Both the position numbers and the translations under genes were made by a program. The notes below the pieces were generated by a model that saw only the letters and a list, made by a program, of their open reading frames with translations, did no database searches and had not been told where the DNA came from. Below are positions 1 through 42,014 of a stretch of 42,014 nt of DNA, piece by piece; the stretch's first letter is position 1; each line of letters starts with the position of its first letter. This stretch comes from Bacteroidota bacterium (GTDB lineage Bacteria > Bacteroidota > Ignavibacteria > Kapaibacteriales > NICIL-2), in contig JAIBAE010000036.1 in assembly GCA_019695345.1 (NCBI GenBank), forward strand, positions 1-42,014, given 5' to 3'.

Positions 1-607
1 GTTCGTTGTTTGCAGTAAGAAGTTTTTCTGCTGTATCATCGCCAAAACGTTCGCACCAACGCTTAACAATCCAGAGTGGATGCGATAATGTTACCGATAA
101 AAATAGTTGTAGGTTTTCTTCTTTGTTCGGATAACGAATGCCATCAATGTTCCTGAGAATATTTTTTAGAACGCCGCTGATTACATTTGCAGACTTTTCA
201 TCTTTAATCCGTTTAATAATAGCAACCGATTCTGAAATTGCCGTCATTGGCGGTACTTTAGAAAGCATCAGAATCTGGTATAATGCCACACGCATTGCGT
301 TTTTTACTGGCAGAATACACTTGTTGAATTCACCGTGGTAAAACCCAGTTAATATCCAGTCTAATCTGTTTTGCCAACGCAGAGTTCCATATACAAGTTC
401 TATAAACAACGCTCTGTCGTAATGAGACCATTCATCACTACGTAATTCTTGTTCAATCATTTTCTCTACGTAAGCATCGCTACTTTCAGCTCTACTTAAA
501 ATTCGTATAGCAATTCCTCGTGGACCGGAATATAGCAAGGTAGGAGGCGTAAAGTCGGCTTCGATATCTGAAAAACCTATATTTGATGGTAATGAAGAGT
601 TCGACAT
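1..607 (-). CDS. rsmB: 16S rRNA (cytosine-C5) methyltransferase RsmB, N-terminal part (cut by window edge)
   Basis: The minus strand is open from an ATG at 607 to the left edge (202 codons), so the C-terminal catalytic part lies outside the window. The visible part reads as the NusB-like RNA-binding domain that precedes the methyltransferase domain of RsmB/Sun, the enzyme that methylates C967 of 16S rRNA using S-adenosylmethionine. Recognisable blocks are the helical stretch around residues 58-75 (YDRALFIELVYGTLRWQNRL), the segment with ALYQILMLSKVPPMTAISES, and the SHPLWIVKRWCERFG block, which is typical of the linker before the Rossmann fold. The start is the first ATG after the divergent gene at 733, about 125 bp away. 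The methyltransferase motifs and catalytic cysteines cannot be checked here. A free-standing NusB is a weaker alternative because the SHPLWIVKRW block belongs to RsmB. Confidence 0.85.
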   Translation of the reverse strand, partial: MSNSSLPSNIGFSDIEADFTPPTLLYSGPRGIAIRILSRAESSDAYVEKMIEQELRSDEWSHYDRALFIELVYGTLRWQNRLDWILTGFYHGEFNKCILPVKNAMRVALYQILMLSKVPPMTAISESVAIIKRIKDEKSANVISGVLKNILRNIDGIRYPNKEENLQLFLSVTLSHPLWIVKRWCERFGDDTAEKLLTANNE

Positions 608-732
608 AAATTATCTCAGTTTTGAAAATACGTTTGGTAGATTTGTATACACGAAAACACATTCTGTTTCGTACTGCAAAATACAGAATGTAGCTGTAAT
701 GGATATACCTAAAACCCTTTAAAGGACATAGT

Positions 733-1584
733 ATGAATTTTCGGAACATAGCATTCGTTAGTTTAATTTGTTTTAGTTGTATTGCAACAGAAAATGTATA
801 TGCTCAAAATGAGGCTGCATCTCCTCTAAATCCGGAATTTGTTCGCCCTGAGCGCTTTGGTGTGATGGTTGGTATTGGTGGTGTACAACAGTCGGGTGAG
901 TATAATGTAAATTGTGATTGTCCGAGATTTAGAAAGGGTGCGGGGTCTGGTTTTTTACTTGGCGGTGTGTATGAATTGGAATCACGTTCACCGTATATCT
1001 TTGGTATTAATGGTGGTTACCACAACAAAGCATTCTCTGCGATAAATAATGTAACAAACGACACAACCTTTACTACGCTCGATAATTCTTCATCGTTCAA
1101 TAATATTCAATTGTTGATAAAACACAAATCTGAAGTCGCATTACATGAGTTATTTGTTATTCCGTATGTAAAAGTGTACCCGTTTACCCAAACATTATTT
1201 TTTAAACTTGGTGCGTATGCCGGAGTAGTATTTTCTTCATCGTTAAATCATACTGTCTCCCTCAACCAGTCAACTGTACAACTCGAAAACGGTGAAACAG
1301 TTCGAGTTTCATTTAATAAAAACAAACTTCAACAAAATGGTTATACATTACAAGATGACGGTAGTGTGCTATTAGAAGACGGTACAATACCTCAACTAAA
1401 TACCTTTCAGCTTGCCTTAACTCCTGCAATTGGAGCAGAATTTCGGCTCAGTAAGTTAGTTATGTTAGTCCCATCACTTCAGTATCTGTTCCCATTAACA
1501 ACTATTTCTAATTCCGGAACATCGTATAAAGTGTCTTCATGGCAGTTTTTACTGGAAATTCACTACCTGCTGCGAAAAAGCTAA
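733..1584 (+). CDS. Secreted outer-membrane beta-barrel protein (porin-like)
   Basis: 283 residues. An N-terminal signal peptide (about residues 1-25, hydrophobic core FVSLICFSCIA, cleavage likely after VYA) is followed by a chain of alternating hydrophobic and polar strands ending in an aromatic-rich strand (WQFLLEIHYLL), as expected of an 8-10-stranded barrel of the Bacteroidota OMP_b-brl type. No enzyme motif is visible. The first 100 residues resemble the N-terminal barrel of the OmpA-family protein at 34887-37040: both have a Gly-rich first strand, a Cys-x-Cys or Cys-Cys pair, then G-x-G-x-GF and GG followed by a glutamate. The two are probably paralogues, this one without peptidoglycan-binding domains. 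It is monocistronic: rsmB is divergent upstream and rpoZ has its own promoter just after the stop. The substrate or role is unknown. Confidence 0.75.
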   Translation: MNFRNIAFVSLICFSCIATENVYAQNEAASPLNPEFVRPERFGVMVGIGGVQQSGEYNVNCDCPRFRKGAGSGFLLGGVYELESRSPYIFGINGGYHNKAFSAINNVTNDTTFTTLDNSSSFNNIQLLIKHKSEVALHELFVIPYVKVYPFTQTLFFKLGAYAGVVFSSSLNHTVSLNQSTVQLENGETVRVSFNKNKLQQNGYTLQDDGSVLLEDGTIPQLNTFQLALTPAIGAEFRLSKLVMLVPSLQYLFPLTTISNSGTSYKVSSWQFLLEIHYLLRKS

Positions 1585-1594
1585 CAGCCAATGC

Positions 1595-1624
1595 TTGCCA
1601 TGTAGGCAAATTCTTGTATTTTTG
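1595..1624 (+). promoter_or_regulatory. Bacteroidota-type promoter for rpoZ
   Basis: TTG at 1595-1597 and TATTTTTG at 1617-1624 are separated by exactly 19 nt. This matches the primary-sigma promoter of Bacteroidota (-33 TTTG/TTG, -7 TAnnTTTG). It lies directly after the stop codon at 1584 and about 55 bp before the rpoZ ATG. The same element with the same 19-nt spacing precedes the umuD-like gene. Confidence 0.6.
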
Positions 1625-1680
1625 TGGTTCGATATCGCGAAAATCCATTTTTGAACACATTATTTTTAACAGAGGGCGTT

Positions 1681-2001
1681 ATGTCGCTATCACACATAAG
1701 TATTGTAAACCCGGTAGAAGTAAAGATGAAAGAATCCAAGCGTGGTTCTTTATACGAGGCAATCGTAGCTATGGGATTACGTGCCCGCCAAGTTAACGAC
1801 CAGATAAAACAGCAATTACAAGCACGTATGGCAGATGTAATTACTGATGGCGATGAGTCAGAAGGTACAAACTTCGACCAACTTGCTATAAGCCGTGAAT
1901 TCGACAGCATAGCAAAGCCAACATTTATTGCGATGCGCGAAATGTTCGACGATAAAGTAAAGTATGAAATGCCAGTAGAAGTAAAACCTGAAGAAGATTA
2001 A
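1681..2001 (+). CDS. rpoZ: DNA-directed RNA polymerase omega subunit
   Basis: 106 residues. Omega binds the beta-prime subunit and helps assemble RNA polymerase. The signature is the helix block SLYEAIVAMGLRARQVNDQI (residues 23-42), matching the conserved N-terminal region of omega in which the Arg-Ala-Arg-Gln-Val/Ile-Asn segment contacts beta-prime. An acidic C-terminal tail follows. I chose the ATG at 1681 over an in-frame ATG at 1624: the later start lies about 55 nt after a good promoter and is preceded by AGAGGG, whereas the earlier ATG sits on the -7 box. The coaBC gene follows 165 bp later, and the rpoZ-coaBC (dfp) neighbourhood is widely conserved in bacteria, which supports both calls. 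A terminator separates them. Confidence 0.9.
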   Translation: MSLSHISIVNPVEVKMKESKRGSLYEAIVAMGLRARQVNDQIKQQLQARMADVITDGDESEGTNFDQLAISREFDSIAKPTFIAMREMFDDKVKYEMPVEVKPEED

Positions 2002-2023
2002 GTACAATCGTTCAACTATTTAG

Positions 2024-2061
2024 AAGCCATCGGATTATTAATCTCGATGGCTTTTTTATTT
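2024..2061 (+). terminator. Intrinsic terminator of rpoZ
   Basis: A 9-bp perfect stem (AAGCCATCG at 2024-2032 pairing with CGATGGCTT at 2045-2053) with a 12-nt loop, followed by TTTTATTTT. It stands 22 bp after the rpoZ stop. Confidence 0.85.
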
Positions 2062-2070
2062 TAGATAGTC

Positions 2071-2140
2071 GTTTGCTAACACGCAAGCCGCTCCAATCAA
2101 CACAAGGTGTACAATCGTCAACTAGCGGGACAAAGCAGAC
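2071..2140 (+). repeat. Interspersed stem element, copy 1 (CCGCT/AGCGG arms)
   Basis: This copy of the window-wide intergenic repeat starts 10 bp after the rpoZ terminator and has the same direction as rpoZ. The 5' box is TTTGCTAAC (2072-2080). The inner arms are CCGCT (2088-2092) and AGCGG (2124-2128) with 31 nt between them. An outer stem GTTTGCT (2071-2077) pairs with AGCAGAC (2134-2140) with one G-U. The last inner pair (T-A) differs from other copies and is compensated on both sides. Confidence 0.7.
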
Positions 2141-2166
2141 GAATAACCAAAGCACTATAACCGTTT

Positions 2167-3423
2167 ATGAGTAAAAGCAATATGAATGCATTGCAAGGTA
2201 AGAAAATAATACTCGGTGTAACAGGAAGTATTTCTGCATATAAAACACCATACATAGTACGCGGTCTGATGAAAGCTGGAGCGGAGGTGCGGGTTGTAAT
2301 GACACCGTCCTCAACTCAATTTGTTACCCCTTTGGTTTTAAATAACCTAAGTAAATCACCTGTTATAGTTGATATGTTTGATACATCAACTCAGAATGAT
2401 GGTTCATGGCATATACATCTTGCTCATTGGGCAGATGCAATGCTAATTGCCCCATGTTCCATGAAAACACTTGCAAGTATAGCATATGGATATACTGATA
2501 CGGCGTTATCGTGCGTAGCTGTTGCTTTACCTACATCTACACCGTTATTTATTGCACCGGCAATGGATACAGACATGTGGAAATACCATGCAACACTAAC
2601 AAATCTTGAAGTCCTTAAAAAGAATGGTGCTATAATTATAAACCCGGAAGAAGGTGAGTTAGCAAGTGGCATAATAGGTGTTGGCAGATTACCAGAACCC
2701 GATACACTTGTTGCTGAACTTGAACATTACCTTGAATCAACTGTGAAAACTGAAATTCAGAAGCCACTACTAGGTAAACGTGTACTTATAACGTCCGGAC
2801 CAACACGCGAGAACATTGACAGTGTTCGTTTTATCAGTAATCATTCTTCGGGTAAAATGGGGTTTGCATTAGCAACTGTGTCACAAGAATTAGGAGCTGA
2901 TGTTACAGTAATTTCCGGTCCTGTATGTATTCCAAAACCTACGGATATGAAAGTAATAGATGTTGAATCTGCTGAGGAAATGTACCAACAAACACTGAGC
3001 AGAAGTAGCGAGTACGATATTGCGATAATGGCCGCAGCCGTTGCAGATTTTACTCCAAAACATTCCTTAGTTGGAAAAATCAAAAAAGAAAAAACTGATA
3101 CAGAGTTAACGTTAGAGTTGACACAAACAAAAGATATTCTGGCTACTATTGGCACAATGAAGAAAGAACATCAATATGTAGTTGGGTTTGCGTTAGAATC
3201 GGAGCATGTTATTGAATATGCAAAGAGCAAATTAGAGCGTAAGAATTGTGATATGATTATAGCAAATCAAGCAAACATTCATAACAGCGGTTTTGGTGGT
3301 GATAACAATATAGTTACTATCATTACAAAATCGCAGTTTGCCAGTAATGGTAAACAACTTCCGCCAATGCCTAAACTTGATTGCGCCCGCGAGATATTTG
3401 CTGCTATTATTTCAGATATATGA
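2167..3423 (+). CDS. coaBC: Bifunctional phosphopantothenoylcysteine decarboxylase / phosphopantothenate-cysteine ligase
   Basis: 418 residues, the usual length for CoaBC (Dfp), which makes 4'-phosphopantetheine for coenzyme A in the cytoplasm. Residues 12-190 are the FMN-binding CoaC decarboxylase, with GVTGSISAYK at the N terminus, the His-Ile-x-Leu active-site block at about 82-85 and PAMD at 131-134. Residues about 200-415 are the CoaB ligase, with LITSGPTRENIDSVRFISN, AAAVADF and the KIKK lysines. By eye alignment with E. coli Dfp, two CoaC active-site residues differ: the PAMN asparagine is Asp134, and the ACG cysteine is Ser167 (in ELASGIIGVGR). Similar changes may be normal in Bacteroidota. 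ATG 2167 is used; an in-frame ATG at 2182 is possible because neither has a clear Shine-Dalgarno. It follows rpoZ, the usual neighbour. Confidence 0.93.
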   Translation: MSKSNMNALQGKKIILGVTGSISAYKTPYIVRGLMKAGAEVRVVMTPSSTQFVTPLVLNNLSKSPVIVDMFDTSTQNDGSWHIHLAHWADAMLIAPCSMKTLASIAYGYTDTALSCVAVALPTSTPLFIAPAMDTDMWKYHATLTNLEVLKKNGAIIINPEEGELASGIIGVGRLPEPDTLVAELEHYLESTVKTEIQKPLLGKRVLITSGPTRENIDSVRFISNHSSGKMGFALATVSQELGADVTVISGPVCIPKPTDMKVIDVESAEEMYQQTLSRSSEYDIAIMAAAVADFTPKHSLVGKIKKEKTDTELTLELTQTKDILATIGTMKKEHQYVVGFALESEHVIEYAKSKLERKNCDMIIANQANIHNSGFGGDNNIVTIITKSQFASNGKQLPPMPKLDCAREIFAAIISDI

Positions 3424-3445
3424 TAAACAATGTTATACCTCGGTC

Positions 3446-3510
3446 GGTTCTGTCCCGCAAAATGGTGGTGGTTCTGTAAGCAAGGTTTGGTGCGGCTTGC
3501 GAAGCAGAAA
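3446..3510 (-). repeat. Interspersed stem element, copy 2 (CCGCA/TGCGG arms)
   Basis: Minus-oriented copy that begins 3 bp after the mltG stop and reads in the same direction as mltG. On the minus strand: 5' box TGCTTCGC, arm CCGCA (complement of 3491-3495), 31-nt spacer, arm TGCGG (complement of 3455-3459), then GACAGAACC. A 5-bp outer stem TTCTG/CAGAA closes it (complements of 3505-3509 and 3448-3452). Confidence 0.7.
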
Positions 3511-3513
3511 ACT

Positions 3514-4524
3514 CTAATCCTGATTCCTCCGGTTCTTTCGGTATCTCATAACATTAACTTGATGCTCGGTTGCTGTAACGGCAAATGAATGTGTGTTACT
3601 GCCATCGCCTTTAGCACAGAAATAAATGTAGTTGTTTTGTTCCGGATGCAAGGCGGCATCAATAGATGAAGGGCTTGGATTATTGATTGGCCCGGGTGGT
3701 AATCCTATGTTCATATACGTATTGTACGGACTGTTTATAGTAAGGTCGTTATACAACAAGCGTCGGGATTCACCTAAAGCATATTGTACCGTTGGGTCGG
3801 CATCGAGTTTCATTCCACGGTTAAGGCGATTGGTATAGATACCCGCTACACGGGCACGCTCGGTTGGCTGAGGTGTTTCCGCTTCAACTATCGATGCAAG
3901 TGTGAGAATTTCATTTCTGGTTTTGCCTTTTGTACGGCATTCCTGTTCAAAACGTGTTTCCCAGATTTTTTGTTGTTCACCAATCAAAAACAAAACAATA
4001 TCTTTTTCCGGTTGCTTCCAGAAGAACTCGTAGGTATTAGGCATTAAGTAACCTTCCAATGAAGGTGAAGTAATATTGAGTGCCTGTTTCAGAGAATCAG
4101 AATGAACGTATGCCATAAACTCTGTTGAGTCAGTACCGATTTCCTTTTTTAGAATAGATGCAAACTTAGCTGCGGTAATTCCTTCAGGAAAGGTAACCTT
4201 AACCGTAAGTGCCTGCTTACCGCTTACTAATGCTCTCAATACATGTGCATGTGAATGTTCGTTGGTGAAACGATATGTTCCTGGATAAACGTTTTTTCCG
4301 GTTATAGTACAATACACCCGCAATAGTAGCTTAAACAGGGTTGGATTGTTAATAATATGTTGTTGCTGCACCAAACTAACCGACTTTGTTACACTTGAAC
4401 CGGATGGTATGTACACATCGGCTGTTTGCTTTACCGGTAAAGGGGAGAAAACATACCAAGCGGTATATGCTCCTGTTAACATTATTAAAATTAGTCCGAT
4501 AAACAGAATTCGACGTACGTTCAT
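3514..4524 (-). CDS. mltG: Endolytic murein transglycosylase MltG (YceG family)
   Basis: 336 residues. MltG is an inner-membrane lytic transglycosylase that cleaves nascent peptidoglycan and is thought to set glycan strand length. Residues 5-25 form one membrane helix (ILFIGLILIMLTGAYTAWYV), putting the rest in the periplasm. A LysM-like segment (about 35-110) precedes the YceG catalytic domain. The family motif is clear: LASIVEAE, where Glu214 matches the catalytic glutamate of E. coli MltG, followed by VAGIYTNRL, KLDADPTVQYALG, YNTYMNIGLPPGPINNPS and the C-terminal FCAKGDGSNTHSFA block. The gene converges on coaBC. No Shine-Dalgarno is obvious, but the start places the membrane helix at the very N terminus as expected. 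Confidence 0.95.
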   Translation of the reverse strand: MNVRRILFIGLILIMLTGAYTAWYVFSPLPVKQTADVYIPSGSSVTKSVSLVQQQHIINNPTLFKLLLRVYCTITGKNVYPGTYRFTNEHSHAHVLRALVSGKQALTVKVTFPEGITAAKFASILKKEIGTDSTEFMAYVHSDSLKQALNITSPSLEGYLMPNTYEFFWKQPEKDIVLFLIGEQQKIWETRFEQECRTKGKTRNEILTLASIVEAETPQPTERARVAGIYTNRLNRGMKLDADPTVQYALGESRRLLYNDLTINSPYNTYMNIGLPPGPINNPSPSSIDAALHPEQNNYIYFCAKGDGSNTHSFAVTATEHQVNVMRYRKNRRNQD

Positions 4525-4601
4525 GTATTAGTTATGCCTTATCTTCAAAGAAATGTGTAATCATTTAGCAAAATAGTATGTAGTGTATAAATATGAGTAC
4601 G

Positions 4602-4609
4602 TATTTTTG
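4602..4609 (+). promoter_or_regulatory. Possible -7 element before citrate synthase
   Basis: TATTTTTG fits the Bacteroidota -7 consensus TAnnTTTG and sits 60 bp before the citrate synthase ATG, in the divergent gap with mltG. No TTG is found 19 nt upstream, so the call is weak. Confidence 0.35.
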
Positions 4610-4668
4610 TAGACCACTTTTAAACACCATTTAAAATATAGAACAATTCATTCTCAATAGGTATTCAC

Positions 4669-5943
4669 ATGGAATTTATTAAAAACAAATTAGCTGAGGT
4701 TTTGCCTGCAGTTCGAGAAAAAAGAACAACCTTGCTTAAGGATAAAGGTGAAGTTCAGATTGCCGGCGTAACTGTAGAGCAGGTTATTGGAGGTATGCGC
4801 GGTATTCCTTCGGTTTTATGCGATACATCGTCTGTTTCAGCCGATGAAGGGTTACGTATTCGTAATATTCCAATTATGGAATTAACTGACCAAACCCCCG
4901 AAGAAATTTTCTTCTTGTTGGTAACTGGAAGCAAACCAAACGATGCTGAACGTGCGCAACTAAAAACATTATTTAGTGCCCACGCAGAAGTTCCGGAGTA
5001 TGTAATAAACGTGCTCAAAACTATGCACAAAGATTCGCACCCAATGGCAATGTTAAGCACAGCTTTACTTGCAATGGAACACGAATCTGCGTTCCGCCAG
5101 GCATACGAAAATGGTGCAGGAAAAGAAAAACTTTGGGAAGCAACTCTCGAAGATTCTATCATGCTCCTTTCCAGAATCACCGGTATTGCCGCAGCAATCT
5201 ATCGCTTGAAATTTAAAGACGGTGTGTTAATCCAACCTGACCCAAATGCAGATTGGAGCACCAACTTTGCAAATATGTTGGGTATCTCCAACGATGCAGC
5301 GTGGATGGAACTAGTTCGCTTATATTTAGTACTTCATAGCGACCACGAAGGTGGAAACGTTAGTGCAATGACTGGTTTAACTGTCGGTAGCGCATTGAGC
5401 GATGTATTCTATGCTGTAAGTGCCGGATTAAACGGTCTTGCAGGCCCGTTACACGGTTTGGCAAATCAAGAAGTATTACACTTCATTTTGGAAGTACAAC
5501 AACACTTCAATGGCGTTCCTTCCGATGAGGCGCTAACGCAATACTGTTGGGATAGATTAAATAGCGGTCGCGTTATTCCGGGCTATGGTCATGGCGTTTT
5601 ACGCGTAACCGACCCACGTTTTACGGCATTCCACAAATTTGCGGACGACCACAATCTCACAAATGACAGCATTAGTATTGTAAAAGCAATGTTCAGAATC
5701 GTACCCGGTGTATTAACCGAACAAGGCAAAGCAAAAAGCCCATGGCCAAATGTTGATTCAATCAGCGGCTCTTTGTTATACGATTTTGGTATGACGGAAT
5801 TCAGTTTCTATACCGTAATGTTTGGTGTTTCCCGTGCAATGGGAATCTGCTCGCAGATATTATTCCATCGCATGGTTGGTTCGGCAATTACCCGACCAAA
5901 ATCACTAACACTTGACCAATTAGTGGCTGCTGCAAATAAATAG
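4669..5943 (+). CDS. gltA: Citrate synthase, mitochondrial (type I eukaryotic-like) family
   Basis: 424 residues. It condenses acetyl-CoA with oxaloacetate to citrate, the entry step of the TCA cycle. The sequence belongs to the eukaryotic/mitochondrial-type branch, also found in Bacteroidota and some deltaproteobacteria, rather than the E. coli GltA type: LVLHSDHEGGNVSAMT at about 220-235, GPLHGLANQEVL and PGYGHGVLRVTDPR are hallmarks. The catalytic triad is intact by alignment with pig citrate synthase: His262 (GPLHG), His308 (GYGHG) and Asp363 (WPNVDSISG). The glycine after His308 replaces the more common alanine. The E. coli NADH-binding domain is absent. It is a single-gene unit with its own upstream region and a strong terminator. 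The symbol gltA is used by function; citA or CS would serve equally. Confidence 0.95.
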   Translation: MEFIKNKLAEVLPAVREKRTTLLKDKGEVQIAGVTVEQVIGGMRGIPSVLCDTSSVSADEGLRIRNIPIMELTDQTPEEIFFLLVTGSKPNDAERAQLKTLFSAHAEVPEYVINVLKTMHKDSHPMAMLSTALLAMEHESAFRQAYENGAGKEKLWEATLEDSIMLLSRITGIAAAIYRLKFKDGVLIQPDPNADWSTNFANMLGISNDAAWMELVRLYLVLHSDHEGGNVSAMTGLTVGSALSDVFYAVSAGLNGLAGPLHGLANQEVLHFILEVQQHFNGVPSDEALTQYCWDRLNSGRVIPGYGHGVLRVTDPRFTAFHKFADDHNLTNDSISIVKAMFRIVPGVLTEQGKAKSPWPNVDSISGSLLYDFGMTEFSFYTVMFGVSRAMGICSQILFHRMVGSAITRPKSLTLDQLVAAANK

Positions 5944-5965
5944 GGTAGACATTTATAGATTTATT

Positions 5966-6000
5966 AGCCTTAAGAACAACATCTTAGGGCTATTTTTTTT
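5966..6000 (+). terminator. Intrinsic terminator of citrate synthase
   Basis: Stem AGCCTTAAGA (5966-5975) with TCTTAGGGCT (5982-5991), 9 or 10 pairs and one mismatch, a 6-nt loop, then ATTTTTTTT. It lies 22 bp after the stop. Confidence 0.85.
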
Positions 6001-6066
6001 GCTATCGCCGGACTGCACCCAACCTTTTATCTACTATCAACCTCCAACGGCAGAGGAGAACCTCTT
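5998..6066 (+). repeat. Interspersed stem element, copy 3 (CTGC/GCAG arms)
   Basis: It starts on the last T of the citrate synthase terminator and runs in the same direction. The 5' box is TTTGCTATCGCCGGA. The arms are CTGC (6013-6016) and GCAG (6050-6053) with a 33-nt spacer, followed by AGGAGAACC. Relative to the common CGGCA/TGCCG arms, both sides carry a change that keeps the pairing. Confidence 0.6.
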
Positions 6067-6189
6067 GTTTATTTCAATCATTAACCGCATAACTGTATTT
6101 ACATCATATAAAATTATATGTTTAGTAACCGGTAATTCAGACGATAATAGCCGCTATCTAAAAGTACAATTTACAGGACGTAAATATAT

Positions 6190-8145
6190 ATGCAGTTTCT
6201 TGGAAATTTATCGGTAACACTAAAGCTTACCCTTATCCTATCCCTTAGTGTATTAGGAATGATGACGACCGGCTACCTTGCATACACTGATATCGTAACA
6301 TTAAATACTTCAATAAATAGTGTAGAAACTAATCTCATAGCAACACGTGCACAGTGTACTGCTGATATGTTTCACGACGGGCTTCGTGCAGATTTTAACT
6401 CTGCTTTAAACACCGTTATGATAGAGCCCATAGTAACGGAGGAACGTAAGAAAGAGATAATGGATGAATATCAGGGTCATGCAGCAGATTTTAAGGAAAA
6501 TATCAAAACCCTGAAAGAAGCGATAAAGGATAACCCTGAACTAATCAAAGCTGTATCAACAGTAGATGACCCGTTAACAGATTACATAAACACCGTAGAT
6601 AACTTGATACACCTTGCATTTGTAGATAAAGAAGCCGCTATAAAAAATAGAAATACAGTAGAAGAAAAATTTTCAGCATTAGAAGGTCCTATGGGGGAAG
6701 TTGCAGATAAAATAGAACAGGTAGCAAAAGCAACCTCAACTTCATCAGCAACAATTGTTCACGAAAGTACCGTAATGACGGTAGCAATTATTCTTGGATT
6801 CACTGTATTTTTAATTTTAGCCGGAGTGGTAACAATTCGGTTGATAACAATACCGGTAAAACAGCTGGTTGCTGCAACTACACAGATTGCCCAAGGTAAT
6901 ACAGATGTACAGTTACATAAAAAGTACACCGATGATTTGGGACATCTAACTGATAACTTCAACACAATGGTAGAGAGTATCAATGCATCACACGAGCAAA
7001 CACGATTAGAGCGCGAGAAATCGGAACAGGCAGCGCACGAGGCATCGTTGTTAGCACAACAAGCCGAAGAGCAATCGAAGTATTTGGGAGAATCGGTAGA
7101 AACGATAGTAGAAGCAATGCACAAGTTTTCTGAAGGAGACTTAACGGTAGGGTTATCGGTACAGAGTAATGATGCGATAGGTCAGTTGTATTCTGCCTTC
7201 AATCAATCGGTAGGCAACATCCGTATGATAATAGAGAATGTAAAGAATGCAATAGAAGCTGCAGCAAGCAGTGGCGCGCAAATAAGTGCAGGAACAGAAG
7301 AGATGAGTGTAGGCGCACGAGAGCAATCGGGACAGGTAGTGGAAGTAGCCGCAGCAATGGAGGAGATGAGCCGAACGATAGAAGATAATGCACAGTTGGC
7401 AGGAAAGACAAATGAGATAGCACAGGCATCGCGGCAGACAGCCTTAGAGGGAGGTAAGGTAATAGGTGAGTCCATAAATAAAGTAAAAGAGATAGCAAAT
7501 TCGGTAGAAAGTGTAGGAGCAACAGTAGAGCAGTTAGGGACACGGAGTAAAGAAATAGGTGAGATAGTAAGTACAATTAAAGAGATAGCCGACCAAACGA
7601 ACTTGCTGGCGTTGAATGCGGCAATAGAAGCCGCACGGGCAGGAGAGCAAGGCAGAGGATTTGCTGTAGTAGCCGATGAGGTGAGGAAGTTGGCAGAGCG
7701 CACCCAGAGTTCAACCAAAGAGATAGAAACGAAGATAGGTGTAATACAGACAGAGACAATGAATGCCGTGGAGATGATGGGACATAGTATGGAATTGGTA
7801 CAAGAGGGAATAGAGTTGAGTGACGGAGCCGGTAAATCGTTAACAACGATAGTAGAGAGTGTAGAGCAGGTAGTAGAGACGGTGGATATGATGGCAAAGG
7901 CAAATCATGAGCAATCACTTGCGGGAGCGACGATAGCACGGAATATAGAGTCTATAAGTAACGTATCGCAGGAGATGGCTCGAGGGTTGGGCGATATAGC
8001 GAATGCGACAACAAGTTTAAGTAACATGACGCAGAACTTGCAGGGTCTGGCATCGCAATTTACCATAGGAAATGATGACGGAGCAAGTGGATTAGTACAT
8101 AATGGAAGTTACCGGACAGCAGGCAGTTACACCTATCAGCAATAA
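6190..8145 (+). CDS. Methyl-accepting chemotaxis protein (transmembrane chemoreceptor)
   Basis: 651 residues. Two membrane helices (about 12-32 and 195-217) enclose a periplasmic, largely helical domain of about 160 residues, probably a four-helix-bundle sensor; the ligand cannot be told. A HAMP domain follows TM2 (about 217-268), a coiled-coil stretch rich in Glu/Gln/Ala (268-297), and then a second HAMP-like unit (about 298-350, with FSEGDLTV and [14 protein letters not shown]). Residues 355-635 are the antiparallel signalling bundle, with the canonical hairpin tip [20 protein letters not shown] and [16 protein letters not shown] (466-501), which binds CheA and CheW. No C-terminal CheR-tethering pentapeptide is present. 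No che genes occur in the window. From about 7000 onward isoleucine is coded almost only by ATA and glutamate often by GAG, unlike flanking genes. Confidence 0.93.
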
Positions 8146-8160
8146 GGTATGTAGATGAAC

Positions 8161-8228
8161 AGCAGAACCTTACGGCAAGTTGAGGTTTTGAATAGAACTA
8201 ACCTACGGTGCCGTCAGGCGATAGCAAA
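8161..8228 (-). repeat. Interspersed stem element, copy 4 (CGGCA/TGCCG arms)
   Basis: Minus-oriented copy, downstream of the minus-strand tRNA-Val and just after the hairpin at 8236-8266. On the minus strand: TTTGCTATCGCC then TGA, arm CGGCA (complement of 8209-8213), 31-nt spacer, arm TGCCG (complement of 8173-8177), then TAAGGTTCTGC. Confidence 0.7.
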
Positions 8229-8235
8229 AGATATT

Positions 8236-8266
8236 AGCCCATTACCATTTGGTTTTGGGCTTTTTT
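8236..8266 (+). terminator. Intrinsic terminator downstream of the chemoreceptor
   Basis: Stem AGCCCA (8236-8241) with TGGGCT (8256-8261), then a run of T to 8266. The T-tract orients it for plus-strand transcripts, i.e. the chemoreceptor, although it lies between that gene and the opposing tRNA. Confidence 0.6.
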
Positions 8267-8267
8267 G

Positions 8268-8341
8268 TGCGATCTATGGGATTTGAACCTATGACCTCTT
8301 CGATGTCAACGAAGTGCTCTAACCAACTGAGCTAAGACCGC
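8268..8341 (-). tRNA. tRNA-Val, anticodon GAC
   Basis: Read on the minus strand, 74 nt fold as a full cloverleaf: 7-bp acceptor GCGGTCT/AGATCGC (one G-U), D arm GCTC-AGTTGGTTA-GAGC, anticodon arm CTTCG-TTGACAT-CGAAG with anticodon GAC (complement of 8305-8307), variable loop AGGTC, and T arm ATAGG-TTCAAAT-CCTAT. The discriminator base is A. The CCA end is not encoded; ACAAAAA follows. It decodes GUC and GUU. Confidence 0.95.
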
Positions 8342-8405
8342 AGTGTAGAAAGCTAATTTACAGCCGTTTTTAGCATAAACACAAGTGTTTTTCTGATTGT
8401 GTTCG

Positions 8406-8415
8406 TATATTGCAG
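8406..8415 (+). promoter_or_regulatory. Possible promoter element upstream of hppA
   Basis: The string CGTATATTGCAG (8404-8415) is close to CGTATATTTGCA motifs found before two surface genes (31583 and 34815). It may be a -7 box with one T missing. It would give a 5' leader of about 100 nt. The leader ends in a short ATTA tandem run directly before the hppA ATG. Confidence 0.25.
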
Positions 8416-8520
8416 GGTAACAACCCGTGGATTATTGGGGAAATCACCGTTTTATTGAATCCACATGTTTTTTTGAGAGAGAATTCTAAGTTTTGTTCAA
8501 CTCATTAATTAATTAATTGT

Positions 8521-10632
8521 ATGACAGTAATGTTTATTATCGGGTTGGGAGTTTTATCCTTACTCGTAGCATTCTTTTTTGCGCGTCAGGTTGGAGCAAT
8601 TAGTATTGCCGAAGGCGCAGCAAATGAGCATGAAGCAGACCGTCTGAAAGAAATTTCAACAGCTATATCCGAAGGTGCTATGGCATTTTTGGGTCGTGAA
8701 TACCGCATCTTAGCGTTGTTTATGGCAATCTTTGGCGTTGTAATTTATTTTGCAGTAGTAGATAGTGGCGGCGCTACAATGTTTGCATTTTTTGCCGGTG
8801 CTGGTATTTCGATATTGAGCGGTTACATTGGGATGCGCATTGCAACATTAGGTAATGTGCGCACTGCTGCGGCAGCACGTATATCGTTAGAAAAATCATT
8901 TTCTATTGCATTCCGTTCGGGTGCAGTTATGGGATTTGGCTTAACCGGCTTTGCTATTCTTGGGATGATTTTGGTGTATCTTGGTTTAGAGAAAATGTTA
9001 CCCGGTTTAAGCAAAGAGGCGCTGATGGAAATCCTTTCCGGTTTTGGTTTGGGTGGTTCATCGGTTGCGTTGTTTGGTCGTGTTGGTGGTGGTATTTATA
9101 CCAAAGCTGCCGATGTTGGTGCCGACCTTGTGGGTAAAGTAGAAGCAGGTATTCCGGAAGATGACCCACGCAACCCTGCGGTTATTGCCGATAACGTTGG
9201 TGATAACGTTGGCGATATTGCCGGAATGGGTGCGGACTTGTTTGGTTCGGTTGCCGAATCAACATGCGCGGCGTTGGTAATAGGTGCTGTTGCTTTTGAA
9301 GCAACAACCGACGAAACGCTAAAAATGAATGCAATGTTATTCCCAATTTTAGCAAGTGCTATTGGTATTGTTGCTTCGTTGATTTCGTTATTCTTTGCTC
9401 GCCCAAAAACAGAAGATAAAGTTGAAGGCGCGTTAAAACTAACGTTGATTATCTCTACAATTATTATGGGTATTGCATTATATCCATTAACCATGATGAT
9501 GGTTCCTGCCGATTTCTCGTTAACACTGGGCGGTACGGTTTATCATAACACGGGCGTATTTTATTCGTTAGCTGCCGGATTAATTTCCGGTATGTTGATT
9601 GGGTTAATAACCGAGTACTATACCTCACATCGTTACAAACCTGTTCGCGAAGTTGCAAATGCATCGGAAACCGGTTCTGCAACAAACATTATTTATGGTC
9701 TATCGTTAGGATACAACAGTGCAGTATTACCAATGGTATTAATTGCAGTTACTGTTGTTATCGGGATTTCGTTTGCGGGTATGTACGGTATTGCTATGGC
9801 AGCTATTGGTATGCTTGGTACAATTGCCGTTGGTTTAACCATTGATGCGTACGGACCAGTTTCCGATAACGCAGGTGGTATTGCAGAGATGGCAGAAATG
9901 GGTAAAGATATTCGTAAACGTACAGATGCGTTAGATGCAGCAGGTAACACTACGGCAGCTATTGGTAAAGGCTTTGCAATTGGTTCGGCAGCGTTAACAT
10001 CGTTAGCGTTAACATCGGCATTCTTAACACGCGCTCATCTTGATACCATTAACATGATGGATCCAAAAGTATTAGCAGGTATTTTACTTGGCGGTGCTTT
10101 ACCATTTGCGTTCTCGGCAATGACGATGCGCTCGGTTGGGCAAGCAGCGTTTGATATGATTGCAGAAGTTCGCCGTCAGTTCCGCGAGATTCCGGGCTTG
10201 TTAGAAGGTAAACCGGGCGTGCGTGCAGATTACCGCAAATGTGTGGACATCTCTACAGCGGCATCGTTACGCCAGATGATAGCTCCGGGGTTATTGGTTA
10301 TTTTAACACCATTGCTTGTTGGTTTTATGTTTGGTGTACACACATTAGCAGGTGTACTTATTGGTGCATTGGTAGTGGGTGTAATGCTTGCAATCAGTAT
10401 GGCAAACTCCGGTGGTGCGTGGGATAACGCTAAAAAGTATATCGAGACAGGACAACTTGGTGGTAAAGGTAGCGATACCCATAAAGCCGCAGTTGTAGGC
10501 GATACCGTGGGCGATCCGTTTAAGGATACATCAGGTCCAGCGCTCAACATCCTTATCAAACTTATGGCAATTATCTCGCTTGTGTTTGTACCATTCTTTG
10601 TAAAATATGGTGGTATGTTACTCAACAAATAA
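8521..10632 (+). CDS. hppA: Membrane-bound ion-translocating pyrophosphatase, K+-dependent subfamily
   Basis: 703 residues, normal length, with about 16 hydrophobic helices. The enzyme hydrolyses cytoplasmic pyrophosphate and uses the energy to pump H+ or Na+ across the inner membrane. Diagnostic motifs are [11 protein letters not shown] (198-208) and [20 protein letters not shown] (212-231), which bind Mg-PPi, plus DNAGGIAEM (449-457) and the C-terminal [26 protein letters not shown] (475-484) has Ala479 where K+-independent pumps have Lys, so this one should need K+. Whether it exports H+ or Na+ cannot be decided by eye. An ATG after an ATTA run is the only reasonable start; no Shine-Dalgarno is visible. 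It is a single-gene unit with its own terminator. It may salvage energy from biosynthetic PPi. Confidence 0.95.
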
Positions 10633-10655
10633 TGCACAGAGGTAATGTAACGTTG

Positions 10656-10689
10656 AATCCCGTATGGTGAATGCTGTACGGGATTTTTT
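10656..10689 (+). terminator. Intrinsic terminator of hppA
   Basis: A 9-bp perfect stem AATCCCGTA (10656-10664) with TACGGGATT (10677-10685), a 12-nt loop, then TTTT, 24 bp after the stop. Confidence 0.85.
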
Positions 10690-10690
10690 A

Positions 10691-10756
10691 TTTGCTAACG
10701 CATGACCGCCCCGCACGGCTGTTTCCAAATTACCCTTATGTTGCGGGAGAGAAGGG
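10691..10756 (+). repeat. Interspersed stem element, copy 5 (CCCGCA/TGCGGG arms)
   Basis: It starts right after the hppA terminator T-run and has the same direction. The 5' box is TTTGCTAACGC. The arms are CCCGCA (10710-10715) and TGCGGG (10742-10747), six pairs with a 26-nt spacer, followed by AGAGAAGG. This is the only full copy with a spacer shorter than 30. Confidence 0.6.
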
Positions 10757-10841
10757 TGAGTGTGTATATTGAGTTTACCGTTTAATGAAAGTTTGTTTTT
10801 TGTTGTGATATATTTTTGAACTAAAATTTGTGTTGGTAACT

Positions 10842-11327
10842 ATGGTTGAGACAAATTCGATTTTTGAAATATACCAAGGTCACTATCAGGTGATTCTTGA
10901 TTCACCTAGTCCTCAGTTTTTGGAGAACATAATTGATGGTTCTTATAAATATGTTTGGTGCTTTGAGCATGAAGAGAATGGATGCTCATGGAGTTCTTAT
11001 CATCATACTATTTATAGTAAAGATTCATTTGATTTTGAAGTATTGTGTAGGAATATTAAAATGGAATATTTAATTGAGACGAAGAATTTTTTAACACTAC
11101 TACCATCAATTAAAGGGTCTGTGTTAATAGTTCAAACAAATGTAATTCCACCTTATTTTTTAGATCTGAGTAGGCTGCAAGGAAAAACTAGATACGATAT
11201 TCTTAAAAGCTCAATTGATTATTTGTTTGAAATAGTAGTACCGGGTACTGCTGATTATTCACCAATAGTAAGCCCTGATAAGAAGTTTTTAGAGAAAGTG
11301 ATAGAGCGAGCGAAAGAGTTATTGTAG
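10842..11327 (+). CDS. Hypothetical protein (161 residues, AT-rich)
   Basis: I do not recognise a family. The ATG at 10842 is preferred; an upstream in-frame GTG at 10830 is less likely. The protein is mixed alpha/beta in character and soluble, with no signal peptide or membrane helix. It has a tryptophan/tyrosine-rich front half (YKYVWCFEHEENGCSWSSYH) and an acidic-basic helical end (KKFLEKVIERAKELL). TATTTTTG at 10811-10818 could be a -7 promoter element. Base composition is visibly richer in A+T than hppA or obgE, and the next gene, also small, AT-rich and convergent, looks similar. Together they look like a small acquired insert. Size and style would fit an orphan immunity protein, but nothing in the sequence proves it. 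Confidence 0.55.
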   Translation: MVETNSIFEIYQGHYQVILDSPSPQFLENIIDGSYKYVWCFEHEENGCSWSSYHHTIYSKDSFDFEVLCRNIKMEYLIETKNFLTLLPSIKGSVLIVQTNVIPPYFLDLSRLQGKTRYDILKSSIDYLFEIVVPGTADYSPIVSPDKKFLEKVIERAKELL

Positions 11328-11406
11328 CCAAATTCGTAGATTTATTGCTTCCTGTCAGTTGTTAAACGAAGAGTCTTCTTACACGCATTGCAACTTATCA
11401 GAGTAT

Positions 11407-11724
11407 TCACTCAGTTCTGCGTTCTATCCATCCAATGTTCTTTGTAACATTACCTTTTGCAAATTCAGTAGATCCTTTAAACAAGTATATTGTACTATCT
11501 TCATTTAACACTGTTAGTGATTCATCTGTTGGAAACAACAGCTCTAACTTATAAAACAGTGTCATTTTATCCATTAACTCAACATTACAGATATAGCATG
11601 TCATCAGACCTATTGAACTTACATAGAGTCCTTTAAACTCAATAAAAGTACCTTTTTGAATTAATTGTTCATATTTAACATGATGCAATTCTATTTCAAC
11701 TATGATTTTGTACACTTCTTCCAT
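11407..11724 (-). CDS. Hypothetical protein (105 residues, AT-rich)
   Basis: I do not recognise a family. The protein is predicted soluble and beta-rich (MEEVYKIIVEIELHHVKYEQ, then FIEFKGLYVSSIGLMTCYIC), with two cysteines spaced Cys-x-x-Cys in TCYIC, and no signal peptide. It is convergent with the small gene at 10842, with 79 bp between the stops. Its AT-rich composition matches that gene and differs from the housekeeping genes on either side. It may be a gene of a recent insertion between hppA and obgE. No regulatory signal stands out upstream. Confidence 0.5.
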   Translation of the reverse strand: MEEVYKIIVEIELHHVKYEQLIQKGTFIEFKGLYVSSIGLMTCYICNVELMDKMTLFYKLELLFPTDESLTVLNEDSTIYLFKGSTEFAKGNVTKNIGWIERRTE

Positions 11725-11914
11725 TTATTAAACATTCATGATTATAGTGTGATGTTAGTAATTAGGAAAGTCATTTGTTGCTGCTGAAAATAGAGTTGCA
11801 TACTATTATCAAGTTACATTTTGGGTGAACTACTAAATTGTATTTGCTCACCGCTCGGTTCGCACTGGGTTGGCGCGCTGAACGCTGTGTAATACTGTGA
11901 CGGTACCCCAAATG

Positions 11915-12961
<1,047 letters not shown>

Positions 12962-12973
12962 TTACGGTATTTA

Positions 12974-13003
12974 ACAAAAAAGTCAGGTATAAACCTGACT
13001 TTA
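12974..13003 (-). terminator. Intrinsic terminator of the 802-residue gene
   Basis: An inverted repeat AGTCAGGT (12981-12988) / ACCTGACT (12993-13000) with a 4-nt loop. Read on the minus strand it is followed by TTTTTTG, so it ends transcripts of the gene at 13037-15445 before obgE. Confidence 0.85.
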
Positions 13004-13036
13004 CAAATGTTATGATTATAACAATATGATAGTTGC

Positions 13037-15445
13037 TTAGTTGTTTACAAAGCGCTTATAGACAGCCATTCGTAAATCTCGTGCTGTTGCCGATTGCGGG
13101 TCAACCCCTTGTTCTGCATAGAATTGGTCTAAAAAGGCAAGGGCATCTTTCCACTTAGAGGAGCGGTCGAGCTTTGCAACTAAACCATCGTACCGTAACT
13201 CATCTTTGTTACATAGCTTTTTGATAAACACATCGCGTTGTTTGTTATCAATAAATGTTGAAACCGATGGGCGTTCCGGTGAAATAACATCTTGCGCAGC
13301 CGGAGTTAACAGGGAAGCGAGACCTTTGCCCAAAACACTTTTTGTAGTTTCGGTGTGAAGTGCTGAGTCGTCACTTTCATCGGCTGTATCTCTGCTTTGG
13401 ATATATTCGATAGTTTCCGGTTGATTCCCTAACACTCGCGTTATAATGCCAAGTATTTCGCCATTAGCCGAATCTGACTGTGTTGGTTGTTGTACCGACT
13501 CGTGTTCATGTTCATCAACAGTTACTGCATCGTTCGAAGCAACAATACGTTCTAAACGTTCTAATAGATTATCGTTTTCCTGTGTAGAATGTTCAATAGT
13601 CTTTTCAATCGCAGTTTCTTCTAACGAGTCGTCATCCATAACCGATTCAATTTCGTAATCGTGTTGTGGTGCCGTTGGTTCTGCTTCTATGTGTGTTGCA
13701 ATTTCACTATTAATATCAAGTTCCGGTGTAATGACAGATTCTTGAATTACAGCAGGAACTTGTTGTTCTTCAACTTGAATTATGGTTTGAGGTGACTCTG
13801 CAATTTCAGGAGTTTGTTCTACCTCATCAACGGTATGGATTAGTGGTTCTGTTACTTCCGGTTGACTTGTTACTTCCGGTTGTATTGCATCTACAATTGC
13901 TTGGTCGGAATCGTTTGGAGTATATATAAATTCTGATGCAGACACTACAGGATCTGTAACGTCTTTCTGCACGTCTGTTAAACCTTGTTGAGCAAAACCC
14001 GGGGATAGAACTTCCGGGGATACAGAACCGTCAAGTACGATAAATGTTTCCGTAGGTAATGTCGGATATAATTGAACATCGTCAACATTATACTCAATGG
14101 GCAATGCTTGTTCTTTGGTGTCAGTATCGTCAACCGGAATTTCTTCAATCTGTAACACTGCTTCGGGTGTTGGTATTTCCGAGATACCATCATCTGCCAG
14201 AACTGTGTCCTTTGCAGGTTCATCCTGAATCTCAATTGCGTTCTCAAATACAGGTTCGTCAGAGTGGGGAGTAGTAATGGTATCAGTTTCTTCCTCAAGT
14301 ACTTCCAAAAGTTGTTCAGATGTATCTTCTGTAATTTTCTCTACAGCTGATTCATCATGAGCAGCTTCTTGGTTTGGCTGTACTACGTCAATTGTAACAG
14401 GTAATGGTTCTTCTATTGTTTCAACATCATCACCAGTATCAGTCAATGATGCAACTTCTTCTGCTTCTGCAATTGGCTCAACATCAATAGAATGGTCTGT
14501 TTCTGCTGGCTCGGTTGTTTCTGTTTGAAGTGCGGATGATGGTACTTCAGGTGTATCAGTAACAAAATTGGTTGTTGGTGGTATAGTAACTTGTTCCTCA
14601 ACTGCGTTGTCATCGCCTACGGTAACGGTTGAACTTGGTTGGTAAGTATCAGATGTTTCAACTTCATTTAAAACTTCATCAACAACAGTAAGGAACGTGT
14701 CTTTATTGATATACCGTATTCCTTGCTGATACAACATTCGCTCAAGCTTTTGGGCAATAATGTGTATTTCTTTATCATCTAAAAACACAATGATGGATTC
14801 AATCGGTACAACCTGTTTTGCAGATTCAACCGAAGAATCATTAAAGAACACATAAATAGGATTTATCAACTCTGCAAACTGCGAAGGGGAGAGCTCCAGA
14901 ATTGTATCATCATCTATCTTCTTAATAATTTTCTCAAACTCCAATACCGAAACAATATCCATGCTATCATATTGTAACCCACGGTTTTGTAACCATTGGT
15001 TAAACCCTTCGTGCAGATATTGATAATCGGCAAAGTAGCGCATGCGCAGGTACACTTCGTACACGGGTTTGGTTGGCTCACCTCGGAAGACAAACCACTT
15101 TAACGTAGTGCGCGGACGAACTCTGTAATTCAGAATTGATTTTACCGCAGCGTCTACAATGTGTGTTACTTGTTCTCTGTCAAAACGGGCAGTGCGGCGG
15201 TACTGAGAATCTAAATCGCCAAGTATTGTACGGATTTCGGGGTCGTTTAAATCGAGATGTGGATTTGCATGACGCAGCATTTGCTCCTCGTACAGCCACC
15301 ACGAGAATTCTGCATCAAAATATTGCTTGTAGGCATAGTCAATTGCCTTGTTATTAACGACATCACGCAAGTACACAAACGGCTGAACGGTTATCAAACG
15401 TTCCGTTAGTGATAATTTACTGCGCTCGATATCGGATTCAAACAT
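13037..15445 (-). CDS. Unrecognised 802-residue protein: two folded ends joined by a long acidic low-complexity region
   Basis: No known family is recognised. Three parts are visible. Residues 1-270 look folded and mainly helical, rich in Tyr/Trp/Arg (AEFSWWLYEEQMLRHANPHL, then a basic RVRPRTTLKWFVFRG). Residues about 275-690 are low complexity, rich in Glu, Asp, Thr, Val and Pro with almost no aromatic residues, and probably disordered. Residues about 690-802 look folded again and basic (GLASLLTP, FIKKLCNKDELRYDGLVAKL, ending in RDLRMAVYKRFVNN). There is no signal peptide or membrane segment, so it is likely cytoplasmic. The ends resemble adaptor domains joined by a flexible tether. It is a single-gene unit with a strong terminator. 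The minus-strand string CGTATCTTGCA (complement of 15482-15492) may be its promoter. Function unknown. Confidence 0.8.
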   Translation of the reverse strand: MFESDIERSKLSLTERLITVQPFVYLRDVVNNKAIDYAYKQYFDAEFSWWLYEEQMLRHANPHLDLNDPEIRTILGDLDSQYRRTARFDREQVTHIVDAAVKSILNYRVRPRTTLKWFVFRGEPTKPVYEVYLRMRYFADYQYLHEGFNQWLQNRGLQYDSMDIVSVLEFEKIIKKIDDDTILELSPSQFAELINPIYVFFNDSSVESAKQVVPIESIIVFLDDKEIHIIAQKLERMLYQQGIRYINKDTFLTVVDEVLNEVETSDTYQPSSTVTVGDDNAVEEQVTIPPTTNFVTDTPEVPSSALQTETTEPAETDHSIDVEPIAEAEEVASLTDTGDDVETIEEPLPVTIDVVQPNQEAAHDESAVEKITEDTSEQLLEVLEEETDTITTPHSDEPVFENAIEIQDEPAKDTVLADDGISEIPTPEAVLQIEEIPVDDTDTKEQALPIEYNVDDVQLYPTLPTETFIVLDGSVSPEVLSPGFAQQGLTDVQKDVTDPVVSASEFIYTPNDSDQAIVDAIQPEVTSQPEVTEPLIHTVDEVEQTPEIAESPQTIIQVEEQQVPAVIQESVITPELDINSEIATHIEAEPTAPQHDYEIESVMDDDSLEETAIEKTIEHSTQENDNLLERLERIVASNDAVTVDEHEHESVQQPTQSDSANGEILGIITRVLGNQPETIEYIQSRDTADESDDSALHTETTKSVLGKGLASLLTPAAQDVISPERPSVSTFIDNKQRDVFIKKLCNKDELRYDGLVAKLDRSSKWKDALAFLDQFYAEQGVDPQSATARDLRMAVYKRFVNN

Positions 15446-15550
15446 TTCCCCTCATCCTTTGGGCATGAAAAACTTTCCACATGCAAGATACGAAATTTGA
15501 GCGTGACCTCTTTTATTTCAACTACATGAAGTAAGATATTCTTCTTTTTG

Positions 15551-15604
15551 GTTTGTGCTCCAAACCTCATTCAATACACTAAACTCTTCTTGCGGAAAGA
15601 ACAG
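15551..15604 (+). repeat. Interspersed stem element, degenerate plus-strand copy
   Basis: GTGCTCCAAACC (near 15556) resembles the tail of the 5' box, and TGCGGAAAGAACAG (15591-15604) matches the 3' box, but the beginning of the element and one stem arm are eroded. It faces the intact minus-strand copy at 15661-15737. Confidence 0.45.
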
Positions 15605-15660
15605 TAATCTTTTCAATAGCGTTTATCGCGGATACGATTATAGAAACGATAACCGTTCAA

Positions 15661-15737
15661 TTATGCTAAGGGTTCTTTCCCGCAGGATAATGTTACCATT
15701 GGTTAGCAAACGTTTGGTGCGGTTTGCGTTAGCATAA
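15661..15737 (-). repeat. Interspersed stem element, copy 6, with perfect 9-bp outer stem
   Basis: The clearest structured copy, starting 4 bp after the stop of the anti-sigma gene and in its direction. On the minus strand TTATGCTAA (complement of 15729-15737) pairs perfectly with TTAGCATAA (complement of 15661-15669). Inside, CCGCA (complement of 15718-15722) pairs with TGCGG (complement of 15680-15684) across a 33-nt spacer, followed by GAAAGAACCC. Confidence 0.75.
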
Positions 15738-15741
15738 AAAA

Positions 15742-16257
15742 CTAATCTTCATCTAACATATGTTTAGGTATTTCACCACCGCGAACAGCGTCGTTGTTGG
15801 GTTTTGTTTTCTCTGGTTGTTGTGTACTGTTTTTTTGTAACGACTTATGGGTTGTGTTCTTTTTCTCTGTCGAAACAACTTTTTCTTTTGGCGTAGTTTG
15901 TTGCACCGATTGAACGGGTTGTTGGGAACTTGATTGTGGAACAGCAGTTTGTACTTGAGGGGCTACCGTATTTGTCTGATTATTGTGCGAAGTTAATCCG
16001 TACCACAGGGCAGCTGTGGTAATAAGTGCCGCCGCACCATAGTAGAAATACTTTTTAAAAGGGTGTGATGCTTGTTTGCCTATTTGCTTTAACACCGCTT
16101 GTTCAAAGCCCGAAGGTACCGGTGTTACCGGCAACGATGTAAGCATAGTTTTAACCCGAACCGCCGATTCAAACGAATCCGGTACCGGTACTTTTCCGAG
16201 AGCCTGCAATCCCCCAAAGCTGCTTTCGGAATTATCGTTATGGAATAACGTTGTCAT
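15742..16257 (-). CDS. Putative membrane anti-sigma factor (partner of the ECF sigma upstream)
   Basis: 171 residues. The inferred role is to hold the adjacent ECF sigma factor inactive at the inner membrane. The order fits: a cytoplasmic N terminus (1-69), one membrane helix (about 70-90, FYYGAAALITTAALWYGL), and a Gln/Thr/Ser/Lys-rich, probably disordered periplasmic tail. The N terminus lacks the zinc anti-sigma HxxxCxxC motif. It instead carries an internal duplication, PVPDSFESAV (24-33) and PVPSGFEQAV (46-55), 22 residues apart. Similar Pro-x-x-Phe-Glu motifs are seen in the N terminus of other small anti-sigma proteins. The gene starts 9 bp after the sigma stop, a typical sigma/anti-sigma operon. 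The identification rests mainly on position and topology. Confidence 0.65.
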   Translation of the reverse strand: MTTLFHNDNSESSFGGLQALGKVPVPDSFESAVRVKTMLTSLPVTPVPSGFEQAVLKQIGKQASHPFKKYFYYGAAALITTAALWYGLTSHNNQTNTVAPQVQTAVPQSSSQQPVQSVQQTTPKEKVVSTEKKNTTHKSLQKNSTQQPEKTKPNNDAVRGGEIPKHMLDED

Positions 16258-16266
16258 AGTGTTTCC

Positions 16267-16881
16267 TTATGCCTCAAACATCTCCTGATAGAGTGTTTGC
16301 AGTTGTTCTTGTAATTGCGCTCTCCCTCTGTTTATGCGCGACTTTACTGTTCCAATTTCGAGTGTTGTTATCTCTGCAATTTCTTCGTAACTAAGCTGCT
16401 GTATGTCCCGAAGCACTACTACCTCGCGGTAGCTTGGAGATATTTTCATTAATGCTGTTTGTACACGTTTGGCAATCATACTGCTATCAACTCTTGCATC
16501 GGGCGTGTAACTTTCGTCGGCTACTTCCCATTCTATACCATCTTCATCTTCTTTAGAAAGTTTACTAAAGGCAACTGTGTGTTTTCGCCAGCTTTTAGCC
16601 AGTTCGGTTTTAGCAAGGTTTGTTGCAATAGTATAAAGCCACGTTGTAAACTTAACATCCCCGGTGTATGTAGCAGAATACTTATGCAAGCGTACAAATG
16701 TATCTTGGGCTATATCAATTGCGTCGTCGTAATTACCAACAAAGCGGTACACAAAGTTTATGATAGGTTCTTTGTATCTCCGCATCAGAATAACAAACGC
16801 CGGCTCACTCCCTTGCTGCAAAAGGGTAATCAGGTCGCTGTCGTCCTTTTTTTGTAGTTCTTTTTCCGATTCGGCTGACAT
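16267..16881 (-). CDS. ECF RNA polymerase sigma factor (sigma-70 family)
   Basis: 204 residues with only sigma regions 2 and 4, the ECF design. Region 2 (about 28-100) includes the core-binding helix with DDAIDIAQDTFVRLHK and the -10 binding TTWLYTIATNLAKTEL. Region 4 (about 140-192) has the helix-turn-helix LRDIQQLSYEEIAEITTLEI followed by GTVKSRINRGRAQLQ. An acidic linker (106-130) joins them. It is followed after 9 bp by the putative anti-sigma factor and preceded 43 bp upstream by radA on the same strand, so radA-sigma-antisigma could be co-transcribed. Target genes cannot be predicted from this window. An RpoE-like envelope or oxidative stress role is plausible but unproven. Confidence 0.93.
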   Translation of the reverse strand: MSAESEKELQKKDDSDLITLLQQGSEPAFVILMRRYKEPIINFVYRFVGNYDDAIDIAQDTFVRLHKYSATYTGDVKFTTWLYTIATNLAKTELAKSWRKHTVAFSKLSKEDEDGIEWEVADESYTPDARVDSSMIAKRVQTALMKISPSYREVVVLRDIQQLSYEEIAEITTLEIGTVKSRINRGRAQLQEQLQTLYQEMFEA

Positions 16882-16924
16882 TTGTACTGTAGTAGTGATT
16901 GTTTAGTTCCTAAACCTATAGAAA

Positions 16925-18277
16925 TTACGTAAAAATCTGTGCAAGAGCCAACGAAATTCTCTCAACCGGAACCAACTTCAGGGCGTATTCCTTCGATAAC
17001 TTCTGAACATTCCCTTGAGGCATAATTGCCCGCTTAAATCCCAGCTTCTGTGCTTCACCTAAACGTTGCTCAATGGCGCTAACCGTTCGTACTTCTCCGG
17101 TTAACCCCATTTCGCCAATAAACACAGTTCCGTATTCAATCGGTGCATCGCGTAGAGAACTAACTAACGCGGCTGCAATTCCAACATCAACTGCGGGGTC
17201 GTTAAGCGAAACACCCCCGGCAACATTTACAAAAACGTCGTTATGGGCAAAGTTTAGTCCTAAACGTTTTTCCAAGATAGCAAGTATCATTTGTAAACGT
17301 TTGTAATCAAAACCTGTTGCAGAGCGTTGTGGCACATTGTAACTTGTTGAGGTAACTAACGCCTGTACCTCAACAAGCAGTGGCCGGGTTCCCTCTACAG
17401 TTGCGCAAACGGCAGTGCCCGATTCCTCGTGCGAGCGTTGTGTTAAGAAAATCTCGCTTGGGTTACGAACCTCACGTAAACCTTGCTCAACCATTTCAAA
17501 AATGCCAATCTCGTTGGTAGAACCGTAGCGGTTTTTTAAGGCTCTCAGAATTCTATAGGTGTAAACGCCTTCACCCTCAAATTGTAACACCGTATCTACC
17601 ATGTGTTCAAGAACTTTGGGTCCGGCAAGCGAACCCTCTTTAGTAACGTGCCCAACAATAAACACAGGTTTGTTTGTACGTTTAGCAACATCAATTAATC
17701 TCGATGAACATTCCCGCACCTGACTAATACTTCCCGGTGTTGATTCAATATCCTTGGACTGCATGGTCTGGATCGAATCTACAATCACAACACCGCAATC
17801 GGAATTTGCAATTGCATGAACGCACTCATCCACATCTGTTTCTGCCATCAACATCAGTGTTTTGGGAACTTCTGCAAGGCGAGCAGCACGTTGTTTAATC
17901 TGTTGCAGCGATTCTTCTCCAGTAATATACAGCGGGCTATGTTGTGCCACTGCAGAGCAAATTTGTAACATCAATGTAGATTTACCAATGCCCGGGTCGC
18001 CACCAACAAGAATCAACGAACCCCGTGTAATGCCACCACCTAAAACTCTATCCAACTCAATTATTCCGGTTGTGATTTTATCACCCGTCTCGCCCGGAAC
18101 ATCCAGTAACACGGTAATCTTGGGAGTTCGAGATGAAGATTTAGCTGAGCCTTTTTTCCCATCATCAACTTTTTCTTCAACAAAGCTTTCCCAACTTCCG
18201 CACGACACACATTTACCCGACCACTTCGGTGTTTGAAAGCCACAACTCTGGCAAACGAACATACTTTTGCTTTTCAT
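16925..18277 (-). CDS. radA: DNA repair protein RadA (Sms)
   Basis: 450 residues, usual length. RadA is a RecA-like ATPase that drives branch migration of recombination intermediates. Residues 9-26 form the zinc finger (Cys9, Cys12, Cys23, Cys26 in CQSCGFQTPKWSGKCVSCG). The ATPase core has Walker A GDPGIGKST (93-101) and Walker B VVIVDSIQTM (163-172). The RadA-specific motif, usually KNRFG, reads KNRYG here (248-252), a conservative change. The C-terminal Lon-protease-like domain (about 270-450) includes NVAGGVSLNDPAVDVGIAAA and FIGEMGLTGEVRTV. The ATG at 18277 gives the standard N terminus just before the zinc finger. It lies just upstream of the ECF sigma gene on the same strand. Confidence 0.95.
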   Translation of the reverse strand: MKSKSMFVCQSCGFQTPKWSGKCVSCGSWESFVEEKVDDGKKGSAKSSSRTPKITVLLDVPGETGDKITTGIIELDRVLGGGITRGSLILVGGDPGIGKSTLMLQICSAVAQHSPLYITGEESLQQIKQRAARLAEVPKTLMLMAETDVDECVHAIANSDCGVVIVDSIQTMQSKDIESTPGSISQVRECSSRLIDVAKRTNKPVFIVGHVTKEGSLAGPKVLEHMVDTVLQFEGEGVYTYRILRALKNRYGSTNEIGIFEMVEQGLREVRNPSEIFLTQRSHEESGTAVCATVEGTRPLLVEVQALVTSTSYNVPQRSATGFDYKRLQMILAILEKRLGLNFAHNDVFVNVAGGVSLNDPAVDVGIAAALVSSLRDAPIEYGTVFIGEMGLTGEVRTVSAIEQRLGEAQKLGFKRAIMPQGNVQKLSKEYALKLVPVERISLALAQIFT

Positions 18278-18291
18278 AATTCACTGTATTT

Positions 18292-18355
18292 TTTGCTAAC
18301 GCAGCCCGCGCCAAATCTTTGTGTACTAACTAACCACACTATGCGGGACAGAAAC
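18292..18355 (+). repeat. Interspersed stem element, copy 7 (CCCGC/GCGGG arms)
   Basis: TTTGCTAACGCA (18292-18303), arm CCCGC (18305-18309), 33-nt spacer, arm GCGGG (18343-18347), then ACAGAAAC. It lies between radA and the transposase fragment and points against both, so it is one of the copies that does not follow a gene's 3' end. Confidence 0.65.
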
Positions 18356-18404
18356 TTCATCTACAATAATACGCACAAACTAACGAAAGGTACTGATTGA
18401 CTTT

Positions 18405-18447
18405 AAATTAAAAAGGTAACTTCGTTAGGAAGTTACCTTTTTAATTT
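18405..18447 (-). terminator. 19-bp perfect inverted repeat, probable terminator of the transposase fragment
   Basis: The arm at 18405-18423 is the exact reverse complement of 18429-18447 with a 5-nt loop. The core GGTAACTTC/GAAGTTACC has A/T-rich flanks giving a T-run on both strands. Read on the minus strand it follows the stop at 18464 by 16 bp and precedes radA. It should work in both directions. Its perfection and length are unusual for the window. Confidence 0.7.
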
Positions 18448-18463
18448 TATTAGCATCACGTAC

Positions 18464-18934
18464 TTAAGGATTTACAGAAAACGCTCTGTTTTTAAGAACA
18501 TTCCGAACGGTTTCATGAGAGATAGAGTCAACAACGTTCATTTCAACCAGTCTATCGGCAATTAATCGTAACGACCAACGCCCATGTCCCTGTGGTGGTG
18601 GGGTGTTCAGTAATTGTCCTAAAGCAGTGCTGTTTTCCTGCTTGAATTTTCGACGTGCACCCGGACGTGGTTTTTCGTTCAGGGCTGATGTGAATCCCTC
18701 AATGCAAAATCGTTTCCTTATTCTGCCAACAGTTGGAATGCTGACATGCAAAATGTTTACTATTTCTTCATCGCACAGACCTTTATCGGCGAGAAGAAGG
18801 ATATGTGCACGAGATATCTTCCGTGCAGATTCCTTACCTTTTTTTGTAATTGCTACAAGTCTTCTTCTCTCGTCGGTGGTGAGCGAGATAGAGTACTTTT
18901 TAGCTATAGTGCTGTGTTGGGTAGTTGTTTCCAT
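18464..18934 (-). CDS. IS630-type transposase fragment: helix-turn-helix part only
   Basis: 156 residues. The N terminus matches the DNA-binding half of IS630/Tc1-like transposases: a Lys/Arg-rich helix (ARKISRAHILLLADKG), the helix-turn-helix CDEEIVNILHVSIPTVGRIR, an FIEGF-like link with ALNEKPRPGARR, and a second HTH (RWSLRLIADRLVE ... ISHETVRNVLKN). The protein then stops (FSVNP), so the DDE catalytic domain is missing, and nothing resembling it follows before radA. It is therefore a remnant that cannot transpose, or the first frame of a decayed element. The start overlaps the end of the SDR gene by 31 bp in another frame. AAGGAG lies 11 nt before the ATG, so it may still be translated with the SDR gene. 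A co-opted DNA-binding protein is possible. Confidence 0.75.
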   Translation of the reverse strand: METTTQHSTIAKKYSISLTTDERRRLVAITKKGKESARKISRAHILLLADKGLCDEEIVNILHVSIPTVGRIRKRFCIEGFTSALNEKPRPGARRKFKQENSTALGQLLNTPPPQGHGRWSLRLIADRLVEMNVVDSISHETVRNVLKNRAFSVNP

Positions 18935-19911
18935 TGCGAGATAAGCTCCTTTTCTCGTTGTTGTGATAAACCTGCGCGAAGTTGTTGAAGTGGTTGTTTA
19001 TCTAATTCTGAAATAATTTTCTCGATTGTTGATTTGAAGGGTGTAATCTTCAAACCATTGTTCATTGCCCGTTGTACCGAATGCGTGTAGAATCCTTGCA
19101 TCTCGGGCGATTGGGGAATCCATAAAGGCAATTCAATCCAGGCACCAACACCTTGCTCAAGTAAAAAATCTTCCGTTACCGGTATAAACTCAACGTGATT
19201 GTTCACATACTGGGCGGTTGTTTCAACTACTTGTTGTAAAGTGAACATTCCTTTAGGTGAGTTTAGATTATACACTCCATTGGTATTTTGTTCAATACAG
19301 GTAACAGCAAAGTTGGCAATGTCATCGGCGTCTATAAATTGTACCGGTGTATTCCATGTATCGGGTACAAGTATTTCGCCACCTTGCAGAACTCTGTGTA
19401 TCCAATACGTAAATCTATGCGAAACATCATGCGGGCCTACAATTAATCCCGGACGGATAATACATGCTTGTGAGCCATAGATACTCTCAACTTCACGTTC
19501 GCAATATCGTTTCAGAGGTCCGTATGTTTCTCCGGTAATTTCTCTTACGGTTGAATCATCAAGTGTTCCGCATTCAGCGTCTTCGTTCTGATTTGGAACA
19601 TCATTGTTTTTATACACTGATATTGACGATATGAAAATATATTGTTTAGTTGTTGGGAGTAAAGCTTGTGCAGTAAACCGAACATTGGCAGGGAAGTATC
19701 CGCACGTATCTATAACTGCATCAAATGTTAGTCCTGATAAAGCTGATATATCATTAGCTCTATCACCTATGTATTCCTTAACATCTGTACAATCTTCCGG
19801 TAATGGGTGTTTGCCACGATGAAAAACAGAAACCGTATGTCCGTTTTGTTGTAGGGCAGTTATTAAAGCCCTGCCCAGAAATATTGTCCCACCAATTATC
19901 AGTACATTCAT
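18904..19911 (-). CDS. NAD(P)-dependent epimerase/dehydratase-like SDR protein
   Basis: 335 residues, extended short-chain dehydrogenase/reductase fold. The nucleotide-binding motif GGTIFLGRAL (7-16) at the very N terminus, FDAVIDTCGYFPANVR (63-78), ISSISVY (94-100) and the catalytic Tyr130-x-x-x-Lys134 pair (YGPLK) are present. The GGTxFLG form is typical of the subgroup related to isoflavone-reductase-like and sugar epimerase proteins; the substrate cannot be named. The ATG at 19911 is chosen. A longer in-frame extension to 20064 exists, but it would translate the interspersed repeat at 19987-20051 and would push the Rossmann motif 51 residues inside. The 3' end overlaps the transposase fragment by 31 bp. 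Confidence 0.88.
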   Translation of the reverse strand: MNVLIIGGTIFLGRALITALQQNGHTVSVFHRGKHPLPEDCTDVKEYIGDRANDISALSGLTFDAVIDTCGYFPANVRFTAQALLPTTKQYIFISSISVYKNNDVPNQNEDAECGTLDDSTVREITGETYGPLKRYCEREVESIYGSQACIIRPGLIVGPHDVSHRFTYWIHRVLQGGEILVPDTWNTPVQFIDADDIANFAVTCIEQNTNGVYNLNSPKGMFTLQQVVETTAQYVNNHVEFIPVTEDFLLEQGVGAWIELPLWIPQSPEMQGFYTHSVQRAMNNGLKITPFKSTIEKIISELDKQPLQQLRAGLSQQREKELISQWKQLPNTAL

Positions 19912-19986
19912 TGATTGATGCTTACGTAAAGTGATTGTTTGCCTAATATATAATATCCACGATGTTGGCTTATTTGAAACCTGTGG

Positions 19987-20051
19987 TTTTGCTAATGCAC
20001 CTACTACGGTAGTTTCACCATTGGGTTGCAGTGCTTCTTGCGTTAGCAAAA
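19987..20051 (-). repeat. Interspersed stem element, copy 8 (divergent, long terminal inverted repeats)
   Basis: On the minus strand TTTTGCTAACGCA (complement of 20039-20051) pairs with TGCATTAGCAAAA (complement of 19987-19999), 12 of 13 positions. The inside is unlike other copies but contains a small hairpin CTAC-CGTA-GTAG. It lies 23 bp after the stop of the gene at 20075 and follows its direction. Because it contains no stop codon in one frame, it creates a false N-terminal extension of the SDR gene. Confidence 0.55.
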
Positions 20052-20074
20052 AATAATCTGACATTCCACAGACA

Positions 20075-21307
20075 CTATTGCTTAATAAGAGTTACAAAAT
20101 GATTTCCCGAAGTTGTTGAAACCTTAGTTAAATACATTCCGGTTGCAAGCTCGGAAACATTTGCCTGAATACTGTTACTTTGGTCATTTGCTTCTGCCTT
20201 GGTAACAAAGTCTCCGTTTACTGTGTAAATCTCGATGGATTTAATAGTTGTGCTTTGGTTTGAGAAGTTAATTCTGAGCATGTTTGATACGGGATTATTA
20301 TACGATAGTTCGGGTGAAAACGTGGTTTCGGTTACTTCGGTTTTGGGTGTTGTGGTTGTAAGCAGAATTATATCGTTATCGGTACTGCCGTATATGTAAT
20401 CGTCGTTATGAGTGATTGAGCGTGTTGTAGTTGTGTTGTTGTTAAAATTTTTCCAAGTAATACCTTTGTTGTTTGTGACATACACACCTTTGGAAGTAGC
20501 TGCATAAACGGTTCCGGTGTTGTCGGTTGCAAACTGAAAAACCTGATAGTTCAAGACGTTGTGAGGAATATCATATAAGACACTCTTGTTCCATGTTTCG
20601 CCGTTGTTGGTAGTTGAATACACTTCGTTTAATCCACCTGCTATGATAGTACCGTTGCTTTGTATTGAAAGTGCAGTAATGGTTGGAAGCATTGCAGATG
20701 TTTGAGAAACGGATTCCCATTGATTATTGGTAAGATTGTAGTGTAAAACACCATGAGAATCTGTACCTGCATATAACTCGTTTGACGAACTCGACAAACA
20801 CGTAATGTCAGTATCAATCAATCCGTTGTTAAGTGCTGTCCATGTTATACCATCATCGTTTGATGATTGTACTCCTTTGCCATACGCACTTAGATATAGA
20901 TAGTTATTATTGATTGTAATTTGCCAGTATTGGTCTAACTCGGTACGTTGAGTAGAAGGGGAAATGAGTGTTGTCCAGTTTTGTAAGGTGTTGTCGGATG
21001 ACTTGTATAATCCGTATCCTCCTGTGGCAACATAGATTGTACCATCGTGAGTTTTAGAGATACCAAAAATACTACGTGTAGGAAAGTTGACTTGATTCCA
21101 TAGATTAGTTATGGCGGTATATCTGAACAAGCCTGTGCCGGAAGCAACAAGAATTGTATCATTATGTAATACAGCTGCTAAACGAATTGATGTGGGTTTG
21201 TTTTTATTGGTGTTTGGTACTGTTTCCTGGCAGAATGCCGATTGCAATATTATTGTTACAAACAGAAATGTAGTAGTAACTATACGATGGTGTAAAGCTT
21301 TTCTCAT
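20075..21307 (-). CDS. T9SS-exported beta-propeller (BNR-like) repeat protein
   Basis: 410 residues. The ATG at 21307 is preferred: AGGAG precedes it by 7 nt and it begins directly with a signal peptide (MRKALHHR, then TTTFLFVTIILQSAFCQ). Residues about 30-325 contain repeated units of the photosynthesis/sialidase BNR kind (GTIYVATGGYGLYKSSDN, NELYAGTDSHGVLHYN, GTVYAATSKGVYVTNNKGITWK), which fold as a beta-propeller. Residues 335-410 form a type A T9SS sorting domain (YNNPVSNMLRINF, VNGDFVTKAE, ELATGMYLTKV). The protein should cross the outer membrane by the type IX system and end on the surface or in the medium. No catalytic residues are claimed; the ligand is unknown. The first 19 in-frame codons upstream are not thought to be coding. 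Confidence 0.82.
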   Translation of the reverse strand: MRKALHHRIVTTTFLFVTIILQSAFCQETVPNTNKNKPTSIRLAAVLHNDTILVASGTGLFRYTAITNLWNQVNFPTRSIFGISKTHDGTIYVATGGYGLYKSSDNTLQNWTTLISPSTQRTELDQYWQITINNNYLYLSAYGKGVQSSNDDGITWTALNNGLIDTDITCLSSSSNELYAGTDSHGVLHYNLTNNQWESVSQTSAMLPTITALSIQSNGTIIAGGLNEVYSTTNNGETWNKSVLYDIPHNVLNYQVFQFATDNTGTVYAATSKGVYVTNNKGITWKNFNNNTTTTRSITHNDDYIYGSTDNDIILLTTTTPKTEVTETTFSPELSYNNPVSNMLRINFSNQSTTIKSIEIYTVNGDFVTKAEANDQSNSIQANVSELATGMYLTKVSTTSGNHFVTLIKQ

Positions 21308-21613
21308 AATGCTCTCCTGATAAAGTTTTGGGTTAACGATTGTATTGTTTTGATGATAATACAAACAGATTGTTTCAGCGTTGTGAACTGTGTTGTGCGG
21401 TGAGTTCTACGCGAACGTAACAGGTAGGTTGCGTGTAAAAAATATGGTTAACACCAATTTAACGATGAGTTTAAATGTTAAACAAGAACGTCAAATATGT
21501 TCTGATAAATACAGCGTAAAACTACACTGTAGATGCGGTAGGAGAGTAGTTTAATTGCCTATCAAAAAACCATTGACGGCAAAATGTAGCAATTCAAAAA
21601 ATTAACGATTGAG
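21308..21613. other. 306-bp intergenic stretch with no gene
   Basis: It lies between the starts of the T9SS propeller gene and the end of the Kir channel gene (both minus), so it should hold the propeller gene's promoter. I see no clear TTG-N19-TAnnTTTG, no RNA gene and no full copy of the interspersed repeat; a stretch around 21395-21420 is faintly similar to the repeat's 5' box. Confidence 0.5.
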
Positions 21614-22540
21614 TTAGGGGAGTTCCACTCTATCAAACTCGTGAACACGTTCCATATCAAATTCAATCATGCCGTCTTCGCGTGTAAAATAACTTATTAC
21701 AAAGCGTCCGCCTTCAACAATATCATCGGCTGTATAACTAAATCTTGAATGCACCGTTTGGCTGAAAGTGTCGTCGAATCCTTTTATCATTATAATAACC
21801 TGAAACTCCATTTGCTTAAGTTCGGGAATACTCAGGTTAAACATTGGACTGTCTTCGTTTATTCTGTGTACCAACGTCCACGATGTTGGTAACATTACTA
21901 CCGTATTCCTTTCAAGTTCCATCTTCATATATCTTCGGGTGGGTTTGTTGTTGTCTTCTGTTTTAATCATGCACAGCACTTCGGCTGATAGTTCCATCAT
22001 AATATTATCTCGCAGGTTCGCTACTCTAAACATTAAAGCTCGTCCGCCATTGTGTGGTGTGATAAGCATATTCTTACTATATACTAAACGCGCTGTAGGT
22101 CTGGAAAAGCGACCGTATAACAAACCGGTTATCAACGCCACATAGAGTAACCCTATAAAGATTTCTACAATTGTTACCGCATTAGTAAGGATTCCGGATG
22201 GAGATATATTCCCATACCCTACAGTTGTAAAAGTATGTATGCTGAAATAAAATGTACTTAACAACGGGTTCATAGATGTAGGTGGTTCTACGCCGTGGAG
22301 ATTCTCCAAACCGCAAAGTAGATAGATAAGCGCAAATACAAGGTTTATTACAATAAAACCAATGGCTATGATGCTAAAGAAACGTCCCCACGTAGTACTG
22401 ATTAAATAGGTATATGGTGTAAATGCAGATAACGGCACATTGGTTCGCACAACATTATAACTGCCATCGTTATTAATTACTCTGCGTAAATTGCCACTTA
22501 ACTTTTCACCTAAACCGGGGTCGAGTGATTGTCTTGCCAT
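21614..22540 (-). CDS. Inward-rectifier-type potassium channel (KirBac-like)
   Basis: 308 residues, the usual KirBac length. A slide-helix region with a polar N terminus (1-50) is followed by an outer helix (about 54-77, FFSIIAIGFIVINLVFALIY), the pore loop with K+ filter TVGYG (106-110) and the inner helix (about 118-143, TNAVTIVEIFIGLLYVALITGL). The cytoplasmic immunoglobulin-like gating domain (about 150-300) carries Kir landmarks: RPTARLVYSKNMLITPHNG, ALMFRVANLRDN and a TSWTLVHRINEDSP block. It should conduct K+ across the inner membrane as a tetramer; the gating ligand is unknown. It is divergent from the NifU-domain gene, with 71 bp between the starts. Confidence 0.93.
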   Translation of the reverse strand: MARQSLDPGLGEKLSGNLRRVINNDGSYNVVRTNVPLSAFTPYTYLISTTWGRFFSIIAIGFIVINLVFALIYLLCGLENLHGVEPPTSMNPLLSTFYFSIHTFTTVGYGNISPSGILTNAVTIVEIFIGLLYVALITGLLYGRFSRPTARLVYSKNMLITPHNGGRALMFRVANLRDNIMMELSAEVLCMIKTEDNNKPTRRYMKMELERNTVVMLPTSWTLVHRINEDSPMFNLSIPELKQMEFQVIIMIKGFDDTFSQTVHSRFSYTADDIVEGGRFVISYFTREDGMIEFDMERVHEFDRVELP

Positions 22541-22611
22541 ATATTGTGTTCTGATTAATTCACTTTTGATTATTGCTTACACTAAAATACTACGAAGAAC
22601 ATCAACGAAGA

Positions 22612-22848
22612 ATGTATTCAGAAATCAAAACCGAAATAACAGCATTTATTCAACAATATGTGGCTCCCTATGTAGAGTCGCATGGGGGTAAAATAACCTT
22701 CGTTAATTTTTCGGATGGAGTTGTTTCCGTTTCACTAACCGGAGCCTGCCATGGTTGTTCAGCTCGTTCCATAACAATACAAGCATACGTAAATAGGATG
22801 CTACGTAAACAATTTCGCGAGGTTGATAAAGTTGTATTAGCTGAGTAA
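22612..22848 (+). CDS. NifU C-terminal-domain protein (iron-sulfur cluster scaffold/carrier)
   Basis: 78 residues, consisting of only the Nfu domain. The Cys-x-x-Cys cluster ligand pair is in GACHGCSARSITIQ, preceded by HGGKITFVNFSDGVVSVSLTG, which is the standard Nfu beta strand pair. Two protomers would share a 4Fe-4S cluster and pass it to target enzymes. An in-frame TTG at 22573 would add 13 residues, but the ATG at 22612 gives the normal Nfu N terminus. The stop codon is immediately followed by the stop codon of the convergent DUF1460 gene with no base between, an extremely tight arrangement. Confidence 0.88.
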   Translation: MYSEIKTEITAFIQQYVAPYVESHGGKITFVNFSDGVVSVSLTGACHGCSARSITIQAYVNRMLRKQFREVDKVVLAE

Positions 22849-23751
22849 TTATACCTCTAAAGGGCGTGCTACAGTAATACCTGTATGTGTTGTTACCGTT
22901 TGCAGGTACGCAGAAACGGCATCATCTAATGTTACTTTTTTCTTTGCGAGTGAGGCATGTAACAAATGTGCAACACCATTCTCATCTTTAAATATCATTC
23001 CCGTATGGGCGTAATCTAAACCGTCTTTACTTGTACTTATGGCAATGATATCACCTGTCTGTAAATGTACTTCAATGGCTTTAATCGAATTTTTGGGGAT
23101 GTAATATCGTACAGTTGACGTGAGATTTTTTTCTGTTTCGCCAATAAACTCAACCAACTTGGGGTCTGCTTGTAGTGGTTTGTAAAACTTGGGATGTTCG
23201 GACATAAACGAAATCTTCTTATCAAATATTTCGCCGCCAATTTCTTGTGTTATGTTTTTTACTACGCTTTTTTTACTGTTATTTTCTATCCACTCGGTTG
23301 TGTAATGCAAACGTGAACCATAACCATTGAGTTTGCCATTTCTGTAGCGTGTAAACGTAATTTCTTTCAGCAAGTCATCAAAGGTAGTGTTACCTTTTTT
23401 CACTATTCTGGACATACACAGTACATTCTCGAAGAATGTTACGCAATCTAAACCACCAAGGTTTATTCTGCACTGTTCTTCGCCATCGGCTTCCAATGTT
23501 CCGCCTACGTACGGAGTTCCAATCAACAAACTTCCAATCTTTCCCATCAACTCACCTAATGGTAGTGTTTGCCAATTGTGTTCGGAAACATGGCGCATAA
23601 TACCATCAAAAATGTATTTTGTATCGGTCTCCAAATTTGCAGTACGGGTTTCCGCCATTTCTCTGTTTACGCTGCACGCAAGCAACGGAACAGAAGCAAA
23701 ACTTAAAAAAGGGAGAGCTGTGATTTGCTGGATAAACTGACGGCGTTTCAT
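22849..23751 (-). CDS. DUF1460 / N-acetylmuramoyl-L-alanine amidase-like lipoprotein
   Basis: 300 residues. DUF1460 proteins have a NlpC/P60-like papain fold, and characterised members act on peptidoglycan stem-peptide linkages. The likely catalytic Cys103 is in GGLDCVTFFEN and His249 in LDYAHTGMIF, with a further histidine at 265 (HLLHASL). The N terminus is odd: KRRQFIQ matches a Tat twin-arginine motif, and VPLLAC (21-26) matches a lipobox with Cys26 as the acylated residue, so a Tat-exported lipoprotein is suggested. It ends directly at the NifU-domain stop. A terminator separates it from the umuD-like gene upstream. Confidence 0.85.
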   Translation of the reverse strand: MKRRQFIQQITALPFLSFASVPLLACSVNREMAETRTANLETDTKYIFDGIMRHVSEHNWQTLPLGELMGKIGSLLIGTPYVGGTLEADGEEQCRINLGGLDCVTFFENVLCMSRIVKKGNTTFDDLLKEITFTRYRNGKLNGYGSRLHYTTEWIENNSKKSVVKNITQEIGGEIFDKKISFMSEHPKFYKPLQADPKLVEFIGETEKNLTSTVRYYIPKNSIKAIEVHLQTGDIIAISTSKDGLDYAHTGMIFKDENGVAHLLHASLAKKKVTLDDAVSAYLQTVTTHTGITVARPLEV

Positions 23752-23814
23752 TGTTTTTCTTAGTAATTATTCCGAAATACAATATTCTTAAAACAACCTA
23801 CGTGCCAAAAGACA

Positions 23815-23855
23815 AACAAAAAACCCGATTGGGTTACAACCAACCGGGTTTTAAC
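23815..23855 (-). terminator. Intrinsic terminator of the umuD-like gene
   Basis: Stem AAACCCGATTGG (23821-23832) with CCAACCGGGTTT (23840-23851), 11 Watson-Crick pairs plus one mismatched or wobble position, 7-nt loop. On the minus strand it is followed by TTTTGTTTG, 18 bp after the stop at 23873. Confidence 0.8.
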
Positions 23856-23872
23856 ACTACTATAGTAATCAT

Positions 23873-24289
23873 TTAGATATGGCGGTGAACCGAGGTAACA
23901 ACGCCCAGAATCTGGAACTCATCTTCATCGGTAATAATGATTGGTTTATAGTTGGCATTAGCCGGAACCAAAGCAATTTGTCCGCCAATGGCACCCAACC
24001 GTTTAATAGTAAGTTCGCCGTTTAACCAGGCAACAACTATTTTATGCATTTGTGGCTCCATACTGCAATCAATCACAAGCATATCGCCATCAAAAATGCG
24101 GGCTTCAATCATGGAATCGCCCTTAGCAATAATACTGTACGAATCGCGTGGGTTGGGAACCCAAAACTTACCAAAATGAATTTCTGTATCAAGGTCTTCG
24201 GCTACAAAACGTGGCTCGCCGCACGATGCGGTATTGGTATACCGTAAAATAACCGTTTCATCACTCTCCGAAATACGATACATCTCCAT
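23873..24289 (-). CDS. umuD: UmuD-like S24 family serine peptidase (SOS mutagenesis type), orphan
   Basis: 138 residues. UmuD proteins cleave themselves on RecA filaments and then join UmuC as DNA polymerase V. With the ATG at 24289, the key residues fall one position from the E. coli ones: cleavage Cys23-Gly24 (E. coli Cys24-Gly25), Ser59 in KGDSM (Ser60) and Lys96 in TIKRL (Lys97), and total length 138 vs 139. AAGGAG lies 5 nt before this ATG, whereas the upstream in-frame ATG at 24304 overlaps the Shine-Dalgarno. There is no DNA-binding domain, so it is not LexA. No umuC gene is present in the window; DUF1460 follows after a terminator. It has a strong promoter with a palindrome on its -7 box. 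Confidence 0.88.
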   Translation of the reverse strand: MEMYRISESDETVILRYTNTASCGEPRFVAEDLDTEIHFGKFWVPNPRDSYSIIAKGDSMIEARIFDGDMLVIDCSMEPQMHKIVVAWLNGELTIKRLGAIGGQIALVPANANYKPIIITDEDEFQILGVVTSVHRHI

Positions 24290-24336
24290 TAGCACTCCTT
24301 GCATAAAGCATAAAGAAATAACACAATTAGCTGGAA

Positions 24337-24366
24337 CAAAATTACAGTAATTCCCGAACCTTGCAA
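24337..24366 (-). promoter_or_regulatory. Promoter of the umuD-like gene with overlapping palindrome (possible SOS operator)
   Basis: On the minus strand TTG (complement of 24364-24366), exactly 19 nt, then TAATTTTG (complement of 24337-24344): a perfect Bacteroidota-type promoter about 45 bp before the ATG. The palindrome AATTAC-T-GTAATT (24340-24352) covers the -7 box, the position of a repressor site. That the repressor is LexA is inferred from the gene's SOS nature. Confidence 0.55.
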
Positions 24367-24420
24367 CAAAATACTTTCAGGATTTTTCAACAAGGGGAGT
24401 GTGGAAAGTAAAGATAATCT

Positions 24421-24482
24421 TCTGCTTCGCAATCCGCGCCTATTCTCAACCACATAACAACGCCCATTTGCGGGAAAGTATA
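24421..24482 (+). repeat. Interspersed stem element, copy 9 (CCGC/GCGG arms)
   Basis: The 5' box reads CTGCTTCGCAAT. Arm CCGC (24434-24437), 32-nt spacer, arm GCGG (24470-24473), then GAAAGTAT. It faces copy 10 and lies between the divergent umuD-like and 24731 genes. Confidence 0.6.
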
Positions 24483-24517
24483 GTCCGGTTCCAAAATACC
24501 TACATCGTTTAGGTTGG

Positions 24518-24600
24518 GTAATTGCACGGGGAATCTTCCGGCAAGATGACGTGTGTTTGGTGTAAAGGTGTGGTGCCGTCGGGCGATAGCAAACAATTAC
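24518..24600 (-). repeat. Interspersed stem element, copy 10 (CGGCA/TGCCG arms, outer stem)
   Basis: On the minus strand: GTAATTG (complement of 24594-24600), TTTGCTATCGCC, arm CGGCA (complement of 24574-24578), 30-nt spacer, arm TGCCG (complement of 24539-24543), GAAGATTCC, and CAATTAC (complement of 24518-24524), which pairs with the opening GTAATTG over 7 bp. It faces copy 9. With it, it accounts for most of the 425-bp gap between umuD and the next gene. Confidence 0.65.
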
Positions 24601-24730
24601 TTAACAACTTGAAATAATGAACCAACAATTATATTTTCAGATTGGAACTCTTGGCGCAATACACAAACTTTGAAAGTGATATATTCGCATTAATAACGTA
24701 TTGCAAACGAACACTTTACCCGTTGTTATC

Positions 24731-27700
24731 ATGATTCGTGCTAATGGATTACCTTTTCTTTTAACCCTTCTTGTTTTGGTGTGTAGCAGTAATGCCGCAC
24801 AACAGTATTCTGTACCCAAAGGTTTTATGCCAAATAAAGGTCAAGTGTTGTATGGCAACCAGGACTCACGGAAGGTTGTGAAGTACTATGCTGAGTTAGG
24901 TGGAGTAAGGGTGTTCTTCCGTGATGCAGGGTATTCGTATGTTGTGTTTAAATATCCCGATATAGACCGCCACTCGCGTGATTACATTGAACAGTTAGAG
25001 AAGAATCCGATACAACAATTCCGAGTGGACGTTGACTTTGTTGGCGCTAACCCTATTGCCACCATAGAAGAACAAGAACAAAACACAGGTTTCAAAAATT
25101 ATTACCATACTTCTATTGGCGAGCCCGTTTTGGGAGTGAGTTCATATAAGCAGATTACCTACAAGAACATTTACAATGGTATTGACCTGAAGTTTACTAT
25201 AAGCGAGACCGGATTAAAGTATGATTTTATAGTTGGTGTTGGTGCCGACCCATCAAAAATAAAGATGAAGTATTCCGAGCCAATAACGTTAAGTACATTC
25301 GAGGATACAAGAACAAACGAACTCTTCCTGCACACACCTGTAGGTGACATTGTAGATCAATCGCCAATCTCGATTCAAGAAGGTAAAACAATTTCAACAT
25401 CTTTCAAACACAATACCGACAACACAATTTCATTTACCTTCCCGCTTGGCTACAACACAAAAAAAGAATTAGTGATTGACCCGGCTATTGTTTGGTCGAC
25501 ATATTTGGGGGGGACAAAAGATGAACAAGTTATTGGAACGACATTGGATAATAATGATAATTTTATTGTAAGTGGTTATACGATAAGTATGGATTTCCCC
25601 ATGTTAGGGCATAGCAGAGATGGAGTAGCAAGTACAATAGATTTTTTGTTGGTAAAGTTTGATAAAAATGGAATTTATAAATGGAGTGTAGTTGAGGGTG
25701 GGAACAATTCTGATTTGTTCACTTCAGTTACAAATGACAAGGTAAACGATATTTATGTTACTGGTTTTTCTAAAAGTACAGATCTAGCTTTTCCGGGAGC
25801 ACCAAATCCCAATCTACGTGGGCAGAACGATGTTGTTATCATTAAATATAATGGGAACGATGGTAATAAAATCTCAGGAACATTTTATGGTGATGCTGAG
25901 GAAGACAATGCCTATGCAATTAAGTTAGATAGTGATGGAAAGGTTTTAGTTGCCGGGAAAACCGACAGTAAAGACTTTCCTTCTACTAATGGTAAATACA
26001 CAGTAAAAATGGCAAATACCGATGGCTTTTTGATGAAGTGCGAACCTACTACATTCAAGATTATTTGGTCAACATTTTATGGTGGACGTGACGGAGATAG
26101 ATTGTTTTCGTTATCAGTAGATTCAAAGGATAATATCTATGTAGTTGGCGATACCCGCAGTCCCGATTTACCGGGAATGAATTCTAATTCAATGCAGGCA
26201 ACATTTTCAACTTTAAGTAATGCATCTGATTTTGCGATTGTTTCATTTACCAAGAACGGACAGCAACGGTGGTCCACCTATTTTGGGGCTGAAGGAGAAG
26301 AAGTAGCTTATTCGGTTGATTGTAGATTTGATAGAGTTGCTGTTGCTGGTTTTGTCAGTTCACCATTTCTGAAGTTGTTTGGTAAATATCATAGTGAGTG
26401 GACTGCCTTTAGTGATGGTTTTGTATTAGTACTTGATACGTTAGGTGTACCGCAATGGTCTACATACATAGGTGGTACTATGGGTGATGCTTTAAACTTT
26501 ATTAAGATTGATAAAGATACTTCAGTTGTAGCAGGTGGTAGCACATTTAGTAGGGACTATCCGCTACTCAGACCATTTATTGTTAATACAAAGAATAGCA
26601 GTCCTACTAATTTTGATATTGTGCTTACAAAGTTTGAATCAACAGGAAAAATGTTGTGGTCAACCTTTTTAGGTGGAAATGGAGATGACCAGTGTGAAAA
26701 TGGATTTGGTGATATAGATGAAAGTGGTAACGTATATGTTGCTTTCCATACACAGAGTAATAACAACATAATTAAAAATCAAACATATTCATATAAAGGT
26801 GGATTAGATGCATACATAACAAAGTTATGTATGCAATACGCAGAAGCAAAGATTATCTCAGGTGATTCGGTGATATGCGAAGGTAATTCTTCAATACTAT
26901 CAACTTCCGCCGGATTATCCAATATCAAGTGGAGTCCCGGCGGAGAAAATACACCAACAATAACTGTTACAAAAGCAGGGAAGTATTTTTATACAGCCGA
27001 TGCAGGTACTGAATGTACTGGCTTAGTTTCTGATACTATAACAATAACTACCAGACCAGGGATAGTTGTAAAAGTAGACTCTTCTGATAAGTTACAACTG
27101 TGCGAAGGGAAAACTGTTAAGTTGTTTTCTAAAACAAAGTATAAGATTTATAACTGGGTGGATGGAAATAGTTCTTCTATATCAACTAAAGATACATTGC
27201 AGGTTTCAACACCGGGAACATATCATCTTGAGGTTACCGATTCTACGGGTTGTTCAGGAAAATCTACCAGTGTAATAGTATCTAACTTTACTAAACCAAA
27301 TCAAGCATATAGATTTATTATTAACGGAACTGTAACGGTTGATAGCCAGTTTGTATATAGTAATTTATGTTTGGGTGATATTGTAGAAGTTACGCCTTTG
27401 TATGCTACTACAAGTACTGCGCTTGTAGTTTGGAAAGACAACACCTTAAATGCAAAATATACCATTACAAAAAATGATTCAACCTTTGCAATCTTTACCG
27501 ATGAACATAACTGTCAGTGGACATTGCCAGAAGTAAAATTCTATTTCCGCCAACCAAGTAAACCCCTTGTAAGTGGTGTTGATAGTACTTGTGTTAATTC
27601 AGTAGTAACACTTACAGCTACTCTCGCAAACAGTCCCGGAATAAAATACGAATGGCTTACCGATGGCGGTTCGATAGTTGGAAGTTCAGATACATCCGAC

Positions 27701-29044
27701 GTTAAAGTACAATGGAGTACAGGTGGATTAAAACAAATACGTGTACTTGGTGCCAAAGGAGTACGGTGCGTTGATACTTCTATAGTAAAAACTGTATTTG
27801 TACAGTCAGGTGTAACCGGCAAAATCACAGCTGTTGGTAATACGTTATTATGCGAGAATGAATCTGTGCAACTTAATGCACCGGATGGATTCACGGGGTA
27901 TCAATGGAATAATACAACAGCTACAAAGAGTCTGACCGTTACAACTCCCGGACAGTACTTTGTACAGTTCCAAACAACAACGGGCTGTTTTGGATACGAT
28001 ACAATTATTATAGGTAAACGGTTGGTTTATACTACATCACCTGTTCAGAATAGTTTCGGCTCGGTTACAATTACTAATTCGTCGCAGCAAAGATTGGTGA
28101 TTTATAATTTTAGTTCGGAGATAATGAACCTTTCCGGTGGGCTGTTGGATGGAAGGCATTATAAAATAGATTCTACTCAACCACCCATGCAAAATGGTAT
28201 ATCGCCCAAAGATAGCATAATAGTATATGTTTCATTTGTACCACAAAACATAAATACAATTCGTGATACTATCAAAGTAACAGTAAATGCACCTTGTGCC
28301 GATTCTGTGCTATTTTACTTAGAAGGAATTGGAGTTGGCATTCCCCCTAAACCTCAATTACGATTCAGAGTACACGATGTATCAATACAGCCACACCAAG
28401 ATACAGTACATATACCTATTGATGCTTGGTTAGAGCCAAATGTTGCAACCTTATCACTCGATACATTGATATTTACATTAGCGTATAATCCTACAATTTT
28501 TCATATAACTAAAGCTACAAAAGGTAATGTAACAAACGAATTTTATAAACGCCCTCAACAATCGTATGCAACAGTAAGGATTCCATTAACAGTGCTTGCA
28601 TTGGCTCCACAGACCGTAACAGAAATCATTGCTGATGTACTTATAGGCGATGTAGAGCGTGATTCTCTTTTTGTAGCATCTGCTGATGTGGCACCATCTT
28701 CCGATAAATCAGTAAATACTATAGGTGGTAATGTGATTTATTCCGGTTTGTGTAAAGAGGGTGGAACCCGGTTAATTGGTCAATCTCAATCAATTGCAAT
28801 GATGCTGAAGCCAAATCCGGGTGGCGACGATGTTACTATCACCGTTCATAATTCCGAAAAAGGTTTTTGTACACTCACTATTTATAACACTCAAGGCGAG
28901 GAAGTTTGGAATAACTCGTGGGTAGCTCTACCTATGCTCCAAACTGAACACCGTTTGCAGCAGCAGTTACCATCGGGTATTTATCAGGTTGTTTGCCGCA
29001 CACCATCGCAGATAATACAGGAACGTTTGGTTATAGTACGATAG
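24731..29044 (+). CDS. Giant T9SS-sorted surface protein (DUF7948 - SBBP propeller - Ig-like)
   Basis: 1437 residues from the ATG at 24731, which opens a signal peptide (GLPFLLTLLVLVCSSNA). An earlier TTG is not used. Domains in order: DUF7948-like (about 25-250, MPNKGQVLYGN, VRVFFRDAGYSYVVF); SBBP/seven-bladed propeller repeats (about 250-690, with repeated WSTYLGG, DSKDNIYVVGDT and DNNDNFIVSGYT units); several Ig/PKD-like modules with Cys (about 690-1080); a choice-of-anchor-like module ending in NAPCADS; a cohesin-like module (about 1200-1340); and a T9SS type A domain (about 1355-1437). It is probably a secreted adhesin exported by T9SS. It heads a run of three similar genes. A hairpin terminator at 29088-29116, embedded in a repeat copy, follows. 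Confidence 0.88.
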   Translation: MIRANGLPFLLTLLVLVCSSNAAQQYSVPKGFMPNKGQVLYGNQDSRKVVKYYAELGGVRVFFRDAGYSYVVFKYPDIDRHSRDYIEQLEKNPIQQFRVDVDFVGANPIATIEEQEQNTGFKNYYHTSIGEPVLGVSSYKQITYKNIYNGIDLKFTISETGLKYDFIVGVGADPSKIKMKYSEPITLSTFEDTRTNELFLHTPVGDIVDQSPISIQEGKTISTSFKHNTDNTISFTFPLGYNTKKELVIDPAIVWSTYLGGTKDEQVIGTTLDNNDNFIVSGYTISMDFPMLGHSRDGVASTIDFLLVKFDKNGIYKWSVVEGGNNSDLFTSVTNDKVNDIYVTGFSKSTDLAFPGAPNPNLRGQNDVVIIKYNGNDGNKISGTFYGDAEEDNAYAIKLDSDGKVLVAGKTDSKDFPSTNGKYTVKMANTDGFLMKCEPTTFKIIWSTFYGGRDGDRLFSLSVDSKDNIYVVGDTRSPDLPGMNSNSMQATFSTLSNASDFAIVSFTKNGQQRWSTYFGAEGEEVAYSVDCRFDRVAVAGFVSSPFLKLFGKYHSEWTAFSDGFVLVLDTLGVPQWSTYIGGTMGDALNFIKIDKDTSVVAGGSTFSRDYPLLRPFIVNTKNSSPTNFDIVLTKFESTGKMLWSTFLGGNGDDQCENGFGDIDESGNVYVAFHTQSNNNIIKNQTYSYKGGLDAYITKLCMQYAEAKIISGDSVICEGNSSILSTSAGLSNIKWSPGGENTPTITVTKAGKYFYTADAGTECTGLVSDTITITTRPGIVVKVDSSDKLQLCEGKTVKLFSKTKYKIYNWVDGNSSSISTKDTLQVSTPGTYHLEVTDSTGCSGKSTSVIVSNFTKPNQAYRFIINGTVTVDSQFVYSNLCLGDIVEVTPLYATTSTALVVWKDNTLNAKYTITKNDSTFAIFTDEHNCQWTLPEVKFYFRQPSKPLVSGVDSTCVNSVVTLTATLANSPGIKYEWLTDGGSIVGSSDTSDVKVQWSTGGLKQIRVLGAKGVRCVDTSIVKTVFVQSGVTGKITAVGNTLLCENESVQLNAPDGFTGYQWNNTTATKSLTVTTPGQYFVQFQTTTGCFGYDTIIIGKRLVYTTSPVQNSFGSVTITNSSQQRLVIYNFSSEIMNLSGGLLDGRHYKIDSTQPPMQNGISPKDSIIVYVSFVPQNINTIRDTIKVTVNAPCADSVLFYLEGIGVGIPPKPQLRFRVHDVSIQPHQDTVHIPIDAWLEPNVATLSLDTLIFTLAYNPTIFHITKATKGNVTNEFYKRPQQSYATVRIPLTVLALAPQTVTEIIADVLIGDVERDSLFVASADVAPSSDKSVNTIGGNVIYSGLCKEGGTRLIGQSQSIAMMLKPNPGGDDVTITVHNSEKGFCTLTIYNTQGEEVWNNSWVALPMLQTEHRLQQQLPSGIYQVVCRTPSQIIQERLVIVR

Positions 29045-29049
29045 TTGTA

Positions 29050-29117
29050 TTTGCTATCGCCTGACGGCACCAAGCCTCAATTTTTTCAAGAACCTTTCTA
29101 TGCCGGAAAGGTTCTTT
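29050..29117 (+). repeat. Interspersed stem element, copy 11 (CGGCA/TGCCG arms)
   Basis: It begins 5 bp after the stop of the giant surface gene, in its direction. TTTGCTATCGCC, TGA, arm CGGCA (29065-29069), 31-nt spacer, arm TGCCG (29101-29105), then GAAAGGTTC. Its 3' part also forms a local terminator hairpin (next entry), which excludes the long stem while it forms. Confidence 0.75.
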
Positions 29118-29118
29118 T
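29088..29118 (+). terminator. Intrinsic terminator of the giant surface gene
   Basis: An 11-bp perfect stem AAGAACCTTTC (29088-29098) with GAAAGGTTCTT (29106-29116) and a 7-nt loop TATGCCG, then TTGC. It is built from the 3' box of the repeat, so part of the repeat serves as a terminator here. Confidence 0.65.
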
Positions 29119-29190
29119 GCTTTCTATCACGATTATCGTATATATATGCTGAAGGGTGAATCCATGCCGATGAAGGTTGTGTTGAAACAT

Positions 29191-29217
29191 ACGGTTTGGT
29201 GCGGTTTGCGAAGCATA
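29191..29217 (-). repeat. Interspersed stem element, partial copy 12 (5' box only)
   Basis: Minus-strand TATGCTTCGCAAACCGCACC followed by AAACCGT matches the 5' box and first arm of copies 2 and 6. No matching second arm is found. It faces copy 11. The rest of the 396-bp gap (29045-29440) holds no gene; the surface gene's Shine-Dalgarno sits at its end. Confidence 0.5.
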
Positions 29218-29440
29218 CTATAGCTATCAAATTTTGTGAAGTAATGTTTTTCTAACACCCGCCGATAATTACCCGTGGCAACGATAGGACGCGCTGCTAA
29301 TCTTACCGATTTCAACCTTCACGGACGAACAATCCTGTTTTCATCACCAACGGAATGTGCATGAGTTTCTGCAAGGAAATGCAGGTGCCTACTGTGTACA
29401 CTACACTTCTTGCGTTCACTGCCATTCTCGGAGGACGGGT

Positions 29441-31513
29441 ATGGTACGTTCAGTTTTCATACAGTTTATATCTCGACTGGTTGTTACCAGCATATTTACA
29501 TTTATAGCTTTTTGCGTACAGGGTTTTGCAGGCGGAGATCCAATCATAGTTGATGGCGTTCCATCGGTATATATATGCCCTAATGGTACAATAAAGATTC
29601 ATGGCACCGATACGGTGGCCCAACAAGGGTGCACGTATAAATGGGAGCCATCGGATTACCTTTCGTCAGAATCTGATTGCTCACCCTATGTAACAGGTGT
29701 AAAAACACAATTATATATCCTTACTAAAACCGCATCAAATGGAATCCAAACAAGAGATACATTAATGGTTTGGGTCAGAGATTTAACACCACTTCAATTT
29801 GCAACCGATAAGGATAGATGTCAAGGATTTGTATCAACCTATGCACTTGGTGGATTCGATGAAAACGACCCTATAAACCCTCCGATATGGAGATCATCCG
29901 GTGACGCTCTTGGCAGAATAATTACAGGGCAGGGAACAACCGTGATGAATATAATTTGGGATGGTTACGGAGAGGGAATTGTACACGCTGAACTTATGTA
30001 TGCAAATTCCGGGTGTAAGCAGAGTGGTGAACACCATGCTACAATAATTCCAAAGCCAACAGTTACAATTACATCAACCGGAAGTACAACAATCTGCCCG
30101 GGTACTTCTGTACAACTCGATGCGGGTGAGGGGTTCTCTACGTACATATGGTCAGATGGTCAGCACACAAGATTTATTAATGCAAGTAAAGAAGGTGGAT
30201 ATTCTGTTACAGTAACCACACCAAACGGTTGTGAAAATACTTCTCCGCCGGTAGAAGTAGTTTACCATTATGTTATGAAACCAATTATTGCAGGGCAATC
30301 GGTAATGTGTATGGGTGAACAAGTGACTCTTTACGCACTTACTGGTTATTCATATTACGAATGGACCGATGGCTCAACCGGTATCACAAAACCTATAACA
30401 CAGGCAGGTTCCTATACAGTTAAAGTAATAGATAATAACGGATGTGTGTCTGTATCAGAACCTTTTACTGTACGTTACCATGATATTGGATTAATACCTG
30501 AAAAAAGAGTTTTAGATTTTGGCAGTAGAGAGCTTGGTAAAGTGGTTGAAAAACCTGTGTGGTTAAAGAATATAGGTAGCGAGACTATAAAAATAAACGA
30601 GATAGGTTTAGATGACATTCAAGAGAAGTTTAGATTGATAAAATCTGAACCAGATTTGCCTGTACAACTTCACCCCGGTGACTCCATACAATTGCGAGTT
30701 GAATTTAAGAGTCAAGAACTTGGAGAGTTTGCATCTACAATTGTATACAAAGTCACTGTGCCATGTCCGCAAATTGGATTTATTACCGTAACGGGAGTTG
30801 CTGCGGATACATCATTAGATATATCGTTGTATATTCCTCATACACAAATGGAAACAGGAAACGATAATACGAAACTGCCCATTTATGCAAAGGTCAACTA
30901 TCCAGTTGATGAGAGAATAACCGGAGTTATGTTAAAAGTTGAGTTGAGTTGGAATCATTCGATTTTTCATTCAGAGGGAAATCTTACTAAAGGTACGCTA
31001 CTGCATGATTCAATGAGTAACGCTGAACAGTTTGTTACTATTGAGATACCTAATGTAGATTTATCTTCGGATTCTACAGAGGTAACGTCAATTTTAGGTT
31101 CAGCATTGGCATCCAAGTCATTTTATACTGACGTAAAGATTCGATCATATTCGTGGAGTAATCTACCAAGAGCATCGAGACTTTATGCCTACGATGGGAG
31201 TATTACTCTAAGCCAATACTGCTTTCCCAGAAGTATCAAATTCAGTGACTTCAGACCAATGAGCGTTGAAGTTTATCCAAACCCAATTCAACAGTTTGGA
31301 ACGTTAAAACTCACAACGAGTATAATTGGATGGCATGAAATTGAAATTTATGGCTTTACCGGTGAATTGGTACAACGCCAGACAATACATAATCAGCAAA
31401 AAGGTAGTGGTTTCATTTCGATTGACTGTTCAATGTTACAAGCAGGTGTATACCCTGTAGTAATATATAACAACAATGAATTGATACGGACTTTTATAAC
31501 CGTTTTGAAATAA
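29441..31513 (+). CDS. T9SS-sorted surface protein with Ig-like, choice-of-anchor and cohesin-like modules
   Basis: 690 residues. The ATG at 29441 is chosen: GGAGG lies 6 nt before it and a signal peptide follows (FIQFISRLVVTSIFTFIAFC). An in-frame upstream extension to 29357 lacks these signs. Modules: Ig/PKD-like repeats with conserved Cys (about 40-340, e.g. STTICPGTSVQLDAGEGFST and SVMCMGEQVTLYALTGYSYY); a choice-of-anchor D-like domain (about 345-450, RVLDFGSRELGKVVEKPVW, ending in VTVPCPQIG); a cohesin-like domain (about 455-590) ending in SITLSQYCFPRS; and a T9SS type A domain (about 608-690, VEVYPNPIQQFGTLKL). It is a paralogue of the genes before and after. Likely a surface adhesin; the binding target is unknown. 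Confidence 0.85.
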   Translation: MVRSVFIQFISRLVVTSIFTFIAFCVQGFAGGDPIIVDGVPSVYICPNGTIKIHGTDTVAQQGCTYKWEPSDYLSSESDCSPYVTGVKTQLYILTKTASNGIQTRDTLMVWVRDLTPLQFATDKDRCQGFVSTYALGGFDENDPINPPIWRSSGDALGRIITGQGTTVMNIIWDGYGEGIVHAELMYANSGCKQSGEHHATIIPKPTVTITSTGSTTICPGTSVQLDAGEGFSTYIWSDGQHTRFINASKEGGYSVTVTTPNGCENTSPPVEVVYHYVMKPIIAGQSVMCMGEQVTLYALTGYSYYEWTDGSTGITKPITQAGSYTVKVIDNNGCVSVSEPFTVRYHDIGLIPEKRVLDFGSRELGKVVEKPVWLKNIGSETIKINEIGLDDIQEKFRLIKSEPDLPVQLHPGDSIQLRVEFKSQELGEFASTIVYKVTVPCPQIGFITVTGVAADTSLDISLYIPHTQMETGNDNTKLPIYAKVNYPVDERITGVMLKVELSWNHSIFHSEGNLTKGTLLHDSMSNAEQFVTIEIPNVDLSSDSTEVTSILGSALASKSFYTDVKIRSYSWSNLPRASRLYAYDGSITLSQYCFPRSIKFSDFRPMSVEVYPNPIQQFGTLKLTTSIIGWHEIEIYGFTGELVQRQTIHNQQKGSGFISIDCSMLQAGVYPVVIYNNNELIRTFITVLK

Positions 31514-31582
31514 TTTAGTTAACAAACATCAATAATACGTTGAGTGGTTTCTACAAAGGCACTAATTACACTTTTTGAGCCG

Positions 31583-31590
31583 TATATTTG
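31583..31590 (+). promoter_or_regulatory. Possible -7 element for the third T9SS surface gene
   Basis: TATATTTG inside CCGTATATTTGCAG; an almost identical CCGTATATTTGCA occurs before the OmpA gene (34815). It would leave a 5' leader of about 160 nt. No TTG is found 19 nt upstream. Confidence 0.4.
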
Positions 31591-31755
31591 CAGCAGGTTC
31601 TCTCCAACCGGAATATTCAGAAGCCACTCAAGGTATATTGTTAGAAAAATACCATGAAAAAAATGCATATACATACGCCAAAGGTTTTGCAGAAAATCTG
31701 CTTGGCACAATATATGCGGAATATGGTGCAATCACCACACATTCCGGGAATATCT

Positions 31756-34614
31756 ATGAAGTATCCTGCAATCATAGTTGCATGCTTATTTATTTTCCAG
31801 TTCAGTTCATTTGCACAACTCGTTGCAAATGCAGGTCCAGATATCGATTTATGTGAAGGATATTCAGCCAAAATTGGCTTACCTCCAAGTGGAGGCAAGC
31901 CACCATACAAGTATCAGTGGGGACCCACATTGGGTCTAGATAATCCAAATTCTGAAAGTCCGGTTGTAACACCCACTCAAAGCGTTACAGAATATTGGGT
32001 AAAAGTTACCGATGATGGCGGGTTAACAAATTTTGATACAGTTGTTGTACGCCGACACCCAGCACCTAAAGCTGATGCTGGTATTAATATTAATACTTGC
32101 ATTGGTACAACTGTCACCCTTGGAGGCTCTCCCAGTGCGTATTTTGGTACACCGCCTTTTATTTATAAGTGGAGTTTCTTACCCGCTAATGTTGTTAACC
32201 CGAGTAGTCCTAACCCAACGTATATCGCCGAGCGAGTAGGTTATTCACGACATGTGTTACAAGTAATTGATTCCAAGGGATGTGAAGCAACATCCGATAT
32301 AACTGTTACTATTATTCAACCTGTAAAAATTGATGTTGGGAACGATATTACTATTTGCGCCAATACTCCTAAACAAATTGGTTCGTATAGTATGGCAACC
32401 AGTACAAATGGAAGGATAACTAATTATCGTTGGACTCCATCGTATGGATTAAGTACAGATAATATTGCTAACCCAACTGCCTTTCCTGCAACTACAACTA
32501 AATACTATGTTACTGCTTTGGATGAAAAAGGCTGTCAAGCTACTGACAGTGTCTTAGTAACAGTAAAACCTTCAATGAAGTTGACACTTCGTAACAATGT
32601 TGAGTTATGTCCTGATAAAGATATTCCACTCACTTCACCAGGATTTGTAACCGGGGGTGTTGCACCTTATAAATATAAATGGATAGTAAAAGATGAAAAT
32701 GGCAATGTACAACCTTCTTTCAAAGACTCAACCGTTGAAACGCCGGTTGTTAAAGCAAGTAATACAAGGATCTATGAAGTAATCGTAACAGATGCTCAAG
32801 GATGTACCGCCAGAGGGTTAATTCAGGTTTCTGTAAAAACTGCATCACGTCCTACATTTACGATTCCACCAGAGCTTTGCCAAGAGAAAGAGTTGACATT
32901 TGGGATTGGTAATGCTTCGGGTAGTTATGAATGGTTAGTATCAGGTGCTGATGGCCAAATACTAAATGGTAATAACAAAAGAGAAGTTACTATGATATGG
33001 CACAATAGTGGCGTGTCAACTATATCAGTTAGGGTAATGGATAAAGAAACAGGGTGTGAGTATTTTGGAACTACAACAATCACAATTAAACCTCATCCAA
33101 ACCCTATCATCACAAATCAAGGACGCTCTGTTTTATGTCCTGGTGAATCATCTAAACTTGATATTGGGAGAGATTATCTAAATGTTTGGTGGTCATCCGG
33201 ACCAACCAATACACGTAGTATTATTGTAAACACTTCAGGAACATTTACAGTGTTTGTACAAGATTCAAACGGGTGTACGAACAGATCAAATCCAATAACC
33301 ATTAATGTTACACCGAAGCCAGAACCCGGAATACAAGGTATTCAAAAGTTATGTCCTAATACCTCTATTCAACTTACAACTGTTAATACACTAGGAACAG
33401 GGAAATTTTATAAAACTTATCAATGGTCAACAGGTGAAGTTACACCTCAGATAACAGTGTCAAAGGCAGGGGCTTATACTGTTACTGTTACTGATTCCAC
33501 TGATTGCCCAGCAATTTCACCTATTCATACTGTAGTAGATAACCCATTGCAGGTGGAAACTACAACTACATCCTTTTTAGATTTAGAAACAGAATTTGAT
33601 TATCCAACAAAAACTGTATGGTATAAAAATACAGACGACGAGGACTTAGTTCTTACTAATTATGCTTTTATTAGTCCATTAGTAATCCCTGAGTTAACAG
33701 TACAATCCATTGATATAGATGGAAGACCAGTACCAGTTAATAACATAGCAGGTAATGTATTGAAAGTAGGCCAAAAATTGAACTTTGTACTTAAGTATGT
33801 GCCAATGATTCCGGATAGTGTTACCTACTCAATAGTATTAAATGTTTCCGCTCCATGTACTACTTATGACCCGGTAACAATACCAATTAGAGCAGAGTCG
33901 TACGATAAACGGATGACATCAATTGCCTCAGTTACAGATGTAACTGCACCTGTTGGTGCCTATGATGTACATATTCCACTTATGATTAAATTTATCAATG
34001 CAGAGGACTCCGTTATAAATGCCTCTTTAGAAGCTAAAGTTAGAATAAACGCAAGATTATTCGACCCGAGATATATTACTAATGGAACCATACTTAGCCA
34101 TGATACAACATCAGATTTTTGGCATGTGTTATGGATAAGATTTGATAATGTTACTATTAGAGATACCGACCCGATTAAACTCACTGATATAGTAGGTACT
34201 ACACTTGCAACAACATTCTTTCAGGATTCAATGTTTCTTGATAAAATTGTTTGGGATCCAAATACAGTTGTAAAGGTACCAAGAGTTCGTTTAACTAACG
34301 GGATCTTGAAATTAGCAGAGTATTGCTTCCCAAGAAATGTGGTAATTTCAAATCAAGAAAAAACTCAAATTAGTATTAACCCTAACCCATCGTCCGAATT
34401 AGTAAAGCTGCATGTTAACACTAATATAACCGGTGAATATAAGGTAGAATTGTATGCTGCCGATGGAGCAAAGATTCTAACTAAAAAAGTTAACATCGAA
34501 AAAGGAAGTACCATTGTGAATTTGGATGCCACTAATTATGCTAATGGTATTTATCCTGTAGTTGTATCAACACCAACACATGTCGAAATTCTTAATTTGG
34601 TAATAGATAAATAG
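31756..34614 (+). CDS. T9SS-sorted surface protein with multiple PKD/Ig-like repeats
   Basis: 952 residues. The ATG at 31756 opens a clear signal peptide (MKYPAIIVACLFIFQFSSFA). A longer in-frame ORF from 31654 would place 34 polar residues before it. Repeats of about 90-100 residues follow, each with a Gly/Asp-rich start, a Cys and a TYxVxVTDxxGC-like end: ANAGPDIDLCEG (about 24), ADAGININTCIG, VKIDVGNDITICAN, then shorter Ig-like units to about 620. The tail repeats the family plan: choice-of-anchor-like region ending in VSAPCTTYD, cohesin-like region ending in LKLAEYCFPRN, and T9SS type A domain (about 870-952, SINPNPSSELVKLHV, ATNYANGIYPVVV). Surface adhesin by architecture. Confidence 0.85.
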   Translation: MKYPAIIVACLFIFQFSSFAQLVANAGPDIDLCEGYSAKIGLPPSGGKPPYKYQWGPTLGLDNPNSESPVVTPTQSVTEYWVKVTDDGGLTNFDTVVVRRHPAPKADAGININTCIGTTVTLGGSPSAYFGTPPFIYKWSFLPANVVNPSSPNPTYIAERVGYSRHVLQVIDSKGCEATSDITVTIIQPVKIDVGNDITICANTPKQIGSYSMATSTNGRITNYRWTPSYGLSTDNIANPTAFPATTTKYYVTALDEKGCQATDSVLVTVKPSMKLTLRNNVELCPDKDIPLTSPGFVTGGVAPYKYKWIVKDENGNVQPSFKDSTVETPVVKASNTRIYEVIVTDAQGCTARGLIQVSVKTASRPTFTIPPELCQEKELTFGIGNASGSYEWLVSGADGQILNGNNKREVTMIWHNSGVSTISVRVMDKETGCEYFGTTTITIKPHPNPIITNQGRSVLCPGESSKLDIGRDYLNVWWSSGPTNTRSIIVNTSGTFTVFVQDSNGCTNRSNPITINVTPKPEPGIQGIQKLCPNTSIQLTTVNTLGTGKFYKTYQWSTGEVTPQITVSKAGAYTVTVTDSTDCPAISPIHTVVDNPLQVETTTTSFLDLETEFDYPTKTVWYKNTDDEDLVLTNYAFISPLVIPELTVQSIDIDGRPVPVNNIAGNVLKVGQKLNFVLKYVPMIPDSVTYSIVLNVSAPCTTYDPVTIPIRAESYDKRMTSIASVTDVTAPVGAYDVHIPLMIKFINAEDSVINASLEAKVRINARLFDPRYITNGTILSHDTTSDFWHVLWIRFDNVTIRDTDPIKLTDIVGTTLATTFFQDSMFLDKIVWDPNTVVKVPRVRLTNGILKLAEYCFPRNVVISNQEKTQISINPNPSSELVKLHVNTNITGEYKVELYAADGAKILTKKVNIEKGSTIVNLDATNYANGIYPVVVSTPTHVEILNLVIDK

Positions 34615-34620
34615 TATATG

Positions 34621-34687
34621 TTGCTATCGCCGGACGGCACACAACAAACTGCTTAATGTTGCCTTAGTCTGCCGGAAAGAACGTCGG
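34621..34687 (+). repeat. Interspersed stem element, copy 13 (CGGCA/TGCCG arms)
   Basis: It starts 6 bp after the stop of the third surface gene and follows its direction. TTGCTATCGCC, GGA, arm CGGCA (34635-34639), 30-nt spacer, arm TGCCG (34670-34674), then GAAAGAACGTCGG. Confidence 0.75.
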
Positions 34688-34814
34688 TAAAAGGTATATT
34701 TTGTGCACTGTAGGATGTGTCACGCAAGTGTTGGGTATTATTTGTACAACGCTTAGGTGCGTTCTTGCGAAAGCAGATAATGACTTAAGTATATATTAAC
34801 TCCTACAACTACCG

Positions 34815-34822
34815 TATATTTG
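34815..34822 (+). promoter_or_regulatory. Possible -7 element for the OmpA-family gene
   Basis: TATATTTG inside CCGTATATTTGCAAAG, 64 bp before the ATG at 34887. The same motif occurs at 31583. No TTG at 19 nt upstream. Confidence 0.45.
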
Positions 34823-34886
34823 CAAAGCGAATCACTTCATGGTTCGCTTTCTTTTTTAATGGATTGAATGAAAACCCGGAGAGGTC

Positions 34887-37040
34887 ATGTACCGTTACGT
34901 TGTTATTGCAATTGTACTGTTATCAGGTAGTTTAAGTTTAGCACAAACAAACACCCCAAGTAAACCAAAGTTAGAACCTTGGATTTATGTTGGTGGATTT
35001 GCCGGATATAACAATAATAATTTTACAGCTGATTTTAGCAAACTACCGGGTGTTCCAAACTGTTGTCCGTTATACGAAACCGGTACCGGAGGTGGTTTTG
35101 CCATCGGAGGGTTAGCTGAAGTACCTTTGCTCAAATTCTTACGATTAGAGACGAGAATTGGATATACTACATTAGGCGGAAGGTTGTTTAAACAAGAACA
35201 AATTGGTAACACTTCGGAGATTGGCGGAACAAACAACAAAACTGAACCGGTAATAACCAATCACGAACTGTTTACCACACTTAACGGCTTATCAATCGAG
35301 CCAAGTGTAACTACGATTTTATTTTCCAGAGTGCGGGCATCGATTGGTTATAGATTAACGTATCTTACTACTACTACATTTGAACAATCGGAAACGATTT
35401 CGTCACCCGGATATGTTTATTTTGTGTCTGATTCATCGCGTGTTCGGAATCATGTTACCGGAGATTTACCGGAAGTTAATACCATTCAGAATTCGATAAG
35501 TGTTGGGGTAGGATTAGACCTTCCTGTTAGCAGCAAAGCAACATTTACTCCTGAAATCAAATATTACATGGCAATGGATAAAATATCCAGCGTGTCGTGG
35601 AGTGTTTCAACATTACAATTTGGGGCTTCATTCCGGTATGCACTATATCCACCACCTCCGCCAAGAATTATCATTGATACCATTATTCAACGTGATACGG
35701 CACTTAAGTTAATTGTTGGCGCACAACAAGAGCAATTACGTTTGCTTGACTCTAAGATTACCAACGATGAAAAACGCGAGATGGATGGCGAGACAGAGGT
35801 TATTACCCGTACAACCACCATCACAGAAAAGTACCAAAAAGAGGTGCCCAAATTGGCCGACCTAAATGTAGCAGTTAAAGCATATAGTGTAGATGCAAAC
35901 GGTCAACAAAAACCACTTGCAAACTTTATAGTAGAAGAAACAGAGTTTGAAGAGAATTATCCATTGTTACCCCAAGTGTTTTTTCCAGAGGGTGTAGGGG
36001 AGTTAAATACATCTACCATGAAAACGTTATCCCACGATGAAATACCTACGTTTTCGGAGTTTGCTCTCCCGCACAATACTCTTGATGTATACCATGAATT
36101 GTTAAACATCGTTGGTTTAAGAATGACCAACCGACCAGATGCCAAGTTGACCATTGTAGGGTGTAATAATAATACCGGCGTAGAAAAAAATAATCGTGAG
36201 TTATCGGCAAGAAGGGCTGAATCAGTGAAAAAGTATCTGACTGAAACATGGAATATTAGCCCAAGTAGGATAATCACAAAGTCACAGAATTTGCCTTCTT
36301 CGCCTGCTAATTTAACATCAGCAGAAGGTTTGGAAGAAAACCGCCGTGTGGAAATGTATTCTGATGATATTGAAATCTTAAAACCAGTTTCCATTAAGGA
36401 TGTAACAGTAGAAGCAAATCCGCCAATTGTAGATGTTGTTCCAACTATTAGCTCCGAAGCAGGAATTGCAAATTGGTCTGCTGAAATTGAGCAGGAAGGT
36501 GTATCTCTAAGAAAGTTCAAAGGCACCGATAACCCTGAAAAATATACCTGGAAAGTTACCGACAAACCTTATCCAAAGTTAGAGCAACCGGTTGATATTA
36601 CTTATACTGTTACAGATAAAACCGGACAGAAAAAAGATGCAACTGCGTCGCTTGCCGTGCAACAGCTTACTATTAAAAAGAAACGTTACGAACAGAAAGA
36701 TGACAAACGTATCGACCGTTTTTCTCTCATTGTCTTCGACTTTAATAAAGCCGATTTAAATGGTGATAACAAGCGTATAGTTCAGGAAGTTAAGCAACGT
36801 ATTACACCGGAATCTAAAATTACTATTGCCGGGTATGCCGATAGATCTGGAGACTCTGAATATAACCGAGAACTTGCGCGCCGCCGTTGTGTAGAAACAC
36901 AAAGAAGTATTGGATTGAATGATTCAAATTCTACCATTAATCCAATAGGTAGCGATGTGCTTTTATATGATAACAATACACCCGAAGGACGTTCATATTC
37001 AAGAACAGTTCAAGTGATAATAGAAACACCTGTAAAGTAG
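34887..37040 (+). CDS. OmpA-family outer-membrane protein with N-terminal barrel and two OmpA domains
   Basis: 717 residues. A signal peptide (1-20, VIAIVLLSGSLSLAQ) is followed by a beta-barrel of about 230 residues related to the protein at 733-1584. A coiled, charged linker follows (DEKREMDGETEVITRTTTIT). Then comes an OmpA_C-like domain (about 370-500) with NRELSARRAESVKKYL and EENRRVEM, an Ig-like spacer (about 510-600), and a second OmpA domain (about 610-717) with VFDFNKADL, GYADRSGDSEYNRELARRR and EGRSYSRTVQVII. OmpA domains bind peptidoglycan diaminopimelate through conserved Asp and Arg, so it probably tethers the outer membrane to the wall at two points. GGAG lies 7 nt before the ATG. 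Single-gene unit, converging on the fibronectin gene. Confidence 0.88.
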   Translation: MYRYVVIAIVLLSGSLSLAQTNTPSKPKLEPWIYVGGFAGYNNNNFTADFSKLPGVPNCCPLYETGTGGGFAIGGLAEVPLLKFLRLETRIGYTTLGGRLFKQEQIGNTSEIGGTNNKTEPVITNHELFTTLNGLSIEPSVTTILFSRVRASIGYRLTYLTTTTFEQSETISSPGYVYFVSDSSRVRNHVTGDLPEVNTIQNSISVGVGLDLPVSSKATFTPEIKYYMAMDKISSVSWSVSTLQFGASFRYALYPPPPPRIIIDTIIQRDTALKLIVGAQQEQLRLLDSKITNDEKREMDGETEVITRTTTITEKYQKEVPKLADLNVAVKAYSVDANGQQKPLANFIVEETEFEENYPLLPQVFFPEGVGELNTSTMKTLSHDEIPTFSEFALPHNTLDVYHELLNIVGLRMTNRPDAKLTIVGCNNNTGVEKNNRELSARRAESVKKYLTETWNISPSRIITKSQNLPSSPANLTSAEGLEENRRVEMYSDDIEILKPVSIKDVTVEANPPIVDVVPTISSEAGIANWSAEIEQEGVSLRKFKGTDNPEKYTWKVTDKPYPKLEQPVDITYTVTDKTGQKKDATASLAVQQLTIKKKRYEQKDDKRIDRFSLIVFDFNKADLNGDNKRIVQEVKQRITPESKITIAGYADRSGDSEYNRELARRRCVETQRSIGLNDSNSTINPIGSDVLLYDNNTPEGRSYSRTVQVIIETPVK

Positions 37041-37042
37041 GT

Positions 37043-37111
37043 TTTGCTATCGCCTGACGGCACCGTTCCATTGATAAACAAAGTCCGCCAATCATGCCGG
37101 AAAGAACGTCG
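37043..37111 (+). repeat. Interspersed stem element, copy 14 (CGGCA/TGCCG arms)
   Basis: It starts 2 bp after the OmpA stop codon, in its direction. TTTGCTATCGCC, TGA, arm CGGCA (37058-37062), 32-nt spacer, arm TGCCG (37095-37099), then GAAAGAACGTCG. The GAAAGAACGTCG tail is shared exactly with copy 13. Confidence 0.75.
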
Positions 37112-37212
37112 TGTCACAATAAGGGTTTACCGTAGTTTACTGTTCTGTCAGCCATGTAGAGTTTGTTGAGTTTACAGAGGATAGGCGGCTTTGGAGCGTA
37201 AGCCCCAAGAAA

Positions 37213-39222
37213 TTAATTTATAGCCTTACTAAGTTCGGGGGATGAAGGTTCACTAACAATACCGGTAACCGCTTTAAACCGTAATCTATAGTAATATCGC
37301 TCACCTTTATTTGCCGATACATCTGTGTATTTGTTTTGTGATGTTGGAATGAGTGATGAAATAGGATAATAGTGTTCACCATCCGAGCTTCTTTCAATAA
37401 TCAACTCACCAAATGGGATATCATGAATTCGCCATTTCCAAGTGATGAATACACCTTGAGAGGTTGTTGCTAACGTATCAATATATGGCGCACGTAAACT
37501 AAATTTATCGCCACACAGTACAACCACTCTATTAGATGGCGGTGAAAGAATGTAGTTGCTATCTATAGAGACTATCTCGTACCAGTACGTTTTACCTTCT
37601 GCAATGGTTCTATCAATAAATGAGTTTTCTATCCAGTTAAGTGGGTTTAGATTAAGCGTGATAGGTGTGAGTGTTGTATCAGAGTACCGGTTTATGTAAT
37701 ATCCTAACCCATTGGTAGAGGTTGATGGCTGCCAAGTTAGTTCCACTGTTTTTCTGTTACCTACTGCGGTTAAGCCCTCTGGCGGCTGTATATTTAGTAT
37801 ACTATGAGAATAGGTGGGTAGCGGTTGTGACCACTGACTAACATTTCCATGTCGGTCAACAGCTCTTAGTCGATACCACATATTTGTTGCATTGGAATTT
37901 GTTGGCAGTATATCAACAAACATACTATCTAATATTACCGTTGGGCTAATAATGGAGTACTTGGCATATTGCTCATATGAACGTGCTAACTCATATCCAT
38001 TGATGTCTGCGTCGGTAGATTTTGTCCACCATAACCGCACTTTCCCATCTGTTTGCTGGCACTGAAAAAATCCGGTTAGATTTGGTGATTTACTATCAGG
38101 AATTGGTGTTTCGTAATCAAACGATGTTCTAGACTCTTGCCCCTTTTTATCTATTACCGTGAGAGAGTATGTTATGAAATTAGTTGGTAAGTCGCCGGGG
38201 GAATCTGTGTAAGACGTTGTATAATTAGGTAGTGGATATTTATTTAGTTTGAACTTAAGTCCACTTCCAACGATACTTCTGTAAACATTGTAACCTTGTA
38301 CACGGTTATCTTGACTTTTTTCCCATTCTAATTGAACATTTTCATTAAAATTAGTCACACTTTTAATAGTAGGCGCTATCAGAATTTGAGTTTTTTGAGG
38401 GATTGCTGATATTGCTTCACTGAATGCACTCTCATATCCAAACACATCAACCGATGTTATATAATAAAGATATAGTCGGTTATTTTCAAGACCTATGTCC
38501 TCGAAAAAACTATAGTTATAGGCATCTTCATCGAGTAAGATTGTGGTAATCAGGCTGTTATTAATTTTATTTGGCAATTTGGTATTTTGATTCACTTTAT
38601 AAATGTTATACCCTCTAATACCAGCTGTACGATTACCTCGTATTGACCACGTAAATTTTACTGAACCGTCTAATTCCTTAGCAAATGTTTGAACCGGTGT
38701 TCTTGGGGGTGTCCGTTTAAATCCTATAATGTTAGTTAACTCAGCAACCTTTTTATTATCAGCCAACAAGATGTAATCATATGATACATTCTGCCTACAT
38801 GTTGTATCGGAAAAGGAGAGTCCCATAATCAACAGGTATGGCTCAGGAGTCATGGCTGCTAAGTGATTTAAAGTAGTGATAGCTGATTGTTGTTGTGGGT
38901 GTTCAATTACTTCATTCGAGGCAGTTTGTATAAGAGAAGTTAATGTATCTCTATTTCCGGGTAAAACTATTGAAAACCATTCCCTATTTTGAAGTCTGTA
39001 TACTTTCCCAATCTGTGTGTAACGTTTCTTTCCATTAGCACTACGTAGAACGGTATAATACGAAGGTAGTAGATACCCTTGAGGAATATTCCATTGTAAT
39101 GAAACACCAACAGATGTACCCGTAGCCCAAAAGTCACTGTGTTTAATCTCCGCATTTGCATGTAGTCCAAACAAAGTGAGTATGAATATATAATAATACA
39201 AACGGAGCATGACGATATTCAT
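37213..39222 (-). CDS. Secreted protein with five fibronectin type III domains
   Basis: 669 residues (665 if the ATG at 39210 is used, which gives a tighter signal peptide: LYYYIFILTLFGLHANA). From about residue 25 the protein is a string of FN3-like domains. Each has a Trp-containing first strand, a G-Y-x-x-x-R strand (GYNIYKVN, GYNVYRS, GYELARS, GYYINRYS, ELIIERSSDG) and a Y-x-Y-x-I/V-x-A-V-D end (YLYYITSVDVFGYES, YWYEIVSIDS, YYYRLRFKAV). There is no T9SS sorting domain, membrane anchor or catalytic motif. It is likely periplasmic or secreted and structural. Neighbouring surface genes suggest a role in the same cell envelope programme. It is divergent from the adhesin at 39485. Confidence 0.8.
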   Translation of the reverse strand: MNIVMLRLYYYIFILTLFGLHANAEIKHSDFWATGTSVGVSLQWNIPQGYLLPSYYTVLRSANGKKRYTQIGKVYRLQNREWFSIVLPGNRDTLTSLIQTASNEVIEHPQQQSAITTLNHLAAMTPEPYLLIMGLSFSDTTCRQNVSYDYILLADNKKVAELTNIIGFKRTPPRTPVQTFAKELDGSVKFTWSIRGNRTAGIRGYNIYKVNQNTKLPNKINNSLITTILLDEDAYNYSFFEDIGLENNRLYLYYITSVDVFGYESAFSEAISAIPQKTQILIAPTIKSVTNFNENVQLEWEKSQDNRVQGYNVYRSIVGSGLKFKLNKYPLPNYTTSYTDSPGDLPTNFITYSLTVIDKKGQESRTSFDYETPIPDSKSPNLTGFFQCQQTDGKVRLWWTKSTDADINGYELARSYEQYAKYSIISPTVILDSMFVDILPTNSNATNMWYRLRAVDRHGNVSQWSQPLPTYSHSILNIQPPEGLTAVGNRKTVELTWQPSTSTNGLGYYINRYSDTTLTPITLNLNPLNWIENSFIDRTIAEGKTYWYEIVSIDSNYILSPPSNRVVVLCGDKFSLRAPYIDTLATTSQGVFITWKWRIHDIPFGELIIERSSDGEHYYPISSLIPTSQNKYTDVSANKGERYYYRLRFKAVTGIVSEPSSPELSKAIN

Positions 39223-39484
39223 GATTGGAAAACAGTTACCTTATGAACCAGTTTAACTCTTTTTTGGTAACAGATCTATGAAAATATTTTTGATTCGCAA
39301 TATAGAGAAGGAATTGTTATTTAATTTTAATAAATTCTTGTTGTTATTAAAAATCCTTTTTGTATTTTACATTTGATTATAGGGGACGTAAAATCCATTT
39401 ATTAGAGATAGTTAGGTTGGTTTAATTCAGATAAGATTATCCACGTTTTATTTTTTAACTTTTATAACATTAACAGGGGTTACT

Positions 39485-42014
39485 ATGAATCCTATGCTAC
39501 CAAAACTACGATTATTCGTAATGTTGGTTATCATAGCTGTTTCGGGTATAGTCTCAACCGGTAAATTACATGCACAATGTCAACCGGTGTGGCAATACGG
39601 AGTTATGGCTATTACAAATTTTTCCTTGTCGGATGGCTCAACGACCATTATTAGTCGAGCCTCTCAAACCGACATTGCTCCAACATGTAGCACGTTTACT
39701 ACACCAATTACAAATGGTGCTTTTGCTACAGGGGTATCAGGTAATGTGTCGCTTGGTAAGACTTACACTTATTCAATTTTAGGTGGAAATTACTATTGTG
39801 GCTCTTTGTATCCATTTGGTTGGGCTATATGGATAGACCTAAATGGTGATGGCAATTTTGCAGGTACTGCTGAACGTGTTGCAGTTAATTCATGTAATAG
39901 TTATTCTAACGGTGGAACACCTGCAACTGGTACATTTACTTTACCATGTTCAGCAAATTCCGGCACTCTAAAAATGCGTGTTATGGCATGCTACAACTAC
40001 AATTACAATACAGCATTATACTGTAGTGCACAATATGGATTCCAACCTGATGACGCTTGTGGCGCATATTGGTATGGTGAGGCAGAAGATTATACACTCA
40101 ATGTATTAGGTGATATGGGTCCTACTTTCCCAAGTAACACTGCACCGAACAACTTACTTTCTATAGGGACTGTATATAGTGGAACAAGTGGTGGATATGT
40201 AAATTGTACATTAGCCGCACCAACTACTGGCTATGTCACATATCGTATCGTTGGACCACTGCCATCAACAAATTCTGTTTATGTTGCATTAAATCCAAGT
40301 AATTCAAATGATACATTAGTTCCATGTAGTGGTACTGGTACTTTTAATCAATATTTTTCAAATGCAAGAGGAATCTACTCCGGTACAGCTGGTGCCATTG
40401 ACTTGAGTAAAGGTAACGTGACCCCGGGTGCATATCGATTAGAAGCTTCTTTCGTAAAATCAAGTGGATGTAGTTCATTTGTTGCCAAGAACTTCTATAT
40501 TCCATTAGCATGGGACTTGTCAATTTCAAAAATTATAGGTCCTGCATCAAACCAATCCCCTCAATTTTACAAATATCCTCGTGGCGTGCCTATTCAATTA
40601 TCTGCAAGAATGCAGAATGTAGGGCAATATGCTGTAACGGCTGCCAGAATGTATTGTGAGATTAAAAATCCTTCGGGACAAGTAGTTTATCTTGATACTG
40701 TAAACTATTCAAGCGCATCAGGTTTATTAACAGGCGATGAAATAGGTTCTGATGGTATTGATGGTGGCTTCGTTAATTTCTCAACCTTACAGGTTGGAGT
40801 TTATCAAGTTCGTTACTGGTGTGACTTATTAAATGGATCTGATCAGCAGTTATCCAATAATCAATTACCAGCAGCTAACAGCACCTATACTTTTGAAGTA
40901 CAATATGATACAGAACTATCAGTTGATGCTTTTATCAGACCTACATCAGGTTCAACAGATGTTTATGTAGGAAGACCAATACAACCAATAATTAGAATTA
41001 AAAATAATGGATTGGCAGATGTTTCTGATATCCCAGCTACTATGGTTATTACTAGAAATGGTATCGAAGTTTATCGTCAATCTATTGTTATACCAGATGT
41101 TAGCAGAGGTCAGTCAACTAGTGTTGTAGTACCATTCTGGACACCACAGCAAACTGGATCTCACCGGATTTGTATGTACTTAGAATTACAAGATGACGCT
41201 ATCAGATCTAATGATTCTCTATGTATTGATGTGAACGTGGGTGAATCTTTATCTGGTACCTATACAATTGGCACATTAAATAATGGTCAACCAAGAAACT
41301 TTACTACCATAGAAGATGCTGTAACAGCGCTATACGGTCAAGGTGTTTCAGGACCAGTAACATTTGAACTTACCGATGCTAACTATACAGTAGGTAATGC
41401 AGTTGCTAATGTTCCTGCTTTGGATTTTACTTCAAAAATTGCGGGTGTAAGTTCAGTTAACACTGTTACATTTAAACCTGCATTAATCAAGTCTTTATCT
41501 CGTTCTTCGGTTGCAGTACGACTAAGAACCGGAAATGGTCAAGGTATTCTGTTCGGACAAAGCTATTTCCCAGGAAATGCTAAAGCAATCCAGAATACAA
41601 AACCTTCGCCTGAAAATGCTCGTCCTACTGGTTATATTACATTCGACGGTGGTGATCAACGTTCATTCCGTTTTATGCTTGATGTAGCTTTGGCAACCCC
41701 AACATCAATGCCACATCGCTCAGTATTTTATTTGAGTGATGGTGCATCAAATATTACCATTAAGAACTGTTTGATAGAAAACTTTCCACAGTCAACAGCT
41801 AGTTATGCAGCGAACTTACCAATACCAAAATATGTATCACCAAACTTTACGTTTGAATCAGATACCCGTCAATTGACTAGCGGACCAGATAGCTACTCAG
41901 CAGGTATTGTTTCACGTTCAAAAGTTCCAAGCATTGGTGGTAATAACGCATTAGCATTGGATACCTTAAGTAACGACAACAACAAATTCATTAGCAATGA
42001 GATTAGCGGATTTG
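39485..42014 (+). CDS. Very large surface adhesin with GEVED, CARDB-like and beta-helix regions (cut by window edge)
   Basis: The reading frame is open from the ATG at 39485 to the right edge (843 codons) with no stop, so it continues beyond the window. A signal peptide (about 1-30, LRLFVMLVIIAVSGIV) is followed by a GEVED domain (about 85-207) with a calcium-type WIDLNGDGNF (116-125) and GEAEDYTLNV (198-207). A middle region (about 210-470) reads as Ig-like. A CARDB-like domain follows (about 480-590, RIKNNGLADVSDIPATM). Then from about residue 600 a repetitive, Ser/Thr-rich segment with GYITFDGGDQRSFRF and ITIKNCLIEN begins, resembling right-handed beta-helix turns. A T9SS C-terminal domain is expected but lies outside. 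Upstream is a 262-bp AT-rich gap with a TACATTTG at 39368-39375 that could be a -7 box. Confidence 0.8.
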   Translation, partial: MNPMLPKLRLFVMLVIIAVSGIVSTGKLHAQCQPVWQYGVMAITNFSLSDGSTTIISRASQTDIAPTCSTFTTPITNGAFATGVSGNVSLGKTYTYSILGGNYYCGSLYPFGWAIWIDLNGDGNFAGTAERVAVNSCNSYSNGGTPATGTFTLPCSANSGTLKMRVMACYNYNYNTALYCSAQYGFQPDDACGAYWYGEAEDYTLNVLGDMGPTFPSNTAPNNLLSIGTVYSGTSGGYVNCTLAAPTTGYVTYRIVGPLPSTNSVYVALNPSNSNDTLVPCSGTGTFNQYFSNARGIYSGTAGAIDLSKGNVTPGAYRLEASFVKSSGCSSFVAKNFYIPLAWDLSISKIIGPASNQSPQFYKYPRGVPIQLSARMQNVGQYAVTAARMYCEIKNPSGQVVYLDTVNYSSASGLLTGDEIGSDGIDGGFVNFSTLQVGVYQVRYWCDLLNGSDQQLSNNQLPAANSTYTFEVQYDTELSVDAFIRPTSGSTDVYVGRPIQPIIRIKNNGLADVSDIPATMVITRNGIEVYRQSIVIPDVSRGQSTSVVVPFWTPQQTGSHRICMYLELQDDAIRSNDSLCIDVNVGESLSGTYTIGTLNNGQPRNFTTIEDAVTALYGQGVSGPVTFELTDANYTVGNAVANVPALDFTSKIAGVSSVNTVTFKPALIKSLSRSSVAVRLRTGNGQGILFGQSYFPGNAKAIQNTKPSPENARPTGYITFDGGDQRSFRFMLDVALATPTSMPHRSVFYLSDGASNITIKNCLIENFPQSTASYAANLPIPKYVSPNFTFESDTRQLTSGPDSYSAGIVSRSKVPSIGGNNALALDTLSNDNNKFISNEISGF

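Follow-up and report, generated by a model that had tools for sequence, protein, structure and literature searches.

A cysteine-bearing tail of T9SS type A proteins and the outer-membrane barrel encoded beside it: a putative surface-attachment pair in Kapaibacteriales

The window analysed here, a stretch of 42,014 nucleotides from a member of the Kapaibacteriales, carries three consecutive genes for T9SS type A proteins and, directly behind them, a gene for an outer-membrane barrel fused to an OmpA-like part (Table 1). The gaps between the four genes measure 396, 242 and 272 bases. Terminator-like hairpins are found after gene 1 (29088-29116, +) and between gene 3 and the barrel gene (34824-34850, +), and the number of hairpins in this region equals that in shuffles. 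An initial annotation had drawn attention to the three T9SS genes; the fourth gene (34887-37040), with two adjacent cysteines in a predicted surface loop, and the genome-wide recurrence of the module were not part of it. Further upstream, the window also encodes an inward-rectifier-type potassium channel (21614-22540, -; IRK_C 78 bits).

Table 1. Coordinates of the three tail genes, the barrel gene and their features (positions in the window)
Feature	Position	Strand	Description or basis
Gene 1	24731..29044	+	1437 aa; hydrophobic N-terminus, DUF7948, SBBP repeat, Ig-like repeats, ASH-like domain, cohesin-like region (by alignment), Cys motif, T9SS-A domain
Gene 1, upstream tail Cys (Cys1189 in NAPCADS)	28295..28297	+	
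Gene 1, pre-CTD motif SGLCKEGGTRL (Cys1341)	28742..28774	+	
Gene 1, T9SS type A domain	28811..29041	+	TIGR04183 27.2 bits, cut-off 23
Gene 2	29441..31513	+	690 aa; Ig-like repeats, HYDIN/ASH domain, cohesin-like region (by alignment), Cys motif, T9SS-A domain
Gene 2, upstream tail Cys (Cys442 in TVPCPQI)	30764..30766	+	
Gene 2, pre-CTD motif SQYCFPRSI (Cys594)	31211..31237	+	
Gene 3	31756..34614	+	952 aa; PKD and Ig_7 repeats, ASH-like domain, cohesin-like domain, Cys motif, T9SS-A domain
Gene 3, Ig-like (choice-of-anchor type) domain; Cys701 (SAPCTTY) at 33856-33858	33607..33900	+	AlphaFold2 tail model, Foldseek
Gene 3, cohesin-like domain	33919..34317	+	AlphaFold2 model; Foldseek, cohesins 6kgc, 5n5p
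Gene 3, pre-CTD motif AEYCFPRNV (Cys857), opening a low-confidence linker	34315..34341	+	Sequence and model
Gene 3, T9SS type A domain	34375..34611	+	Just under TIGR04183 cut-off
Partner gene, eight-stranded outer-membrane barrel fused to OmpA-like C-terminal part	34887..37040	+	717 aa
Partner gene, membrane-spanning barrel with eight long strands plus a short additional one	34983..35645	+	AlphaFold2 pLDDT 78, pTM 0.71
Partner gene, adjacent cysteines (VPNCCP) of loop L1, which links strands 1 and 2 on the predicted extracellular side	35061..35066	+	Barrel model

That the genes starting at 24731, 29441 and 31756 end alike, as had been proposed from the sequence, is borne out by BLASTP comparisons that include the tail (E 2e-15 for genes 1 and 2, 2e-51 for genes 2 and 3, 6e-6 for genes 1 and 3). 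The alignment of genes 2 and 3 covers nearly the whole of gene 2, phmmer detects pairs 1-2 and 2-3 and not pair 1-3, and the three tails can be aligned over approximately 400 columns; judged by these alignments, the tails are homologous beyond chance. All six cysteine motifs named by the initial annotation (NAPCADS, TVPCPQI and SAPCTTY, and SGLCKEGG, SQYCFPRS and AEYCFPRN) lie where it had placed them. Its assignment of type A sorting domains (CTDs) holds for genes 1 and 2, which score 27.2 and 24.1 bits against a TIGR04183 cut-off of 23, and falls slightly short of that cut-off in gene 3 (22.2 bits); Pfam Por_Secre_tail exceeds its own cut-off in gene 2 only. The type B domain is absent from genes 1 to 3 in the NCBIfam search (E up to 1), which lists type A instead. 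Pfam CHU_C matches gene 1 weakly (17.5 bits, cut-off 27). Hydrophobic N-termini, as candidate signal peptides, are visible at the chosen starts. A further T9SS-A protein of the window (20075-21364, -), encoded far from the barrel gene, has no cysteine ahead of its sorting domain and serves as an internal control.

The domains preceding the sorting domain can be defined to differing degrees. A choice-of-anchor-like segment had been read in all three tails; HYDIN, an ASH/HYDIN-type Ig domain, confirms it in gene 2 (40.6 bits, cut-off 25.5), remains sub-threshold in gene 1 and has no match in gene 3. The cohesin-like segment finds no Pfam cohesin match up to E 1 in the three genes, and the likeness is therefore one of fold only: the tail of gene 3, modelled by AlphaFold2 from an alignment of five sequences that included all three window tails (pLDDT 75, pTM 0.49), is predicted to form three beta domains (Ig-like, cohesin-like and sorting domain), for which Foldseek returns among solved structures the cohesins 6kgc and 5n5p (TM approximately 0.60 by target length) as well as the SPD-2 domain of CEP192.

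A possible function for two cysteines in one tail would be an internal disulfide between the APC cysteine and the pre-CTD cysteine, which stiffens the anchor module and leaves the neighbouring barrel unrelated to it. The distance between the two cysteines is 152, 152 and 156 residues in genes 1, 2 and 3, and a second cysteine is found 133-160 residues upstream of the pre-CTD cysteine, at near-constant spacing, in 38 of the 53 tails that are long enough, compared with 3 to 10 for other intervals of equal width. The last Ig-like repeat of a tail gene on contig C144 (L003) lacks, by eye, a cysteine present in its sister repeats, so that its other cysteine may pair elsewhere. We nevertheless regard this explanation as improbable, because the remaining 15 of the 53 tails lack the upstream cysteine and retain the pre-CTD one (such tails include L045, L048 and L051), because the motif is tied to barrel genes, and because the model puts the pre-CTD cysteine of gene 3 where the cohesin-like domain gives way to a low-confidence linker leading into the sorting domain. 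As the whole story, an obligatory internal disulfide is ruled out by the tails that keep the motif without an upstream cysteine. The earlier suggestion of a conserved disulfide or attachment module consequently stands in part. The cysteine module is real and widespread, and 'attachment module' is more likely to be right than 'internal disulfide', since the pre-CTD cysteine goes together with a cysteine of the adjacent barrel gene.

This barrel gene contains an OmpA domain (PF00691, 70.4 bits), and its transmembrane domain, modelled from three sequences, has OmpA, NspA and OmpX among its nearest solved folds. In the model, long loops alternate with short turns and the vicinal cysteines fall into the long loop L1. 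An eight-stranded barrel begins and ends on one face of the membrane, which for the attached OmpA part should be the periplasmic one; the loop is therefore predicted to be exposed outside the cell. The other cysteines of the protein are single (frame positions 431 and 673). TIGR03519 (PorP/SprF) is not among the best 25 of 28 NCBIfam families for the gene, and the closest named relative, with 66% identity, comes from a metagenome bin of Candidatus Kapaibacterium sp. (a genus in Bacteroidota according to NCBI). At the other end of the window, with just 732 bases of sequence upstream of it, lies a small barrel gene (733-1584, +) that belongs to the same family by a weak match, lacks the OmpA part and has a C-x-C (VNCDCPRF) in the matching loop.

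The genome from which the window derives encodes about two dozen such barrel-OmpA paralogues, most of which directly follow a T9SS-A gene with a pre-CTD cysteine. In its strict definition (C-x2-7-R-x0-1-[LIVF]) the motif most commonly takes the form C-x2-GG-x-RL, and in the window also YCFPR. Within this genome, 18 T9SS-A genes directly precede a barrel; the strict motif is present in 15 of them, and the cysteine, by hand label, in 16. A sample of 57 T9SS-A sites from the rest of the genome contains the strict motif once, or three times if Lys is accepted in place of Arg; the controls comprised the 17 top-scoring sites and 40 spread over the list. The sole control with the strict motif (L116, contig C69) is the gene immediately 3' of a barrel. 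With at least 150 T9SS-A sites in the genome and the strict motif in only one of the sampled controls, the pre-CTD cysteine motif is ruled out as a general feature of type A sorting domains. Cysteines as such are not unusual in the 30 or so residues next to the CTD: 17 of the 57 controls have one (16 with a slightly shorter stretch). Narrower patterns cover only part of the upstream tails, which makes the motif a family of forms: C-x2-G[GD]-x0-2-R is found in 8 of 18 tails of this genome and 35 of 47 others, and YC[FY][PA]R in one and five, respectively.

Not every such tail has a barrel at hand. T9SS-A genes with the motif cysteine on contigs C74 (L002) and C144, as well as a relative of the tail module with a cysteine at the motif place on contig C17 (L075), have no barrel match on the same contig; these genes may use barrels encoded elsewhere. 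The C144 tail gene is followed by an ORF that resembles a sigma factor by eye. Two barrel matches each contain one stop codon within the matched stretch, namely C27:25464-27596 of the same genome (TAA) and G017:C1:354005-354718 in another genome (TAG; in a tandem pair), possibly as decayed copies or through end-of-frame effects.

The location of the motif directly ahead of the CTD, which PorU removes from type A proteins, also brings to mind a special PorU-type processing or glycolipid-attachment signal, with the barrel involved in sorting only, and PorU is indeed encoded in the genome. We give this explanation very little credence. The accessible part of PMC4804311 describes PorU of P. gingivalis as sequence-independent, the motif is missing from 56 of the 57 T9SS-A sites sampled away from barrels in a genome with at least 150 T9SS-A sites, and the cysteine of the barrel would be left unexplained.

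The barrel is found in all 41 genomes searched (the genome of the window and 40 relatives), with 7 to 35 matches each. Among 69 barrels from 33 relatives, a T9SS-A gene lies directly upstream of 49 (48 recognised by the CTD model, L183 by the tail model); one of these tails is masked, and the cysteine is present in 47 of the 48 readable ones. At loci L169, L180 and L182 a gene with a cysteine tail lies directly downstream of the barrel instead. The tails L183, L214 and L230 were found by the tail model and missed by our home-made CTD model. As the barrel search profile was built from 17 cysteine-bearing barrels and favours such matches, the frequencies on the barrel side have to be read with this in mind: the loop L1 cysteine is present in 88 of 92 barrels (23 from the genome of the window and 69 others, excluding the weak barrel frame L055), where its column ties for second place in conservation behind an invariant Trp, and a second, vicinal cysteine is present in 71 and absent from 21.

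Across the phylum, 296 genomes were surveyed, with at most nine barrel matches scored per genome and a tail profile likewise built from cysteine-bearing tails only. Twenty-seven genomes have at least eight barrel matches, and the same 27 have at least two tail matches. Another 17 have one weaker barrel match and no tail, and three have one borderline tail match and no barrel. Three of these single barrels, from genomes elsewhere in the phylum (L199-L201), show neither the loop cysteine nor a T9SS tail upstream.

The cysteines of tail and barrel also go together at the level of single pairs. Both are present in 83 of 94 tail-barrel pairs and neither in 7, while three pairs have the barrel cysteine only (L098, L209, L231) and one has the tail cysteine only (L170; Fisher 9e-8, ignoring kinship). 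Tail and barrel states were labelled by hand from sequence, those of the weakest barrel matches from the matched stretch alone (e.g. L240); a check of the barrel states of all 94 pairs against the alignment column gave no mismatch, and L153, which has masked bases, was excluded. In order to lessen the cysteine bias, all 51 barrel matches with E up to 1e-5 in three genomes (G001, G017, G031) were examined, although the profile that detected them was the same one. A tail gene directly precedes 30 of them, with both cysteines in 23, neither in 5, the barrel cysteine only in 2 and the tail cysteine only in none; among the 21 without an upstream tail gene, 11 have the loop cysteine and 10 do not, and 2 of those 11 have a cysteine-tail gene downstream. 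In these three genomes a cysteine-tail gene lies upstream of 23 of 36 cysteine barrels compared with 0 of 15 cysteine-less barrels (Fisher 2e-5).

On a barrel tree computed without the loop columns, changes of state number 5 for the barrel and 7 for the tail. Three well-supported independent contrasts gave on average 1.9 concordant cases, 0 opposite and 1.1 without difference (sign test p 0.5), so that a phylogenetic co-loss of the two cysteines is suggestive and not significant, the events being too few. A finer correspondence, in which two tail cysteines would match two barrel cysteines, was rejected for lack of association (Fisher 0.31): CC barrels occur with a second tail cysteine in 33 cases and without in 15, and single-C barrels in 6 and 6. 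Evolutionary distances of tails and barrels are correlated (Mantel r 0.55 for 17 pairs of the window's genome and 0.745 for 47 others; L061 and L153 left out), as are those of tails and OmpA parts (r 0.62 and 0.26, respectively) and of barrels and OmpA parts (r 0.355 over all 64). Since the tails of the window's genome track the OmpA part at least as well as the barrel, this co-divergence may reflect joint inheritance. It supports pairing without proving contact, as adjacent genes that duplicate together would correlate too.

Gene linkage and co-occurrence across genomes would be accounted for equally well if the barrel-OmpA protein were a cognate non-covalent carrier or anchor, as SprF is for SprB, that docks the Cys/Arg motif, with the cysteines pairing within each protein (the vicinal CC, and tail cysteine with tail cysteine) or binding metal. 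Trp replaces the tail cysteine in five of the seven pairs that have neither cysteine (L056 of the window's genome, L214, L215, L220 and L239), and these tails retain the Arg and some of its neighbours, so that docking without a thiol seems possible. Furthermore, searches of the window's genome that detected their positive controls returned neither DsbA (PF01323) nor VKOR (PF07884), which counts against a disulfide. By itself, however, non-covalent docking leaves both the conservation of the cysteines and their joint absence unexplained, given only four discordant pairs, and several tails have no other cysteine within 200 residues upstream of the motif cysteine with which it could pair (e.g. 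L045, L088, L089, L155). We therefore deem such a carrier unlikely, while attaching real weight to it.

The reading we prefer is that the tail constitutes a surface-attachment module with a counterpart in a dedicated outer-membrane protein of the adjacent gene, to which it is probably joined by an extracellular disulfide; we judge its chance to be slightly better than even. Its parts differ in strength. The pre-CTD cysteine motif, the loop L1 cysteine, the adjacency of the genes and their co-occurrence across genomes are established as far as sequence comparison reaches, the partnership of tail and barrel is well supported on the same basis, and we infer the disulfide bond between them.

According to this proposal, the substrate would leave the cell via the T9SS by the usual type A route, which is available since the genome encodes PorU (846 bits, cut-off 420) and PorV (263 bits, cut-off 250). 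The CTD would be cleaved off just after the cysteine motif, and the exposed tail cysteine would attack the strained disulfide formed by the vicinal CC of the barrel's loop L1, giving rise to an intermolecular disulfide. Where a tail has a second cysteine, the two may hold an internal disulfide in reserve and exchange it upon docking. If the periplasmic OmpA part binds peptidoglycan, the secreted protein would in this way be covalently tied to a wall-bound outer-membrane protein. The attack of the tail thiol on the vicinal CC at the cell surface is suggested by analogy with F. johnsoniae, in which SprF and PorG carry a twin-cysteine motif that forms disulfides with GldK in the periplasm; the accessible text of PMC12635249 interprets the SprF-GldK bond as an attack on a strained internal disulfide, and this exchange from twin cysteines sets a precedent for the CC described here. 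The 21 of 92 barrels without a second cysteine are a point against the CC-exchange step.

More broadly, we speculate that the pairs could represent an order-wide way of holding T9SS type A substrates by an extracellular disulfide to dedicated peptidoglycan-bound barrels, with CC exchange proceeding without a dedicated oxidase, many pairs per genome, and the Trp-for-Cys pairs as a non-covalent branch of the same docking site; for this wider picture we see a little less than an even chance. If true, it would add a route of surface display for type A substrates, hint at how members of a little-studied order equip their cell surface, and carry the recent discovery of disulfide-linked outer-membrane proteins in Bacteroidota over from the periplasmic side to the cell exterior. 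No description of a tail-barrel pairing of this kind was found in the literature searched, a body of text that leaves out most subscription journals.

Several known systems share features with the pair, as far as the accessible parts of the cited papers describe them. Like OmpA-type proteins, the partner combines an eight-stranded barrel with an OmpA domain; unlike them, it is paired with a T9SS gene and has a highly conserved loop L1 cysteine, neither of which is found in the homologs L199-L201. With the type A route (PorV shuttle, PorU sortase, A-LPS attachment) the pair has in common the sorting domain, as well as PorU and PorV encoded in the genome. Type A substrates use the general carrier PorV (PMC12618676, PMC12635249) and are then released or linked to LPS (PMC12635249), whereas here each would have a dedicated partner, of which the accessible text of PMC12618676 and PMC12635249 makes no mention. 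Like the SprF-GldK and PorG-GldK bonds, the proposed linkage would involve twin cysteines of an outer-membrane barrel and exchange to a partner cysteine (PMC12635249). In SprF and PorG, however, the cysteines (CXC) belong to the periplasmic C-tail and pair with the track lipoprotein GldK, in contrast to the predicted extracellular loop L1 and the secreted substrate proposed here.

A parallel in plan is offered by type B substrates. They are served by dedicated PorP/SprF carriers, to which an anchoring role is ascribed; in P. gingivalis the peptidoglycan binder PorE takes part in it (PMC9143113, PMC12618676). As with SprB-SprF and PG1035-PorP-PorE, the substrate gene stands beside its own barrel gene, several paralogous pairs occur per genome, and surface anchoring is proposed to proceed via the barrel and, with PorE, to peptidoglycan (PMC9143113, PMC12618676). 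Unlike in type B systems, the substrates here are of type A and conserved cysteines lie on the predicted extracellular side; moreover, the barrel has eight strands and a fused OmpA part, whereas PorP/SprF is a 14-stranded barrel of the FadL type (PMC9143113). A search of the window's genome for PorP/SprF (TIGR03519) gave no match, with the positive control also silent. Altogether, the pair resembles the type B arrangement in plan and departs from it in two defining features, the type B domain and the PorP/SprF barrel, and is best called a variant of the dedicated-partner plan.
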